Of a stretch of 64,000 bases of DNA, positions 1 through 64,000 are shown piece by piece. Source of the stretch: Oscillospiraceae bacterium (GTDB taxonomy: Bacteria; Bacillota; Clostridia; Oscillospirales; CAG-382); the NCBI GenBank assembly GCA_015064485.1, contig SVSD01000001.1:152989-216988 (forward strand). Reading direction: 5' to 3'. How positions within the stretch are numbered: position 1 is the first letter of the stretch; every line of letters starts with the position of its first letter. The notes under the pieces were generated by a model that was not told where the DNA came from, ran no database searches, and saw nothing but the letters and a program-made list of their open reading frames with translations. A program made the translations under genes and the position numbers.

Positions 1-1064
1 GAACAAAGAAAATCGCAATTTTCGTTCATTTTGTTGGCACAAACAACTGTGTATTCGGATTTATAAAGCGCATATCTGGGATTGTCGGGCATTCCGCCGT
101 CTACAGAAACATAATTCTTATATTCGGGAATCCGTTTTACCGAACCTGCGGTATAAAGGGTAAGACCTGCATCGGCCACAATGCTTCTTCCCGGTTCCAT
201 ACGGATAGCGGGAAGATCTATTCCGAGCTTTTTGCATATCTCGTTGAGAGTTTCCGAAACAAGCTTTATATTTGCGGGAATATCGATAACGGGATCGTTT
301 TCTGTATAACGGACACCGTATCCTCCGCCGAGATTGAGTTCCTTTGTAATAAAGCCGTATTTGTTTTTCATATCGGCAACAAACGAAAGCATAGTTTCTG
401 CCGCCGCAATATATACATCAGAGTCAAAGACCTGTGAACCCACATGACAATGGAAACCGCAAAGGTCAATATTTTCCTTTGAAAGAGCAATATTAAATAC
501 TCTCTCAGCCTCGCCTGTGATTATCGCAGATCCGAATTTTGAATCCACTTTACCTGTTGCAACAGCCTCGTATGTATGAGGATCAATACCGGGTGTAAGG
601 CGGATAAGTATTTTCTGAATAATACCCTTTTCTTTTGCAATTCGGTCTATTACGCATATTTCTTCTTCGTTATCGGCAACAAAATATCCGATTCCGCAAT
701 CTATTCCGTAGGAAATATCTGCATCGGTTTTGTTGTTGCTGTGAAAATATGCCTTTTCAAGCGGAAATCCCGCGCATTTTGCGGTATAAAGCTCACCGGA
801 CGAAACAACATCGGTACCCATTCCCTCTTCGTTTGCGATACGGTATATCTGCTTGAAGGAATTTGCCTTGCTCGCAAGAAGGGGCATAGCATTTTCTCCG
901 AAGTATTTTTTCATACTGTCAACATATATGCGGCAGTTATGACGGATTCGCACTTCATCCATAAGATAAAGCGGAGATCCGTATTTTTTAATCATTTCGG
1001 TGGTATCTGCGCCGCCGAAAAAGAGTATACCGTCTTTTGAAACGGAAAGGTTTTCACAAATCAT
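1..1064 (-). CDS. lysA: Diaminopimelate decarboxylase (3' end beyond window)
   Basis: This is the PLP enzyme that decarboxylates meso-diaminopimelate to L-lysine, the last step of the pathway begun by dapA and dapB just upstream. The reading frame starts at ATG 1064 (MICENLSVSKDG) with a GGAG-type site before it and stays open to the left edge. About 355 residues are visible of the usual 410-430, so the C-terminal end is missing. The fold-type III barrel is visible: residues like ASKANSFKQI hold the likely PLP lysine, and FHCHVGSQ and LNLGGGYG follow in family order. dapB ends 16 bases upstream, so the genes are probably on one mRNA controlled by the lysine riboswitch at 2846-3006. Arginine and ornithine decarboxylases share the fold, but the operon argues for LysA. 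Confidence 0.93.
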   Translation of the reverse strand, partial: MICENLSVSKDGILFFGGADTTEMIKKYGSPLYLMDEVRIRHNCRIYVDSMKKYFGENAMPLLASKANSFKQIYRIANEEGMGTDVVSSGELYTAKCAGFPLEKAYFHSNNKTDADISYGIDCGIGYFVADNEEEICVIDRIAKEKGIIQKILIRLTPGIDPHTYEAVATGKVDSKFGSAIITGEAERVFNIALSKENIDLCGFHCHVGSQVFDSDVYIAAAETMLSFVADMKNKYGFITKELNLGGGYGVRYTENDPVIDIPANIKLVSETLNEICKKLGIDLPAIRMEPGRSIVADAGLTLYTAGSVKRIPEYKNYVSVDGGMPDNPRYALYKSEYTVVCANKMNENCDFLC

Positions 1065-1080
1065 TTTTATCTCCAAAAGT

Positions 1081-1833
1081 TTATTCTACAATATCCTTCA
1101 TGCTGTAAAGCCCTGCGGATTTTTCCTTGAGAAAATCGGCTGCTGCCACCGCACCTTCCGCAAAAAGTGCTCTTGTGTGTGCTTCGTGCTTGAGAGTTAT
1201 TGTCTGCGTATCCGTACCGATTATAACCTCGTGCTCGCCGACAATATTTCCCATACGGATGGCATGAATTCCGATCTCTGCCTTTTCGCGCTTACGCTGT
1301 CCGCCTCTGCCGAAAACATAATATGCGCCTTTTCTTACTGTGCTTATTGCATCGGCAAGAAGAAGTGCGGTTCCCGAGGGAGCGTCAAGCTTGCGGTTGT
1401 GATGCTTTTCGATTATTTCAATATCCGCATCAGGCATAGTCTTTGCGGCAGTCTTTGCAAGCTCGCAAAGAAGCGCAACCCCAAGCGACATATTTGCCGA
1501 AAAAAATACGGGAATATGCTTTGCTGCATTTTTTATAAGTTCAATTTCCCTTTCGTCATGGCCTGTCGTAGCAACAACAACAGGGAGATTTTTGGAAACA
1601 CAGAAGCTTAAAAGTTCTTCTGTTACCGTGTGATGAGAAAAGTCTATAACGACATCAGCCTCAGCTGCGGCGGCTTCGTCAAATGTGCGGTAACAAGGGG
1701 CATCGCAAACACATTCATCTTTTGAAAAGGCATCTATTCCGCAAACAAGCTGCGAATTTCTCATGCCCTCAACCGCAAGACGGGCAACCTCTTTGCCCAT
1801 TCTGCCTCCGATACCGTTTATAATAATTTTCAT
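1081..1833 (-). CDS. dapB: 4-hydroxy-tetrahydrodipicolinate reductase
   Basis: The protein reduces hydroxy-tetrahydrodipicolinate with NAD(P)H in the diaminopimelate/lysine pathway. The 250 residues are near the family's usual 240-270. The nucleotide-binding loop GIGGRMG lies at residues 7-13, and the catalytic and substrate signature EKHHNRKLDAPSGT lies at 142-155, with the His-His and Lys used in catalysis. The gene lies 26 bases after dapA and 16 bases before lysA, so it is a middle gene of the lysine operon. Besides feeding lysine, the product supplies diaminopimelate for cell-wall cross-links. Nothing in it looks broken. Confidence 0.97.
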   Translation of the reverse strand: MKIIINGIGGRMGKEVARLAVEGMRNSQLVCGIDAFSKDECVCDAPCYRTFDEAAAAEADVVIDFSHHTVTEELLSFCVSKNLPVVVATTGHDEREIELIKNAAKHIPVFFSANMSLGVALLCELAKTAAKTMPDADIEIIEKHHNRKLDAPSGTALLLADAISTVRKGAYYVFGRGGQRKREKAEIGIHAIRMGNIVGEHEVIIGTDTQTITLKHEAHTRALFAEGAVAAADFLKEKSAGLYSMKDIVE

Positions 1834-1859
1834 TTTAAAAAATCCTTTCGAAAATTAGC

Positions 1860-2750
1860 TTATTTAAGTTCAAGGCCTGCTTTTACCATAAGTTCGAGAA
1901 GCTTCTTTTCGTTCTTTTCTTCCATAGGAGTAAGGGGAAGACGGAGATAATTTTCTCCGTAACCGATAGCAGACATCGCCGCCTTTACGGGGATGGGGTT
2001 AACTTCGCAGAAAAGTGCATCAACAAGATCGAGGTATTCAAGCTGCATTTTGCGGCTCTTTTCAACTTCACCTCTCATATATGCATGGCACATTTCGGAA
2101 GTTTCTTTAGGAAGAATGTTTGAAAGCACAGAGATTACCCCTTTGCCTCCGAGAGAAAGTACGGGAACGATCTGGTCGTCATTTCCTGAATAAATAGCTA
2201 TTTTATCTCCCACAAGCTGTGCAAGCTTTGCGATCTGGGAAATATTTCCCGATGCTTCCTTGATACCGCAGATGTTGGGATGATCCGCAAGCACTGCGCA
2301 GGATTCGGGAGTAAGATTGCATCCTGTTCTTGATGGAACATTATAAAGGATACAAGGCTTTGTGGAAGCGTCAGCGATAGCTTGAAAAGACTTGATAAGT
2401 CCTGCCTGAGTTGCTTTGTTATAATAAGGAGTAACAAGAAGCATAGCGTCAGCCCCGATCTCACACGCATACTTTGTAAGATCTATTGCGTATGCAATAT
2501 CGTTTGAGCCTGTTCCTGCGATAACGGGAATTCTGCCTGCAACCTTATCAACCGTAAATTTCAAAAGCTTTCTGTGTTCTTCGTCTGTAAGAGTAGAGCC
2601 TTCGCCTGTTGTACCTGCGGCAACAATAGCATCTATTCCCTGTGCTATCTGCCATTCAAGTATTTTTTCATATGTGTCATAATCAACACCGTCTTTTGTC
2701 ATCGGTGTAACAACAGCTGTTGCAGCTCCTTCAAATACTGTGTTTTTCAT
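1860..2750 (-). CDS. dapA: 4-hydroxy-tetrahydrodipicolinate synthase
   Basis: The enzyme condenses pyruvate with aspartate semialdehyde, the committed step to diaminopimelate and lysine. The start is ATG 2750 (MKNTVFEG): it has the strong site GGAGG 7 bases upstream and gives 296 residues, the usual length. A longer frame to 2861 would run through the riboswitch terminator. The family motifs are in place: GTTGEG at 46-51, TPYYNK near 107-112, Tyr136 in YNVPSRTG, and the Schiff-base lysine at 164 in CGIKEASG. It is the first gene of dapA-dapB-lysA. Expression should fall when lysine is high, through the riboswitch and terminator in its leader. Confidence 0.97.
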   Translation of the reverse strand: MKNTVFEGAATAVVTPMTKDGVDYDTYEKILEWQIAQGIDAIVAAGTTGEGSTLTDEEHRKLLKFTVDKVAGRIPVIAGTGSNDIAYAIDLTKYACEIGADAMLLVTPYYNKATQAGLIKSFQAIADASTKPCILYNVPSRTGCNLTPESCAVLADHPNICGIKEASGNISQIAKLAQLVGDKIAIYSGNDDQIVPVLSLGGKGVISVLSNILPKETSEMCHAYMRGEVEKSRKMQLEYLDLVDALFCEVNPIPVKAAMSAIGYGENYLRLPLTPMEEKNEKKLLELMVKAGLELK

Positions 2751-2768
2751 TGTGTTCCTCCGTATAAT

Positions 2769-2796
2769 CAAAAAAGATAGCTGCGTAACAGCTATC
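2769..2796 (-). terminator. Riboswitch-controlled terminator before dapA
   Basis: An 8-bp stem (GATAGCTG with CAGCTATC) around a 5-base loop is followed on the transcribed strand by a run of U. Its 5' arm can pair instead with the 3' strand of the aptamer's closing helix (AGCTATCC with GGATAGCT). Lysine binding and termination are therefore mutually exclusive with an antiterminator, the usual OFF-switch layout. Confidence 0.9.
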
Positions 2797-2845
2797 CCAA
2801 AAAATCGTTTGCGTAGGGCAAAAAATGCAAATATACGCTGATTTC

Positions 2846-3006
2846 GGATAGCTCTCCGCATTTCTGCGACAACAGGGGGGATATTATTCCCGACTGCCAG
2901 TCCGGCGCTTTACCATACACCGGCTTCGGCACCTGCCCCTTTCACATATTCACTCCGGCAAGAGTTTTTGAAAATATGCTACTATTGACAAAATGCACCT
3001 CTATCG
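2846..3006 (-). promoter_or_regulatory. Lysine riboswitch (L box) aptamer
   Basis: Read on the minus strand, the leader begins with GATAGAGGTGC and continues with GAAAGGGGCAGGTGCCGAAG, a CTGGCAGTCGGG segment and a closing GGAGAGCTATC. These match the conserved core of known lysine riboswitches in order and spacing. GATAG at the 5' end pairs with CTATC at the 3' end to form helix P1. It lies between a strong promoter and dapA and is coupled to the terminator at 2769-2796. Confidence 0.94.
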
Positions 3007-3014
3007 ACTTACAT

Positions 3015-3043
3015 ATTATAATATACTATTGCCCTTTTGTCAA
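3015..3043 (-). promoter_or_regulatory. Promoter of dapA-dapB-lysA
   Basis: A perfect -35 (TTGACA, 3038-3043) and -10 (TATAAT, 3015-3020) are separated by 17 bases. The predicted transcript start falls within a few bases of the riboswitch 5' end. The promoter begins only about 20 bases beyond the tmcAL stop codon and no terminator is visible between them, so some read-through from the upstream cluster is possible. Confidence 0.9.
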
Positions 3044-3062
3044 CACCATTTTGCAAAATACA

Positions 3063-4202
3063 TCAAAAACCCTCATCCGAAAGCTTTTTAAACAGGCTTT
3101 CCGCAAGATGCTGTTTTTCGTATCTTTCCTTTTCGCAAAGTGGCAGTTTTTTGATATCCGAAAGCTTTGAAAGAATAACAAAGCTTTGTCCTTTATTTTT
3201 GTATTCTTTAATAAATTTTGCCCCGCTGTCCGAAACAGCAAGAAGCATTGCGCTTTCGGGAAAACTTTCAAGTTCTTTGCATTTAGTATGAGTAATAAGG
3301 TATATTAGCATTCTTCTCAGTTTTGCGTCTGTTATATGTTTTGCTCTAAGGCTTTCAAAAAAACTTTCAAAATCATCACATTCAAGAGCCGCTTTTTTTA
3401 GCTTCACCGCATATTCGCACGGAAGCTCACATATTTCTGATATCTCCTTTTTTTCTCCGAAAAAAATGCGCTGACAAAGTGCCGAATAATATTTTTCTTT
3501 ATCTGTACGAATGATTTTCCCGCCTGTTATGTCTTTTCTTACATCCGACGGACAGTATTCCTCGCAAAGAGAAATATCCTCTCTTATACTGCTGCCCGAC
3601 GCAAATTCGCCCAGAGGCTCGCCGTCGTGGGAAGCGCCTTTTCTCACTATCGGAAAAAGCTTCGGGCGTTTTCCGAAGTTCAAACACGCTTTTGCATATT
3701 CAACTGCAAGAAGACTGTTCGGTGAAGACAAAAGCTTAGATGCTTCTTTTCCGCATAAGCTTTCAAGTTCTTCCTCTCTTGCACAGGCAAAAGAAATATT
3801 TTTGTTTTCTTTTACCCTTTTTTTCACAGCAGAAACAAATTCTTTTGACAATATGGTTTCGGCAACGCTGTAAAGCTCCTCTTCGGATATCTCATTTTCG
3901 CATCCGAAGGAAAGTGCATCACACATACCCGAATTTATAAGTATTGAAACTGCACCGAGTGCAAATTTTTCGGCTGTTGCACACGAAAAAGGAAAGGGGT
4001 TTTCGAAAACCGCGTCCGCTCCGTTTTCCACCGCCCATTTAGCTCGGACATATTTGTCGGCAAAGGCATATTCTCCCCTTTGAACAAAGTTTCCGCTCAT
4101 TGCACATATTACTTTTCCGCCCGACACTTCTTTTGCTTTTCTTATAAGATAGGCGTGTCCGTTATGAAAAGGGTTGAATTCACAAACTATTCCGACATTC
4201 AT
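3063..4202 (-). CDS. tmcAL: tRNA(Met) cytidine acetate ligase (YlbM family)
   Basis: TmcAL uses ATP and acetate to make N4-acetylcytidine at the wobble position of elongator tRNA(Met). The N-terminus carries the nucleotidyltransferase signature FNPFHNGH at residues 9-16, and NFVQRGEYAFADKYVRAKWA follows as in the family. The 379 residues are slightly short of the usual 390-410. The start codon overlaps the stop of the upstream lipoprotein gene by 4 bases (ATGA), so translation is probably coupled. The gene closes a run of tRNA-related genes (queG, rnmV-like, cca), which fits its role. Confidence 0.93.
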   Translation of the reverse strand: MNVGIVCEFNPFHNGHAYLIRKAKEVSGGKVICAMSGNFVQRGEYAFADKYVRAKWAVENGADAVFENPFPFSCATAEKFALGAVSILINSGMCDALSFGCENEISEEELYSVAETILSKEFVSAVKKRVKENKNISFACAREEELESLCGKEASKLLSSPNSLLAVEYAKACLNFGKRPKLFPIVRKGASHDGEPLGEFASGSSIREDISLCEEYCPSDVRKDITGGKIIRTDKEKYYSALCQRIFFGEKKEISEICELPCEYAVKLKKAALECDDFESFFESLRAKHITDAKLRRMLIYLITHTKCKELESFPESAMLLAVSDSGAKFIKEYKNKGQSFVILSKLSDIKKLPLCEKERYEKQHLAESLFKKLSDEGF

Positions 4203-4855
4203 CTTTCATCACCGTAATATATCTCAAAAAATGTTTCTTCGTCAACAAGAGTATAGTCTTTAGGAATAGACAGCCATCCGTCGGGGATATCGTAAGAAAA
4301 ATATGCTATATCCCTTTCTACGGAATCTTCTCCCATCGAATCTACTATTGCGGCAATTTCACCGTTTTCCTCAGTAAATATCCTGACGGTACAATCTTCT
4401 CCGTATACAGTTTTACAGGAAAATTCATCATAATTATAGCCGTTTCCGATCAAAATATCCTCTTTGCCCGAACCTATATATTTGCACTTTGAATAATCAA
4501 TTATCCCCCGAAGGCCTTCCTCGGAGGAAACATCCGCCTTAAAATACACTTTGTTTTCATCATCAAGGAAATATGTTGCACCGTCAATAAAAATCGTATG
4601 AGAAGCACTTCCGTTTATCTCTGAGCGGCTTTCGATAATGTTCCCGTCGGTGGCAAGAATGTTTGAAATTATTTGTCCATCATAAAAGAGGGAAAAATCC
4701 ATATAATAGTTTTCGTTTGCAAGGGCAGTAATATACGGTTTTGATGCAAATTCCCCCTTGAAAACGATAATTCTATCTTCAAAATCGTAATTATCCGAAC
4801 AGGAAACGGTAAAAAATATCAAAATTGCAGAAATTATAGCTAAAGTTTTTCTCAT
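4199..4855 (-). CDS. Putative lipoprotein of unknown function
   Basis: The 218-residue product starts with a positively charged signal peptide and a cysteine at 19 in TVSC, probably a lipobox although Thr at -3 is not standard. The rest is acidic, rich in Tyr, Asp and Glu and probably beta-rich, which suggests an exported protein tethered to the outer face of the membrane. I do not recognise the family. It overlaps the stop of cca and the start of tmcAL by 4 bases at each side, so it is locked into the same operon although its place among tRNA genes suggests no specific job. Confidence 0.8.
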   Translation of the reverse strand: MRKTLAIISAILIFFTVSCSDNYDFEDRIIVFKGEFASKPYITALANENYYMDFSLFYDGQIISNILATDGNIIESRSEINGSASHTIFIDGATYFLDDENKVYFKADVSSEEGLRGIIDYSKCKYIGSGKEDILIGNGYNYDEFSCKTVYGEDCTVRIFTEENGEIAAIVDSMGEDSVERDIAYFSYDIPDGWLSIPKDYTLVDEETFFEIYYGDER

Positions 4856-6024
4856 TTACATATATCCTTTCGAATTTCTTCAGCATATATTTGAAGAGCT
4901 TCTTTTTTATTTTCGGTTTTTCTCAGCAAAACAGCAGAAAACATCTTTTCAAGAGTCCCGCTTATTTGCGCTCCGCAAAAACCCATATTTTTTAAATCCA
5001 AACCGCCGATATTCAGCTCTTTTAAACTTTTGGGCAATGTTTCATCATAAAGAAATTCCTCGATCATACTTATTCCCCCGAATATTTCGGAATATTTTTT
5101 CAGGAATTTCCCGTATCTCAATACAATTTCAGACAGATTTTTTGCTGAAACGCCCATATCATATATTTTCTTATACGATAATACCGTTTCACTTTCATAA
5201 GACGATAGCTTCAATGAAAAAACGGCTTTTTCTGTTGTTTCGAAAGTGTCGTCTTTGAGAATAAAAAACAGACACTCGCAAAATCCTCCCTTTGAAAACC
5301 CATAAATGTCAAAACGGGTATTGCCCAAAATTTCCGAAAAGACCTCGGGAAAATCCGCCAAAACTTTTTGCGGAAGTCCGTTTGCAAAAGCTTTTCTCAA
5401 TTCCTGGGCTTTTCTCTCTGCGGAAATATATTTTAAAAGCGACAGTTTGTTTTTTATGGCTTGTGCCGTTTTTTCCTCGATCTCGAAGCCGAGCTGTACG
5501 GAAAATCTTACGGCACGCAAAATGCGAAGAGCGTCCTCCTCAAATCTTTTTTCGGGAGAACCTACACATTTTATGATTTTTCTTTGAATGTCCCCTTTTC
5601 CGTCAAACGGATCATACAGATATTCTTTTTGATTTTTTTCGTAAAGTGCCAAGGCATTTATTGTAAAATCACGGCGGGAAAGGTCTTTTTCAAGTTCTTT
5701 TACAAAGCTTACTTTTTCCGGATGCCTATGATCGGTATAATCGTCCTCGATGCGGTGAGGGGTTATTTCAAATTCAAGCTCGTTTATTCTTGCGCTGACT
5801 GTACCGAATTTCCTGCCTTTTAAAAAAGTTCTGATTTTTGCGCTTTCAAGAACATCTGTTATTTCTTTGCTTGTAGCATCTGTTGTAATATCATAATCAT
5901 CTGCAAACCTTCCCAGATAGTAATCCCGCACACAGCCGCCCACAAAATAAGCACTGAAGCCTTTTTCCATCAAAAGAGAAACTATTTTTTGCGCTTCTAT
6001 CGGAAAAAATTCATTATAGTTCAT
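4852..6024 (-). CDS. cca: CCA-adding tRNA nucleotidyltransferase
   Basis: The enzyme adds or repairs the CCA end of tRNAs without a nucleic acid template. The start at ATG 6024 (MNYNEFFPIEAQ) gives 390 residues and an N-terminus that fits the family. The longer frame to 6150 runs inside the upstream gene. The class II polymerase-beta head is clear: GGCVRD at 29-34, the metal-binding DYD at 43-45, then RRDFTINALA and RILRAVRFS. The start overlaps the end of the rnmV-like gene by 11 bases. No HD domain is evident, so it looks like the simple Gram-positive type. A split A-adding or CC-adding enzyme cannot be excluded by eye. Confidence 0.92.
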   Translation of the reverse strand: MNYNEFFPIEAQKIVSLLMEKGFSAYFVGGCVRDYYLGRFADDYDITTDATSKEITDVLESAKIRTFLKGRKFGTVSARINELEFEITPHRIEDDYTDHRHPEKVSFVKELEKDLSRRDFTINALALYEKNQKEYLYDPFDGKGDIQRKIIKCVGSPEKRFEEDALRILRAVRFSVQLGFEIEEKTAQAIKNKLSLLKYISAERKAQELRKAFANGLPQKVLADFPEVFSEILGNTRFDIYGFSKGGFCECLFFILKDDTFETTEKAVFSLKLSSYESETVLSYKKIYDMGVSAKNLSEIVLRYGKFLKKYSEIFGGISMIEEFLYDETLPKSLKELNIGGLDLKNMGFCGAQISGTLEKMFSAVLLRKTENKKEALQIYAEEIRKDICK

Positions 6025-6616
6025 CTTCGCACAATTCCTTAACCTTTTCAAAATCAAGTCCGAGCATCTCAAGGGCACAAACAAGTGCATTTGATGTAAG
6101 CCTGTGAGGAAGCTGAAGCTTTCGGCAAAGCTTTTCTCTTTTAAGAGCACTTTTCTCTCCCCCCGAAAGTCCTAAAGAGTAAAGCTGGGCTTTTGTAAGA
6201 GGAAGAACATTTTGCGCCTTATTATCTTCAAAAAACGAATCGAGATCCGCCCTTTTGATTATATCGTAAAGGGTTTGGGTTGAAATTCCCTCTACTCCCA
6301 AAAGACCGTCTTTTGAGGGCTTCTGTTTCCTTTTTTCCTTGCCTGCAATTTCGGGAATAAAAAGATGCTTTACCCTGTCTTTAGGTAACATCCCTTTAAG
6401 CTTTTGTCTTATAAATACTCCTGCTCTGTCGCTGTCGGTAATGATCACAACGCCTCTCAGCTCGCAAAGCTTTTTTATCATTGCTCTTTTTTCGGAATCG
6501 TTGAATACCGAAAAGCCGTCGGTGGTAATTATCATACCGTCAATCACCGACGAAAGCTTTATTTTATCATATTTACCTTCGCACAATACAGCGCACGAAA
6601 GCTTTATTTTTTCCAT
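6014..6616 (-). CDS. rnmV: Toprim-domain protein, ribonuclease M5-like
   Basis: The 200-residue protein has a Toprim core with the catalytic glutamate in CEGKYD (Glu13) and the DxD metal motif in ITDSDRAG (Asp61, Asp63), as in RNase M5, which makes the final cuts in 5S rRNA precursor. A basic stretch and a C-terminal helical part (about 115-200) follow. The length matches RNase M5 (about 185-200), although that gene often sits next to ksgA and here it sits with queG and cca. Another small Toprim nuclease is possible. The start has AAGGAG at good distance. Confidence 0.75.
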   Translation of the reverse strand: MEKIKLSCAVLCEGKYDKIKLSSVIDGMIITTDGFSVFNDSEKRAMIKKLCELRGVVIITDSDRAGVFIRQKLKGMLPKDRVKHLFIPEIAGKEKRKQKPSKDGLLGVEGISTQTLYDIIKRADLDSFFEDNKAQNVLPLTKAQLYSLGLSGGEKSALKREKLCRKLQLPHRLTSNALVCALEMLGLDFEKVKELCEDEL

Positions 6617-6654
6617 CGACAGCTTCTCCTTGTTGATTTTTTCTATTCTATCTG

Positions 6655-7431
6655 CTATAATTTAAAAGAAAGATTGCGGAGTATCACATTTTTCCCCCGC
6701 CATGAATAGGCACGGGACAAAAATTCATCCTCGCCCATCTTTTCAACATCATCAGATGTAACATAATAAAGACGGTCTTTATAAAAGAAATCTATATTTG
6801 AAAGCGAAATTGCTCTGTTATGAGGACAGACTTCCTGACAAATATCGCATCCCCAGACAAGATTATGGTTTTTGATAAGTTCTTTTTCTTTTTCGTCTAT
6901 CTTCTTTTTCTGTGTAAGTTCGGAAAGACAAGCTCCCTTATTTGAAAGAGCTTTTGTCGGGCAGGCTTCTTTACAATTTCCGCAATCAAAGCACTCATTA
7001 CGAAAGCTTTTCTCTCCGCCTTCGATATTTACCGCTTCTTTTGTTACTATTTCGCCCAAAAATACGAAGCTTCCGTACTTTTCGTTTATAAGAAGTCCGT
7101 TTTTGCCGATAAAGCCGAGGGAAAGAGCTTTTGCAAGTCTTCTTTCGTCAAAAGGGGAAGTGTCGGCAAAAATGCAAAACTCTTTATTTGTTTTGCCTTT
7201 AAGCTTTGATTCCAATTCCTTTACATAAAGATGGTAATCTTTTGATACCGCATATCGGGAAAGATTTCTTTTTTCATCTTCTCCCGTATTGTACGGAATT
7301 AAAAAGGCGGTTACATATTTCGCCCATCCGGGAAGTCTTCTTGAGGATATGATAAAATTCTCTCTGATTTCCGCAGAAGCAAAATATTCTATTTTTTCAT
7401 CAGCAAAAAAAGATCTTAAAATATCATTCAT
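6655..7431 (-). CDS. queG: Epoxyqueuosine reductase (short form)
   Basis: QueG performs the last step of queuosine synthesis in tRNA, reducing epoxyqueuosine with cobalamin and two [4Fe-4S] clusters. Both ferredoxin-type clusters are visible: CFDCGNCKEACP at 147-158 and WGCDICQEVCPHN at 193-205. The active-site region ADTSPFDERRLA near 89-100 holds a candidate proton-donor aspartate. At 258 residues it lacks the C-terminal HEAT-like part of the longer enzymes (about 310-390), a shortening I believe is seen in other Clostridia. It heads the operon running to tmcAL. Its predicted promoter (7478-7506) lies inside the divergent rsmG. Confidence 0.88.
   Translation of the reverse strand: MNDILRSFFADEKIEYFASAEIRENFIISSRRLPGWAKYVTAFLIPYNTGEDEKRNLSRYAVSKDYHLYVKELESKLKGKTNKEFCIFADTSPFDERRLAKALSLGFIGKNGLLINEKYGSFVFLGEIVTKEAVNIEGGEKSFRNECFDCGNCKEACPTKALSNKGACLSELTQKKKIDEKEKELIKNHNLVWGCDICQEVCPHNRAISLSNIDFFYKDRLYYVTSDDVEKMGEDEFLSRAYSWRGKNVILRNLSFKL
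7394..7422 (+). promoter_or_regulatory. Candidate promoter of rsmG inside queG
   Basis: TTTTCA (7394-7399) and TAAAAT (7417-7422) are spaced by 17 bases, about 30 bases before the rsmG start. It is a moderate match and lies within the first codons of queG, because the two divergent starts are only 22 bases apart. Confidence 0.5.
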
Positions 7432-7453
7432 AAAACACCTTAAGGAGGCAAAT

Positions 7454-8212
7454 ATGCCCGAAACAAATTACACATCCATTATAAAGCATTTCTGCGAAAA
7501 TTACAATATCACACTCGAAGAAAAAGCTCTTTGCGATTTTTCCGCGCTCACAGATGAACTTCTTTTATATAATTCCCATACAAATCTGACAGCGGTCAGA
7601 AACCCGAGAGATGTTGCGATAAAGCATCACGCAGACTCTTTGTCGCTCCTTGCCCTTGACCTCTTAAAAGAAAACGCAAAGGTAATAGATGTCGGCTGCG
7701 GTGCGGGATTTCCGGGACTTCCTCTTAAGACCGCAAGGCGGGATATTGATATATCCTTCCTTGACAGCACAGAAAAAAAGCTGAAATTCACAAGTCATGC
7801 AGCAAATGTTCTCGGATTTGATGCAAATGTTTATCCTTTAAGGGCAGAAGATGCTGCAAAAGATAAAAAACTTCGCGAAAGCTTTGATATTGCTGTTTCA
7901 AGAGCTATGGCAAACTTGCCTGTACTTTGCGAATTGTGTCTTCCTTTTGTGAAAAAAGACGGATATTTTGTAGCTTATAAATGGGAAAAGGCGGCGGATA
8001 TGAATGATCCGGAAAGTGAGCTTTCCCGTTCCAAGAATGCAATAGCACAGCTCGGCGGAAAGCTTGAGAATATCTTTTATTACGATCTTTCTGAGTTCTA
8101 TGATGAATTACAGGAAGAGAAAAAGCATTGTCTTATTCTTATCAAAAAGATCAAAAACACCCCCGAAACATATCCGAGAAGATATCAGCAAATACTTAAA
8201 AAACCTCTTTGA
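7454..8212 (+). CDS. rsmG: 16S rRNA (guanine-527-N7)-methyltransferase
   Basis: RsmG (GidB) puts a methyl group on N7 of G527 in 16S rRNA; its loss gives low-level streptomycin resistance in several bacteria. The start ATG 7454 follows a perfect AAGGAGG and gives 252 residues, near the usual 210-240. The SAM-binding motif VIDVGCGAGFPGLPL is at 78-91 and the conserved SRAMANLPVLCEL lies further on. The gene stands alone on the plus strand and ends at a bidirectional terminator. Its 5' end carries the likely queG promoter on the other strand. Confidence 0.95.
   Translation: MPETNYTSIIKHFCENYNITLEEKALCDFSALTDELLLYNSHTNLTAVRNPRDVAIKHHADSLSLLALDLLKENAKVIDVGCGAGFPGLPLKTARRDIDISFLDSTEKKLKFTSHAANVLGFDANVYPLRAEDAAKDKKLRESFDIAVSRAMANLPVLCELCLPFVKKDGYFVAYKWEKAADMNDPESELSRSKNAIAQLGGKLENIFYYDLSEFYDELQEEKKHCLILIKKIKNTPETYPRRYQQILKKPL
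7478..7506 (-). promoter_or_regulatory. Promoter of the queG-tmcAL operon inside rsmG
   Basis: On the minus strand TTGTAA (7501-7506) and a perfect TATAAT (7478-7483) are spaced by 17 bases, about 45 bases upstream of the queG start and within rsmG codons 9-18. It is the best promoter match available for this operon. Confidence 0.65.
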
Positions 8213-8228
8213 TACATTAATAAAAGCA

Positions 8229-8260
8229 AAGGCTTCCGCAAAAATGCGGAAGCCTTTTTT
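8229..8260. terminator. Bidirectional terminator between rsmG and the HAD gene
   Basis: A 12-bp perfect stem (AAGGCTTCCGCA with its complement) closes an AAAA loop and is followed by T on the plus strand and preceded by A. It can stop both convergent genes. Confidence 0.92.
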
Positions 8261-8265
8261 ATAAA

Positions 8266-9072
8266 TCAAAATTCAACTGCTGCAACGCTTGTATAAATAA
8301 GGTCAGGTTTTTCTTCATCCGACGCATTATTTACCATTTCCTCTGTAGTTTCGCCCGACATAACAAGCAAAGAGAGCATACCGTTCTTCTTGCCGAGGGC
8401 AATATCTGTATAAAGTCTGTCGCCTACCATAACAGCATAACTTCTGTCGATGCCCGAAATTGTTTCTATCATTTCAACAGTTTCGGCATAAGGCTTTCCG
8501 AAGTATCGCGGTTCGACGCCTGTTGAAAGGGTTACCGCACCGCAGATAGCACCGCTGTCGGGAATATATCCGTCCTCGGTAGGACAATTGATATCGGGGT
8601 GTGTAGAAAAGAACTTTGCGCCGTTTCGGATCAAAGTACAAGCCTTTTCAAGCTTTTCGTATGTAAGAGTAAGATCAAAGCTTACAACAACGATATCTGA
8701 ATTTTCGGAAAGCTCTATTCCCGCTTCGGTAAAGCTTTTTTCGAGTGCCGGTGTGCCCACAAGATATACGGGTTTGCCGGGGTAATACTTTTTAAGATAA
8801 GCGATCGTTACATCACCCGAGGTTACGATCATTTCCCTTTCACAAGGAAAACCGAGAGAGTTGAGTTTTTTTACATAGTCTTCGGGGTTGCGGGAAGCAT
8901 TATTTGTAAAATACATAAGCTTTCTGCCTGATTTTACTATTCTTTCGCAAAAATCGATTGCGCCGTCGATAGGTTTTTTACCGAGATAAATCGTTCCGTC
9001 CATATCAAGCACAAACAGCTTTGTGTTATAAAGCGCCTCAAGCTTTTCAGGCGAATTTACAAAGTTTTCCAT
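8266..9072 (-). CDS. HAD-superfamily IIA phosphatase (NagD-like)
   Basis: The 268-residue protein has the HAD nucleophile motif DMDGTIYLG with Asp23 and Asp25, motif II in YFTNNASRN, and the C-terminal motif VMVGDRLYTDIALGKKNGM. The C2-type cap between them marks the NagD/AraL group, which dephosphorylates sugar phosphates, nucleotides or glycolate-type metabolites. The substrate cannot be read from sequence. It starts 35 bases after ribU with no terminator between, so it may also be under the FMN riboswitch, and a role near flavin metabolism is possible but unproven. A TATAAT-like hexamer close to the start could give it some independent expression. Confidence 0.88.
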   Translation of the reverse strand: MENFVNSPEKLEALYNTKLFVLDMDGTIYLGKKPIDGAIDFCERIVKSGRKLMYFTNNASRNPEDYVKKLNSLGFPCEREMIVTSGDVTIAYLKKYYPGKPVYLVGTPALEKSFTEAGIELSENSDIVVVSFDLTLTYEKLEKACTLIRNGAKFFSTHPDINCPTEDGYIPDSGAICGAVTLSTGVEPRYFGKPYAETVEMIETISGIDRSYAVMVGDRLYTDIALGKKNGMLSLLVMSGETTEEMVNNASDEEKPDLIYTSVAAVEF

Positions 9073-9107
9073 ATTAAGTCCTCTATTATAAATTTTAATT
9101 GTTTTCG

Positions 9108-9686
9108 TTATTTAAATCCAAAAAGATGCTTTTTCATATACGGTGAAATACCTCTGTAAAGAAGGTAAAATACGACTGCTTGAATTGAACTTTTTATAAG
9201 ATTAAAAGGCATAATCCAAACTGCTACGAAACGCATCATCTCAATGTTATCACTCCAGCCCATAATATGAGCAAAAGCAGGCAGTACCAAAAAATAATTT
9301 GAAAGCATTGCAGTAAATGTAACCGTAATTACAGCAATCGGAAGCACTATAAAAAGTTTTTTCTTCATATCGGTGTTACCAAATGTGTAATGGGATAAAA
9401 TTCCAACAACAAGTGAAAAAACAGTGCCGAGGATAAGATTTGAAAGTTCCCCGATCGCAAATGTTTGTGTAAACAGTACATGGAAAAGGTTTTTCACAAG
9501 AACAACAACAATTCCGGCAAAAGGATTTACAGTAACTGCTGCAAGAAGAGCGGGAACATCAGAAAAATCCACATCAAGAAAATTTGCAGGCGGCGGAAAT
9601 ATGGGGAAATGCGGAAAAAACATCAAAACAGACGATACCGCTGCGAATATCCCGAGATATACTAATTTTTTGGTATTGATTTTCAT
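9108..9686 (-). CDS. ribU: Riboflavin ECF transporter substrate-binding subunit
   Basis: RibU is the membrane S component that binds riboflavin and works with shared EcfA, EcfA' and EcfT subunits encoded elsewhere. The start ATG 9686 has GGAGT upstream and gives 192 residues with five or six membrane segments. The stretch FLDVDFSDVPALLA followed by NPFAGIVVVLVKNLFHVLF is typical of RibU. A longer frame reaching 9872 is rejected because it runs through the riboswitch. The FMN riboswitch in the leader strongly supports riboflavin as the substrate. Confidence 0.92.
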   Translation of the reverse strand: MKINTKKLVYLGIFAAVSSVLMFFPHFPIFPPPANFLDVDFSDVPALLAAVTVNPFAGIVVVLVKNLFHVLFTQTFAIGELSNLILGTVFSLVVGILSHYTFGNTDMKKKLFIVLPIAVITVTFTAMLSNYFLVLPAFAHIMGWSDNIEMMRFVAVWIMPFNLIKSSIQAVVFYLLYRGISPYMKKHLFGFK

Positions 9687-9741
9687 AACAAACACTCCTT
9701 TAAATAAAACGGTGCTTGTTTCTTCTTTCATAAATTGCTCA

Positions 9742-9778
9742 AAGAAAAAATAAAGCCCGAAACCCAAAGTTCCAAGGC
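9742..9778 (-). terminator. Candidate FMN-controlled terminator before ribU
   Basis: An imperfect stem at 9755-9778 (GCCT and AAC pairing with GTT and GGGC across an internal loop) precedes a U-rich run. A competing hairpin at 9789-9824, CAATATT with AATATTG, sits just upstream and could be part of the switch. The stem is weak, so the expression platform is uncertain. Confidence 0.45.
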
Positions 9779-9829
9779 AAAAACGGTTCAATATTACAAG
9801 TAAACTTTTGGATCTTGAATATTGCGTTT

Positions 9830-9960
9830 TTCTATCTTTATCCAGACTTGACTGTCGGCTTCGGAATTGCAATTTTTATTGCTCACCGAATCGGCGGCGA
9901 AATTCGCCGTTGTCGGGCTATACCGTCGGTGGGGAAACGATCCCCGCCTCGAAAGAAAAA
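9830..9960 (-). promoter_or_regulatory. FMN riboswitch (RFN element)
   Basis: On the minus strand the leader carries the RFN core in order: TTTCGAGGCGGGGATCG, CCCCACCGACGGTATAGCCC, then GGTGAGCAAT, AATTCCGAAGCCGACAGTC and AAGTCTGGATAAAGA. These are the conserved joining segments of FMN aptamers. It precedes ribU, and FMN should lower expression of riboflavin uptake. Confidence 0.94.
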
Positions 9961-9997
9961 ACATATATAGTATTTATGATATTTATATATAAATTAT

Positions 9998-10032
9998 TAA
10001 AAAAACGGGATGTGCGACAGGCGCACATCCCG
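9998..10032 (-). terminator. Terminator after tuf
   Basis: An 11-bp perfect GC-rich stem (CGGGATGTGCG, 10006-10032 with a 5-base loop) is followed on the minus strand by seven U. It ends the str operon. Confidence 0.95.
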
Positions 10033-10054
10033 AAAAGTATCAATTAATCAAAAA

Positions 10055-11257
10055 TTATTTGATAACTTCGATAACAACGCCGGAACCAACAGTTCTGCCG
10101 CCTTCACGGATAGCGAAACGAAGACCCTTTTCCATAGCGATAGGAGCGATGAGTTCAACGTTCATATCAACGTTGTCACCGGGGTTGCACATTTCAACGC
10201 CGTCGGGGAGAGTGATGATACCAGTAACATCAGTTGTTCTGAAGTAGAACTGAGGTCTGTAGTTGGAGAAGAAGGGCTTATGACGGCCGCCTTCTTTTTC
10301 TGTAAGAACATAAACCTGACCTACGAACTGAGTGTGAGGCGTGATAGAACCGGGCTTAGCAAGAACCTGACCTCTTTCGATTTCGTTCTTAGCAATACCG
10401 CGGAGAAGAGCACCGATGTTGTCACCAGCTTCAGCGTAGTCCATCATCTTGTGGAACATTTCGATACCAGTGATTGTTGTCTTCTTAGCTTCTGCAGCAA
10501 GACCAACGATTTCGATTTCGTCAGCCATCTTTACCTGACCTCTTTCAACTCTACCAGTTGCAACTGTACCACGGCCGGAGATAGAGAATACATCTTCGAC
10601 AGGCATAAGGAAGGGCTGGTCAGCAGCACGGTCGGGAGTAGGAATGTAGCTATCTACAGCTTCCATGAGTTCAAGGATAGGAGCGTAAGCGGGATCAGCG
10701 ATGTCGTTACCAGCATCGAGAGCAGCTCTTGCAGAACCGCGAACGATCGGAATATCGTCACCGGGGAAATCGTAGGAAGAGAGAAGGTCTCTTGTTTCCA
10801 TTTCAACGAGGTCGAGAAGTTCGTCGTCATCAACGAGGTCGCACTTGTTGAGGAATACTACGAGAGCGGGGATACCAACCTGACGGCCGAGAAGGATGTG
10901 TTCACGAGTCTGAGCCATAGGTCCGTCTGTACCAGCAACAACGAGGATAGCGCCGTCCATCTGAGCAGCACCAGTGATCATGTTCTTAACATAGTCAGCG
11001 TGGCCGGGGCAGTCAACGTGCGCATAGTGGCGGTTAGCTGTTTCGTATTCAACATGACGAGTGTTGATCGTGATACCTCTTGCTCTTTCTTCGGGAGCGT
11101 TGTCGATCTGGTCGTATGCCATGAATTCGTTAGCACCGTTCTGAATAGAGAGAGTCTTTGTGATAGCAGCTGTAAGAGTTGTCTTACCGTGGTCAACGTG
11201 ACCGATAGTACCAATGTTAACGTGGGGCTTGCTTCTTTCAAATTTTGCCTTTGCCAT
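10055..11257 (-). CDS. tuf: Translation elongation factor Tu
   Basis: EF-Tu carries aminoacyl-tRNA to the ribosome as a GTP complex. The start ATG 11257 ([14 protein letters not shown]) follows AAGGAGG and gives 400 residues. The P-loop GHVDHGKT is at 19-26, the effector region contains RGITI, and DCPGHADY and NKCD complete the G domain; the two beta-barrel domains follow. It is the last gene of the str operon but also has its own consensus promoter at 11340-11368. Codon use is strongly biased, as expected for a very highly expressed gene, which creates long spurious reading frames on the opposite strand. Confidence 0.99.
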
Positions 11258-11285
11258 TGTTTTGGCCTCCTTTTTATTTAGTAGT

Positions 11286-11310
11286 CCGTAATGCTGATGT
11301 CGCACTACGG
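11286..11310 (-). other. Hairpin in the tuf leader
   Basis: CCGTAGTGC pairs with GCATTACGG around a 7-base loop, one G-U pair included. It lies between the tuf promoter and the ribosome binding site. It could stabilise the mRNA, but no function can be read from it. Confidence 0.6.
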
Positions 11311-11339
11311 TTGCCTTTCGGCATTAAATGCTAATAATA

Positions 11340-11368
11340 ATTATAATATAGACAACCGAAAGTGTCAA
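11340..11368 (-). promoter_or_regulatory. Separate promoter of tuf
   Basis: Perfect TTGACA (11363-11368) and TATAAT (11340-11345) are spaced by 17 bases in the fusA-tuf gap. tuf can thus be transcribed apart from the rest of the str operon. Confidence 0.92.
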
Positions 11369-11397
11369 TATATAATTGAATTTTTTTACAGAATGTT

Positions 11398-11478
11398 GAA
11401 AATTTTACAACAAAGCCTTGCTTGCTCCGAAAAAATCTGTCAAAATACGACTTTTCGGAGAAGCAAAGTAAAATTTTC
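11398..11478. repeat. Large imperfect inverted repeat between fusA and tuf
   Basis: Outer arms GAAAATTTTAC and GTAAAATTTTC (11 bp, perfect) enclose a second arm pair containing CTCCGAAAA and TTTTCGGAG, about 81 bases in all. It begins just after the fusA stop, so it may be a long terminator or mRNA 3'-end structure for fusA, with tuf re-initiated at its own promoter. Confidence 0.7.
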
Positions 11479-11483
11479 AATAA

Positions 11484-13574
11484 TTAGTTGGACTTACCGC
11501 GCTTTGTGATGATTTCATCAGAAATGTTCTTAGGTACTTCCATATACTTGCTGGGTTCCATTACATAGGTACCACGGCCCTGTGTCTTGGAACGAAGGTC
11601 GGTAGCGTAACCGAACATATTGGAAAGCGGAACGAAAGAACGAATCTGCTGACCACCTGCGATGGGGTCCATACCTTCGATCTGACCACGGCGGGAGTTG
11701 ATATCACCGATAACATCGCCCATGTAGTCATCAGGAACAACTACAACAACCTTCATGATAGGTTCTGTAAGAACGGAGTGAGCCTTGCGGAGAGCTTCCT
11801 TGATAGCCATAGAACCTGCCATCTTAAATGCCATTTCCGAAGAGTCAACTTCGTGGTAAGAACCGTCGTAAAGGTTAACCTTTACATCAACAACAGGGTA
11901 GCCTGCGAGAACACCCGACTGGAGTGCGCCCTGGATACCTGCGTCAACTGCGGGGATGTATTCCTTAGGAATAGCACCGCCGACAACGGTATTTTCGAAT
12001 GTGTATCCTGCACCGGGCTCGTTGGGTTCAACCTTGATCTTAACATGACCATACTGACCCTTACCACCGGACTGACGAGCATATTTCATATCAACATCAG
12101 CTGTGCCCTTGATGGTTTCTCTGTAAGCAACCTGAGGAGCGCCTACATTTGCTTCAACCTTGAATTCACGAAGAAGTCTGTCAACGATAACTTCGAGGTG
12201 AAGCTCACCCATACCGGCGATGATGGTCTGACCTGTTTCTTCATCAGAATAGGTACGGAATGTGGGGTCTTCTTCTGCGAGCTTAGAAAGCGCAATACCC
12301 ATCTTTTCCTGACCTGCCTTGGTCTTGGGTTCGATAGCAACACGGATAACGGGTTCCGGGAATTCCATAGATTCAAGAATGATCTGATGGCTTTCATCAC
12401 AGAGTGTATCACCTGTTGTTGTATTCTTGATACCAATGATACCTGCGATATCGCCTGAATAAAGTTCATCAATGTCGCTTCTTTCATTAGCATGCATCAT
12501 AACGATACGGCCGAATCTTTCACGAGCCTTCTTTGTAGGATTGTAAACTGTTTCGCCGGACTTGATATGACCCGAGTATACACGGATAAAGCAAAGACGG
12601 CCTACAAAGGGGTCTGTCATGATCTTGAACGCAAGAGCGGAGAAAGGTTCTTCATCAGAGCTTTCGCGCTTGTCGATTTCGCCCTCGTCTTCTCTGCCGG
12701 GGATAAAGCCCTTGATAGCAGGAACATCAGTAGGTGCGGGCATATAATCAACGATAGCGTCAAGAAGCTTCTGAACGCCCTTGTTCTTATAGGAAGTACC
12801 GCAGCATACGGGAACCATTGTGTTAGCAATAGTAGATCTGCGGATAGCTGCCTTCATTTCATCGATGGAGAATTCTTCTCCGCCGAGGTACTTTTCAAGC
12901 AATGCTTCATCAGATTCAGCGATGTGTTCGATAAGTTCAGCTCTGTACTGTTCAGCCTTTTCCTGCATATCTGCGGGAATGTCTGTTTCTTCGATCTGAA
13001 CACCGATATCATCCTTGTAAATAAACGCCTTCATTTCGAGAAGGTCGATGATGCCGCAGAACTTTTCTTCGGCACCGATGGGGAGCTGAAGCGGAACAGC
13101 GTTAGCCTTAAGGCGATCGCGGATCATTCCGACAACTCTGTAGAAGTCAGCGCCCATGATGTCCATCTTATTGATGTAGCACATACGCGGTACGCCGTAC
13201 TTGTCTGCCTGACGCCAAACAGTTTCAGACTGGGGCTCAACGCCGCCTTTAGCACAAAGAACTGTTACGGAACCGTCAAGTACACGAAGCGAACGTTCAA
13301 CTTCAACGGTAAAGTCAACGTGACCGGGAGTATCGATGATGTTGATACGGTTGCCCTTCCAATAGCAGGTTGTAGCAGCAGAAGTGATTGTAATACCTCT
13401 CTCCTGTTCCTGTTCCATCCAGTCCATTGTAGCACCGCCATCATGAGTTTCACCCATTTTGTGTGTCTTACCGGTGTAGTAAAGGATTCGTTCGGTAGTA
13501 GTAGTCTTACCCGCATCGATATGCGCCATGATACCGATGTTACGAGTCAATTCAAGCGGATATTGTCTTGCCAT
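11484..13574 (-). CDS. fusA: Translation elongation factor G
   Basis: EF-G drives translocation of tRNA and mRNA on the ribosome using GTP. The 696 residues are the standard length. The P-loop AHIDAGKT is at 17-24, RGITITSAA and DTPGHVDF follow, and NKMD completes the G domain; domains II-V continue to a full C-terminus. The start ATG 13574 has an AAGGAG site about 13 bases upstream, a little distant. A strong hairpin (13606-13633) lies in the short gap after rpsG. A fusB-like variant is unlikely given the str-operon position. Confidence 0.99.
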
Positions 13575-13605
13575 TGTGACTTTTTACTCCTTTAATTTAT
13601 AGACG

Positions 13606-13633
13606 GCATACAGCGGAAGGATCCGCTGTATGC
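13606..13633 (-). other. Strong hairpin between rpsG and fusA
   Basis: A perfect 12-bp stem (GCATACAGCGGA) with a 4-base loop sits in the intercistronic gap and has no U run after it, so it is not a classical terminator. It may be an mRNA-processing or stability element that adjusts the ratio of the flanking proteins. Confidence 0.7.
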
Positions 13634-13654
13634 GATTTAAAGCATAATAACAGA

Positions 13655-14122
13655 TTAATATCTGTAATGAGCAAACGCCTTGTTTGCTTCTGCCATCTTG
13701 TGTGTATCTTCGCGCTTCTTAACAGAAGAACCTACTCCGTTAACAGCATCCATGATCTCGTTTGCGAGTCTTTCTGCCATCTTTCTTTCGCTTCTTGCGC
13801 GAGAATAAGTTGTAAGCCATCTGAGACCGAGTGTCTGTCTTCTTTCAGGTCTTACTTCGATCGGCACCTGGTAGGTAGAACCGCCGACACGACGAGCCTT
13901 AACTTCAAGAACGGGCATGATGTTTTCCATAGCTTTCTGGAAAGCTTCAAGGGGATCCTGGCCCTTTTCCTTAATGATATCAAAAGCGTCGTAAACTATT
14001 TTCTGAGCTACACCCTTCTTACCGTCATACATGATATTGTTGATAAGCTTTGTTACAAGCTTAGAATTGTAGAGCGGATCCGGGAGTACATCTCTCTTTG
14101 GTACAGAACCTCTTCTTGGCAC
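13655..14122 (-). CDS. rpsG: 30S ribosomal protein S7
   Basis: S7 nucleates assembly of the 30S head and contacts the exit-site tRNA. I choose a GTG start at 14122: the protein then begins [16 protein letters not shown], matching the family's MPRRG, gives 155 residues, and has GGAGG 8 bases upstream. An ATG six codons earlier (14140) lies upstream of that binding site and adds residues not found in S7. The motifs [23 protein letters not shown] and [14 protein letters not shown] are canonical. It lies 190 bases downstream of rpsL in the str operon. Confidence 0.97.
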
Positions 14123-14313
14123 TATACTTCCCTCCTTCATATAATAGATGAATTCATAGGTACTCGAAATTTTTCATAATGAATGAATACCTTCCGTAAG
14201 CACTTTGGAAGAGACGCATAATTTATAAAAATGTGCGGTCATAATCCAAAATACTAACCTTGTCCGCATTATGCGGAACAAATCAGCCTACAGGCTAAAG
14301 AAAAACTTGCGAA

Positions 14314-14733
14314 TTACTTAGCAGCCTTTTCTCTCTTAGCACCGTACTTAGAACGGGACTGATTTCTCTTTGCAACGCCCTGTGTATCGAGAGTACCACG
14401 AATGATGTGATAACGAACACCGGGGAGGTCCTTTACTCTACCGCCGCGGATAAGAACAACGCTATGTTCCTGAAGATTGTGTCCGATACCGGGAATGTAA
14501 GATGTAACTTCAATTCCGTTGGTAAGACGAACTCTCGCGATTTTACGAAGAGCAGAGTTAGGCTTCTTAGGAGTCTTTGTAGAAACCTTTGTACAAACGC
14601 CTCTCTTTTGGGGAGAACTTGCATCTGTAGCAACCTTCTTAAGGGAGTTTACACCCTTCTGAAGTGCAGGAGACTTAGACTTGTAAGTTACCTGTTCGCG
14701 TCCTTTTCTGACTAACTGGTTAAATGTTGGCAT
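14314..14733 (-). CDS. rpsL: 30S ribosomal protein S12
   Basis: S12 lines the decoding centre and is the streptomycin target. The start ATG 14733 ([13 protein letters not shown]) follows GAGGAGG and gives 139 residues. The decoding loop [11 protein letters not shown] and the segment [12 protein letters not shown] both keep the lysines whose change gives streptomycin resistance, so the allele looks wild type. It is the first gene of the str operon behind the promoter at 14846-14874. The 190-base gap to rpsG holds two small palindromes (AGCCTGTAGGCT and TCCGCATAATGCGGA) of unknown role. Confidence 0.98.
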
Positions 14734-14845
14734 ACCGCACCTCCTCTTTTTAGTATTAAAATGTTTGAAAATTGCACGAAACACGGGGGTTTACGCTACA
14801 CTCTTGCGCAATAAGCCATATTTCTCACATTAATCAACATCAAAC

Positions 14846-14874
14846 ATTATACTGCAAACAACTTGAAATGTCAA
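14846..14874 (-). promoter_or_regulatory. str operon promoter
   Basis: Perfect TTGACA (14869-14874) and TATAAT (14846-14851) are spaced by 17 bases, giving a leader of about 105 bases before rpsL. The remaining 150 bases up to 15027 are AT-rich and I see nothing in them. Confidence 0.92.
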
Positions 14875-15026
14875 CACTTTTTTCTCTTTTTGGCAAAAAT
14901 GATTATTTATGCATTTTGCTGTATATTTTGCTGATATTTTGGTCATTATGCAGAAAAATATTCGTTTTTTACAAATTTATTTATATTCTCCGCTCCTGCA
15001 AAAGTTCAATCTTGAAATTCGTTTCA

Positions 15027-15061
15027 GAAAAAAGAAGCAAGATCACAAAAACCTTGCTTCT
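15027..15061 (-). terminator. Terminator after the XRE-type gene
   Basis: AGAAGCAAG pairs with CTTGCTTCT across an 11-base loop and is followed on the minus strand by a run of U. It separates this gene from the str promoter. Confidence 0.85.
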
Positions 15062-15085
15062 GTCAAATATACAAACAATCTGATT

Positions 15086-15697
15086 TTATTCTTTGCTTAA
15101 CACTTTTTTCTGCCAGGATCTTTTTCCGCATTTGGGACATTTCATTTTTCTGGTTCTTCCTATATGCGGTGCAAGATTCACAGCCTTATATGTTGGCACA
15201 TATCTGTGTTTACAGTATTTACATTCGTAATATCCTGCTATCTGTTCAATTCTGACAGCAAAGCATATACCTGCAAATGCCGGAACAAATCCGGATAAGA
15301 CAAGAACTGTTCTTTGCCATTCTTCCATCGGAAGCAATACTCCGATGACTATCGGTACAAATAAAACGATCAGGGAAAGGATCCCGATTACCCATTCAAA
15401 CAGCAGCAGCCTTCTGTCGCTTTCTTCTTTTTCTTTTATCATTTCAATAAGCTTGTTTTCTATCTCTTTATTATAGTTTTCCGTTTGGATTACCTCCCCG
15501 CTCAACAAATCGTTTACTGTAATTTTAAGAATACTGCACAGTTCAAGCATAATGGAAGAATCGGGCAAGGATTTTCCCGTTTCCCATTTTGACACTGCGC
15601 GGTCTGTAATATTCAACTTTTCCGCCAACTGCAATTGTGTCAAATTTGCACTTTTTCTGCATTCGGCAATGAACTTTCCTGTTTTTTTCTGATCCAC
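15086..15697 (-). CDS. XRE-family regulator with membrane segments and zinc ribbon
   Basis: The 203-residue protein has an N-terminal helix-turn-helix (about 6-62; QLQLAEKLNITDRAVSKWET is the classic Cro/CI-type unit), a charged linker, two hydrophobic segments at about 102-122 and 131-150, and a C-terminal part with Cys159, Cys162, Cys187 and Cys190 that looks like a zinc ribbon. This suggests a membrane-tethered DNA-binding protein. The start is GTG 15697 with GGAGG upstream. An inverted repeat at 15753-15787 lies ahead of the gene and could be its own operator. The targets are unknown. It ends after the carbohydrate operon, but no direct link can be read. Confidence 0.85.
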   Translation of the reverse strand: MDQKKTGKFIAECRKSANLTQLQLAEKLNITDRAVSKWETGKSLPDSSIMLELCSILKITVNDLLSGEVIQTENYNKEIENKLIEMIKEKEESDRRLLLFEWVIGILSLIVLFVPIVIGVLLPMEEWQRTVLVLSGFVPAFAGICFAVRIEQIAGYYECKYCKHRYVPTYKAVNLAPHIGRTRKMKCPKCGKRSWQKKVLSKE

Positions 15698-15752
15698 AAG
15701 CCGCGCCTCCTTTCAATTGCAGTATACCTTGTTACCGGAGAAAAATACACAT

Positions 15753-15787
15753 ACTGTCGGTTGAATATCGGGCAATCCACCGACGGT
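15753..15787. promoter_or_regulatory. Inverted repeat upstream of the XRE-type gene
   Basis: ACTGTCGGT and ACCGACGGT form arms (one mismatch) around 17 bases, about 55 bases upstream of the gene and just upstream of a TATACT-like -10. It may be an operator or a leader hairpin. The rest of the gap to 15938 is AT-rich with nothing clear. Confidence 0.45.
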
Positions 15788-15937
15788 AGAGTGAAAAACA
15801 AAAAGGCTTATTTCTGACTCTTTCTATATTTATGATTATATTATAGCATATTTTTGGGATTTTTTTAATATGATTCGGAAAATATATTATTTTCTCCGCT
15901 GTTGCGGAAAATTGCTGATTTTTAAGATCTATAAAAA

Positions 15938-15965
15938 CAAAACGCCGGAAAAATCCGGCGTTTTG
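15938..15965 (-). terminator. Terminator of the carbohydrate uptake operon
   Basis: A perfect 12-bp stem (CAAAACGCCGGA) with an AAAA loop is followed on the minus strand by U-rich sequence. It closes the operon that starts near 28790. Confidence 0.93.
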
Positions 15966-15985
15966 AAACTGATATAACAGTAAAA

Positions 15986-17026
15986 TCAACCAACGATACC
16001 CGAACGCTCGATACCTTCAACAAGCGCATTCTGAGCAAAGAGGAATACAACAAACAAAGGAGCGATGACAAGCAAGCCCGCAGTATTGAGTATCGCCGAT
16101 TCATACAGAGTCTTCGCAACAGAATCTGTATTGATGGTTGTCGGGATATCGATAAGGCCGGGGAGAAGCTTGGGACCTTGCGTTGTATAGAAGAGTGTGG
16201 AATAGAATGTATCTGTCCACTGCCACGAGAAAGCAAACATAAATATTGTTACCATCATAGGCACTGTAAGAGGAAGGATGATGCGGAAATAGGTTTTGAA
16301 TATACCCGAACCGTCAACATATGCTGCCTCTTCAAGTTCATCAGGCACACCCTTATAGAACTGTCGGAAGATAAAGATATAAAGACCATTCTTGAAACCG
16401 ATACCTGTCAAAGACAAAAGGAGCATCGGCCAATGGGTATTTATCATATCAATACCGTTGGGAAGTCCCAAAAGTCCGAGAATTCCGTAAAAGTCAAAAT
16501 ATCTGAACTTCATAAACATGGAAGCCATAAGTGTTCTCTGGGGGATAACCATTGTGAGAACCACAAGTGCAAACACAAAGTTTCTTCCCTTGAACTTGAA
16601 TTTCGCAAGACCATAACCGATAATTGCAGTTATAAGTGTCTGAATAACAGCGGTAATAACAGAAAGGTATGCGGAATTTATAAGGCGTTCCAGATAATCG
16701 TTATCAAGAATGATAGCTTTATATGTATCAAGAGTAGGATAACGAGGAATCATCTTAACAGTAGGATCTACGAAATCCTGGGGGCTGAAGAAAGATGCAG
16801 ATATCTTTGTAAAGAAAGGATAGATTATGATATATGAGATACCGACAAGAAGTACAAATCTGAATATCTTCCACACAACATCCACAAGGAACTGCGGGGA
16901 GAATACACGAAGTCTGAGTCTTGCCCAGAAACCGAGTTTCTGATACTCTTTGAGCTGGTCAGCGTTGTGAACATAAAGGTTGGGGTTCACTTCGGGCTGT
17001 TTGTATTTTTTTCTGAAATTAAACAT
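15986..17026 (-). CDS. Carbohydrate ABC transporter permease (MalG type)
   Basis: This is one half of a heterodimeric sugar permease in the inner membrane. The 346 residues contain an N-terminal cytoplasmic stretch of about 50 residues and six membrane segments. The EAA loop that docks the ATPase is visible as EEAAYVDGSGIFKTYFRIILP, cut here to its core residues EAAxVDG and ILP. The MalG family is usually about 280 residues; the longer N-terminus is a feature of this copy. It is the last gene of the operon and pairs with the MalF-type gene 18 bases upstream. No ATPase gene follows, so a shared ATPase of the MsmX kind is probably used. Confidence 0.9.
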   Translation of the reverse strand: MFNFRKKYKQPEVNPNLYVHNADQLKEYQKLGFWARLRLRVFSPQFLVDVVWKIFRFVLLVGISYIIIYPFFTKISASFFSPQDFVDPTVKMIPRYPTLDTYKAIILDNDYLERLINSAYLSVITAVIQTLITAIIGYGLAKFKFKGRNFVFALVVLTMVIPQRTLMASMFMKFRYFDFYGILGLLGLPNGIDMINTHWPMLLLSLTGIGFKNGLYIFIFRQFYKGVPDELEEAAYVDGSGIFKTYFRIILPLTVPMMVTIFMFAFSWQWTDTFYSTLFYTTQGPKLLPGLIDIPTTINTDSVAKTLYESAILNTAGLLVIAPLFVVFLFAQNALVEGIERSGIVG

Positions 17027-17044
17027 TTAGATATCCTCCTTTCA

Positions 17045-17992
17045 TCAGTCTTTGCGCTGGTAGAACACAAAGAACGAGAGAAGGAATGCTACAAGTCCCA
17101 AAAGTGCAATTACCAGTATGAAATATACCCAAGACATCGCAGTCGAAAGAACTCGTCCGCCTGATGCTGTAAGATAGATTTCGTTGATGTAAGTCATTAC
17201 CTGATTTGACTGCGATGTAAACGAGTCAATAACAGTATAAATTGCGTTAACAAGGATCATTGGAGAAATCATCGGGAATGTGATCTTCCAGAATGTTTCC
17301 CAAGGTGTCGCACCTTCCATCTTACAGGATTCGTAGATGGAGGGGTTTATCGACTGGAGGCCTGCAAGGAAAACAAGCATCTGTACACCGGAACGGTTTA
17401 CAATATTGAAGATACTGTTTACAAGGCCTACAACATATTGAACAAGTTCTGTTCCGACAACCATATTGCCGAATAGCTTCTGGATGTCTATCGCTGAAAG
17501 AATTTCATTTCCTGCATTTCCCTGAGCACCTGTATCAATACTGCCGGAGCTCATATAAGCTTCCATCGCGTTGCTCGATCCGAGAGAATCGATGATACCT
17601 GTAGAAATAATAACGGGAACGAAGAATATTGCTCTGAATACCGCACGGCCGAGCATCTTCTGATTAAGCACGATCGACATAAAAAGAGCGAATATTACGA
17701 TTGCGGGAACATCAAGAATAAGCTGTTTAAGGCTTTCTGTGAGAATTCTAACAAAGTTGGGGTCTGTGAAAAGTGCATTCTGATAGTTTTCAAGACCAAC
17801 CCACTCGGTGGAGTAGCCTCCACCGGGAAGGATTGTGATTTTCTGGAAACTAAGAGTAAGCGAATCTGCGATTATAGGAAGATAGATCGCGATCATACCT
17901 ACTACAAAGGGTATTACGAAAAACCAACCTGCTCTTGCCTTTTTGGAGTCAAGCGCTGCGGGTTTCTTTTTTGCCTTAACTGTATTTGCCAT
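17045..17992 (-). CDS. Carbohydrate ABC transporter permease (MalF type)
   Basis: This is the partner of the downstream MalG-type permease. ATG 17992 is chosen because AAGGAGG lies 9 bases upstream, giving 315 residues; a longer start at 18019 would overlap the previous gene. Six membrane segments are present, with the EAA motif as ESCKMEGATPWETFWKITFP near the C-terminal third. An extra hydrophilic segment of about 50 residues (AMEAYMSSGSIDTGAQGN region, around 145-195) interrupts the usual pattern and would lie outside, perhaps contacting the binding protein. It is the second permease pair in the same operon, which is unusual. Confidence 0.9.
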   Translation of the reverse strand: MANTVKAKKKPAALDSKKARAGWFFVIPFVVGMIAIYLPIIADSLTLSFQKITILPGGGYSTEWVGLENYQNALFTDPNFVRILTESLKQLILDVPAIVIFALFMSIVLNQKMLGRAVFRAIFFVPVIISTGIIDSLGSSNAMEAYMSSGSIDTGAQGNAGNEILSAIDIQKLFGNMVVGTELVQYVVGLVNSIFNIVNRSGVQMLVFLAGLQSINPSIYESCKMEGATPWETFWKITFPMISPMILVNAIYTVIDSFTSQSNQVMTYINEIYLTASGGRVLSTAMSWVYFILVIALLGLVAFLLSFFVFYQRKD

Positions 17993-18011
17993 TCGAAATC
18001 TACCTCCTTCC

Positions 18012-21000
18012 TCAGTCATTTACGACTATGAATCCGAGAGAAGGAACCTTTGTACCTTCATAATCATAGTCTTTTGCATCATAGTTGAGTATAAATGTCT
18101 TACCGTTTGAATATTCAACTCTGACTACATTTTCTTCGATTCTTTCGTGATCTGAAATTGTACAAGTCTGAACATCCTTCAAAGCTTCGTTCAATGCCTT
18201 GTAAGTTTCGACCATATCTTCCTTCCAGATGTTATACTTGATGGAATAATACTTGCTGAAACGGCTGAACTTTTTAAGTTCGGAAGTATTGTCGACATCT
18301 TCATCCGTATAGGAAAGAATAAAGTAAGGGCTTGCACCGTTTTCGATGCACTTAAGTACACTGTATTCGTAGTCACCGTCAAGGTTGATTGCGCTTCCTG
18401 TGTATGTTACAGAACCGTGAAGCACCGTTCCGAGGAAAGGTATTGCTTCTGTTGTATAGATATTACGGCTGCTGTCAACGGGAAGGTCTGTGATGTAATC
18501 AACATATTTATATGTATATGCGTTACCGCCGCTTACCATTATTTCATTGCCGTCTTCTTCTATTGTTGCAAGAAGCTTGGAAATAGAATCCTTTGCTTCT
18601 TCACGGGTAATAGCATCGTCCTTGCTGTTATCGGAGCTCAAGTCTGAGCCCAAAGTTGCAACCGAAAGGCCGCCGATACCGAATCCGTTATACTTCTTGC
18701 TTATGTTATTGTAAAATTCCAACATCTTGTCTGCATTTACAATAAGAATGTTGTCATTTTCAAAGCCCTGATAAAGAGCGCTGTAAATGCGGTGAGAAGC
18801 TGCCTTGTTATCAACAGTTTTAACAGCATCTGTCTTATAGTCAAAGCCGTCAAAAGAACCGTCTTTTATAACATAAGTGAAATCAAGGTCGGGGAACAAG
18901 CCGATACCGTTTTCTTTTGCATATTCGCTGAGTGCTTCAAGCCCCTTTTCGCCGCCTATTGCTTTTTGAACATTAAGCTTTGCGGGAGTTGTATGTTCCA
19001 TACCACCGTTGTACCAACCCGTAAGTTTAAGGTTGATGTTTGAAACACCTGCTTCTTTGAGCTGTTCAAGCATTGTCTTGCCCTGCTCAAATGTTGTAAG
19101 CTTTGTGTTTTCGGTTACAGGGAAACCGAATACTTTCTGAGTTGTTTTGATAGAACCGAAGTTTTCAAGGAACAACGGTATATCGTTGTCGATCGCTTCG
19201 CTCTTTACGATTTCACCCTTGGCAATAAGATATTCTCTCAAGGAAGTTGCCATTCCCATATAATTTGCATCATCGCCGTTAAGCATAAAGATACGGAAAG
19301 TATAGTTTCCTGTATATCCTCTTTCTACGCCTACTGTCCATTTTGCATCGCCGCTTGAGGAAATACCTGTAAGCGCATATGTATCGGACATTTCAGGGTA
19401 AACTGTTGCAAATGCGGAATGGTATTCATGAGTAATACCGCCGTGAGAAGTAGAAAGCTGAACAAGAGAGTCGCCTTCTTCAACATATGCAAGGAATGCA
19501 GTTCTTCCGTCTGCTTTGGGGTTTGTCGGAAGTGTTATGTTTTCGCGGGCTATCAAAGAATCTATAATAAAGTTCTTTGCAGCAAGCTGAGCCGCTTTAT
19601 CTTCTGCGGAAAGGGAGTTGTTTGATCTGATAACATCAATATCAGGGCTTGTATACGGCTTTGTTTCAGCAGTAGGATCGAATGTATCGTCTTTTGCTGT
19701 CACTTCAATACCGTGTGCAAGGCTGTATTTGATATCTTCGCTGTAAATATCCTTACCGCCGATAGTTTTGATATATTCGGGGTTAAACTTTTCAAGGACA
19801 TATACGGGTTTGCCTTCAGCATCGGTTATAAAGTAATTTTTGAGAGTAACTGCAGGATCGACTGTGTCGATTATCATATAGTTTTCATCTCTCTTTACGC
19901 CGAATGCGGGAAGACGCATTGCTTCTTTGTTCTGACCGCTTGCCGCATGGTAAGCATAGTCCTGACCGTAAAGCTTGGAGCTGATTACCTTTGTTTCTGT
20001 GCCGATATCTTCAAATCTTACGATTGTACCGGAACCGTCGGGGTAGAAAGTATAACCTGTTTCGCCCTGTTTACCTGCTCCGAGGAAAGGAAGTATCTGG
20101 AGCTGAGTAATATCAAAAGCAGACTTGTTATAACTTATACTCTTTGCAGGAACTCTTATCTTGATACCGTTATCGTCAAGATAGTATTCAATAGCCATCT
20201 TAAAGAGCGGAGGGTTAGTTTCGTTGCCCTGGTATTCAAGAAGCTCATGATCCTGCTGGAGCTGATCGTAGGTGTAATCTGTGTACTCCTTGATGAGTTC
20301 TTCGATTTCGTACTTAGGTCTTGTTGCATCCTTTTCGTTGAATTCATAGAAATCGTATTTCTGGAGAATAGGATACTTTATAAGAATGTCGCGCTTTGCG
20401 CTTTCTGATGTGTAAGTATCAGGGTCGCGGAGCTGATAGTAGGCAAGAAGCTTTCTCTTGTCCTTTTCTACCTGCTTTACAAGCTGTTCCTGAGTCATAC
20501 CGGCTTCGGGAGCTTTATTTTCAATAGTAAACTTGTTGAGAATTTCAGATTCGAATCTTTCTCTTTCCATCATCATAGGAACAAGAATTCTTGATTCCTG
20601 ACGGCCGACAGTGTATTCAACGCGCACGCCGCCGCGAATACGGCTGATAGAAATCTGATTGTTTCTTGCTGCCTGTTCGAAGGTGGTATAAGTATTGCCG
20701 TTCTGACCTCTTACATAATCGAAAACAAACTGAGAAAGGAGCTTTGCCTTTGTTTCCTTGTTTGCCTTTGAACCTCCCACATCGTAAGGAGTGGATGTAA
20801 GGATCTGTCCGCTTGCCTTTTCGATAAAAGCAACAGCACCTGTGAATTTATCAATAAGTATTACATGAGTTTCATTTTCGTAAATATAGCTCATTGTAAC
20901 TGCGACATATTCATGAGGGCTCTGATAATATGCGGAATAATAGCTGTCAAAAAGAGCTGCGAGACTTTCTTCATTTTCTTCGCCGGGAGCGGGTATTAAA

Positions 21001-21344
21001 GTCATTCTCTGTGCGATAGAATCACGGAAAAGGATCTTACCGTCCGCACCGTTTTCAAGAACGAAGTAGATTTCGCCGAAATTTTCGCTGTCATTGTTTG
21101 TGTCGGCATAAAGTGCGACACCCGAGCAATCAGCGATCTTTGTAAAGCCGAGAGATATGATCTGCGACGCAGTTACGGGGATCTTTGCTCTCTGCTGTGC
21201 AACCACAGCGTCAGACTCGCTCATACTTGTTGTATCAACTGTTTCGTATGTTGCTGTTCCTTCCGTATCCGCAAGAGCAGGAATAACACATCCTGCAACC
21301 ATAAGGACTGAAAGGAAAAGCGATATTAAATTTTTCTTATTCAT
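18012..21344 (-). CDS. Secreted DUF5696-like protein, possible TIM-barrel glycosidase
   Basis: The 1,110-residue product has a signal peptide (1-27) that contains VAGC at 16-19, so it may be a lipoprotein, or be cut after ALA. The start at ATG 21344 follows GAGGTG. The N-terminal 600 residues look beta-rich, with HGIEVTAKD and the FYPDGSGT segment. From about residue 700 alternating strand-helix units such as MLEQLKEAGVSNINLKLTGW and ENGIGLFPDLDF resemble a TIM barrel as in clan GH-type hydrolases. I match the whole to DUF5696 from memory. The position between permeases suggests an enzyme that trims the imported glycan outside the cell. Catalytic residues cannot be assigned. Confidence 0.75.
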   Translation of the reverse strand: MNKKNLISLFLSVLMVAGCVIPALADTEGTATYETVDTTSMSESDAVVAQQRAKIPVTASQIISLGFTKIADCSGVALYADTNNDSENFGEIYFVLENGADGKILFRDSIAQRMTLIPAPGEENEESLAALFDSYYSAYYQSPHEYVAVTMSYIYENETHVILIDKFTGAVAFIEKASGQILTSTPYDVGGSKANKETKAKLLSQFVFDYVRGQNGNTYTTFEQAARNNQISISRIRGGVRVEYTVGRQESRILVPMMMERERFESEILNKFTIENKAPEAGMTQEQLVKQVEKDKRKLLAYYQLRDPDTYTSESAKRDILIKYPILQKYDFYEFNEKDATRPKYEIEELIKEYTDYTYDQLQQDHELLEYQGNETNPPLFKMAIEYYLDDNGIKIRVPAKSISYNKSAFDITQLQILPFLGAGKQGETGYTFYPDGSGTIVRFEDIGTETKVISSKLYGQDYAYHAASGQNKEAMRLPAFGVKRDENYMIIDTVDPAVTLKNYFITDAEGKPVYVLEKFNPEYIKTIGGKDIYSEDIKYSLAHGIEVTAKDDTFDPTAETKPYTSPDIDVIRSNNSLSAEDKAAQLAAKNFIIDSLIARENITLPTNPKADGRTAFLAYVEEGDSLVQLSTSHGGITHEYHSAFATVYPEMSDTYALTGISSSGDAKWTVGVERGYTGNYTFRIFMLNGDDANYMGMATSLREYLIAKGEIVKSEAIDNDIPLFLENFGSIKTTQKVFGFPVTENTKLTTFEQGKTMLEQLKEAGVSNINLKLTGWYNGGMEHTTPAKLNVQKAIGGEKGLEALSEYAKENGIGLFPDLDFTYVIKDGSFDGFDYKTDAVKTVDNKAASHRIYSALYQGFENDNILIVNADKMLEFYNNISKKYNGFGIGGLSVATLGSDLSSDNSKDDAITREEAKDSISKLLATIEEDGNEIMVSGGNAYTYKYVDYITDLPVDSSRNIYTTEAIPFLGTVLHGSVTYTGSAINLDGDYEYSVLKCIENGASPYFILSYTDEDVDNTSELKKFSRFSKYYSIKYNIWKEDMVETYKALNEALKDVQTCTISDHERIEENVVRVEYSNGKTFILNYDAKDYDYEGTKVPSLGFIVVND

Positions 21345-21361
21345 AACAGCACCTCTTTCAA

Positions 21362-23572
21362 TCACGCGGATCTGTATGTCAACTCTAAAATGATGTTGAA
21401 TACAAAGGAGAATATCTTACCGACAAGGCTCGAGAAGAGTACGACGATAAACATAATAAATGCCATACCGACGATAGTACCCAAAGATGTGAGCACATTC
21501 TTGCCGAGTGTATAATCGTGGATCGTCTGCATACCGAAGAAGATAAGGAAACCGACCCAGAAATAGCAAACATTCATCGCAAGTGTAATAAGCGAAACTT
21601 CACTTGCTGTTACAAAGTTGGAAGCAATTGTTGTAGCTACGATGAAGTATGCAAGCGGGAAAAGTGCATAACAGGTTGCAATATAAATATCCTTAAGACT
21701 TCCCTCGCCGTCAAACAATGTTGTAAGACACCAGTTTGCGATTACCCAAAGGGCAATAGGAAGAATAACAGAAAGTGCAACCGAAATAAAGTTTGCTGTA
21801 TTCTGTTCGGGGTTTACAATATATCCGCGGCCTATAGACTGGTAGATATAGGCAAGGATCGTAATACCGAGAATTAAAGTTGCACCCTTTACACTTGCAC
21901 GGTTTTCGTGCTTTATATCCCAATATCCGTCAAACGGATGGAAGATAACATGGAAACCGTAAAGGTATTCTCTCAGCAAGGTTCTCTTAACCTTGGATGA
22001 CTGACCTTCTTCGTTTACCTTTGCGGCAAATTTAAGAAGCTTTGATGCAAGTACGCAAATTACGATTACTGCAATAGGAATAAGGATAATGTATTTCGCG
22101 AGCGCTTCTTTACGGAGCTCGTGGTACGCATCGGAATAGTTTGCTGTATCGTAAGCATACTTATACATATCCATAGCCTTTGTCCACTGTCCCTGACGGT
22201 AATAGCATTTACCGATACCTACATAGGACATATCAAAGTTGGAGTTTCTCTGAAGGATATTTGTCCAGTCTTCCTGGGATTTGTCATAAAGACGGAGCTT
22301 GTTGTTTATAAGTGCCTGAGAAAGGAGCTGGCCGTATTCGGTACGCTTATAGATCGTAATATTTCTGCTTGTTGTATCAAGAGCAAGGATACTTGTTCCG
22401 AGATAGTCAACAGCTGCAATCGTCTGAATGTTACCGAGCTGGTCGCCCTTATCACCGAAGATATAAAGGAGCTTGCCTTCGCTGTCGTATGTATAGAACT
22501 TCTGTCTTGTGTTATCAACGATAGTCCAAGTACCTTCCTGAGCGGGGCCTATTGCCACATCTATAACCTTGGAAGGGCCTGTGATATCGGAAACTGTTGT
22601 TTTATACGACTGAACATTAACTTCGCCGGACGGAGGGAAGAAGCCTGTACGCATCATAACATCCTGTCCTGCCGAGTTGAGCTTTTTAACAGGAGCGTTG
22701 TCGCCGCTTCTGGATCTGCTTGTGATAGCAGAGAGCTGGTCACTTGCGCTTATTGCAGAAGTTGTAGCATAAACAAATCCCGCTTCGTCAATTGTAATGT
22801 TATTATATTCTGTTGATACATTTCTTACAGCCTGTTTTCTCTGTTCAGCTGTCTGAAGAGATCTCCAAAGAATATCCCAAACGGAAAGGCTGTTTGACTG
22901 TGCGCCCAAAAAAGCCTGGAACACACCGTCGGCAGTCATTGCGATAATACCTTGATATGAAGCGGAGGAAACTGTGTAAATTCTGCCCGAAGCATCAACC
23001 GCAACGGCAACAGGTTTAAACGCAGTACCTTCGGCAAACACATCGCCTTCGGGTTCGCCGTATGTCTTTACAAAACCGTAGTCGTAAAGACCGGTTGTTT
23101 CGTTCAATGTCTTATCATTGAGGTCGAAAACAAGTATACGGTTGTTTGCTGTATCACATACATAAAGATGGTTTTTGTTGTCGATAAAAACGCCTGTGGG
23201 TTCGGAAATCGAGTCCTTTACGCCCCATTCATTTATAAAGGCTGTGATAATACCCTCTACCTTATATTCTGAATTTATAATGATAACTCTTTTGTTTCCT
23301 GTATCGGAAAGGCAGATTGTAGCGTCTGCCTGGCCGTTTTCATCAGTAAATTCATGAACATAAAAGTCCTTGGGGCCTTTGAGCGGAACTGCAAGTCCCA
23401 AAGATTCGCTGTCGATAACTGTAAGGGGTACATACGCATGAGGAGATTCCATATAAGAACCGTCTATATCATATGTATATGTGGAATAGGGAGTAATAGC
23501 CGAAACGGGAACGGAACCTACCAAGAGGAGAAGAACCGCAACGAGGGCCAGTACAGATTTAATTTTTTTCAT
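21362..23572 (-). CDS. NHL-propeller, TPR and YIP1-type membrane protein
   Basis: The 736-residue protein begins with a signal peptide or anchor (1-25). Residues of about 60-420 contain NHL-type propeller repeats (for example EPTGVFIDNKNHLYVCDTAN and KPVAVAVDASGRIYTV). A short TPR-like stretch follows (YVGIGKCYYRQGQWTKAMDMY, about 450-485), then a membrane segment at 494-513 and a YIP1-like block with four or five membrane segments (about 560-736). The propeller would face outward. The function is unknown. It sits after the first permease pair and 17 bases before the DUF5696-like gene, so it may be a scaffold or channel-like partner of the transporter. Confidence 0.8.
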   Translation of the reverse strand: MKKIKSVLALVAVLLLLVGSVPVSAITPYSTYTYDIDGSYMESPHAYVPLTVIDSESLGLAVPLKGPKDFYVHEFTDENGQADATICLSDTGNKRVIIINSEYKVEGIITAFINEWGVKDSISEPTGVFIDNKNHLYVCDTANNRILVFDLNDKTLNETTGLYDYGFVKTYGEPEGDVFAEGTAFKPVAVAVDASGRIYTVSSASYQGIIAMTADGVFQAFLGAQSNSLSVWDILWRSLQTAEQRKQAVRNVSTEYNNITIDEAGFVYATTSAISASDQLSAITSRSRSGDNAPVKKLNSAGQDVMMRTGFFPPSGEVNVQSYKTTVSDITGPSKVIDVAIGPAQEGTWTIVDNTRQKFYTYDSEGKLLYIFGDKGDQLGNIQTIAAVDYLGTSILALDTTSRNITIYKRTEYGQLLSQALINNKLRLYDKSQEDWTNILQRNSNFDMSYVGIGKCYYRQGQWTKAMDMYKYAYDTANYSDAYHELRKEALAKYIILIPIAVIVICVLASKLLKFAAKVNEEGQSSKVKRTLLREYLYGFHVIFHPFDGYWDIKHENRASVKGATLILGITILAYIYQSIGRGYIVNPEQNTANFISVALSVILPIALWVIANWCLTTLFDGEGSLKDIYIATCYALFPLAYFIVATTIASNFVTASEVSLITLAMNVCYFWVGFLIFFGMQTIHDYTLGKNVLTSLGTIVGMAFIMFIVVLFSSLVGKIFSFVFNIILELTYRSA

Positions 23573-23587
23573 TTGTATACCCTCCTT

Positions 23588-24463
23588 TTAGTCCTTCATA
23601 CCGGATGTTGCCATTGTTTCGATGATGTTACTCTGAGAAACAACGAATACCGCAATAGGTACGATCATCATAATAACTGTAGCTGCAGCCGAAGCACCCG
23701 AACGGACAATACCGCCGGCAAGTATCTGCTGGATAGCATAGTTGAATGTTTTAAGTTCTTCACTATATATATAAATGGAAGAACCTGCATTCCAAAGTCC
23801 CTGGAAACAGTAAACGATAAGTGTAAGCCAAGCGGGTTTAACCATCGGCATTACTATCTTCCAATATATAAGTATTTCCGGTGCACCGTCAAGACGGGCT
23901 GATTCAAGAACAGAATCGGGAACCGATGAATCCATAAACTGACGCATAAGGTAAAGACCGAGTGTTGAACCGAATGCGGGAATTATGAGCGCCCAGTATG
24001 TATCAACCATACCGAATGCGGACATTGTGATATAGTTTGTGATACTTGTAACTGTAGCATGGAACATAAGAGAAAGCTCGATCATTTTGAACATCAATTT
24101 GCGACCCGGGAAAGCTATCTTTGTAAGAGCATAAGCCGCAAGAGAGGCAAAGAAGAGATGTCCGAATGTACCTGCAACAGATACAAAAGCGGTATTGAAT
24201 ATGTATCTTGAGAAGGGCACATATGAAGTGCTCATCAAACGGAAAAGTTCTGTAAAGTTTTTGAGCGTAGGATTACGCACAAAGAAACGAGGGGGGAACA
24301 TCCACAGCTCATCAAGAGGTTTGAGTGCCTGCATGAAAGCGTAGAGCATAGGCAAGAACATAAATGCACCGAAAAGGATAAGCACTATATTAATACCGAT
24401 GTCTCCGCCGAGAGAGCGGTTAAGATGGTGAGATTTGAGTTTGAATTTGAAATTTTTAGCCAT
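23588..24463 (-). CDS. Carbohydrate ABC transporter permease (MalG type), first pair
   Basis: This 291-residue permease has six membrane segments and the EAA loop as ESARLDGAPEILIYWKIVMP. Its length and N-terminus (LNRSLGGDIGINIVLILFGA) match the MalG/LplC group. It lies 2 bases before the end of its partner gene's stop, so the two are translated together. It probably forms a heterodimer with the protein from 24465-25418, and the pair passes substrate delivered by the large binding protein encoded first in the operon. Confidence 0.92.
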   Translation of the reverse strand: MAKNFKFKLKSHHLNRSLGGDIGINIVLILFGAFMFLPMLYAFMQALKPLDELWMFPPRFFVRNPTLKNFTELFRLMSTSYVPFSRYIFNTAFVSVAGTFGHLFFASLAAYALTKIAFPGRKLMFKMIELSLMFHATVTSITNYITMSAFGMVDTYWALIIPAFGSTLGLYLMRQFMDSSVPDSVLESARLDGAPEILIYWKIVMPMVKPAWLTLIVYCFQGLWNAGSSIYIYSEELKTFNYAIQQILAGGIVRSGASAAATVIMMIVPIAVFVVSQSNIIETMATSGMKD

Positions 24464-24464
24464 C

Positions 24465-25418
24465 TTACTTACCTACCTTTGAGAGCATTCTGTTGATTAC
24501 CATGTTACAACCGATCATCATAATAAACAGCACTGTTGCGATTGCGGATGCATAACCTACTTCCCAGCGGGCTCCGCCGTAGTCTTCAAGATGGTGCATC
24601 ATAGTCCATGCACAGTAGCTGGGTGACGGGAAACCGCAAAGAGCAGTAACAACGCCGCCGAAGCCGAAGGAACCTGTGATAGACATAATAGCTGCGAACA
24701 TCATCTGGTTTTTCATAACGGGAAGTGTAACAAACCAAAGTTCCTGCCAACGGTTACGGATACCGTCAACCGCAGCGGCTTCGTAAAGGCTCTTGTCAAC
24801 AACCTGGAAACCTGCGATAAACGACAGGAAGGAAGTACCGAGCGATGTCCAAAGCGCTACCATGATTACAAGAGGCATAATATACTCTGTATCCTGGAAC
24901 CAAAGGATAGGTGTGTTGATAATGCCGAGCTTCATAAGGATACCGTTTGCATATCCGTACGAGTCGGACGAGAAGAGCACCTGCCAGATAAGATATACCT
25001 GACCCGAAATTGAAGGTGCATAATATATAAGTGTAACTATTGATCGTACTTTCGGTGTCAGTTCGTTGATAAACCAGGCGAACATAAGACAGAGAAGATA
25101 CGAAACAGGACCTGTAATGACAGCAAACACGAATGTGTTCTTGATGGCGATAAGGAAAATATCGTCATCAAGGAAAAGTCTTACATAGTTATCCATAAAC
25201 AGGAACTTCGGCATTTCAAGCATATTGAAAGATGTGAAGCTCAAGAACAACGAAAGTATAACGGGGGCAACCGTAAAGGTAAGGAATACAAGGAAGTAGG
25301 GTGCAACAAGAAGATAGCCGACTTTATTGACTACCATCTGACGGCGTATCCACTGCCATTTTGTTATATCCTTTCTTACCTTAGGAGCCGCTTTATTTGC
25401 GACAGTCTTTTCAGACAT
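24465..25418 (-). CDS. Carbohydrate ABC transporter permease (MalF type), first pair
   Basis: ATG 25418 (MSEKTVANKAAPKV) is preferred: AAGGAG lies 8 bases upstream, whereas a GTG three codons earlier would sit within that site. The 317 residues hold six membrane segments and the EAA loop YEAAAVDGIRNRWQELWFVT. This is the LplB/MalF side of the first transporter pair. It follows the binding-protein gene by 19 bases and precedes the MalG-type partner by 1 base. The mature protein needs an ATPase not encoded in the window. Confidence 0.92.
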   Translation of the reverse strand: MSEKTVANKAAPKVRKDITKWQWIRRQMVVNKVGYLLVAPYFLVFLTFTVAPVILSLFLSFTSFNMLEMPKFLFMDNYVRLFLDDDIFLIAIKNTFVFAVITGPVSYLLCLMFAWFINELTPKVRSIVTLIYYAPSISGQVYLIWQVLFSSDSYGYANGILMKLGIINTPILWFQDTEYIMPLVIMVALWTSLGTSFLSFIAGFQVVDKSLYEAAAVDGIRNRWQELWFVTLPVMKNQMMFAAIMSITGSFGFGGVVTALCGFPSPSYCAWTMMHHLEDYGGARWEVGYASAIATVLFIMMIGCNMVINRMLSKVGK

Positions 25419-25437
25419 TGATTTCACTCCTTAATTA

Positions 25438-28400
25438 TTATTTCTTGACGACATATCCGTCTTCTCCGATGATTCCCATTTCAAGGAGTTCATCTGTTGT
25501 ATAGAAGTCGTACTCTGCGCGTTTTCTTGTGATTTCCTTGTTTATTTCGTCTATGTAATAAAGCATAGCGTCAGAGGGGACGTCGCCGTTATCATAAGCG
25601 TCAAGGAATGCAAAGTTTGTATATCTTGCTACGATGTAGTTACCGGGAGTCATAGGAGTTCCCATAAGGTGGCCAAACTGATCTGCGAGGTTATCTCTTT
25701 CCTGAGCCGACCAGGGCTGACCGAAGAGAGCCTGTTTGTTTGCTGTTGTATATTTTGCAGCAGCACCCATAATAGCAACCTGTTCTTTACCGAAACGCTC
25801 CTGAGCTTCAGCGCCGACCCACCACTTGATATATTCCCAAGCGTTCTGATCGTTCTTCGCATCGCCCATAATCATTATCGCCGATACTGATGTAGGAGCA
25901 ACTGCGCTGAATGTAGGATTGCCGTTTTCGTCAACGGTAACTGTACCGGGGAGTCTTATAAATTCCCAAAGTCCCTTGATTTCGGGAGCGAAACAGAGAA
26001 GCTGGTTACACAAAGAGTAGTCTGCAATACCGATAGGCATTTCACCTGTTCTGAAACGGTTAGCAAAATCGTAGGAAACAGGCTGAGAGTGAAGTGTGAA
26101 GAGTTCACACATTGTCTGGAACGCATCAAGAGCTGTGTTGGAATCAAGGTTTGTTGCGTGACCTACCGCGCGGATATCGCCGGCACCCTTATAATAAGGT
26201 TCGTTCATCTGATACATAAGAGTCTGTGTAACAGTCTGCGAGAAGCCCATTGTCATATTCTTATCTGCAAGCTTGGGGATTATCACATTGAACACATCAT
26301 CCCATGTTTTAGGAACATCAAGTCCGAGTTCGATAAATATGTCCTTACGGTAGAAGAGCATTTCAAAAGCCTGAGTTACGGGAACGCCGTAAACCGCTTC
26401 TATATTGAGTTCGTCTTCAGCATCTGCATTGAATACGGAAAGACCTGTCCATGCAGATTCGTCAAACCAACCCTGACCTTCATAATCGCCGATGCCTCGC
26501 ATTTCGTCGAAGCCTTTATATTTATATGTACCGTCTTCATTTCTTTCGGCAAGATTCTTAACAGCATTTCTTACACCGAAGCCTGTCGGGTCCGCATCGG
26601 TGGAAACATCGGGACCGATACCTGCAAGTGTCGCAGGAAGAAGTGTACCCGCCGCAACAAGCTTGTAATTTACGGCAATTTTTGTTTCCGCTGTAAATTC
26701 GTCAACCATTTCACGCATGATCTGCGCCTGGTCACGGCCTGTTGTAAGCCAAACTTCAACTATCTGACCGTCGTACTTGGAGAAGTCTTCCATAGCACCG
26801 TATGTATTATAGTCTGTAAAGAATGACATAAAGAACGACTGGATTTCGAACCAGATTGTGCTGAAAAATCCTGCTTCGCCCTTGGGAAGTTTATTGTCAA
26901 CGCCCTGAACAAGAATGTAGTCCATCTGGAGAGGCTGGTTTCTCGATTGGAGAAGCCATGTACCGATAGAACCGATATATGATTTAAGAATGGAGAGGTT
27001 TGCGGCAACCTTTGTTTCGTCGTTACCCATAACCTCAAGAGTATATGCAACTCTTTCAAGAAGAACCGAATGTTCACCCTTTTCGCCGATGATCTCTTCG
27101 AATCTTGCAAGAACTGCTCTCAAGTTTTCGGCTTCCACACGCATACCGCGCATTACTTCGGGGATGAGCTCATTGAAGCCGTAGTCTGTATATGTATCAG
27201 GTTCGGGACCTGTTATCATAAGGATCTGTCTGTAATACTCGTTCATACGAACAAGGCTTTCGTCAACGGCAAGAAGTTCACTTGCAAGTCTTCCGAGAAC
27301 ACATTCAAGTTCGATTGTATACTTCTTTCCGCCTTCAAAATAGAATTCAAGCTGTTCAACGATAAGATTGCCGTTTTCATCACGGTACTGATGGTTTAAA
27401 GGATCCGCCTTCCAGTCATCAGAATAGTTGAACTGCAAGAACTTTGCTTCTTCGAAAGGATATTCTCCGTTTATCTTTAAAGAACGGGATGCGAATATAC
27501 CTGCGTAAAGCGACTGTCTTGCACGGGGAATGATATAGTAGAAACCGCTTTCCGGAACTTCGATTTCGTAGCTTATCCACTGACCTGCAATCTGCCACTT
27601 TTCACCGCCGATAGTGTTTACAAGAGTAATACCGGGGCTGCTGGGCTCTGTCAAAGGAGAAGTTTTGTCGCCAACAGGATAGATAACCTGATCGGAGGTT
27701 GCAACAGGAACTTCTGCCTGAATCTTTATAAAGCTTTCGGCGGGAGCGGATTTTGCGCCCATTGCTTCGTATGCTTTATGATATTCTTCGTAAGACTGAA
27801 GCTTATCGTCAACGAAAACTTCTACTTCACCGTAAAGTACAGGTTCGCGGGAAGAGTATATCTCAATAGTATGTACTCCGTCACCGTTGTCGCCGAGTCC
27901 GAAATAGAAGAGGAAGCTTTCATCGTAGAATGCATTCGAGTCGCGAAGCACTTCTTCACGCCATATCGGATCTTCATATTTCTTCGAACGGATTTCGTTT
28001 GATGAAATATCAAGACGGAAAGCACGGCCGTATTCGTCGGGCTGTATAAGATTGCCGTCTTTATCTGTTGCGGCATGATCCTTCCAGACACGGGAGAAAG
28101 CAATATTTCTCGCATCCTTGAAAGGAACTTCGCCGTCGATCTTTATAACTCTTTCGATGGCAACTGTGTTTCCTGCAACGCTGTTGTAAGCACTGTAGTC
28201 GTTTTTATCAAGTTCCGTGGGAGCTGCAATGATGTTGTTTTCATCATCGTAGTAAAGGCTCGCAAAAGGATAGTAAGGCACACGGATATTATAAAAACCG
28301 GGCTTATCAACCTTGATCTTGTAAACAGCGGTACTGCCGTCTTCGGCCAGAACATATTCGGAAAGTCCCGATACAAGTCCTTCGGGGTCTTCTTCTTTTG

Positions 28401-28725
28401 TCGACAAAACTCCGTTTGTATCGTAGAGAACTTTTACCCCGTCAGACGATGCATCAAGGTCAAGAACAGCCTTTACCGCATCGGGACGGTCATTCTGGTC
28501 GAATTCTACAACGCCGTCGGCTTTGTAGATCTGCTTGTACTCGTCGTATGTGGTAGAGTTGAGGAGCTCTTCCATTTCGTCGAGCGAATTTTCCGGTGCC
28601 ACAATAACATCGGAAAGTGCGGTTTCATCTTTGTCTGCAAGCACTGCGGGCACGGACTGTACAGCCATGGCGGCGAAAAGCAGCAGTGCAACAAGTTTTT
28701 TGAAACCTTTTGCATTCTTGTTCAT
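25438..28725 (-). CDS. Large secreted protein: two CBM-like modules plus ABC sugar-binding module
   Basis: The start ATG 28725 (MNKNAKGFKK) follows AAGGAGG and gives 1,095 residues, two to three times a normal sugar-binding protein. After a signal peptide (1-31, cut after VLA) come two beta-sandwich-like modules, at about 95-320 and 335-480. They have the pattern YKIKVDKPGFYNIRVP and WISYEIEVPESGFYYIIP, seen in CBM6/CBM35-type domains. A helical region follows, and from about 653 a full family-1 type solute-binding module (EVWLTTGRDQAQIMREMVDEF, YGVPVTQAFEMLFYRKDIF, TWDDVF). There is no lipobox cysteine. It opens the operon, and probably catches a glycan and hands it to the permeases. Confidence 0.85.
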   Translation of the reverse strand: MNKNAKGFKKLVALLLFAAMAVQSVPAVLADKDETALSDVIVAPENSLDEMEELLNSTTYDEYKQIYKADGVVEFDQNDRPDAVKAVLDLDASSDGVKVLYDTNGVLSTKEEDPEGLVSGLSEYVLAEDGSTAVYKIKVDKPGFYNIRVPYYPFASLYYDDENNIIAAPTELDKNDYSAYNSVAGNTVAIERVIKIDGEVPFKDARNIAFSRVWKDHAATDKDGNLIQPDEYGRAFRLDISSNEIRSKKYEDPIWREEVLRDSNAFYDESFLFYFGLGDNGDGVHTIEIYSSREPVLYGEVEVFVDDKLQSYEEYHKAYEAMGAKSAPAESFIKIQAEVPVATSDQVIYPVGDKTSPLTEPSSPGITLVNTIGGEKWQIAGQWISYEIEVPESGFYYIIPRARQSLYAGIFASRSLKINGEYPFEEAKFLQFNYSDDWKADPLNHQYRDENGNLIVEQLEFYFEGGKKYTIELECVLGRLASELLAVDESLVRMNEYYRQILMITGPEPDTYTDYGFNELIPEVMRGMRVEAENLRAVLARFEEIIGEKGEHSVLLERVAYTLEVMGNDETKVAANLSILKSYIGSIGTWLLQSRNQPLQMDYILVQGVDNKLPKGEAGFFSTIWFEIQSFFMSFFTDYNTYGAMEDFSKYDGQIVEVWLTTGRDQAQIMREMVDEFTAETKIAVNYKLVAAGTLLPATLAGIGPDVSTDADPTGFGVRNAVKNLAERNEDGTYKYKGFDEMRGIGDYEGQGWFDESAWTGLSVFNADAEDELNIEAVYGVPVTQAFEMLFYRKDIFIELGLDVPKTWDDVFNVIIPKLADKNMTMGFSQTVTQTLMYQMNEPYYKGAGDIRAVGHATNLDSNTALDAFQTMCELFTLHSQPVSYDFANRFRTGEMPIGIADYSLCNQLLCFAPEIKGLWEFIRLPGTVTVDENGNPTFSAVAPTSVSAIMIMGDAKNDQNAWEYIKWWVGAEAQERFGKEQVAIMGAAAKYTTANKQALFGQPWSAQERDNLADQFGHLMGTPMTPGNYIVARYTNFAFLDAYDNGDVPSDAMLYYIDEINKEITRKRAEYDFYTTDELLEMGIIGEDGYVVKK

Positions 28726-28788
28726 TCGCAAAATTCCTCCTTGGTTTGCTGATGGAGCAGCACGGCACAAAGCCGCCTGCTATATCTT

Positions 28789-28840
28789 ATTATATAAAAT
28801 CTGTGCAAATTACCTTTCCGGGATTTTTCATATCCCGAAA
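28789..28840 (-). promoter_or_regulatory. Promoter and candidate operator of the carbohydrate operon
   Basis: On the minus strand a perfect TATAAT (28789-28794) has no recognisable -35 at 17 bases (AAAGGT). An inverted repeat, CGGGAT with ATCCCG spaced by 7 (28819-28837), overlaps the place of the -35. This is what an activator- or repressor-controlled promoter would look like. A leader hairpin (CGGC with GCCG, about 28762-28776) follows before the first gene. Confidence 0.5.
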
Positions 28841-29453
28841 GCGGTTCAGACTTATAAAAATGCGGCAAAAATGCGCAAGACCACACCTGTTTTTCACATT
28901 TTTCTGCCGTTTTTTCAACAGAAAAAATTTAAAAAAGGGTAAAAAAGAGCGCAAAGATGCCTTTGTTACATATATAGAATATCATAAAGCCCTTTCTTTG
29001 TCAAGGCATCCACACCCCCGACACACCGCCGACACCCAGCTTTCACATTACGACAAAAACTGTGTTTTTTTGTGCGAAAGCGTGTTCGCTGTTTTTTACA
29101 CCATCTAAAAATTGCATAAAATTTATCAATGGAATTTATAACAGTTTCCAATCTATGCTTATAACCCCTTTATTTTCAAAGGCTTTGCTCTTTCTTTCCA
29201 AAAGCATTTATTACAAATATATAATTTTCAAAACCATAAATAATATATTCATAATTAACAGAGCCTTTCAAAACATCAGATTCTGTTCTATTTATATGCC
29301 ACATTTTGCCATTTAAGGCGGTGTTTTCTTGTTTGTTTTTAACAAAATCAGAGGTCGTTTTTCTACGCCTTGTTAAAAATGACGAATTTTTCTTTTAAGC
29401 TTTCGTCATTTTTAAAAGCATATTTTTAGCACAAATTCATTCTAAATCGGCAT
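28841..29453. other. Non-coding gap of about 610 bases
   Basis: No credible gene is seen on either strand; short frames lack binding sites and have unlikely composition. The stretch is AT-rich with T and A runs. One hairpin, AAAAATGACGAA with TTCGTCATTTTT (29375-29413), could be a terminator in either direction, but nothing recognisable lies before it. A small RNA is possible and unproven. Confidence 0.6.
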
Positions 29454-29485
29454 AAAAAATCCCCTTGCACAAAAAGTGCAAGGGG
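29454..29485 (-). terminator. Terminator after groEL
   Basis: A perfect 10-bp stem (CCCCTTGCAC) with a 5-base loop is followed on the minus strand by six U. Confidence 0.95.
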
Positions 29486-29505
29486 GAGCTTATTTGTGTT
29501 GCCGA

Positions 29506-31137
<1,632 letters not shown>

Positions 31138-31158
31138 TTACCTCCTTAATTGGATGCT

Positions 31159-31479
<321 letters not shown>

Positions 31480-31491
31480 TTATTCATATCG

Positions 31492-31518
31492 TTAGCACTC
31501 GAAAGGCTCAAGTGCTAA
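31492..31518 (-). promoter_or_regulatory. CIRCE element (HrcA operator)
   Basis: TTAGCACTC, nine bases, then AAGTGCTAA on the plus strand. This matches the CIRCE consensus TTAGCACTC-N9-GAGTGCTAA with one mismatch. It lies downstream of the groES promoter -10, where HrcA would block transcription at normal temperature. Confidence 0.93.
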
Positions 31519-31530
31519 ATCACAATAGTT

Positions 31531-31559
31531 ATTTTATTCCTGACGCCCGAAAAAATCAA
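31531..31559 (-). promoter_or_regulatory. groES-groEL promoter
   Basis: TTGATT (31554-31559) and TAAAAT (31531-31536) are spaced by 17 bases on the minus strand, immediately upstream of CIRCE. Confidence 0.85.
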
Positions 31560-31629
31560 GCATAAGATGGGTATATTTACAATTATTTAACATTTCCGGT
31601 TTTCACTCGGCTCTCACGAGTGATAAATT

Positions 31630-32778
31630 TTATCCTTTTCTGTCGGATTTTGCATCATCCCGTTTAAAATACTGATAATAATTGCATCTTATCATACCGT
31701 TATAAAGCCTTCTGACCTTATCGGCGCGCTTGCCGTAAAGGTTTTCAAAGTCTTCCTCCGAGGTGATTATATATATCTGCCACGGGGAAAGGTTTTTAAA
31801 CGCTTTACCCATATCCTTATAAAGCTTCTGGGCACTTCTTACGGTATCCATTCTCTCGCCGTAGGGAGGGTTACAGACAATCGTTGTTCTCTTATCGTCT
31901 TTGCGGATGGTAAGCGCATCTTTTGTAAAGCAGTTTATATAATCCCACATCCCGGCGCGTCTTATATTGTCACGGGCAATCTCAACAGTTTCGGGATCTA
32001 TATCGGTTGCGATGGCACGGAAAGCTGTGTCGGGTCTGCGGTTCTTTTCCGCCTCTTCCCTTGCCTCTTTCCAAAGGCGGGCAGGTATCCACGGATACTT
32101 TTCGGCAGAAAAGCTTCTTTTTGCACCGGGAGCCGTATTTGTCATTATCATTGCCGCTTCTATTGCAATTGTGCCCGAACCGCAAAAAGGATCCCATAAA
32201 ATAACATCTTCTCTCGGTCGGGATATCTTGACAAGTCCCGCCGCAAGAGTTTCTCTTATCGGAGCAAGGTTTGCCTCTGTGCGGTATCCTCTTTTATGCA
32301 AGGGAGCACCCGAGGTATCTATCATTATGGTTGCACGGTTGTTGAGTATAAAAAATTCTATTTGATACTTTACACCGCTTTCCTCAAACCATTCGGTTTT
32401 ATAAGTTTGTTTGAGTCTTTCAACTATGGCTTTTTTGACCATTTTCTGACAGTCGGGTATGCTGTGAAGATCGGATTTTATAGAATGTCCCTTTACAGGG
32501 AAAGCATCCTTTTCTTTGATAAAAAGTTCCCATGGGATTTTTTTGACGCCGTCAAAAAGCTCGGTGAAAGTTTTTGCCCCGAAGCTTCCCATTTCGATAA
32601 GCACTCTTTCGGCACATCTCAAATTGATATTTGCGCGGGCTATCGCCTCGACGCCGCCCTCAAAATACACTCTGCCGTCGATGGTTTCACGGCGCTCATA
32701 CCCGAGAGCATCTATTTCTTCGCCCACAAGCTTTTCAAGTCCGAAAAGGCATGTGGCAACAAGTTTTATTTTTCCCAC
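31630..32778 (-). CDS. THUMP-domain 23S rRNA guanine methyltransferase (RlmL/YpsC type)
   Basis: The protein is a SAM-dependent methyltransferase; relatives methylate N2 of a guanine in 23S rRNA. A GTG start at 32778 (VGKIKLVATCLFGLEKLVG) is chosen because AGGAG lies 5 bases upstream and the longer frame would overlap the neighbour. This gives 382 residues. An N-terminal ferredoxin-like and THUMP part (about 1-160) is followed by a Rossmann-type methylase with DPFCGSGTIAIEAAM and the catalytic NPPYGERM. It starts 14 bases after the membrane-protein gene. The exact target base is inferred from family only. Confidence 0.9.
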   Translation of the reverse strand: MGKIKLVATCLFGLEKLVGEEIDALGYERRETIDGRVYFEGGVEAIARANINLRCAERVLIEMGSFGAKTFTELFDGVKKIPWELFIKEKDAFPVKGHSIKSDLHSIPDCQKMVKKAIVERLKQTYKTEWFEESGVKYQIEFFILNNRATIMIDTSGAPLHKRGYRTEANLAPIRETLAAGLVKISRPREDVILWDPFCGSGTIAIEAAMIMTNTAPGAKRSFSAEKYPWIPARLWKEAREEAEKNRRPDTAFRAIATDIDPETVEIARDNIRRAGMWDYINCFTKDALTIRKDDKRTTIVCNPPYGERMDTVRSAQKLYKDMGKAFKNLSPWQIYIITSEEDFENLYGKRADKVRRLYNGMIRCNYYQYFKRDDAKSDRKG

Positions 32779-32791
32779 ACTAACTCCTATA

Positions 32792-33241
32792 TTACTTTTT
32801 AAGTTCGTCAAATATATTTTCGTATTCTTTTTCTTTCTTCTTATCAGCTCCGCAATAAAGCTTCTTGACAAGCCAAAAACAAAGTGCAACAACAAGATAT
32901 ATTAAGGTAAAGGCTGTTGCAAGAGCGAAAAACGCCGTATAGTTTTTAACATTTTCCGTAAGGCAGAAAAGAGAAACATAAAGCCCGAAAAGGCAAAGCG
33001 CATATTCAAGGCAGTATCTTAACATCGGCAAGATTTTCGGAATTGCTTTAAATACTGTAAGGGAAAAACCGCATATAAGCGAAAATACCACCGAGCCGAT
33101 CAGAAGATCAAGCTGCATAACCGCATTTGTTTCAAGAGTATCTACCGATAGAAAAACGAGAATGACAGAAACAACCGTTGCAAGATTTACAAGTGCCGCA
33201 GAAACGAAAATGTTTTTTATAAAGTCAAGTGCTTTTTTCAT
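32792..33241 (-). CDS. Small four-helix membrane protein of unknown function
   Basis: The 149-residue product (start ATG 33241, GGGAGA upstream) has four hydrophobic helices (about 11-31, 45-63, 74-95 and 104-124) and a charged cytoplasmic tail, EKEYENIFDELKK. The architecture resembles DUF3021-type proteins, but I cannot confirm that by eye. It is cotranscribed with the RNA methyltransferase 14 bases downstream and divergent from truB. Confidence 0.75.
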   Translation of the reverse strand: MKKALDFIKNIFVSAALVNLATVVSVILVFLSVDTLETNAVMQLDLLIGSVVFSLICGFSLTVFKAIPKILPMLRYCLEYALCLFGLYVSLFCLTENVKNYTAFFALATAFTLIYLVVALCFWLVKKLYCGADKKKEKEYENIFDELKK

Positions 33242-33346
33242 CCCAAATCTCCCTATATATGATTTTATGCAAAATTTTACTAATATATATGCTACCACAA
33301 CGGCATTTTAAAGTCAACAGCTTTTGTTTAAAAACAGCTTTACTAT

Positions 33347-33375
33347 TTGACAAAAGGGCAAAAAACAGATATAAT
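33347..33375 (+). promoter_or_regulatory. Promoter of the truB operon
   Basis: Perfect TTGACA (33347-33352) and TATAAT (33370-33375) are spaced by 17 bases, about 25 bases before the truB start, giving a very short leader. Confidence 0.92.
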
Positions 33376-33406
33376 ATATTTGGAAATTTATGTTTACGGT
33401 GAAAAA

Positions 33407-34321
33407 ATGGACGGAATAATTATTGTATATAAACCCCGCGGTTATACATCCCACGATGCTGTGGCAAGGATGAAGCGTTTTTGCAACACAAGAAGAATAG
33501 GTCATGCAGGCACTCTCGACCCGATGGCTGAAGGTGTTTTGCCGGTTCTTGTGGGAAAGGCGTGTGCCGCGCAGGAATATCTTCAGGACCATGACAAAAG
33601 CTATCTTGCAGGTATGCGTTTCGGAACCGTAACCGATACGGGTGATATGACCGGAAATATCATTTCGCAAAAAGAAGTAGTTCTTGACACCGAAACGGTG
33701 AACGAAGCAGCAAAAGCTTTTATTGGAAACATCAAGCAGGTTCCTCCTATGTATTCAGCAATAAAAATCGGCGGAAAAAGGCTTTATGATCTTGCACGCG
33801 AAGGTGTAACGGTAGAGCGCAAGGCAAGAGATATCAATATATATTCGATAGAAATAGCCGAAAAGCTTAATGATACAGACTTTCTTGTACGGGTTTTTTG
33901 TTCAAAGGGAACCTATATCCGCACCCTTTGCGAGGACATCGGAGAAAAGCTCGGCTGCGGCGGAACCCTTTTCAGTCTTTGCCGCGAAACCTGCGGAGAT
34001 TTTTCGCTTTCTGATGCTGTAAGCATTGAGGAACTTGAAAAAATATATGAAGAAAAAGGCTCGGAAGGAATTGGAAATTTACTTTTCTCTCCCGAAAAGG
34101 TCTTTTTGAACTGTAAAAAAATCAAGCTCTCCGCTTTTTATTCAAGACTATGTAAAAACGGATGCGAAATATATTTGAAAAAAGCGGGAATAAAAGAGTC
34201 GTTTCAAAAGGACGAAAAAATAAGGCTTTATGACAGCGACGGAAACTTTTTTGCAATCGGAAAAGTTGCCGATTTCCCGAACGGCGAAGCGGTCAAGGCA
34301 ACAGTTCGTTTTTGCGACTGA
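33407..34321 (+). CDS. truB: tRNA pseudouridine-55 synthase
   Basis: TruB makes pseudouridine 55 in the T loop of tRNAs. The start ATG 33407 (MDGIIIVYKPRGYTSHD) fits the family and gives 304 residues. A longer frame begins inside the promoter. The catalytic aspartate is Asp38 in HAGTLDPMAEGVL, and YSAIKIGGKRLYDLAREG and the GTYIRTLCEDIG motif follow. The ribosome binding site is weak. It leads a four-gene operon ending in an ABC-F ATPase. Confidence 0.96.
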   Translation: MDGIIIVYKPRGYTSHDAVARMKRFCNTRRIGHAGTLDPMAEGVLPVLVGKACAAQEYLQDHDKSYLAGMRFGTVTDTGDMTGNIISQKEVVLDTETVNEAAKAFIGNIKQVPPMYSAIKIGGKRLYDLAREGVTVERKARDINIYSIEIAEKLNDTDFLVRVFCSKGTYIRTLCEDIGEKLGCGGTLFSLCRETCGDFSLSDAVSIEELEKIYEEKGSEGIGNLLFSPEKVFLNCKKIKLSAFYSRLCKNGCEIYLKKAGIKESFQKDEKIRLYDSDGNFFAIGKVADFPNGEAVKATVRFCD

Positions 34322-34336
34322 AAAGCGGAGGATATT

Positions 34337-35047
34337 ATGGCAAACAACTTCAATACCGAAAAAAGAAAAAGATTGAAAACAGACCCCGAAAAAACAAAAA
34401 AAGAGCTGAGAAAACGGAAGAAAAAGCTTGTTGTCATCGCTTTTTCTGTTTGTATCCTTCTCGGAATTCTTGCTTTTATCGCTTATGTTGTAATCCCTGC
34501 ATTTGACAGTGGCATAAATATCGAGCGAAGCGAAATAATAACGGGAAATTTCTATTCTGAGGACGAAATAACGCCGGAAATAATCGACATATACGAAAAA
34601 GAATATAAATATAAAGGTTATATCGCATATACTTTTGACGGTCAGACTTCTTATGTAAATTCGCAAAGCGCATACAGCTCCGGAGGAAAGACGGCTGAGT
34701 TTTTTGTAAAGTACTTTGATGCTGTGGCAGAAGGCGACAAGAACGCTTATTCGCTTTTGTTTTCGCCGGGATTTGATTTTTCAAAAGACCCATACGCCTC
34801 GGGAAAAATCGATTTTCCTCCCCAGCGAATATATGATGTATCGGTTGAACTTTCGGAAGAAATCTACGACAAAAACTCAGGTATAACAAAAGGTACATTT
34901 TTCGTGGATTACAGGATATACTGTAATGAAGGCAATTTCAGAATCGACATCGACAAAGACCACGCATTTTCTCCCCTCGTATTCGAAACCGAAACTTTCG
35001 GGGATGAAATAAAGATTGTTGATATTTATCACCGCTACGGCAAATAA
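34337..35047 (+). CDS. Membrane-anchored protein of unknown function
   Basis: The 236-residue product has a very basic cytoplasmic N-terminus (KRKRLKTDPEKTKKELRKRKKK), one membrane segment at about 32-54 and an acidic extracellular domain rich in Tyr and Phe. It starts 15 bases after truB with GGAGG upstream. I do not recognise the family. The topology suggests a sensor or cell-envelope protein, but no motif supports a function. Confidence 0.82.
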   Translation: MANNFNTEKRKRLKTDPEKTKKELRKRKKKLVVIAFSVCILLGILAFIAYVVIPAFDSGINIERSEIITGNFYSEDEITPEIIDIYEKEYKYKGYIAYTFDGQTSYVNSQSAYSSGGKTAEFFVKYFDAVAEGDKNAYSLLFSPGFDFSKDPYASGKIDFPPQRIYDVSVELSEEIYDKNSGITKGTFFVDYRIYCNEGNFRIDIDKDHAFSPLVFETETFGDEIKIVDIYHRYGK

Positions 35048-35068
35048 TAAAAATCGGAGGATATAGTT

Positions 35069-35428
35069 ATGGAAGACAACAAGATAAAAGAAATCAAGGA
35101 CACAATGTGTTATGTAGGAAAATACGCCTACGATGCCACAAGTGAATTTGTGGAAAGCGCAAAGCTTACTCTTGCAATAGAAAAACAGAAGGCCCGTCTT
35201 GCAAAGGTTTACGAAGAAATCGGCGAAAAGATTGTTTCGGGCATCTCTTCTACCGCCGACGGAAAAGAAGCTTTATATCGACTTATAGACGAAGCAAAGC
35301 ACGAAAAGGCAAAACTCCGCCTTCTTTACGAAAGAAAGAGAAACAACTCCTGTGCTCCCTGCCCTTCCTGCGGCAAGTATTCAAAAAAGAATACTATATG
35401 TAACGATTGCGGCGAATTCGTAAAATAA
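35069..35428 (+). CDS. Small protein with a C-terminal zinc ribbon
   Basis: The 119-residue protein has a helical, probably coiled-coil N-terminal part (about 20-90) and a C-terminal CPSCGKYSKKNTICNDC motif, a four-cysteine zinc ribbon (one more Cys-Pro precedes it). It lies between an unknown membrane protein and the ABC-F gene, with GGAGG upstream. I cannot assign a function; a helical bundle plus zinc ribbon is seen in many small adaptors. Confidence 0.82.
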   Translation: MEDNKIKEIKDTMCYVGKYAYDATSEFVESAKLTLAIEKQKARLAKVYEEIGEKIVSGISSTADGKEALYRLIDEAKHEKAKLRLLYERKRNNSCAPCPSCGKYSKKNTICNDCGEFVK

Positions 35429-35443
35429 TCGGGGGATATACAG

Positions 35444-37378
35444 TTGATAGTTTTAAATCTTTCCGATGTATGTATGTCGTTCGGCACGGATGTTGTTCTC
35501 GACAGAATAACCTTCGGGCTCAACGGCGGCGACAGACTCGGCGTTGTCGGAGTGAACGGTGCGGGGAAATCTCTGCTTTTCAAAATAATCTGCTCTCAGG
35601 TCCGTCCTGACAGCGGAAGTGTTAATTTTTCAAAAGATATCAGGGTTGCGTATCTTGAGCAGAACGCATCCTTTGAATCGACAAACCCGATATACGACGA
35701 AATGCTCGGAGCTTTTCCCGATCTTGTAAAAGACGAAAAAAGGCTTGAAGAACTTCAATGCGAAATGCTGTCATCTGAGGGCTCAGACGAGAAAACTCAT
35801 ATGCGTCTTGCGGGAGAATATACAAGGCTTGAAGAAAGCTTCAGAAAAAACGGCGGTTATGAATACAAAAGCCGTATACGCAGTATGCTCTGCGCCCTCG
35901 GATTTGATGAGGAAAGGCAGAAAATGTCCATCGAGACCCTTTCGGGAGGACAAAAAACGCGCCTTGCCCTTGCAAGGACTCTTCTTTCCGAGCCCGACAT
36001 TCTGATGCTCGACGAACCGACAAACCATCTTGATATTCCGTCTGTCGAATGGCTCGAAAATTATCTTTCCGGCTATAAAAAGACCCTTCTTGTAATATCA
36101 CATGACAGATATTTCCTTGACAAGGTTACAAACAAGACTTTCGAAATAGAAAATACCCAGGGAAAGCTTTACAATCTGCCCTACAGCGGTTTTGTAAAGC
36201 AAAAAGAAAAAGACAGAGAGATAGACGAAAGACATTATAAGAACCAACGCCGTGAGATAGAGCGCATGGAAGCTTTTATAGAAAATCAGCGCCGTTGGAA
36301 CAGAGAAAGAAATATCATCGCTGCCGAAAGCCGTATGAAAGCAATCGAGCGTATGGACAAGCTTGAAAAGCCCAAAGCTCTTCCCGAAAGCGTTTCGATG
36401 AGCTTTTCCGCAGGCTCCCGCGAGCTTTTGTCAGACAACATCCTCGAAGTAAGCTCTCTTTCAAAGTCCTACGGCGAAAAGAAGCTTTTTCAGGATGTAT
36501 CGTTTATACTCCACAGCAAGGAAAGGCTTTTCCTTTTCGGTGAAAACGGCGTCGGTAAATCCACCCTTTTGAAGATCCTTTCGGGCAATCTTTTGCAGGA
36601 CAGCGGTTCTTTTGAATACATAAGTAAGATAAAGATCGGCTATTACGACCAGGAGCATCAGGGCTTAAATCCGCAAAATACCGTTCTCGAAGAGCTTTGG
36701 AGTCAATATCCCGATAAAAAACAGTCGGAAATCCGCGGTGCACTTGCCCGTTTTCTCTTTAAAGCAGAGGATGTTTTTAAGGAAGTTTCGGTTTTGTCCG
36801 GCGGCGAAAAGGCAAGACTTACATTTGCAAAAATGATGCTTGACGAGCTTAATCTCCTTATCCTCGACGAGCCGACAAACCATCTTGATGCCGCAACCCG
36901 CGAAGTTCTTGAAGATGCGCTCTTAGGTTACAACGGAACGGTTATTGCCGTATCCCACGACAGATATTTCATAAACAAACTCGCAACGAGAATTCTTGAG
37001 CTTCGTCACGACGGCCATTTTGACTACAAAGGTACTTACGAGGACTTTACCGCATACAAAAAATCAAGAGAAACGATAGTTTCAGATAAAGCACAGCTAT
37101 CCGAGGAAAAAGAAAAGTCGGGCAAAAACGATTATCTTAAGGGAAAGCAGGAAAAAAGCCGCCGAAGAAAGGCTGAAAAACAGCTTGCCGATTCTGAAAA
37201 AGGAATTTCCGAGTGCGAAGAAAGACTTGCACAGATCGACAAGGAAATGGAACTTGCGGGATCCGATTATGTCAAGACCGCCGCTCTTTACGAGGAGCAG
37301 GATGCCCTTCACGCAAAGCTTGACGAGCTTTATGAATTGTGGGACAAGGCATCGGCAGATCTTGCGGAGGATATGTAA
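35444..37378 (+). CDS. ABC-F family ATPase (translation or resistance factor)
   Basis: The 644-residue protein has two ABC ATPase domains and no membrane segment. Walker A motifs are GVNGAGKS and GENGVGKS, signatures are LSGGQKTRLALA and LSGGEKARLTFA, and both Walker B regions read LDEPTNHLD. A long linker (about 240-300) and a C-terminal coiled coil (about 560-640) mark the Uup/YkpA-type group, which acts on the ribosome rather than in transport. The start codon is TTG at 35444 with GGGGG upstream. It closes the truB operon. Whether it confers antibiotic resistance cannot be read. Confidence 0.92.
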   Translation: MIVLNLSDVCMSFGTDVVLDRITFGLNGGDRLGVVGVNGAGKSLLFKIICSQVRPDSGSVNFSKDIRVAYLEQNASFESTNPIYDEMLGAFPDLVKDEKRLEELQCEMLSSEGSDEKTHMRLAGEYTRLEESFRKNGGYEYKSRIRSMLCALGFDEERQKMSIETLSGGQKTRLALARTLLSEPDILMLDEPTNHLDIPSVEWLENYLSGYKKTLLVISHDRYFLDKVTNKTFEIENTQGKLYNLPYSGFVKQKEKDREIDERHYKNQRREIERMEAFIENQRRWNRERNIIAAESRMKAIERMDKLEKPKALPESVSMSFSAGSRELLSDNILEVSSLSKSYGEKKLFQDVSFILHSKERLFLFGENGVGKSTLLKILSGNLLQDSGSFEYISKIKIGYYDQEHQGLNPQNTVLEELWSQYPDKKQSEIRGALARFLFKAEDVFKEVSVLSGGEKARLTFAKMMLDELNLLILDEPTNHLDAATREVLEDALLGYNGTVIAVSHDRYFINKLATRILELRHDGHFDYKGTYEDFTAYKKSRETIVSDKAQLSEEKEKSGKNDYLKGKQEKSRRRKAEKQLADSEKGISECEERLAQIDKEMELAGSDYVKTAALYEEQDALHAKLDELYELWDKASADLAEDM

Positions 37379-37398
37379 AAAGTTATAGCAAACATAAA

Positions 37399-37428
37399 AG
37401 AGGAACCCCCGTCAGGGTTCCTCTCTTG
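37399..37428 (+). terminator. Terminator after the ABC-F gene
   Basis: A 10-bp stem, AGAGGAACCC with GGGTTCCTCT, and a 6-base loop end the truB operon; T-rich sequence follows only briefly. Confidence 0.8.
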
Positions 37429-37449
37429 CACTCTGTGCAATCCACTCCT

Positions 37450-37546
37450 CCTGCGCTTTAAAAGCACAGGAAGACTTTTGCTTTCTGCGGAAAGCGTCAA
37501 GGGCTTACCGCCCTTGACTCCGGGAACTTTTTTGTAAAAAAGTTCC
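37450..37546. repeat. Cluster of four consecutive palindromes
   Basis: Four hairpin-forming units stand in a row: a near-palindrome CCTGCGCTTT/AAAAGCACAGG (37450-37470), GCTTT/AAAGC (37480-37495), GTCAAGGGC/GCCCTTGAC (37496-37518) and GGAACTTTTTT/AAAAAAGTTCC (37523-37546). No gene is present. From memory, AGTTCC-type palindromes like the last are scattered in other Clostridia. The element may be a mobile intergenic repeat, and also may end transcription toward either side. Confidence 0.7.
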
Positions 37547-37566
37547 GCAAAAAATTCAAATTCTTT

Positions 37567-37758
37567 TTATTTCTTTTTATTCCTCTTTCTGCTCTCGGTA
37601 TTGGGATTTTTCCCGAGAACCGAAAGCTCTCTTGCCTCGTCCTCGGTTTCGGGGACTGTTACCGCATACCCCGTCGATTCGTTTGCCGACGCAATAGATG
37701 ATGTGAAAAAGCCGTCATAAGGCGGTTCGGAAACTTCTCTTTTATTCTTTTTAGACAT
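37567..37758 (-). CDS. Small basic-tailed protein of unknown function
   Basis: The 63-residue frame begins MSKKNKREVSEPP and ends in a basic run, with an acidic middle. It has a well placed GGAG site (about 10 bases before the ATG) but that site lies in the 3' arm of the long hairpin that follows uppP. I believe it is a real gene because of the binding site and gene-like residues, yet no homology can be claimed. Confidence 0.55.
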   Translation of the reverse strand: MSKKNKREVSEPPYDGFFTSSIASANESTGYAVTVPETEDEARELSVLGKNPNTESRKRNKKK

Positions 37759-37764
37759 AAAAAT

Positions 37765-37806
37765 ACTCCTTCAAAAAATATTTTCACAAATATTCTTTGA
37801 AGGAGT
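37765..37806 (-). terminator. Long terminator hairpin after uppP, covering the next ribosome site
   Basis: ACTCCTTCAAA..AATATTT pairs with its complement over about 19 bp with one mismatch and a small loop, followed on the minus strand by ATTTTT. The 3' arm contains the AAGGAG of the small downstream gene, so the structure would also hide that site. Confidence 0.8.
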
Positions 37807-37814
37807 TCTTATTT

Positions 37815-38681
37815 TTATGCAAGTATCATTCTTGCGGCAAAATAAATTATTACAATAATACCAAGCACGATTCTGTACCAACCGAACACTTTGAAATCGT
37901 GTTTTCGGATATATTCCATAAGGAACTTTATAACAAAAAGCGATACGGCAAACGCCACAAGCATTCCGAGTACAAGCATTATAACTTCGTCGGCACAGAA
38001 ACCGAATTCGAGATAATACTTAAGCACCTGTAATGCGGAAAGTCCGAACATTACGGGTACTGCAAGGAAGAAAGTAAACTCCGCCGCAGCTTTTCGGGAG
38101 ATGCCGATAATAAGGGAGCCGATGATTGTAGAACCTGAACGGGAAGTGCCGGGAATTATGGATAGTACCTGGAAAAGTCCTATCATAAGTGCGTGTTTAT
38201 ATGTAATTTCCGAAAGTTTTTCAACCTTTGGTCTTCGCTTTTTATTATAGTTTTCGATGACTATAAAACCGATACCGTAAACTATAAGCGCCGCCGCAAT
38301 AACAAAGGGAATTTCAAGATATTTGTCAAGGTCGAATATGAATTTACATATAACTGTGGCAATAACACCCGGAACACACGCCACAACCACTTTCATCCAC
38401 ATTGAAACAATATCTTTTTCAAGCTCGATCTCAAGCTTTCCATCATCTTTTTCAAACTTTAAGGGGCACATTTTATCAAAGAAAAACAGCACCACCGCAA
38501 GGATCGCGCCAAGCTGTATAACATCGATAAAAACTCTTGAAAACTCAGCGGAATTCGGGCCGATTTTTATTCTCAAAAATTCGTCTACCAAAAGCATATG
38601 CCCCGTACTGCTGACGGGAAGCCATTCCGTAACACCTTCAACTATTCCGAGGAAAATAACCTTTAAAGCCTCTATAAACAC
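37815..38681 (-). CDS. uppP: Undecaprenyl-diphosphatase (BacA/UppP)
   Basis: UppP removes a phosphate from undecaprenyl diphosphate so that the lipid carrier of cell-wall synthesis can be reused; overproduction gives bacitracin resistance. The 288 residues contain about eight membrane segments. The signatures EGVTEWLPVSSTGHMLL (15-31) and PGTSRSGSTI are present with the catalytic Glu, Ser, His and Arg. The start codon is GTG at 38681, with GGAG six bases upstream. It lies 3 bases after the YmdB-like gene, so the two form an operon. Confidence 0.97.
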   Translation of the reverse strand: MFIEALKVIFLGIVEGVTEWLPVSSTGHMLLVDEFLRIKIGPNSAEFSRVFIDVIQLGAILAVVLFFFDKMCPLKFEKDDGKLEIELEKDIVSMWMKVVVACVPGVIATVICKFIFDLDKYLEIPFVIAAALIVYGIGFIVIENYNKKRRPKVEKLSEITYKHALMIGLFQVLSIIPGTSRSGSTIIGSLIIGISRKAAAEFTFFLAVPVMFGLSALQVLKYYLEFGFCADEVIMLVLGMLVAFAVSLFVIKFLMEYIRKHDFKVFGWYRIVLGIIVIIYFAARMILA

Positions 38682-38684
38682 CTT

Positions 38685-39476
38685 TTACTCCTTTTTTGAA
38701 AGCACTTTTGCGCTAACAACGCATTTTTTATTTAAATCATATTCAAAGACCGCCCCGCAAAGCACACATTTTCCGTCTGCTTCTTCAAATCTTACGGGCA
38801 TTTTTGTTTTCAGTTTCTTTATCACAATATCTTTTCTTACACCGAGAACCGAATCATATACGCCGGTCATTCCAAGGTCTGTTATATATCCCGTTCCGTT
38901 TTGAAGAACCCTTGCGTCGTTTGTCTGTATATGGGTATGCGTTCCGAAAACTATATCTATCTTTCCGTCAAAATCGTATGCAAAGCCGAGTTTTTCGCTT
39001 GTCGCCTCGGCGTGGATATCGCATATTGAAATATCGTAAGCCCCCTTTTCCCTTTCGAGAATGTTTGAAGCACACTCAAACGGGCAAAGCTGACTTTCCA
39101 TATATACCGTTCCCAAAAGGTTCATACAAAGCACTTTCACTCCGCATATATCGAAAACTCCGTATCCGAAGCCCGGAGTGCCTTTCGGGTAATTTGCGGG
39201 GCGGAGCACCTTTTCGCAATCGTCAAGATAAGTATAGACCTCGCCTCTTCTGAAAACATGGTTTCCGGTTGTTATTATATCGGCGCCCGACATAAAAAGA
39301 AGCTGTGCCGAATCTTTTGTTATTCCGTTGCCGGGCGCTGAATTTTCGCCGTTGACAATACAGATATCGACATCTTCTTCCTTGCGGATTTGCCATAGAT
39401 TTTTGCGGATGTATTCAGAACCGTTTTTGCCAACAACATCTCCGACGGCAAGAATTTTTAAGATACCGTTTTTCAT
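38685..39476 (-). CDS. YmdB-like metallophosphoesterase (2',3'-cyclic phosphodiesterase type)
   Basis: The 263-residue protein belongs to the TIGR00282/YmdB group of calcineurin-like phosphoesterases. In Bacillus this enzyme hydrolyses 2',3'-cyclic nucleotides and affects biofilm formation. The metal ligands are visible in GDVVGKNG, NGENSAPGNGIT, TTGNHVFRR and GTHTHIQTND. The start ATG 39476 follows AAGGAG. It has a consensus promoter upstream and is cotranscribed with uppP. Confidence 0.92.
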   Translation of the reverse strand: MKNGILKILAVGDVVGKNGSEYIRKNLWQIRKEEDVDICIVNGENSAPGNGITKDSAQLLFMSGADIITTGNHVFRRGEVYTYLDDCEKVLRPANYPKGTPGFGYGVFDICGVKVLCMNLLGTVYMESQLCPFECASNILEREKGAYDISICDIHAEATSEKLGFAYDFDGKIDIVFGTHTHIQTNDARVLQNGTGYITDLGMTGVYDSVLGVRKDIVIKKLKTKMPVRFEEADGKCVLCGAVFEYDLNKKCVVSAKVLSKKE

Positions 39477-39505
39477 TTCTCCGCTCCTTTTTACCAATTA
39501 TCTAT

Positions 39506-39534
39506 ATTTTACCACCTTAAAAGGTTTTTTTCAA
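39506..39534 (-). promoter_or_regulatory. Promoter of the YmdB-like gene and uppP
   Basis: TTGAAA (39529-39534) and TAAAAT (39506-39511) are spaced by 17 bases on the minus strand. Confidence 0.8.
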
Positions 39535-39556
39535 GATGTTTTATTTACAAACATTC

Positions 39557-39585
39557 TTGCATATTGGAAGTTTTTATGATATAAT
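39557..39585 (+). promoter_or_regulatory. argH promoter
   Basis: TTGCAT (39557-39562) and TATAAT (39580-39585) are spaced by 17 bases, divergent from and close to the neighbouring promoter. No arginine-operator sequence was identified. Confidence 0.82.
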
Positions 39586-39624
39586 ATTTCAGTTAATTTT
39601 TTTGTAAAAGAGGAATATACATTT

Positions 39625-40998
39625 ATGGAAAAGATGTGGGCAGGCAGATTTGCCAAGGCTCTTGATAAAAAAGCCGACGATTTCAACTCGTCGATTGCAA
39701 CAGATAAAAGAATGTACCGCCAGGATATAACAGGATCTATGGCTCATGCCGCGATGCTCGGAAAACAGGGGATAATTTCGGAAGAAGAAAGCGAAAAGAT
39801 AATTGATGCTCTTTCTGTTATTCTTGAAGATATTGAGGAAGGAAGACTTGATATCGACCTTGAAGCGGAAGATATCCATATGTTTGTCGAATCGGTGCTT
39901 ACGAAAAGACTCGGCGATTTGGGTAAAAAGCTTCACACTGCAAGAAGCCGCAACGACCAGGTTGCAGTTGATATCCGCCTTTATTTAAGAGATGAAGCCG
40001 TCGAGATAATTTCGCTTATCAAAAAGCTTATTTCCGCCATCATCCTTCAGGCAAAGGAAAACACAAATGCAATAATGCCGGGATATACTCATCTTCAAAG
40101 AGCTCAGCCAATAACTTTTGCACATCAGATACTTGCCTATGGTATGATGCTTTCAAGAGATATAACCCGAATCGAGGACGCTGTGAAGAGAATGAACTAT
40201 TCTCCTCTCGGTTCTTGTGCCCTTGCAGGTACCACATATGATACAGACAGATATTTCGAAGCTGAAAAGCTCGGCTTTTCCGGTATCACTTTAAACAGTA
40301 TCGACGGTGTTTCCGACCGTGATTTCTGTATCGAGCTTATGGCAGCTTTTTCAACAATAATGATGCATCTTTCCCGTTTCTCCGAGGAAATAATCCTTTG
40401 GTCGTCCTGGGAATTCAAATTTATAGAGCTTGACGATTCCTTTACAACAGGCTCAAGCATTATGCCTCAGAAGAAAAATTCCGATATGGCAGAGCTTGTA
40501 AGAGGAAAGACCGGAAGAGTCTACGGCGACCTTTTCGCTCTTCTCACAACCCTTAAAGGTCTTCCCCTCGCATACAACAAGGATATGCAGGAAGACAAGG
40601 ACGCGATTTTCGATTCTGTTGATACGGTCAAGGCTTGTCTTGAAATTTTTGCTCCGATGGTCGAAACGATGCACACCATCCCCGAAAATATGTATAACGC
40701 TGCAGGCAAAGGCTTTATAAACGCGACTGACCTTGCAGACTACCTTGCAAAAAAAGGTATGCCCTTTAGAACCGCATATAAAACAGTAGGCGAGATCGTT
40801 GCCGAATGTATCGACAAAAACACAGTTCTTGACAAGCTTACCCTTAAAGAATACAAGGCTCATTCTGAACTTTTCGAAGACGACCTTTATAACGAAATTT
40901 CTCTCGAAACCTGCGTTGAAAAGAGAATTTCCGCAGGCGGCACCGGAAAAGCGTCTGTTATGACACAGATAGAATATCTTGAAAACACAATAAAATAA
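39625..40998 (+). CDS. argH: Argininosuccinate lyase
   Basis: ArgH splits argininosuccinate into arginine and fumarate, the last step of arginine synthesis. The 457 residues match the family. The fumarase/aspartase signature GSSIMPQKKNSD with the catalytic Ser and Lys lies near 270-285, and LHTARSRNDQVAVD and GYTHLQRAQPITFAH are in place. It stands alone, without argG, between its own promoter and terminator. Confidence 0.98.
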   Translation: MEKMWAGRFAKALDKKADDFNSSIATDKRMYRQDITGSMAHAAMLGKQGIISEEESEKIIDALSVILEDIEEGRLDIDLEAEDIHMFVESVLTKRLGDLGKKLHTARSRNDQVAVDIRLYLRDEAVEIISLIKKLISAIILQAKENTNAIMPGYTHLQRAQPITFAHQILAYGMMLSRDITRIEDAVKRMNYSPLGSCALAGTTYDTDRYFEAEKLGFSGITLNSIDGVSDRDFCIELMAAFSTIMMHLSRFSEEIILWSSWEFKFIELDDSFTTGSSIMPQKKNSDMAELVRGKTGRVYGDLFALLTTLKGLPLAYNKDMQEDKDAIFDSVDTVKACLEIFAPMVETMHTIPENMYNAAGKGFINATDLADYLAKKGMPFRTAYKTVGEIVAECIDKNTVLDKLTLKEYKAHSELFEDDLYNEISLETCVEKRISAGGTGKASVMTQIEYLENTIK

Positions 40999-41001
40999 AA
41001 C

Positions 41002-41027
41002 AAAAGGCGGTTTTTACCGCCTTTTCC
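41002..41027 (+). terminator. Terminator after argH
   Basis: AAAAGGCGGT pairs with ACCGCCTTTT around a TTTT loop. Confidence 0.9.
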
Positions 41028-41141
41028 ATTTACATTTCCGTTACAATTTGTTTATAGAAAATATATCAAAAAAACAGCTCCTTTTCACTTAACACACATT
41101 TTTGAAACACATTTATATGTGATAATGTTATCGCTTTTTAA

Positions 41142-41156
41142 TGTGCCTTCATAAGG
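41142..41156. other. Short palindrome before the efflux operon
   Basis: TGCCTT-CAT-AAGGCA lies about 35 bases before the adaptor start. A second one, CACAT-TTAT-ATGTG, lies at about 41107-41120 near a TTGAAA hexamer. Either may be an operator; I cannot assign a clear promoter here. Confidence 0.4.
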
Positions 41157-41190
41157 CATCATTTTATAAATTTATCATACGGAGGACAAT

Positions 41191-42987
41191 ATGAACCAAA
41201 CTACGGCAAAAAAGGCTTCAAAGAAAAAGATGCCGAAATGGCTGAAAACACTTTTGATACTTGTAATAATCATTGCAATTCTTGCAGCATCAGGCATTGC
41301 TCTTTCCTTTTTCGGAATATTTGATATGATTTTTGCAAAAGGAGCCGCAGGCGCTTTAAGCAGTTTTAATTACTATACCGTATCAAAAAGAGATATCGTT
41401 ACAACACTTACGGGTACAGGAACACTTCAGCCCTGCGATTCCTACACAATAACCGCAACCGTTTCGGGAGACATCCTTTCGGCGGACTTTGAAGAAATGC
41501 AAAAAGTAAACGAGGATGATGTGCTTTATGTTGTGGATTCGTCAGATGTCCGTGATGATATAGCAGAAAAACTTGAGGATGTTGAGGAAGCCCTTGACGA
41601 TCTTAACGAAAAAAAGGAAGAGTTCGAAGACCTCAATATAGTTTCAGAATTTGAGGGAACTGTTCGTGAGCTTTATCCCGAAGAAGGCGACAACCTTTCA
41701 AACGGATCGAAGATCGCATATATAGTCGATACCGAAACGATGCTTCTTGATATCCCCTTTTTCGCCGTCAATACAGATTATATTTCAAACGGCTGTGAAG
41801 CAAAAGTTACTTTCTCTTCCACAGGCGAAATCCTTTCGGGAAAAGTAACGGAAATCTCAAATCTTACAAGCACAAACTCAAACGGCTCTACGGTAAGAAA
41901 CATAACTATAGCTGTCAAAAACCCCGGCGGTATTACCTTCGGTATGCAAGCATATGCAAGCGTTTGCGGCACAAACGGTATAGTTTATGACTGTGCAGGA
42001 CAAGGAAGCTTTAAATACAACGAGGAAGAAACACTTCTTGCAGAATATTCGGGCGAACTTGAAGCTCTTTACATAAAAGAGGGTGACAGAGTTAAAAAAG
42101 ATCAGATAATCGGAAAGATCTCCTCTGAAAATCTTGATAAGCAGATAGAACAGCTCGAAAAAGCTTATGAAAATCAGAAAAAATCCCTTGATGACCTTTA
42201 TGACAGACTTGATGACTACACAATAAGAGCCCCCATCTCGGGCACTATCGTTCAGAAGAACTACAAGGCTCTTGATACTATCGGCTCAAGCTCGATGTCC
42301 TCTACCACATCCCTTGCAATTATTTATGATATGTCAAAGCTTACATTTGAGCTTTCCATCGACGAGCTTGACCTTTCTCTTATAGAAGTAGGACAGAAGG
42401 TTGAAATAACCTCGGATTCTATCTCCAATATAAGATTTGAAGGCGTAGTTTCCAAAAAGAGTATTGTCGGAACATCCTCCGGCGGAACTACCGTTTACCC
42501 TGTAACCGTCGAAATAGAAGGAAATGATACTCTTCTCCCCGGTATGAATGTAAATGCGGAAATCGTTATCAGCAGTACGGAAGATGTACTTGCAGTACCC
42601 GTTTCTGCTGTCAGCCGAGGCAACAAAATTGAAATTATAAAAGGTGCGCTTCCCGAAAGCGCAAACGGAAGACCGCAAGGATTGCTTTCCTCAAAGCCCG
42701 AAACCGAATCTGTAAGCGTTGAGCTTGGTGCAAGCGATGAAGATTACATAGAGATCAAATCGGGTCTTTCCGAAGGCGACATTATCGTTTACGAAGTGAA
42801 AAATGTTACTCAGAACGGTATGGCTGCTATGATGGGTATGATGGGCAGTATGGGCGGTATGTCCGGCGGAATGCCCTCGGGTATGCCGAGCGGAATGGGA
42901 AGCGGCGGTATGTCGTCGGGACAAAGACCTTCCGGAAATATGGGCGGCATGGGCGGCAATATGGGAACACGCCCCGCCGGCAGATAA
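41191..42987 (+). CDS. MacA/HlyD-type export adaptor with Met/Gly-rich tail
   Basis: The 598-residue protein is a membrane-fusion adaptor with one membrane segment (about 18-42). Two lipoyl-like halves are visible (TGTLQPCDSYTITATVSGDI and the later IRAPISGTIVQKN), flanking coiled-coil stretches, and a beta-barrel part follows. In Gram-positive relatives such adaptors work with MacB-type ABC exporters. The last 55 residues are a low-complexity tail of Gly, Met, Ser and Pro. The start ATG 41191 follows GGAGG. The ABC ATPase gene starts 14 bases downstream. Confidence 0.9.
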   Translation: MNQTTAKKASKKKMPKWLKTLLILVIIIAILAASGIALSFFGIFDMIFAKGAAGALSSFNYYTVSKRDIVTTLTGTGTLQPCDSYTITATVSGDILSADFEEMQKVNEDDVLYVVDSSDVRDDIAEKLEDVEEALDDLNEKKEEFEDLNIVSEFEGTVRELYPEEGDNLSNGSKIAYIVDTETMLLDIPFFAVNTDYISNGCEAKVTFSSTGEILSGKVTEISNLTSTNSNGSTVRNITIAVKNPGGITFGMQAYASVCGTNGIVYDCAGQGSFKYNEEETLLAEYSGELEALYIKEGDRVKKDQIIGKISSENLDKQIEQLEKAYENQKKSLDDLYDRLDDYTIRAPISGTIVQKNYKALDTIGSSSMSSTTSLAIIYDMSKLTFELSIDELDLSLIEVGQKVEITSDSISNIRFEGVVSKKSIVGTSSGGTTVYPVTVEIEGNDTLLPGMNVNAEIVISSTEDVLAVPVSAVSRGNKIEIIKGALPESANGRPQGLLSSKPETESVSVELGASDEDYIEIKSGLSEGDIIVYEVKNVTQNGMAAMMGMMGSMGGMSGGMPSGMPSGMGSGGMSSGQRPSGNMGGMGGNMGTRPAGR

Positions 42988-43000
42988 CGGAGTTTCTTAT

Positions 43001-43756
43001 ATGCAAGAACTTATAGTATTTGATCACATATTTAAAATATACGAAATGGGCGACACGCAGGTAAGGGCCGCCGATGATATCTCGTTCAAGATAAACAAAG
43101 GCGAATTTGTCGCCATCGTCGGTCAGTCGGGCTCGGGTAAATCCACCTGTATGAACATAATAGGTCTTCTTGATGTGCCTACCTCGGGAAGCTACTTTCT
43201 CGGCGGCGAGGATGTAAGCCATATGAACGACAACGCCCTTGCAAAAATACGAAACCGTATGCTCGGTTTTATTTTCCAGCAATACAATCTTATTCCGAAG
43301 CTTACTGTAATCGAGAATGTTGAACTCCCTCTTTTATATGCGGGAATTTCAAAATCCAAGCGCAGAAAAATGGCGCTTGATGCCCTTGAAAAAGTAGGCC
43401 TTTCCGACAAGGCAAAAAATCTCCCTTCTCAGCTTTCGGGCGGTCAGCAGCAAAGAGCGTCGATTGCCCGTGCCCTTGCGGGAAACCCTTCCGTTATCCT
43501 TGCGGATGAACCTACAGGTGCACTCGATTCAAGAACAGGCAGAGAAGTGCTTGAATTTCTACAAAAGCTCCATTCCGAGGGAAACACAATCGTTCTTATC
43601 ACTCACGATAATTCTATAGCAGTAAAGGCACAGCGTATAATCCGTCTTCAGGACGGCAAGGTGGTTTTCGACGGTCCGTCACATCTTCCTGAGGCCGTAG
43701 TTAACCCGGATGTCCCGATAGAGCTTCAGAAAAACGAAAAAGGAGGGGATGAGTAA
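43001..43756 (+). CDS. MacB-type ABC transporter ATPase
   Basis: The 251-residue ATPase has Walker A GQSGSGKST (41-49), the Q-loop QQYNLIPKLTV, signature LSGGQQQRASIARAL and Walker B VILADEPTGALD. It belongs to the LolD/MacB group that powers FtsX-like permeases, usually for export of peptides or antibiotics or for envelope stress. It is translationally coupled to the permease: its stop and the next start share one base. Confidence 0.96.
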   Translation: MQELIVFDHIFKIYEMGDTQVRAADDISFKINKGEFVAIVGQSGSGKSTCMNIIGLLDVPTSGSYFLGGEDVSHMNDNALAKIRNRMLGFIFQQYNLIPKLTVIENVELPLLYAGISKSKRRKMALDALEKVGLSDKAKNLPSQLSGGQQQRASIARALAGNPSVILADEPTGALDSRTGREVLEFLQKLHSEGNTIVLITHDNSIAVKAQRIIRLQDGKVVFDGPSHLPEAVVNPDVPIELQKNEKGGDE

Positions 43757-44940
43757 TGGGTATTTTCCAGTCTTTTATTCTCGCCCTCAAAAGCCTTTTA
43801 AACAACAAGATGCGTGCATTTCTTACGATGCTCGGTATAATTATCGGTGTCGGCGCCGTAATTCTTATAATGAGTCTCGGAAACGGTATGACTTCGGATA
43901 TCAGCTCAACCTTTGAAAGTATGGGAACAAAAACGCTTACTGTCACCCTTACGGGCAGAGGCTCAACAAGAAGCTTTTCTGAGGACGATATGTTCGAATT
44001 TGTCGAAGAAAACAGGCAATATATCGAGGCCTTCTCTCCCACAGTTTCAACAAGCGGAACCGTAAGACCGACTGGCTGGACCGAGGATCTTTCAACCTCA
44101 ATAACCGGTGTCGGAGAAGAATGGCTTACTGTTAAAAATTATGAAACCGAAGATGGAAGATTTATTTCCTATGTCGACTGCAAGACAAGAGCAAAGGTTT
44201 GCTATGTGGGAGCTTACTATAACACAAAAGAGGTTTACGACGGAAACGCTGTCGGAAGCAGAATCAAGATAAACGGCGATATATATACAATAATCGGCGT
44301 CTGCGACGCTATTTCGGAAGCGGTCGACGAAGACAGTTCGGATAACTTTATGGTTATTCCCTATACCGTCGCATCAAGACTTTCGCGCAGAAGAACCGTA
44401 AGCAACTATACTCTGCTTGCATCAAGCGACGAGAATGTTGAAATAGCAAAACAGCTTACTTTAAACAGACTTTACAAAACATACGAAGATGAGAATGCCT
44501 ACGCTGTCGGTGCCCTTGCCGAAATGCTTGATATGCTGACAGATCTTCTCGATACTCTGGTGCTTGTTATTGCAGCAATTGCGGCAATCTCCCTTCTTGT
44601 CGGCGGTATCGGAATTATGAATATTATGCTTGTTTCGGTAACAGAAAGAACAAGGGAAATAGGTATACGAAAAGCCCTCGGTGCAAAGAAGAGAGATATC
44701 AAGCTTCAATTTGTAATCGAGGCGATGACAACAAGTCTTATCGGCGGAATTTTCGGCATTGCTTTTGGAATTGTTGGCGCAAATATTGCAGGCAAGCTAC
44801 TTTCGATGCAGGCTGTTCCTTCCCTTTCCTCCATCCTTCTTTCAGTAGGTATTTCGGTCGGTATCGGCGTATTGTTCGGATATCTTCCTGCAAACAAAGC
44901 GGCAAATCTCAATCCTATTGATGCTCTCAGACACGATTAA
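43756..44940 (+). CDS. MacB/FtsX-type ABC transporter permease
   Basis: The 394-residue protein has the MacB layout: a first membrane segment (about 18-40, FLTMLGIIIGVGAVILIMSLG), a large extracellular domain (about 45-255) and three C-terminal membrane segments with VSVTERTREIGIRKALGAKKRDI at the coupling site. Together with the adaptor and ATPase it forms a complete three-part exporter of unknown substrate. It is followed 28 bases later by the SLH gene, which may be a surface partner. Confidence 0.95.
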   Translation: MGIFQSFILALKSLLNNKMRAFLTMLGIIIGVGAVILIMSLGNGMTSDISSTFESMGTKTLTVTLTGRGSTRSFSEDDMFEFVEENRQYIEAFSPTVSTSGTVRPTGWTEDLSTSITGVGEEWLTVKNYETEDGRFISYVDCKTRAKVCYVGAYYNTKEVYDGNAVGSRIKINGDIYTIIGVCDAISEAVDEDSSDNFMVIPYTVASRLSRRRTVSNYTLLASSDENVEIAKQLTLNRLYKTYEDENAYAVGALAEMLDMLTDLLDTLVLVIAAIAAISLLVGGIGIMNIMLVSVTERTREIGIRKALGAKKRDIKLQFVIEAMTTSLIGGIFGIAFGIVGANIAGKLLSMQAVPSLSSILLSVGISVGIGVLFGYLPANKAANLNPIDALRHD

Positions 44941-44968
44941 AGCAACATATTTGAAAGGAAATAAATTT

Positions 44969-46834
44969 ATGAAAAGAATAATCGGCATATTGCTTGCGGC
45001 AATTCTTATTATACCTTCGCTTACAGGTGCGTTTGCCGTCGAAAAAAGCGCAGGTCTCGCCGAAGACAAAATAATAAAAATAGTCGGCGCTCTTGAGATA
45101 ATGCAGGGCGATGAAAACGGCAATCTCAATCTTGAAAAAGAAGTTACAAGAGCAGAATTTGTAAAAATGGCAATAAGTGCTTCCCAATATAAGGATGAAG
45201 CGGATGTTAAACCCCCGTATTCCATTTTCCCCGATGTACAGTCAAGCCATTGGGCATCAGGATATATAAAAACCGCGGTAAGCTCAGGTCTTGTAAACGG
45301 TTATCTTGACGGAACATTCCGTCCCTCGGGTTATGTAAAGCTTGAAGAAGCTGTAACCGTAACCCTGAAGCTTTTAGGCTATTCCGACAGCGATTTTACA
45401 GGCTCCTATCCCGACGGTCAGATATCAAAATACCGCAGTCTTAAGATTGATACAAACATCTCTGCAAAAACAGGTGACATTCTTACCCGCCGCGAATGTA
45501 TGTATCTTTTGTATAACGCCCTTTGCACATATACAAAAAGCGGAAAAGGCTACGGAGAAACATTGGGCTATACCGCCGACAAATACGGAAATATAGATTA
45601 TCTTGCTCTTATGGAAAAGGATAAGGAAGGTCCGTATATCGTTTCGGGTGACGACTGGATCGCAAAACTCGGTTTTGATGCGGCAGACACAGAATACTAC
45701 ACAGACAGCAAAAAGGTTTCACAGGATGTAATAAAAGACAACGATGTAATATACTGGTCAAATTCTTTTAAGACGGTCTGGGTATATTCCGATAAAGTTA
45801 CCGGTGTTCTTGAAGGCATTTCTCCGAATCCCGCATCCCCGAGTGCTGTTACCGTTGCCGGAAATTCTTATGATATCGAAACCGAACAGGCAAAAGTTGC
45901 CTTCGGAGGAAAAGGCTCGTTTGAAATAGGAGATACGGTAACCATTCTCCTCGGCGAATCGGGCATTGTAGCTGCAAAGAACCCCGAAACAGTTTCGGAT
46001 GAATTTTTCGGGCTCTCCACATCCGTAGAAAGAAAAGAATATACTTACGGCGGAAAAACATATTCCGACTATTATGTAAATGTTTCCTCCTTTGACGGAA
46101 AGACACACAGCATAAAAACCGAAGATCCGGATTTTCAAACAGGAATTCTTGTAAGAGTGAATTATTCGGGCGGAGAAATGACAGCAAAGCCTTATTCCCA
46201 GAAATATAATTCCGTAAATGATCTTATTCTTGCCGTAAAAGAAGACAGAATAGCGGAAAATGCCGTAATTGTCGATTATTTCGGCAAAAGCTATGTAACC
46301 ACATACCCCGCCCGCCTTAAGGAAATTTCAATAAATGCACAAAATGTAGCATACTATAATATAAATTCAAACGGCTTTGTTGACTATTTGCTGCTGAAGG
46401 ATGCAACGGGCGATTGTCATTCCTACGGCGTTATCTTTAAATACAAGGGGAATACATCCTTTTTGACAAGCTCTAAAAACAGCAGTATTTCAAACTACAG
46501 CAATCTTTCATCCGGCGTTGTAAAAGTAAAATATGACGGAAATGAAGCCGACAATATTTCCTGGCTTCCGGAGATGACAATAGATTCTATCGACAACGGC
46601 AAAGTCAACTTCCTCGGAAAGACATACAAGGTTTGGGATTATGCCGAATGTTTTGTCCTTGAACAGAAAACATATTCCGCAAACAAATCCTCGGATAAAT
46701 CCATGAGTGAAATAATCGAGCAGGTATCTTTCGACAGAATCGACACAATTCTTAAGGGCGACGAATATACTGTTATGGGATATTATGATAATACAGGAAT
46801 CATCCGGGTTCTTGTGGCTCAAAAGAATTTCTGA
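44969..46834 (+). CDS. SLH-domain surface protein
   Basis: The 621-residue product begins with a signal peptide (about 1-22; GAFA cut site) and carries SLH-type repeats at about 25-190, with the typical motifs EVTRAEFVKMA, FPDVQSSHWASGYIKTAVSSGLVNGYLDGTFRPSG and TRRECMYLLYNAL. I cut the repeat motif to its key residues. The remaining 430 residues are beta-rich. SLH domains bind pyruvylated wall polysaccharides, so the protein should sit on the wall. The start at ATG 44969 follows AAAGGA. It may be secreted or controlled by the exporter encoded upstream. Confidence 0.92.
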   Translation: MKRIIGILLAAILIIPSLTGAFAVEKSAGLAEDKIIKIVGALEIMQGDENGNLNLEKEVTRAEFVKMAISASQYKDEADVKPPYSIFPDVQSSHWASGYIKTAVSSGLVNGYLDGTFRPSGYVKLEEAVTVTLKLLGYSDSDFTGSYPDGQISKYRSLKIDTNISAKTGDILTRRECMYLLYNALCTYTKSGKGYGETLGYTADKYGNIDYLALMEKDKEGPYIVSGDDWIAKLGFDAADTEYYTDSKKVSQDVIKDNDVIYWSNSFKTVWVYSDKVTGVLEGISPNPASPSAVTVAGNSYDIETEQAKVAFGGKGSFEIGDTVTILLGESGIVAAKNPETVSDEFFGLSTSVERKEYTYGGKTYSDYYVNVSSFDGKTHSIKTEDPDFQTGILVRVNYSGGEMTAKPYSQKYNSVNDLILAVKEDRIAENAVIVDYFGKSYVTTYPARLKEISINAQNVAYYNINSNGFVDYLLLKDATGDCHSYGVIFKYKGNTSFLTSSKNSSISNYSNLSSGVVKVKYDGNEADNISWLPEMTIDSIDNGKVNFLGKTYKVWDYAECFVLEQKTYSANKSSDKSMSEIIEQVSFDRIDTILKGDEYTVMGYYDNTGIIRVLVAQKNF

Positions 46835-46845
46835 TATTAAAAAAG

Positions 46846-46872
46846 AAGAACCCTCAAGGGTTCTTTCTTTTT
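46846..46872 (+). terminator. Terminator after the SLH gene
   Basis: AAGAACCC pairs with GGGTTCTT around a small loop, followed by a run of T. Confidence 0.88.
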
Positions 46873-46997
46873 CCGTTTAATAAGTTACCTGCTAACACTT
46901 TTATGTTTGTTGTTTTTGCTGTTTCCGACAAAAAATGCTCAGTATTTTTAGTTTTATTGTACAAACATCCGAATTCAAAAAAATTGCATTTTCGACA

Positions 46998-47026
46998 TTG
47001 ACAAACACATTTTTGAGGTATATAAT
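46998..47026 (+). promoter_or_regulatory. pflB promoter
   Basis: Perfect TTGACA (46998-47003) and TATAAT (47021-47026) are spaced by 17 bases. The leader to pflB is about 110 bases. The gap from 46873 to 46997 is AT-rich and I see nothing more in it. Confidence 0.92.
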
Positions 47027-47027
47027 G

Positions 47028-47041
47028 ATAATGACCATTAT
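47028..47041. promoter_or_regulatory. Palindrome at the pflB transcription start
   Basis: ATAATG-AC-CATTAT is a near-perfect palindrome directly downstream of the -10. Its place suggests a repressor operator; it resembles the GATAATG units of Fur-family sites but is too short to assign. It does not match the Rex consensus. Confidence 0.45.
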
Positions 47042-47141
47042 AATGTATTTAATTTAATGGACATTTTCAAAAACAATATATAGTGTTTATATATATTTAA
47101 AGCCACAATATAGGCGTAAAAAACACTGGAAGGAGAAAATT

Positions 47142-49373
47142 ATGGAACATAAGAATTGGCACGGCTTTAAAGCCGGCGCATGGCAGAATGAAATCAATGT
47201 CCGCGACTTTATCCAGCAGAACTACAAAGTTTACGAAGGCTCGGATGAATTCCTTGAAACTGCAACAGAAAGAACAACTGAACTTATGAAAAAAGTACAG
47301 CTTCTTTTCAAGCTTGAAAGACAGTACGGCGGTGTTCTTGACATCGATACTGCAACTGTTTCCGGTCTTACAAACTACGCTCCCGGATATATTGATCAGA
47401 AGAGTGAGATCATCGTTGGTCTCCAGACAAACAGACCTCTTAAAAGAGGTGTAAACCCCTTCGGCGGTATCCGTATGGCTCGTCAGGCTTGTGAAGCTTA
47501 CGGCTACACACTCAGCAAAAATATTGAAAATGAATTCCATTACCGTACAACACATAACGACGGCGTTTTCCACGCTTACACAGATGAAATGCGCGCTGCA
47601 AGAAAGTGCCACGTTATCACAGGTCTTCCCGACGCATACGGCAGAGGAAGAATCATCGGAGACTATCGCCGTGTTGCACTTTACGGTGTAAACAGACTTA
47701 TCGAAGAAAAGAAGAAGGATAAGGCAGCTCTTGCCGAAAGAAACTTCAGATCTGTTGAAGTTCGTCTTGACGAAGAACTTTACCGTCAGATCCTTTACTT
47801 GGGTAAGCTCAAGGAAATGGCTAATATGTACGGTTTTGATATCAGCGAACCTGCATCCAATGCTAAGGAAGCTATCCAGTGGACATACTTTGCATACCTT
47901 GCTGCTATCAAGGAACAGAACGGTGCTGCAATGTCCCTCGGCAGAGTAAGCTCTTTCTTCGACATCTATATCGAAAGAGATATCGAAGCAGGTATCCTTA
48001 CAGAAAAAGAAGCACAGGAACTCTTTGACGATTTCGTAATCAAGCTCCGCGTTGCAAGACATTTGCGTACACCCGAATACAACGAACTCTTCGGCGGCGA
48101 CCCTATGTGGATCACAGAAGCAGTCGGCGGTATGGGTGAAGACGGCAGAACTCTTGTTACAAAGTCAAGCTTCCGTGTTCTCAATACACTTTACACTCTC
48201 GGTTCTTCTCCCGAACCTAACCTTACAGTTCTTTGGTCCACACAGCTTCCCGAAGGCTTCAAGAAGTTCTGTGCAAAGGTTTCCAAGGATACAGATTCCA
48301 TCCAGTATGAAAACGACGATGTTATGCGTCCTATCTACGGCGACGACTATGCTATCGCATGCTGTGTTTCTGCTATGAGAATCGGTAAGGAAATGCAGTT
48401 CTTCGGCGCAAGATGCAACCTTGCAAAGCTTATGCTTATCGCAATCAACGGCGGTTACGACGCAACAAGCCAGATGCACATCGGTCCTCAGATGCCTGTT
48501 CTCAAAGGCGACAAGCTCGATTACGATGCACTTATGGAACGCTTTGATATATATATTGCATGGCTCTCCCGCCTTTATGTTAATACTATGAATGTCATCC
48601 ACTATATGCACGACAAGTACGCATATGAAAAGATCCAGATGGCGCTTCACGATACAGATGTTCACAGATATATGGCATTCGGTATCGCCGGTCTTTCTGT
48701 TGTTGCTGACTCCCTCAGCGCTGTTAAGTACGCAAATGTTCGCCCCATCAGAGATGAAAAGGGCTATGTTGTAAACTTCGAAACAACAGGCGAATTCCCC
48801 AAATTCGGTAATGATGACGACAGAGTTGACCTTATCGCTAAGGAAATGACTCACAAGGTTATCACAGAACTCCGCAAGACTCCCACATACAGAGAAGCTG
48901 AACACACACTCTCTGTTCTTACAATCACATCCAATGTTATGTACGGTAAGAATACAGGTTCTACTCCCGACGGCAGACGCGCAGGTGCAGCTTTTGCCCC
49001 CGGTGCAAACCCGATGCATAACCGTGAAGAAAACGGTGCTCTTGCATCTCTCAACTCTGTTGCAAAGCTCAGCTACGAAGATTGCCGCGACGGTATCTCC
49101 AATACATTCTCCATCACACCCGAAGCTCTCGGAAGAGATGAAGATGAGCGCGTTGACAACCTCGTTTCTATCCTCGACGGCTATTTCGCAAAGAAGGCTC
49201 ATCACATCAACATCAATGTACTCAACAGAGAAACACTTATGAAGGCATACGAAGATCCCGAATCTTATCCTAACCTTACAATCCGTGTTTCGGGATATGC
49301 TGTAAACTTCACAAAGCTCTCAAGAGAACATCAGCGCGAAGTTATCAGCCGTACTTTCCACGAAGTAATGTAA
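47142..49373 (+). CDS. pflB: Formate acetyltransferase (pyruvate formate-lyase)
   Basis: PflB turns pyruvate and CoA into acetyl-CoA and formate under strictly anaerobic conditions using a glycyl radical. The 743 residues are near the usual 740-760. The two active-site cysteines are Cys407 and Cys408 in AIACCVSAM. The C-terminal radical motif VSGYAVNF carries Gly718. The start has GGAGG-like AAGGAG upstream. Its activase follows after a hairpin, so the operon is complete and supports a fermentative anaerobe. Confidence 0.98.
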
Positions 49374-49380
49374 TTTTAAA

Positions 49381-49413
49381 GGGATGTAAAATCAGATTTT
49401 ACATCCCTTTTTT
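49381..49413 (+). terminator. Terminator-like hairpin between pflB and pflA
   Basis: GGGATGTAAAAT pairs with ATTTTACATCCC around CAG (12 bp) and is followed by T7. pflA lies 25 bases beyond, so partial read-through probably gives less activase than PflB. Confidence 0.88.
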
Positions 49414-49437
49414 GACAAATCAAAAGGAGAATTTCTT

Positions 49438-50139
49438 ATGACAAAGGGATTTATCCATTCCATACAATCGCTCGGAACGGTTGACGGCCCGGGAGTTCGC
49501 TTTGTAGTATTTACCCAAGGCTGCAATCTGCGTTGCGGATGCTGTCATAACCCCGACACATGGGAGCTTAATAAAGGTACGGAATATACCGCAAAGGAGC
49601 TTGCCGACAAAGCCTCCCGCTTTATACCGTATTTCGGCAAAGAAGGCGGAGTTACGGTATCGGGCGGCGAACCGCTTTTGCAAAGTGAATTCTGCAAAGA
49701 GTTTTTCGAAGAATGTAAAAAATACGGTTTAAACACTTGCCTTGATACTTCGGGAAGCATTCTCGACGACCGCGCAAAAAAGCTTCTTGAAGTTACCGAC
49801 AGAGTTTTGCTCGATATAAAGTATACCGACAACGAAAAGTATATTGAACATGTGGGCTGTACTCTCGACAAACCCCTTGCCTTTTTAAAATATCTTGATG
49901 ATAAAAACATTCCCACAACCCTTCGCCAGGTAATCATACCCGGACTTTCGGATGATGAGGAGAACATCAAAAGACTCGCGAAGATAAAAGATGATCACAA
50001 ATGTGTTGATAAATGTGAGCTTTTGCCCTTCAGAAAGATATGTTCCATCAAATACGAAAAAATGGGCATCCCCTTTAAATTTGGCGATATCGAAACTCCG
50101 TCGGCAGAGCTTATGGAAAATCTTAAAAAATTGATATAA
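49438..50139 (+). CDS. pflA: Pyruvate formate-lyase activating enzyme
   Basis: PflA is a radical SAM enzyme that abstracts a hydrogen from the glycine of PflB. The cluster motif CX3CX2C is Cys29, Cys33 and Cys36 in GCNLRCGCCH. VDGPGVRFVVFTQGC and TVSGGEPLLQ are typical. The 233 residues are slightly short of the usual 245 but complete. The start has AAGGAG upstream. It follows pflB through the hairpin at 49381. Confidence 0.97.
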   Translation: MTKGFIHSIQSLGTVDGPGVRFVVFTQGCNLRCGCCHNPDTWELNKGTEYTAKELADKASRFIPYFGKEGGVTVSGGEPLLQSEFCKEFFEECKKYGLNTCLDTSGSILDDRAKKLLEVTDRVLLDIKYTDNEKYIEHVGCTLDKPLAFLKYLDDKNIPTTLRQVIIPGLSDDEENIKRLAKIKDDHKCVDKCELLPFRKICSIKYEKMGIPFKFGDIETPSAELMENLKKLI

Positions 50140-50140
50140 T

Positions 50141-50170
50141 AAAAATACCACCTTTTGGGTGGTATTTTTA
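50141..50170. terminator. Bidirectional terminator after pflA
   Basis: AAAAATACCACC pairs with GGTGGTATTTTT around TTTTG. It can stop pflA and the convergent PrsA-like gene. Confidence 0.93.
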
Positions 50171-50180
50171 TTATTCTTAC

Positions 50181-51272
50181 TCATATTTCAGCAAGTATAT
50201 TCTTTTTTACCTGCTGGTAGTTCTGATAATACTGCACTTTCAGGCTTTGTGCCACAATTTCAACATCTGTAGCATATGCCTTTTCACAAATGCTTGAAAG
50301 GGCGGCGCTTGTCAAAGTCTTGTCGGAAAGCACATACTCACGGTCATGCTCATATTTCTTTATTATATGATAACCGTATGCCGATTCCACAATATCGCTT
50401 ACCTCGCCGTTTTTCAGCTCATACGCTTTGTTCTCAAGAACCTGTATTTTTTCTCCGCGGGTGAAATAATACCCTATATCCACATCCATTGTGTCTTCGC
50501 TGTACTGCTTTACAAGCTCTTCAAAATCATATCCCGACATAGCTTGATCGCACACCTTTTCGGCACGCTTTCTCGCCTCCGCTTTTTGGGAATCGTCAAG
50601 ATCGACGGTTTTTATAAGAATATGCTTTATTCTGACATAATTATCTTTTATATAAGAAAAAATGTCGCTGTCTGTGGCATTATACATCTTTCCGCCCTCG
50701 GTTATATACTCGTTGTAGAGCATATTGGCGCGGATACCCGATTTTGTCATATCGCGGTTAAGAGCATCGGTAAGATACATATCCTCAAGCGCTTTTGCAT
50801 AAGAAGTGTCGGGGGTATTATCATATTTGTTTACAGTATAGGCGATAAGATATTTGTGATATTCGTTTTGTTCTTCTCCCATCACAACTCCCACTTTATC
50901 TGCAAGAACATCGGATGCGACATATTTTTTTATGGATTTTACAGCCTGTTCTTCCCAGAGCTTTTCATTATCTCCGCCGTACTGTTTTGCATAATTGAGG
51001 AGATAATATCTGAACATAGCTTCTGTAATTTCCTTGTCGCCCACCTTCATAACAAAATTTTCATCCGCACTTGTCAAAACAACTTCGGGAGCCGGAGGAA
51101 TTTCCTCTTGTGCAAAAGCGTCTTCATCTTCATTCCCGCCTTCATCTCCGGTTTCAATCTCCGGAGGGTTTTCTGAATTTATGTTGTCGTCCGAATAAGA
51201 CGGATCTTTGTCACACGCACAAATGCCGACGGCAATAAAAAGTGCTGTGATTATAAACAATACTCTTTTCAT
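50181..51272 (-). CDS. PrsA-like lipoprotein with parvulin domain
   Basis: The 363-residue protein has a lipoprotein signal with the cysteine at 20 (ICAC), an acidic low-complexity stretch (about 25-60), a SurA-like helical region and a C-terminal parvulin-type peptidyl-prolyl isomerase domain (about 210-310: YVRIKHILIKT, YGYHIIKKYE). PrsA proteins help secreted proteins fold outside the membrane. It is last in a five-gene operon, 3 bases after the radical-SAM gene. A paralogue is at 56954. Confidence 0.9.
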   Translation of the reverse strand: MKRVLFIITALFIAVGICACDKDPSYSDDNINSENPPEIETGDEGGNEDEDAFAQEEIPPAPEVVLTSADENFVMKVGDKEITEAMFRYYLLNYAKQYGGDNEKLWEEQAVKSIKKYVASDVLADKVGVVMGEEQNEYHKYLIAYTVNKYDNTPDTSYAKALEDMYLTDALNRDMTKSGIRANMLYNEYITEGGKMYNATDSDIFSYIKDNYVRIKHILIKTVDLDDSQKAEARKRAEKVCDQAMSGYDFEELVKQYSEDTMDVDIGYYFTRGEKIQVLENKAYELKNGEVSDIVESAYGYHIIKKYEHDREYVLSDKTLTSAALSSICEKAYATDVEIVAQSLKVQYYQNYQQVKKNILAEI

Positions 51273-51275
51273 CTT

Positions 51276-52223
51276 TCACCCTTCCTTATTCTTTAAACTC
51301 TCGGAATTGAACTTTCCCTGCCACGAATCACGCCTTAAAAGCTCCTTATCAACGCCGTTTAAAACATCAAACTTTTTTATGCTCCATAAAGGAGCTATAA
51401 GACTTTCTCTTGAACCGTCGCCTGTTATTCTTTGTATCACTATATCGGGATGAATTATTTCAAGCTGGTCGCAGATAAGAGAAACATACTCGTCCTTCTC
51501 AAAAACCGCAACTTCGCCTTTTTCATACATTTTCGCACATTCCGTATCTTTTAAGATATGAAGCATATGAAGCTTTATCGAATGGGGGCGCATTTCGGAC
51601 ACCTTTCTTACGCTTTCCATCATCATACTTTTACTCTCACCGGGAAGACCGTTTATGAGATGAACGCAAACTGCAATATTCTTTTCTTTAAGCTTCCAAA
51701 AACAATCGCAAAACTGTGCAAAATCCGTACCTCTGCGTATTATATCTCCCGTCTTGTCAAATACCGTCTGAAGCCCCAATTCGACAGTAAGAAAAGTCTT
51801 TTCCGATATTTCGGAAAGAAGCTCAAGAACATCCTCCCCGACACAATCAGGACGGGTGGCGATACTCAAGCCTACAACATTCTCGTTGTAAAGTGCTTCA
51901 TAATAAAGGCTTCGTAGTTTTTCAACCGGTGCATAAGTATTTGTTCCCGCTTGAAAATACGGCATAAATTTTGCCATAGGCCACTTTTTTGTCATAGCAG
52001 ACGAAATATCCGAAAACTGTTCTTTGATGCTTTTGCTTTTGTCGCCCGCAAAATCTCCGCTTGCCATAGGAGAACAGTAAATACAGCCGCCGTACCCTTT
52101 TGTGCCGTCACGGTTAGGGCAGGAAAACCCCGCGTTAAGTGAAACTTTTGCGACTTTACATCCAAACTTTTCCTTCATATACCCATCAAGGGTATTATAT
52201 CTTTTTCCTGTCGGGTAAATCAT
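51276..52223 (-). CDS. Radical SAM protein of the TIGR01212 (YhcC) family
   Basis: The 315-residue protein has the cysteine set CPNRDGTKGYGGCIYC, the modified radical SAM motif of the YhcC/TIGR01212 group, and LGLQTVFDKTGDIIRRG and HLINGLPGES further on. The function of the family is not settled. Its start overlaps the stop of rsmI by 4 bases. It is in the middle of the sbcD-prsA operon and follows the RNA methyltransferases there. Confidence 0.9.
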   Translation of the reverse strand: MIYPTGKRYNTLDGYMKEKFGCKVAKVSLNAGFSCPNRDGTKGYGGCIYCSPMASGDFAGDKSKSIKEQFSDISSAMTKKWPMAKFMPYFQAGTNTYAPVEKLRSLYYEALYNENVVGLSIATRPDCVGEDVLELLSEISEKTFLTVELGLQTVFDKTGDIIRRGTDFAQFCDCFWKLKEKNIAVCVHLINGLPGESKSMMMESVRKVSEMRPHSIKLHMLHILKDTECAKMYEKGEVAVFEKDEYVSLICDQLEIIHPDIVIQRITGDGSRESLIAPLWSIKKFDVLNGVDKELLRRDSWQGKFNSESLKNKEG

Positions 52224-53053
52224 AACATTTCCTTATATATAGCATTTTTAGGAACTCCGCGGTCTTTGGCACAAGCCTTTATTGCATCCATTTTTGAAAG
52301 TCCCTTGTCTATATAAAAATCAACATGCGCCACTATTGTGAGCTTTTCCCAGAAGTTTTCTTCCTCCTTTGTTTTTCCGCCCACAATTATTACATATTCG
52401 CCTCTCGGATCTTTTTCGTCGTACATCAAAAGTGCCTCGGAAAAAGTAGTTATAACAAATTCTTCGTTTATTTTTGTAAGCTCCCTTGCAAGGCATATAT
52501 TTCTCTCGCCAAGAGCTTCATACATCTCTGAAAGAGTCTTTTTCAGTCTATGGGGAGCTTCATAAAATATCACGGTCCTTTTTTCGTTCACAAGGCTTGT
52601 TAAAACTTCGTCCTTTGTGTTGTCCTGCGGCAGGAAGCCCTCGAAAATAAATCTTCTCGAATCAAAGCCCGAAGCGCAAAGTGCACTTATCGCCGCACAC
52701 GCACCGGGAATTGGGATTACCTTTATGCCGTTTTTGTGTGCGAGTTCGCAAAGTTCTGTTCCCGGATCGGAAATTGCGGGAGTACCCGCATCCGTTACAA
52801 GGGCACAACTTTTTCCCGAAAGAAGCTCTTCGATTATCTTTTCGCCCGCTTCTCTTTTGTTATGTTCAAAATAATTGACTATACTTTTTTTAATATTAAA
52901 TTTTGAGAGCAAAAGTCCCGAAACACGAGTGTCCTCTGCCGCTACAAAATCCACCTCACAAAGAACTTTTTTAGCCCTTTCCGTTATATCCGAAAGGTTG
53001 CCGATGGGGGTTGCAGCCACATAAAGAGCTCCTTTTTCTATTTCATTAGCCAA
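52220..53053 (-). CDS. rsmI: 16S rRNA (cytidine-1402-2'-O)-methyltransferase
   Basis: RsmI methylates the ribose of C1402 at the ribosomal P site. The 277 residues match the family; GALYVAATPIGNLSDIT, AAEDTRVSGLLL and VTDAGTPAISDPG are its signatures. The start is a TTG at 53053 (reading TTG-GCT-AAT), with AAGGGG upstream and an 8-base overlap with the previous stop; the family N-terminus fits this start. It lies between trmN6-like and the radical SAM gene. Confidence 0.95.
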   Translation of the reverse strand: MANEIEKGALYVAATPIGNLSDITERAKKVLCEVDFVAAEDTRVSGLLLSKFNIKKSIVNYFEHNKREAGEKIIEELLSGKSCALVTDAGTPAISDPGTELCELAHKNGIKVIPIPGACAAISALCASGFDSRRFIFEGFLPQDNTKDEVLTSLVNEKRTVIFYEAPHRLKKTLSEMYEALGERNICLARELTKINEEFVITTFSEALLMYDEKDPRGEYVIIVGGKTKEEENFWEKLTIVAHVDFYIDKGLSKMDAIKACAKDRGVPKNAIYKEML

Positions 53054-53798
53054 AGCTTATCACCCCTTCTTTCGATACTTTTTTCATCATTTCCGTATAT
53101 TCGCCGTCCTCGCCGTAAATGAGGAAAGGCGCCGTTACACGCAAACCCTCTTTTGCCTGTTTTTTTGCTTCGCACAATACAAGCACAGGTTCTCTTTCTA
53201 TCTTTGAAAAAACAAATGTCATTTTCTTTATTTCAAATCCGTTTTCTTTTGCCGAAGAAAACAAAGATGAAAGCCTGTCGGGACGGTAAACTATGAAAAT
53301 GCTTCCTCCCGTGCCGAGAAGATAATACGCCGCCTTGAAAACATCTCCGATATTGCAAAGTATCTCATGCCTTGCCACCGTTTTATAATCGTCGGCACAC
53401 ATCTTTCCTGATGTTGCCGTCATATACGGCGGATTGCAGATAACAAAATCAAATCTTTCGGAGGCATATTCACTCCGCACATTACATACATCGCCGTTTC
53501 TGACTTCAAATCTTTCGGAAAGTCCGCTTTCCTCGGCGCTCATCCTTGAAAGCTTACAGGCGTCTTTATTTATTTCAAGGGCGGACATTTCAAGATGCGG
53601 GAACCTGTCAAGCAACCGGAGTGCGGCAAAAGCCGTACCCGAACAAAGCTCTATTCCCCTCGTTTTTGAATTCGGTCTTACACAAGACGAGGCGTATGCG
53701 GACAAAAGCACCGCATCGGTTCCGTAAAAAAACACTCCTTTTTGCTGATAAACATAAAGTGTTTCTGACACTTTTTCAAGTTTTGGTGCTTCCATCAT
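53046..53798 (-). CDS. tRNA1(Val) adenine-37-N6-methyltransferase-like protein
   Basis: The 250-residue protein is a SAM-dependent methyltransferase of the TrmN6/YfiC type, with GIELCSGTAFAALRLL for SAM and the catalytic NPPYM. The family makes N6-methyladenosine in tRNA(Val), but in Gram-positive bacteria the target is less certain. It has two in-line ATG codons (53798 and the next); the spacing from AGGAGG fits the first well. It follows the nuclease gene by 21 bases. Confidence 0.88.
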   Translation of the reverse strand: MMEAPKLEKVSETLYVYQQKGVFFYGTDAVLLSAYASSCVRPNSKTRGIELCSGTAFAALRLLDRFPHLEMSALEINKDACKLSRMSAEESGLSERFEVRNGDVCNVRSEYASERFDFVICNPPYMTATSGKMCADDYKTVARHEILCNIGDVFKAAYYLLGTGGSIFIVYRPDRLSSLFSSAKENGFEIKKMTFVFSKIEREPVLVLCEAKKQAKEGLRVTAPFLIYGEDGEYTEMMKKVSKEGVISFG

Positions 53799-53819
53799 AT
53801 CACACCTCCTTTTTCAAAA

Positions 53820-54941
53820 TCAACCGTTTATATCTCTTCCGCTGAGCGCTGCAAGCCCGTAGCGAAGAGCATTTGCCGCTTTCTTTCTTTCATTTTCGTC
53901 TTCCGATAATAGTTTCGGCTCAAGAGCTCTGTAAAATGCTCCCATTATTGTCATATCGTCTTTTAGTTTTTCCACATCGAAAAGCGGGAGCGTTTCATCG
54001 AAAAATTCGATATATGCAGGGGCTTTTATAAGAGTTCTTATGTCTTCATAAAAGATCTGTACCTCGGGCGAAACAGCACCCGTCAAAATAAGGCGCAGGG
54101 ATGTGTCCTCTCCGAATTCAGCCGTTTTGTCTGATATGATATCAAAAGCTGCATCTGTGCTTCTTGCACCCGAAATATCAACCTTTACAATTTCAAATCT
54201 TCTGTCCGAGCATTTATATGTGGAAAGGCGTACATCCGCCACACTTGCGTCTTTTGTGACAGTTCCTGCGATTGCGTATTTATATCCGCATTCATCAAAG
54301 CTTCTGCCGACAGCGCATCCCGAATACGCATATACGGTCTTTCCTGCCTTTTCAAAGCCCTGATGGGTATGTATATGTCCAAGTGCAATATAGTCAAAGC
54401 CCGAATTTTCGATGTCGGATCTCATAAGGACATTGCAAGCGCTTTGGGGCATATTTACAAAGCCGTGTGCAAGGAGAATATTTATTTTTGTGTCATCATC
54501 AGCTTTAAATCCCGAAAAAATACCGTCTTCAATATCTTTTCCCGTATAAGCGTGTCCGTAAATGCGGGCATTTTTTTCGGGAATATCCACATAAGAGGGA
54601 TTCTTATCTGTAAAAATATGTACATTTTCAGGCCATTTTATAAGAGCATAGACAGAATTTTCGCTGTATGGATCGTGATTGCCCGGAATTATAAAAAAGC
54701 GGCAGGAGAAAAAAGACTCCATCTCTCTTATAACAGCATTTACGGTATCCTTTGTTGCGAAATTCTCTTCAAAAAGGTCGCCCGCAATCAGAAAAACATC
54801 CGCTTCAAATCTTTTTGCTGTATGGATCATCGAGCAAAATGTACTCCGAAGCCCTGTTCTGCGCTTTTCAGCCTCAACAGGGTCCGAAAGCGAAAAGGGG
54901 GCGTCGAGATGTATATCTGCTGTGTGAAATATTTTAAGCAC
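53820..54941 (-). CDS. SbcD/YhaO-like metallophosphoesterase (DNA repair exonuclease type)
   Basis: The 373-residue protein has the calcineurin-like motifs HTADIHLDAPF, LIAGDLFEE, PGNHDPYSE and LGHIHTHQGF, as in SbcD/Mre11-type nucleases. The partner ATPase (SbcC or YhaN) usually follows; here a methyltransferase follows instead. The start is GTG 54941 with AAGGA upstream. It heads the five-gene operon to 50181. Confidence 0.85.
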   Translation of the reverse strand: MLKIFHTADIHLDAPFSLSDPVEAEKRRTGLRSTFCSMIHTAKRFEADVFLIAGDLFEENFATKDTVNAVIREMESFFSCRFFIIPGNHDPYSENSVYALIKWPENVHIFTDKNPSYVDIPEKNARIYGHAYTGKDIEDGIFSGFKADDDTKINILLAHGFVNMPQSACNVLMRSDIENSGFDYIALGHIHTHQGFEKAGKTVYAYSGCAVGRSFDECGYKYAIAGTVTKDASVADVRLSTYKCSDRRFEIVKVDISGARSTDAAFDIISDKTAEFGEDTSLRLILTGAVSPEVQIFYEDIRTLIKAPAYIEFFDETLPLFDVEKLKDDMTIMGAFYRALEPKLLSEDENERKKAANALRYGLAALSGRDING

Positions 54942-54959
54942 TTTTATTTTTCCTTTACA

Positions 54960-54987
54960 ATTTTATAAAACTATACTTTAATGCAAA
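54960..54987 (-). promoter_or_regulatory. Candidate promoter of the sbcD-prsA operon
   Basis: TTTGCA (54982-54987) and TAAAAT (54960-54965) are spaced by 16 bases, close to the start codon. Confidence 0.45.
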
Positions 54988-55004
54988 AGTCTTTTTAAAT
55001 TGCA

Positions 55005-55026
55005 GGGGCGATGTGTGCATCGCCCC
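55005..55026. terminator. Probable terminator between the aminotransferase and sbcD-like genes
   Basis: A 9-bp GC-rich stem, GGGGCGATG with CATCGCCCC, closes a TGTG loop. The U run on the minus strand is poor, so it may work in the plus direction or be a repeat. Confidence 0.6.
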
Positions 55027-55046
55027 TTTGCCTTTTAAACATGGAT

Positions 55047-56213
55047 TTATCTGTTTTTCATAAACTTTTCAATTCGGTCAAGCGCTTTTTCAATATGCTG
55101 TACCGAATATGCGTAAGAAAGCCTTGCATACCCCTCGCCGCATTCGCCGAACGCAGTTCCCGGAACTATCGCAACGCCGGCTTCGTGAAGAAGCTTCTCG
55201 CAAAAAGCCTCGGAAGTTATACTTCCGTCGGTTATCTTCGGGAAAAGATAAAACGCGCCTTCGGGTTCAAAACATTCAAATCCCAGATCTCTCAGACCGT
55301 CAAGAAGAAGTATTCTTCTGCGGTTATAATGGGATTTCATATATTCTATATCCTCGTCGCCGTGATTTATCGCTTCAAGTCCTGCAAACTGACTTGCTGT
55401 AGGAGCGCACATAATTCCGTATTGATGAATTTTATACATCTGAGCTGTGATTTCACGCGGGGCGGCAATATAGCCGAGTCTCCAGCCTGTCATAGCGTAT
55501 GCCTTTGAAAAACCGCTTGCAATAATCGTTCTTTCTCTCATTCCCTCGATATTTGCTATCGATTTATGTTTTCTACCGTAGGTAAGCTCCGCATAAATTT
55601 CGTCGGAAAGTACGGCGATATTTGTGGGGCGGAGAACCTTTGCGATCTCCTCAAGGTCGTTTTCGTCAAGAATAGCACCCGTCGGATTGTTCGGAAAAGG
55701 AAGAACCAAAAGCTTTGTTTTGGGTGTTATTGCTTCCTTTAATTCCTGTGCTGTAAGGCGAAATTTGTTTTCTGCCTTTGTGTTTATAATAACAGGTTTT
55801 CCTCCGCAAAGCTCAATTATCGGCTCATAGCAGACAAACGCGGGCAGCGGAAGGATAACCTCATCCCCGGGATCTATAAGCGCTCGAAGAGAAACATCAA
55901 TAGCTTCGCTTCCGCCGACGGTTACTATAACTTCGTCTTCAGGATCATAATTTAAATTAAAGCGTCTTTCAAGATAGGCGGAAATCCCCTCGCGGAGCGA
56001 CGAAAGTCCGCTGTTTGCGGTATAATAGGTCTTTCCGTTTTGTATACTTTTTATTGCCTGTTCGCTGATATGCCAGGGGGTTTCAAAGTCGGGCTGTCCG
56101 ACGGTAAGTCCAACAACATCCTTTGCCTCATTTAAAAGGTCAAAGAATTTTCTTATACCTGATGGCTTTATATTTACTATCTTTTGGGACAGCATTTTCG
56201 AGTAATCTATCAT
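55047..56213 (-). CDS. Class I aminotransferase (PatA/AspC-like)
   Basis: The 388-residue PLP enzyme has NPTGA at 176-180, SDEIYAEL with Asp204 and Tyr207, and the Schiff-base lysine Lys237 in SGFSKAYAMTGWRLG. It is a fold-type I aminotransferase of the aspartate/aromatic/PatA kind; the amino acid cannot be fixed by eye. It overlaps the stop of the Lrp gene by 4 bases, so the regulator probably controls it or responds to its substrate. Confidence 0.92.
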   Translation of the reverse strand: MIDYSKMLSQKIVNIKPSGIRKFFDLLNEAKDVVGLTVGQPDFETPWHISEQAIKSIQNGKTYYTANSGLSSLREGISAYLERRFNLNYDPEDEVIVTVGGSEAIDVSLRALIDPGDEVILPLPAFVCYEPIIELCGGKPVIINTKAENKFRLTAQELKEAITPKTKLLVLPFPNNPTGAILDENDLEEIAKVLRPTNIAVLSDEIYAELTYGRKHKSIANIEGMRERTIIASGFSKAYAMTGWRLGYIAAPREITAQMYKIHQYGIMCAPTASQFAGLEAINHGDEDIEYMKSHYNRRRILLLDGLRDLGFECFEPEGAFYLFPKITDGSITSEAFCEKLLHEAGVAIVPGTAFGECGEGYARLSYAYSVQHIEKALDRIEKFMKNR

Positions 56214-56686
56214 ATACCTCCCTCGCCCCTTTCATCCTTTTCGGGAGCGTGGTAGACAACACCCTTGTCCTTATATTTGCGGAGCACAAAATGGGTAGCT
56301 GTCGCAGTTACCGATTCAATAAGCGCAAGTTTTTCCGCAACAAAAAGCGCAACCTCACGCATCGTCTTTCCTTCAACCATTACAGCAAGATCAAATCCGC
56401 CCGACATAAGATAAACGCTGTTTACCTCGGGATAGCGGCAAATTTTATCCGCAATTTCGTCAAAGCCACGGTGTCTTTGGGGAACGACCTTTATTTCGAT
56501 AAGCGCGTCTACATATTCCCTGTCTGTCTTGTCCCAGTCGATTATTGTTTTATAGCCTAAAATAACGCCCTGATCTTCAAGCTCAGATATTTCTTTTTTT
56601 ATATCTCCGACTTCCTTTTGAAGCATTGCTGCAAGTTCTTTTGCTGTGAGTCTGCCGTCGTTTTCAAGAAGTTCAAGTATTGTCAT
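56210..56686 (-). CDS. Lrp/AsnC family transcriptional regulator
   Basis: The 158-residue protein has an N-terminal winged helix (about 1-55; LTAKELAAML and VILGYKTIIDW) and a C-terminal RAM ligand-binding domain (about 65-140; VYLMSGGFDLAVMVEG). These regulators sense amino acids. It precedes and overlaps the aminotransferase, so a small amino-acid response module is likely. GGAAGGA precedes the start. Confidence 0.93.
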   Translation of the reverse strand: MTILELLENDGRLTAKELAAMLQKEVGDIKKEISELEDQGVILGYKTIIDWDKTDREYVDALIEIKVVPQRHRGFDEIADKICRYPEVNSVYLMSGGFDLAVMVEGKTMREVALFVAEKLALIESVTATATHFVLRKYKDKGVVYHAPEKDERGEGGI

Positions 56687-56758
56687 AATATTCCTTCCTT
56701 TCCGATTTGTATCTCTTTTATTATTTCAAACATTTACATAAATAACCTATAATACATT

Positions 56759-56787
56759 ATTATATAATATTTAAACCCGATTGTAAA
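56759..56787 (-). promoter_or_regulatory. Promoter of the Lrp-aminotransferase operon
   Basis: TTTACA (56782-56787) and a perfect TATAAT (56759-56764) are spaced by 17 bases on the minus strand. Confidence 0.85.
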
Positions 56788-56953
56788 TAGAAAGCTGCGT
56801 TTTTTTATATATTTTAAAGAAGCAAATTTTCATAACCGTATATTTAAAATATTTTTTCAAATCTTCACAGAGATTTCACATAATTGGTATATAATAGTTA
56901 GGATAGCTGCTGTATGTTTGAATACGGCAAATAAAAATCGAAAGGCACAGAAA

Positions 56954-58015
56954 ATGAAAAAGTTTTTAATCTCAATTTTAGCAATATCTCTTGTTGCGGC
57001 AAGTCTTATGACCGGCTGTTCCGATACTGACAACCGGGATGTTCAAAATCCGGGCGGCAACGAAGATGCTGCAAATATTACAGTCCCCGAAGTTATTCTT
57101 GCAGAAAACGACAGTATCGTTGTTATGAATGTAGGCGGAAAAGACATCTCAAAAGCTCTTTTGCGCTACTGTCTTTCAAACATTAAGCTCAGCAACCCCG
57201 AAATGTCGGATGAAGAGCTTTCAAATACAGCTATCGATGTTATAAAACAGTATGTAGCAATTGATCTTATGGCTGAGATGGCAGATGTTGAATTCACAGA
57301 CGCGGTAGAAGATTATTACAACCAGGCAATTGCACTTTCCATTCAGCAGACAAATGCTCAGGAAGGCAATTCTTACGAAAAAGCTCTCGAAGAACTTTTT
57401 ATGACCGATTCTGTTTACCGTTATGCTACAAAAAATTCTTTGCTTACAGAAGTTCTCTTTACAGAATATGCAACAGAAGGCGGCAAAAAATATACTCCCG
57501 TAACCGACAGCGAAATTCTTGATATTGCCAAGAAAGACTATGTCCGTGTAAAGCATGTTCTCATCAAAACCGATGAGATCCAAGACCGGGAAGAGCTCGA
57601 CAAGGCAAAGGCTCTTGCAGAGGATATAAGAGACCGTGCAACTAACGGTGAAAATTTTGAAGAACTTGTCAAAACATTCAGCGCAGACAGTATGGATGTC
57701 GAAAAGGGTTATTATTTCACAACAGGCAGAATGGTTCCCGAATTTGAAACCGCTTCGTTTATGATTTCAGTCGGAAATGTTGCTATGGTTGAATCTACCT
57801 ACGGCTATCATATTATAAAGAAATATGAAATGCTTGATGAGCACATCCTTGGCGATGCTACCCTCCGTTCCGAAATCGAATCTGCTGTTTATTCCAAGAA
57901 ATTTGTAGACGAGATCAAAGCTACGCAGGAAGCTCTTGAATGCACCATAAACGACAATTACCAAAGTGCTGTGGCTGAAATTCTTGCCGCAGTTCCCGCT
58001 TCCGACGCACAGTAA
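56954..58015 (+). CDS. PrsA-like lipoprotein with parvulin domain (second copy)
   Basis: The 353-residue protein has a lipobox LMTGC with Cys22, a helical middle and a C-terminal parvulin-type domain (YVRVKHVLIKT, SMDVEKGYYF, YGYHIIKKYE) very like the copy at 50181. Start ATG 56954 is chosen because GAAAGG lies upstream; a longer frame has no good site. It acts outside the membrane as a foldase. A TATAAT lies at about 56890 but no clear -35. Confidence 0.92.
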   Translation: MKKFLISILAISLVAASLMTGCSDTDNRDVQNPGGNEDAANITVPEVILAENDSIVVMNVGGKDISKALLRYCLSNIKLSNPEMSDEELSNTAIDVIKQYVAIDLMAEMADVEFTDAVEDYYNQAIALSIQQTNAQEGNSYEKALEELFMTDSVYRYATKNSLLTEVLFTEYATEGGKKYTPVTDSEILDIAKKDYVRVKHVLIKTDEIQDREELDKAKALAEDIRDRATNGENFEELVKTFSADSMDVEKGYYFTTGRMVPEFETASFMISVGNVAMVESTYGYHIIKKYEMLDEHILGDATLRSEIESAVYSKKFVDEIKATQEALECTINDNYQSAVAEILAAVPASDAQ

Positions 58016-58020
58016 TAACA

Positions 58021-58055
58021 AAAGGTCTCTGTCCTCAAATACAGAGACCTTTTTC
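58021..58055 (+). terminator. Terminator after the second PrsA-like gene
   Basis: A perfect 12-bp stem (AAAGGTCTCTGT) with an 8-base loop and U run. Confidence 0.93.
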
Positions 58056-58116
58056 ACATTCGTTCCTGTTTGTCATAATATAAAAACAAAAAAGCTTTTG
58101 ATACGGAGTTTGATTT

Positions 58117-59250
58117 ATGGATAATATGATATCATATCTCAAATGGCGCGGAGATCTCACATTCAGGAAATACCCGATGTGCGAAGCCGATTACCTTGTT
58201 TTTTCCCAGCTTGCATACATAACCTTTGACGGAGTGGTTTCCTCATCATTCACCCCTGAAACCACTGTTGGAAAAGCCGCAATAAACGCCTACAAAGCGC
58301 TCAAAAACGCTCCTAACAAGTTAATACGCCATGCGGAGAATATGCTGTTTTTAAGAGAGCTGATAACAAGCCCGAGATTTTGTGATCTTCCGATTTGCGG
58401 ATATGTGGATATTCTTAATAAAGAAAAAGAAGAACAATTCTCCGCCATCACAATTCTTGTTCCTGACAGTTCCGATATTTCAGACACCGCCTGTGTAATC
58501 GCTTTCAGAGGTACAGACGCCAATGTTGTCGGCTGGAAGGAAGATTTTAATATGGCGTTTTCCCATACGGTTCCCGCGCAAATTGACGCTGTAAGATATC
58601 TCGAACAGGCGGCAAAAGAATACCCTTTGAACCGCTTATTTGTTTGCGGACATTCAAAGGGCGGAAATCTTGCGGTTTATTCGGCGGCCTTTTGCCATCC
58701 CGATATACGCGAGCACATTGTTCAGGTAAGAAGCCTTGACGGTCCGGGCTTTGCGGAAGAGATCATAAAAACACCCGGTTTTCAGGAAATTCTTGACAGA
58801 ACAAGTACTGTTGTTCCGTCATCTTCTGTTGTTGGCATACTTCTCGAACACGCCGAAAGCTTTTCTGTTATAAGAAGCTATGCAACGGAAGGGCCTTTCC
58901 AGCACGATCCCTTTACTTGGGAAATAAAAAGAGACTCTTATGTTTATGTTGAGGAGATTACAGATATCACAAAATACATAGATTCAACAATCAGCCGCTG
59001 GCTTTTCGATATGGATTCACAGCTCAGGGAAAAATTTATAAACGGACTTTTTAAGATTATATCCGAAACGGGAGTTGAGGATATAAGAGAGATCTTTTCT
59101 CCCAAAAATGTGATAATTATGGCAAGAGCTCTTAGAAAGCTTGATACTGATACATCAAAAGCTCTGTCGGAGGCGGCAAACCGTTTTCGTGTATCGGCAA
59201 AAAAAGATCTGCCTCTGCTTGTCAAAAAATTAAGGGTGCGTAAGAAATAG
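58117..59250 (+). CDS. DUF2974 (Mbeg1-like) alpha/beta hydrolase
   Basis: The 377-residue protein has the N-terminal YLVFSQLAYITFDGVV of the DUF2974 family and the lipase-type nucleophile GHSKGGNLAVYSA with Ser180. IAFRGTD at 129-135 supplies the oxyanion-side strand. It is a cytoplasmic lipase-like hydrolase of unknown substrate. It stands between a terminator and the convergent spoIID, with only 2 bases to the latter's stop. Confidence 0.88.
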   Translation: MDNMISYLKWRGDLTFRKYPMCEADYLVFSQLAYITFDGVVSSSFTPETTVGKAAINAYKALKNAPNKLIRHAENMLFLRELITSPRFCDLPICGYVDILNKEKEEQFSAITILVPDSSDISDTACVIAFRGTDANVVGWKEDFNMAFSHTVPAQIDAVRYLEQAAKEYPLNRLFVCGHSKGGNLAVYSAAFCHPDIREHIVQVRSLDGPGFAEEIIKTPGFQEILDRTSTVVPSSSVVGILLEHAESFSVIRSYATEGPFQHDPFTWEIKRDSYVYVEEITDITKYIDSTISRWLFDMDSQLREKFINGLFKIISETGVEDIREIFSPKNVIIMARALRKLDTDTSKALSEAANRFRVSAKKDLPLLVKKLRVRKK

Positions 59251-59252
59251 TT

Positions 59253-60131
59253 TTATAAAACATTTCCGAATTCCACACCTGTGTAATAATGGGATAGAAT
59301 TGCGTAAAAATCATACCCCTCAGACGCAAGGCACTGAGCTCCGTATTGGCTCATGCCAACCCCGTGCCCTCTTCTTTCGGTAACGCTCATAAAGGCGTCC
59401 TCGCTCGTTTTAACAGGTACAAGGTACGGCAGTTCTCCTCCCCATACTTCGGCTGATGAACGGGTTTTTCCGACGCTTGCGGCATGAAATACCGAGAGAA
59501 TCGGCTCTCCTTTATAAAGCATTATTATACCTTTTGTAGCATCAACAGCTTTTTTTGCAATCATAAGTCTTTCATCCGAAATTTTTGAAAGATCGGCATA
59601 CGCCTGACAATGGGCAGAGCTTGTGCAAAGCTGACCTGCACCTTCGTGACCGTTGGTGTTGAGCACTTTATAAACCGCATATGTCCTGCAGGCAACAGCT
59701 TGCGCTTTCAAAGCTTCTTCTCCGTAGGATGTGGGCATTTCGGCAAGCAAAACTCCAAGAACATACTCTTCCAGAGGAAGGGTTTCGGTCTTTCCGGCTT
59801 CGTGAAAATAGACCGAAACGGTTTCAAAACCTGCAATTTGCTGTGTTTTAGCAGCATCTTTCGGAATATCGGATATATAAAGCGGCACTTTTCGTTCAAA
59901 TGCGGCATCTATCGGCAATTTGCTGTCGGGAGATGCCGTATCGTTTTTTATACTCATCACTATACTTTGAGAAGACAAGGGAAGTATCTCTCTTTTTCCT
60001 TTTGCGGCAATTCTTTCAGCTCCTAAAAGGAATGTACAATATACTATAGTGAAAGCTGCGGCAATCACAAAAAAAGACAGCATATTCTTTTTTGCTTTAT
60101 AAGAAATGTGTTTCTTTACATATAAATTCAT
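59253..60131 (-). CDS. spoIID: SpoIID-like sporulation protein
   Basis: SpoIID is a lytic transglycosylase-like protein needed for engulfment in spore formation. The 292-residue protein has one N-terminal membrane segment (about 17-36) and the conserved LPLEEYVLGVLLAEMPTSY, ALKAQAVACRTYAVY and GHGVGMSQYGA. The length is normal. The start has GGAAGT upstream. A SigE-like promoter precedes it. A SpoIID-domain paralogue in vegetative cells is an alternative. Confidence 0.9.
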   Translation of the reverse strand: MNLYVKKHISYKAKKNMLSFFVIAAAFTIVYCTFLLGAERIAAKGKREILPLSSQSIVMSIKNDTASPDSKLPIDAAFERKVPLYISDIPKDAAKTQQIAGFETVSVYFHEAGKTETLPLEEYVLGVLLAEMPTSYGEEALKAQAVACRTYAVYKVLNTNGHEGAGQLCTSSAHCQAYADLSKISDERLMIAKKAVDATKGIIMLYKGEPILSVFHAASVGKTRSSAEVWGGELPYLVPVKTSEDAFMSVTERRGHGVGMSQYGAQCLASEGYDFYAILSHYYTGVEFGNVL

Positions 60132-60196
60132 ATTCTTTACTTCCTTTCCTGTTCATCTGATTCTTGCCTTGAAGATGAATTTTATTCACCTTTTTA

Positions 60197-60225
60197 ACAA
60201 TATGAGGAATTTAAAAAGAATATGA
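60197..60225 (-). promoter_or_regulatory. Candidate SigE promoter of spoIID
   Basis: On the minus strand TCATATT (60219-60225) matches the known SigE -35 consensus KMATATT and CATATTGT (60197-60204) partly matches CATACAHT, with a 14-base spacer. The gene product is SigE-dependent in Bacillus. Confidence 0.5.
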
Positions 60226-60235
60226 AAATCAGCAT

Positions 60236-60266
60236 AAAAAAACCGCAGTCAAACTGCGGTTTTTTA
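60236..60266. terminator. Terminator after the repeat-bearing SLH gene
   Basis: AAAAAACCGCAGT pairs with ACTGCGGTTTTTT around a 3-base loop and gives a T run on either strand. Confidence 0.93.
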
Positions 60267-60275
60267 TTGTCAGTA

Positions 60276-60908
60276 TTATTCAAAAAAACTGTTTTGCCAC
60301 TGTTCAAAAGCCTCGGGCGATTCAAACCATTCGAAAAATTTATCCTGCTGTACTGTGGTTAAATTCTGGAATTCCTCCCAAGTGTAATCCTCCGGCATTT
60401 TGCCGCCGTTTTCCCAAGGAACATTTTGCATTTCCTCAAGTCCCAACACTTTGTCCTGCCACTGTTCAAAAGCTTCAGGCGATTCAAACCACTCGAAAAA
60501 TTTATCCTGCTGTACTGTGGTTAAATCTTGGAATTCCTCCCAAGTGTAATCCTCCGGCATTTTACCGCCGTTTTCCCAAGGAACATTTTGCATTTCCTCA
60601 AGTCCCAACACTTTGTCCTGCCACTGTTCAAAAGCTTCAGGCGATTCAAACCATTCAAAAAATTTGTCCTGCTGTATTGTAGTTAAGCTGCAGAATTCTT
60701 CCCAAGTGTAATCCTCCGGCATTTTACCGCCGTTTTCCCAAGGAACATTTTCTGTATCATTCAAGTCCAGAACTTCGTTTTGCCATTTTTCAAACTCTTC
60801 GGGGGATTCAAACCATTCAAAAAATTCTTCCTGCCAGATCGGATTTAAAGCCTGATACTCTTCCCAAGAGTATTTGCTCGGTATTTTACCGCCGTCTTTC
60901 CAAGGTGC
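60276..60908. repeat. Four tandem 162-base coding repeats
   Basis: Repeats with a period of 162 bases (54 codons) are in frame in the SLH gene. The three nearest the 3' end of the gene are almost identical and the one farthest upstream in the gene is more divergent, as expected from recent duplication. Confidence 0.95.
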
Positions 60909-61700
60909 GGGGTCAATTTCCGGCTCGTCAGGGATTATCGGGGCTTCCTCTTCAGACTCTTTTTCGTCATCGGCAGGCTTATCGTTTGTTCCTGAGACTA
61001 AGAATGTTTCATTATCGTCTTCTTCGGAGTCTTTTCCGAAATCCACTTTGACACGCATATTTTTGTCAAGAAGCCTGCAGATTACGGTTGCCGCTTCTGC
61101 TCTTGTCAAGGACTTTGAAGGGGCAAAAGTGCCGTTTTCATCAATTCCGCAAAGAAGTCCAAAACTAAAACAGTCTATAACATATTCCTTATAATAATCT
61201 TGTATCTTGGAATAATCGGAGATTTTGTCGGAAGTAATCTTCTGAGCCGCTTTTTCACCGTTTTGCTCGACGCAACGCACCATTATCATTGCCATTTCTT
61301 CTCTTGTCATAGCTTTGTCAAGGTCGCCGCTGTCGAATTCTTCAGCTTTTACAATCCCTTTTTCTATTGCAAAAAGATAATATCCGTTCCACCATTTTAA
61401 ACTGTCATTTTCTATTTTTTCGGTTTCATCTCCGTATAGCGATCTTAATGATGCTGTAACAAATTCAGCTCTTGTCATCACCTTTTCGGGAGAAAATGTA
61501 CCAATACCGTTTACAGCCTCAGTCGTTCCTTTGAATATGCCTTTTTCAGTCATATCCATTATGGTTTGGTATCCCCAATAGTCGGTTGTAACATCAGAAA
61601 ATTCCAAGATACTTTCCGCTCCCACTCCACCGCAGGAAACAGTTGCCAAAAGCATCAATATCATAAGAAATGAACCTGTCTTTATGAATATATTTTTCAT
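60276..61700 (-). CDS. SLH-domain protein with C-terminal 54-residue repeats
   Basis: The 474-residue protein has a signal peptide (about 1-28), three SLH-type units (about 30-215: TRAEFVTASLRSLYG, MTREEMAMIMVRC, LTRAEAATVICRLL), an acidic linker and four 54-residue repeats to the end. Each repeat has PWxxGGK, a Trp-Glu-Glu-Phe helix, a QQxKFFEWFESP helix and FEQWQ. The protein should bind the wall through the SLH units and present the repeats outward. The start ATG 61700 has GGAGG upstream. Confidence 0.92.
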   Translation of the reverse strand: MKNIFIKTGSFLMILMLLATVSCGGVGAESILEFSDVTTDYWGYQTIMDMTEKGIFKGTTEAVNGIGTFSPEKVMTRAEFVTASLRSLYGDETEKIENDSLKWWNGYYLFAIEKGIVKAEEFDSGDLDKAMTREEMAMIMVRCVEQNGEKAAQKITSDKISDYSKIQDYYKEYVIDCFSFGLLCGIDENGTFAPSKSLTRAEAATVICRLLDKNMRVKVDFGKDSEEDDNETFLVSGTNDKPADDEKESEEEAPIIPDEPEIDPAPWKDGGKIPSKYSWEEYQALNPIWQEEFFEWFESPEEFEKWQNEVLDLNDTENVPWENGGKMPEDYTWEEFCSLTTIQQDKFFEWFESPEAFEQWQDKVLGLEEMQNVPWENGGKMPEDYTWEEFQDLTTVQQDKFFEWFESPEAFEQWQDKVLGLEEMQNVPWENGGKMPEDYTWEEFQNLTTVQQDKFFEWFESPEAFEQWQNSFFE

Positions 61701-61751
61701 ATAAACCTCCGTTTTTTACATATTGATGTTAGATTTTTATGTTGCGTTATA

Positions 61752-63155
61752 TTAATTTTCAAGTAAAATTTCGCGGATATCTGATATTTCCTGTGCGGTA
61801 ACTCCGATGGATATCAGATAATTTTCAACTTTTTCCTTGACAGTTGCTCCGTCCAATGTGTTGACATATTCAACAAGTCCGTTAAATGCAGGGTTTATAT
61901 ACCCGCTTGTAAAGGCGCTGAGTTCATAATCCTGATATAATGCGTCTTGAGGCAATCCCAAAAGTGCCTCTAAAAGGTAACATATAGTTCCGGTTCTGTC
62001 CACTCCGTATGTGCAGTGCATATAAACCGGATAATTACTTTCATCAGAAAGCTCCGCGAATAAATCTCTTACAGCTTCGTTATATTCGGGCTTAAATATA
62101 TCCGCATACATCGGTATTCCGTAATATATATGTTTTACGCCCTTGCCGAGAGCATCAATTCCTGTTTGATTTTCCGATTCTGCTCTCAAATCCATATCAA
62201 ATCTTATACCAAGATCCCGAAGCATTTCTTTAAGGCCCTTTTCGGTAAGTTTATAGTCGGCTTTTACAGCACCGTCAAGTTCGCTTCCTCTGTAAAGAAG
62301 CCCTTGCTTTACGGTCTTGCCGTCGATTGTTGTCCAACCTCCGATGTCGCGCACATTAACCGCACCGTCAATATTCATTATACGGGGAGATTTTTCTGTT
62401 TCAAAGCTTCCGATAGTTCCGACTTCGCAATCGTTATTCAAAATATACTTGATGCGGTAGTAATATTTTGTACCTGTTTTAAGATTGTATATGTCGATCT
62501 CCGAATCTTCAATATTGAGTTTGTAAACAGCGGGGTTTTCGTAATCGCTGTTTTCCGACAATTCAAGTTCGGCAGACACAACTTCTACCCCGTTCGGGAT
62601 TCCGGCGACAAGATATGTGAAATTTGCGGGCAATCCGAAATTGAGCGCGCCTTTATATCCGTCAAACAATCTGTATGTATCGACCGCTCCGCTGTTGTTA
62701 TCGGAATTCATATAATATAAAATTGCATTATTTGCTAAAGAGATTTTTTCGGAAAAAACAGGCGTTTCAATTTTTATTGTTGACTGAGTGATATCCTTCA
62801 CATTGATTTTTTCGTCTGATTTTTTTGAAAAATCAATAGTTGTTGCCATTATAACAAGTAATGCAACAGAAACCGTACAGGAAATAATATTTACCAAAAC
62901 GCTTTTATGGCTTTTTATAAAAGCTATAAATTTATTATCCTTGTTTTTTTGCGAATGTCTATGATGACTATGGCGGCTGCGGTGATGGCTATGTCCGCTG
63001 TGAAGGCCATGATGGCTATGATGGCTATGATGACTGTGCGAAGTGTGATGATGTTGTTCGGAGTGCTCCGGCACACAAGATTCCGCCGATTCATCAGCCT
63101 TTATTTCATCGATAATATTTTCGTCCGCTTTTAAATCTTTGTTTTCGTCTTTCAT
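61752..63155 (-). CDS. Membrane-anchored tyrosine-phosphatase-like protein with His-rich N-terminus
   Basis: The 467-residue protein begins with an acidic stretch and a run very rich in histidine and serine (about 36-70), then a membrane segment (about 88-108), a fibronectin-like region (about 165-260) and a C-terminal phosphatase domain. The active site is HCTYGVDRTG with Cys381 and Arg387 (CX5R), as in IphP-type tyrosine phosphatases. The catalytic part would be outside the cell. It follows the flippase gene by about 56 bases, which suggests a place in polysaccharide or surface biology. GGAG precedes the start. Confidence 0.88.
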   Translation of the reverse strand: MKDENKDLKADENIIDEIKADESAESCVPEHSEQHHHTSHSHHSHHSHHGLHSGHSHHRSRHSHHRHSQKNKDNKFIAFIKSHKSVLVNIISCTVSVALLVIMATTIDFSKKSDEKINVKDITQSTIKIETPVFSEKISLANNAILYYMNSDNNSGAVDTYRLFDGYKGALNFGLPANFTYLVAGIPNGVEVVSAELELSENSDYENPAVYKLNIEDSEIDIYNLKTGTKYYYRIKYILNNDCEVGTIGSFETEKSPRIMNIDGAVNVRDIGGWTTIDGKTVKQGLLYRGSELDGAVKADYKLTEKGLKEMLRDLGIRFDMDLRAESENQTGIDALGKGVKHIYYGIPMYADIFKPEYNEAVRDLFAELSDESNYPVYMHCTYGVDRTGTICYLLEALLGLPQDALYQDYELSAFTSGYINPAFNGLVEYVNTLDGATVKEKVENYLISIGVTAQEISDIREILLEN

Positions 63156-63211
63156 CTTAACTCCTGTTTTTTGTCATTTATATATTTATACTTTTGAAGA
63201 ATTTCAAAAAA

Positions 63212-64000
63212 TTATTTTCGTTTTAATTGTCTTGCTATCGTTGTTACCTGATTAAAGAAATATTTCGGATTTATTCCCCTGATCATAAGAGAATTACTTT
63301 TCCTTATGGGTCTAAATATAAATCCAAGTACAAAATTCATAACCACCTGAGTTACGAGCGATGCAAAGGCCGCTCCTCTTGCTCCCCAAAAAGGGATAAG
63401 AAGCGCATTGATAACTATATTTAAAACTACACCGACAAGGTTGATCAGCGGCAAATACTTTTGCTTGTTTTCCGCAAGCAACCATATATTTCTGATGGTT
63501 CCCATAAAGGAAAAAGCACGGTACCAAGTAAGTATCTGAAGAACAGGTACTGCCTGTACATATTCTTCTCCATAAAGCAAGCCTATAATCAGCGGTGCAA
63601 AAATCGTAAATACCAAACTCTGCGCAATTGACAAATATGTGATTAATCCGAAAAGATTTGATATGTTGTTTTCGTATTCGCTTTGATTGTATTTTTTAGA
63701 TGATAAAATGATAGGTCTGAAAGAATCTATTATAGCAGTAAATACAAACTGAGCTACACCTGCAGATGTAATTGCAGCTGAATAATACCCGTTTTCCACT
63801 TTGCCTATCATTGTTGTCAGCATTATGTGGTCTGTGTTTTGTATGACGACAACCATAAGTGCCGCCAATATATAGTGTTTTCCCTTGGACAGCATATGCA
63901 TAGCACGGGTCCACGAAAAACTCAGGCTTCCTCCTGATTTTTTCGTGTAAAACACGATAAGAAGTATGCCGATAAGTCCGTATTCTACAGAATGAGATAC
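63212..64000 (-). CDS. Polysaccharide flippase (Wzx/MATE-like), 5' end beyond window
   Basis: The frame stays open to the right edge and 263 residues are visible, so the N-terminal part is missing. It has at least six membrane segments, with VSHSVEYGLIGILLIVF at the edge and the C-terminal half typical of Wzx-like exporters that move lipid-linked sugar units across the membrane (RNIWLLAENKQKYLPLINLVG, NALLIPFWGARGAAFASLV). It may be the first of a set with the phosphatase and SLH protein downstream. Confidence 0.9.
   Translation of the reverse strand, partial: VSHSVEYGLIGILLIVFYTKKSGGSLSFSWTRAMHMLSKGKHYILAALMVVVIQNTDHIMLTTMIGKVENGYYSAAITSAGVAQFVFTAIIDSFRPIILSSKKYNQSEYENNISNLFGLITYLSIAQSLVFTIFAPLIIGLLYGEEYVQAVPVLQILTWYRAFSFMGTIRNIWLLAENKQKYLPLINLVGVVLNIVINALLIPFWGARGAAFASLVTQVVMNFVLGFIFRPIRKSNSLMIRGINPKYFFNQVTTIARQLKRK

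Follow-up and report, generated by a model that had tools for sequence, protein, structure and literature searches.

The window, that is the whole stretch of 64,000 nucleotides analysed here from an Oscillospiraceae bacterium, carries on its minus strand seven intact open reading frames (ORFs) at 15986-28725, which make up one tight operon. The genes are transcribed in the order LecSBP, MF1, MG1, NHL-TPR-YIP1, DUF5696, MF2 and MG2 (Table 1), with junctions of 10, 1, 15, 17, -8 and 18 nt between successive ORFs. A GGAGG ribosome site precedes the ATG of LecSBP at 28725, and no strong internal terminator was seen on the minus strand of the operon. The firm evidence for a single operon is the spacing together with the terminator after MG2; the promoter-like site is only suggestive as the operon promoter, and matches of this kind were about equally frequent in shuffled sequence. 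Pfam matches in the operon were to SBP_bac_1, BPD_transp_1 (four times), NHL, Yip1, DUF5696 and, weakly, TPR. The original prediction, made from the sequence alone, had described these parts as one operon without an ATPase. The parts were recovered by Pfam, the single operon agreed with the tight spacing, the end hairpin and the lack of a strong internal terminator, and no ATPase gene was present inside the seven-gene operon.

Table 1. Genes and signals of the operon in the window, listed in the direction of transcription.
Feature	Position	Strand	Basis
Promoter-like site TTGACA-17-TATTCT upstream of operon	28976..29004	-	Consensus scan only
LecSBP, 1095 aa	25438..28725	-	Pfam SBP_bac_1 (E=7.8e-18); N-terminal profile; AF2 model
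MF1, MalF-type permease of pair 1	24465..25427	-	Pfam BPD_transp_1; own clade; EAA loop present
MG1, MalG-type permease of pair 1	23588..24463	-	Pfam BPD_transp_1; own clade; EAA loop present
NHL beta-propeller, TPR and YIP1 membrane domain protein, 736 aa	21362..23572	-	Pfam Yip1 (1.8e-13), NHL (3.6e-8), weak TPR
DUF5696, large secreted or anchored protein, 1110 aa	18012..21344	-	Pfam PF18952 (E=2.5e-162); GH129 fold
MF2, MalF-type permease of pair 2	17045..18019	-	Pfam BPD_transp_1; own clade; EAA-like loop ESCKMEG
MG2, MalG-type permease of pair 2	15986..17026	-	Pfam BPD_transp_1; own clade; EAA loop present
Intrinsic-terminator-like hairpin after MG2	15938..15965	-	Strong; 12-pair stem and T run

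The NHL-TPR-YIP1 protein combines an exported propeller and a hint of TPR with a YIP1 membrane domain, in which an alignment of homologues revealed the conserved motifs HPFDGFWDLKHE and NWCLTTLFDGEGS. In Paenibacillus, NHL and YIP1 are encoded by two separate genes.

In the region 15986-31131 the cassette is located between the rpsL-rpsG-fusA-tuf genes and groEL, and in a locus of the same genus (L052) it likewise adjoins EF-G/EF-Tu genes. Just downstream of the operon terminator, 15086-15697 encodes a protein resembling HTH regulators, which has membrane segments and a C-terminus rich in cysteine. A lysine riboswitch (84.4 bits) was detected on the minus strand at 2841-3011.

The binding protein and the two permease pairs

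LecSBP consists of a signal sequence, two CBM35/CBM6-like beta domains, a helical coiled-coil bundle and a C-terminal family-1 solute-binding protein (SBP) domain. In the AF2 model (pLDDT 84) the C-terminus matched oligosaccharide-binding SBPs, such as 5ysf and 5ysb; by Pfam match and by fold this is the family-1 SBP expected of a CUT1 importer. The N-terminal half of the window protein gave no confident Pfam match. Relatives of this half matched Pfam CBM_35, CBM_6 and Golvesin_C, and the N-terminal profile identified in the PDB the CBM35-type module of cycloisomaltooligosaccharide glucanotransferase (E=3.4e-11). The earlier description of LecSBP as CBM-like therefore holds at the level of profiles. 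The helical bundle matched many designed coiled coils, which is no sign of kinship. Four genomes of one family devoid of the cassette (G066, G109, G145 and G174) encode proteins of ~460-560 aa matching the LecSBP N-terminal region.

The four permeases make up two pairs of the MalF/MalG heterodimer type with EAA loops, as in CUT1 importers, and the EAA-like pattern was found in 39/41, 40/41, 31/41 and 31/40 of their sequences. In a tree of 171 permeases, made by a quick method and with some support values of only 90, MF1, MF2, MG1 and MG2 each had a single origin and formed a clade of their own, which argues that both pairs are ancestral parts of the cassette. The possibility that pair 2 belongs to an unrelated transporter, named as a threat to the original prediction, was rejected on the same four clades.

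CUT1 importers that share MsmK commonly have no ATPase gene in their operons (PMC8579813), and deletion in Anaerocellum bescii has shown that its ATPase-less CUT1 importers depend on a shared MsmK (PMC8579813; PMC12838199). The genome of the window organism contains about 20 ABC ATPases. The sole UgpC/MsmK-like ATPase identified is located on another contig (G000:C6, ~36.2-37.3 kb) inside another ABC importer operon; since that operon carries its own permease pair, sharing with the cassette is assumed. By analogy, the cassette is probably powered by a shared MsmK/UgpC-type ATPase encoded elsewhere. Another MalF/MalG-type pair without an adjacent ATPase was observed in the same genome (L231, 2749-10221, on G000:C4), next to an HlyD/biotin-lipoyl-like protein (726 aa) and an 808-aa lipoprotein SBP.

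The DUF5696 protein and GH129 glycosidases

DUF5696, for which a GTG at 21365 is an alternative start, is related to the GH129 glycosidases (NagBb, 5wzn/5wzr; ZgGH129, 5opq) in both fold and sequence profile. Searched against the PDB, a profile built from 30 homologues gave GH129 matches in three stretches (5opq, E=3.4e-10; 5wzq, E=3.8e-7). The eleven best PDB matches of the AF2 model (pLDDT 79) were all GH129, followed by GH101, and the TM-score against GH129 structures was 0.68-0.74 by target length. Unlike these glycosidases, DUF5696 is encoded together with a membrane transport machine and has no recognisable nucleophile and acid/base pair. It matched PF18952 only and not the GH129 family PF11308, for which the window organism's own genome gave no match either. 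A profile restricted to the DUF5696 barrel, searched against the PDB, and a plasmid search for GH129 returned nothing useful, nor did a genome scan with a diverse alignment, for which no conserved stretch was found.

The nucleophile of ZgGH129 was placed by way of the D486N mutant entry 8rzk, which differs from the wild type at chain position 469; D469 corresponds to D486 in 5opq numbering. E500 (NGTEHG, at the end of strand 5) we take to be the acid/base, by analogy with the GH101 mutant E796Q, known from the title of its PDB entry, and with Asp435/Glu478 of NagBb. In an hhalign comparison of the two barrels (local E=1.1e-6), D469 and E500 stood opposite non-conserved residues. Among 154 DUF5696 proteins, no conserved Asp or Glu was found at the equivalents of D469 or E500, the alignment being locally weak and the position uncertain, and no Glu was conserved near the end of strand 5. 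What is conserved is Asn 941 (numbering of the window protein) near the end of strand 5 in 142 of the 154, Asp 905 of the barrel in 144, Trp 777 in 143, and, strongly, a PDGSG motif. E1001, conserved in 95%, was set aside as a candidate catalytic acid: it lies on a helix in the model, and NagBb has LLNGGAPYL there. Given the low alignment confidence in this region, the safe statement is that a GH129 catalytic pair is not recognisable in the DUF5696 sequences.

We consider that hydrolysis has probably been lost. Trimming of the glycan at the surface, as first proposed, is not supported, whereas capture is, by a GH129 fold whose catalytic pair is not recognisably conserved. The alternative is that DUF5696 is an active exo- or endo-glycosidase using residues other than the GH129 pair, so that the machine would catch and trim a surface glycan before import. 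The fold, which extends over most of its length, and the conservation of Asp 905, Trp 777 and PDGSG speak for such an enzyme; we nevertheless judge it unlikely, given the non-conserved residues at the D469 and E500 equivalents and the nearby Asn 941, albeit in a weak alignment.

A few relatives of DUF5696 were found outside the cassette. A GH129-like protein (PF11308) in another genome (L230, 2-2533, G353) also matched the C-terminus of DUF5696 weakly and is a possible bridge between the two families. Short DUF5696 paralogues of ~565 aa occur away from the cassette in genomes of the same genus (L074, 8760-10457; L075, 9237-10934; L076, 4940-6634), and several genomes have short DUF5696-related matches with an in-frame TAA inside. 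A 680-aa protein of the window organism's genome with a weak PF18952 match was rejected as a paralogue, as it is a GH13 alpha-amylase.

Distribution, submodules and neighbouring genes

The cassette was found in about a tenth (~10%) of the sampled species of the phylum. PF18952 was above cut-off in 43 of 398 species and, separately, in 46 of 60 relatives. Of the 398 genomes, 41 had a strong match to full-length DUF5696 (E below 1e-90), and the NHL-YIP1 profile matched exactly these 41, the species not being independent of one another. The LecSBP N-terminal profile matched the same 41 genomes and two more (G156 and G198), which have LecSBP without the rest of the cassette; in G155 the LecSBP match was partial, at a contig end. 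In the window organism's family, full-length DUF5696 was detected in 32 of 37 genomes.

Most of ~155 further loci have the seven genes in the same order; these loci come from the taxonomic order of the window organism, Paenibacillus, Cohnella, Bacillaceae, Acetivibrio and others, and named carriers include many Paenibacillus, Cohnella, Neobacillus, Lederbergia and Acetivibrio alkalicellulosi. An additional lipoprotein SBP (SBP2) preceded the seven genes, as SBP2-LecSBP-MF1-MG1-NHLYIP-DUF-MF2-MG2, in 56 loci and followed them in 9, and was absent from the order in 28. Many of the remaining variants miss one gene where the simple ORF caller had picked a frame on the opposite strand. With such recurrence the gene order is not due to chance, and chance clustering was rejected by the phyletic co-occurrence together with the order across the ~155 loci. 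The neighbourhoods that the original prediction named from Paenibacillus and other Clostridia were found again among relatives, and its concern that the genes might rarely cluster was answered by clustering in most of these loci.

Two submodules may be distinguished, A (LecSBP, MF1 and MG1) and B (NHL-YIP1, DUF5696, MF2 and MG2). In several genomes the block NHLYIP-DUF-MF2-MG2 is placed ahead of LecSBP-MF1-MG1, and in some, including the f82 genomes, B occurs alone beside SBP2 with LecSBP loci elsewhere. As A and B swap order or separate, DUF5696 and YIP1 are tied to pair 2, and SBP2 to B. This bears on whether the operon encodes two independent, co-transcribed importers, A (LecSBP with pair 1) for long glycans and B (SBP2 with pair 2 and helpers) for short products. 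The separation of B beside SBP2 in the f82 genomes and the EAA-like loops kept in all four permeases would fit such a pair of importers. It appears rather unlikely, as A and B adjoin each other in most loci throughout the phylum and share genomes even when unlinked, and the window's relatives keep B without an adjacent SBP2. We lean slightly towards one device rather than two.

SBP2 was found beside the cassette in most relatives outside the window's lineage, and the premise of the original prediction, one binding protein per system, needs correction accordingly. In one locus (L114, 10525-18000) a run of SBP2-like genes stands right after the cassette, with six ORF hits, of which two probably represent a single gene, either broken or mis-called. 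In loci of the window organism's family, SBP2 was not found next to the cassette; the family's only SBP2 match (L065, 52 bits) was distant and on the opposite strand.

Outside the window's lineage, the flanks of the cassette hold glycosidase genes from many families, which supports the carbohydrate role originally proposed. Loci outside the window's taxonomic order had in their flanks two GH26 genes with a GDSL esterase and a GH2 mannosidase (L164), GH9 (L184), GH95 (L216) and GH30 (L207), as well as GH26, GH43, GH3 and GH35. In a pooled scan of 96 flanking proteins, GH2, GH3, GH10, GH26, GH43, alginate lyase and LacI were among the top families. The 33 flanking proteins from the window's lineage were elongation factors, AMP-binding enzymes and others of mixed function, and their top families included no polysaccharide glycosidase. 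In the window organism's family no glycosidase, regulator or SBP2 adjoins the cassette, and only the seven-gene core is present. Thus the combination of transporter, glycosidase and regulator typical of Gram-positive polysaccharide utilization loci (PULs) is found in many relatives and not in the window or its family. A scan of 33 secreted proteins, covering ~54% of the bases of the window organism's genome, listed only one GH-like protein. That the core in the window's lineage might recycle or sense the cell's own surface glycan and no longer feed on diet glycans is improbable, although the single copy in most family members, the housekeeping neighbours, the lack of adjacent glycosidases or SBP2 and the few secreted glycosidases seen would suit it, because none of the features indicates an envelope glycan, about half of the genome was sampled, and cross-feeding on glycans released by other organisms would be just as good an explanation.

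A probable core for glycan capture and import

Every cassette part with a known relative belongs to the CUT1/PUL kind. With the CUT1 importers that share MsmK/MsmX, e.g. Athe_0595-0598 of Anaerocellum bescii, in which two SBPs serve one permease pair, the cassette has in common a family-1 SBP, a MalF/MalG-type heterodimer and an operon free of ATPase (PMC12838199; PMC8579813). It differs from them in its two permease pairs, both fixed, in the fusion of its SBP with a coiled coil and CBM-like domains, and in the NHL-TPR-YIP1 and DUF5696 proteins, all of these parts being inherited together. As in Gram-positive PULs, the cassettes of relatives lie beside a LacI-type regulator and glycosidases, but the core is much larger than one SBP with one pair, and the window copy has neither glycosidase nor regulator. 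Among 5.39 million open papers, none with the term DUF5696 was found, nor any description of the cassette or of YIP1 or NHL together with ABC transporters.

Taken as a whole, the best explanation, and a reasonably likely one, sees the cassette as the core of a machine of several parts for glycan capture and import; that the cassette imports glycans at all is very likely. The CBM-like arms of LecSBP would hold a long glycan, and its SBP domain would deliver the glycan end or an oligosaccharide to pair 1. DUF5696, with hydrolysis probably lost, and NHL-TPR-YIP1 may retain chains on the outer face of the membrane or pass them on, acting together with pair 2, which in most relatives would have its own exchangeable lipoprotein SBP2. 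Both pairs would be energised by the shared UgpC/MsmK-type ATPase. Glycosidases may be plugged in beside the core to suit the glycan, the core alone being retained in the window's lineage; SBP2 and the varied glycosidases beside the cassette elsewhere support such a modular glycan-uptake core.

In the PULs of Bacteroidota, the SusCD core is likewise a transport core that is conserved and recurs next to varying glycosidases. SusCD is a TonB-dependent outer-membrane porin, whereas the cassette would be an ABC importer in single-membrane bacteria, and they share no homologous proteins. A bolder proposal, which we hold to be doubtful, is a class of ABC import supercomplexes in Bacillota, a Gram-positive counterpart of SusCD, in which both pairs would act as one device and a GH129-derived pseudo-glycosidase and the propeller-YIP1 protein would clamp or thread the polysaccharide for processive uptake.

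The cassette presents a fixed set of ~7-8 proteins, with three families lacking an assigned role, and its neighbours include glycosidases that act on mannan, on xylan-type glycans and on others. Should the cassette prove to be a general glycan-uptake core, it would account for the import of large glycans by single-membrane bacteria of gut and soil, provide transporter annotations for hundreds of genomes and make DUF5696 a GH129-fold glycan-handling family with directly testable catalysis. Genome G046 contained six DUF5696 copies (L040 and L058-L062), most of them in full cassettes and with different enzymes nearby (GH127, GH78, GH2 and GH31), and lends itself well to working out which cassette goes with which glycan.
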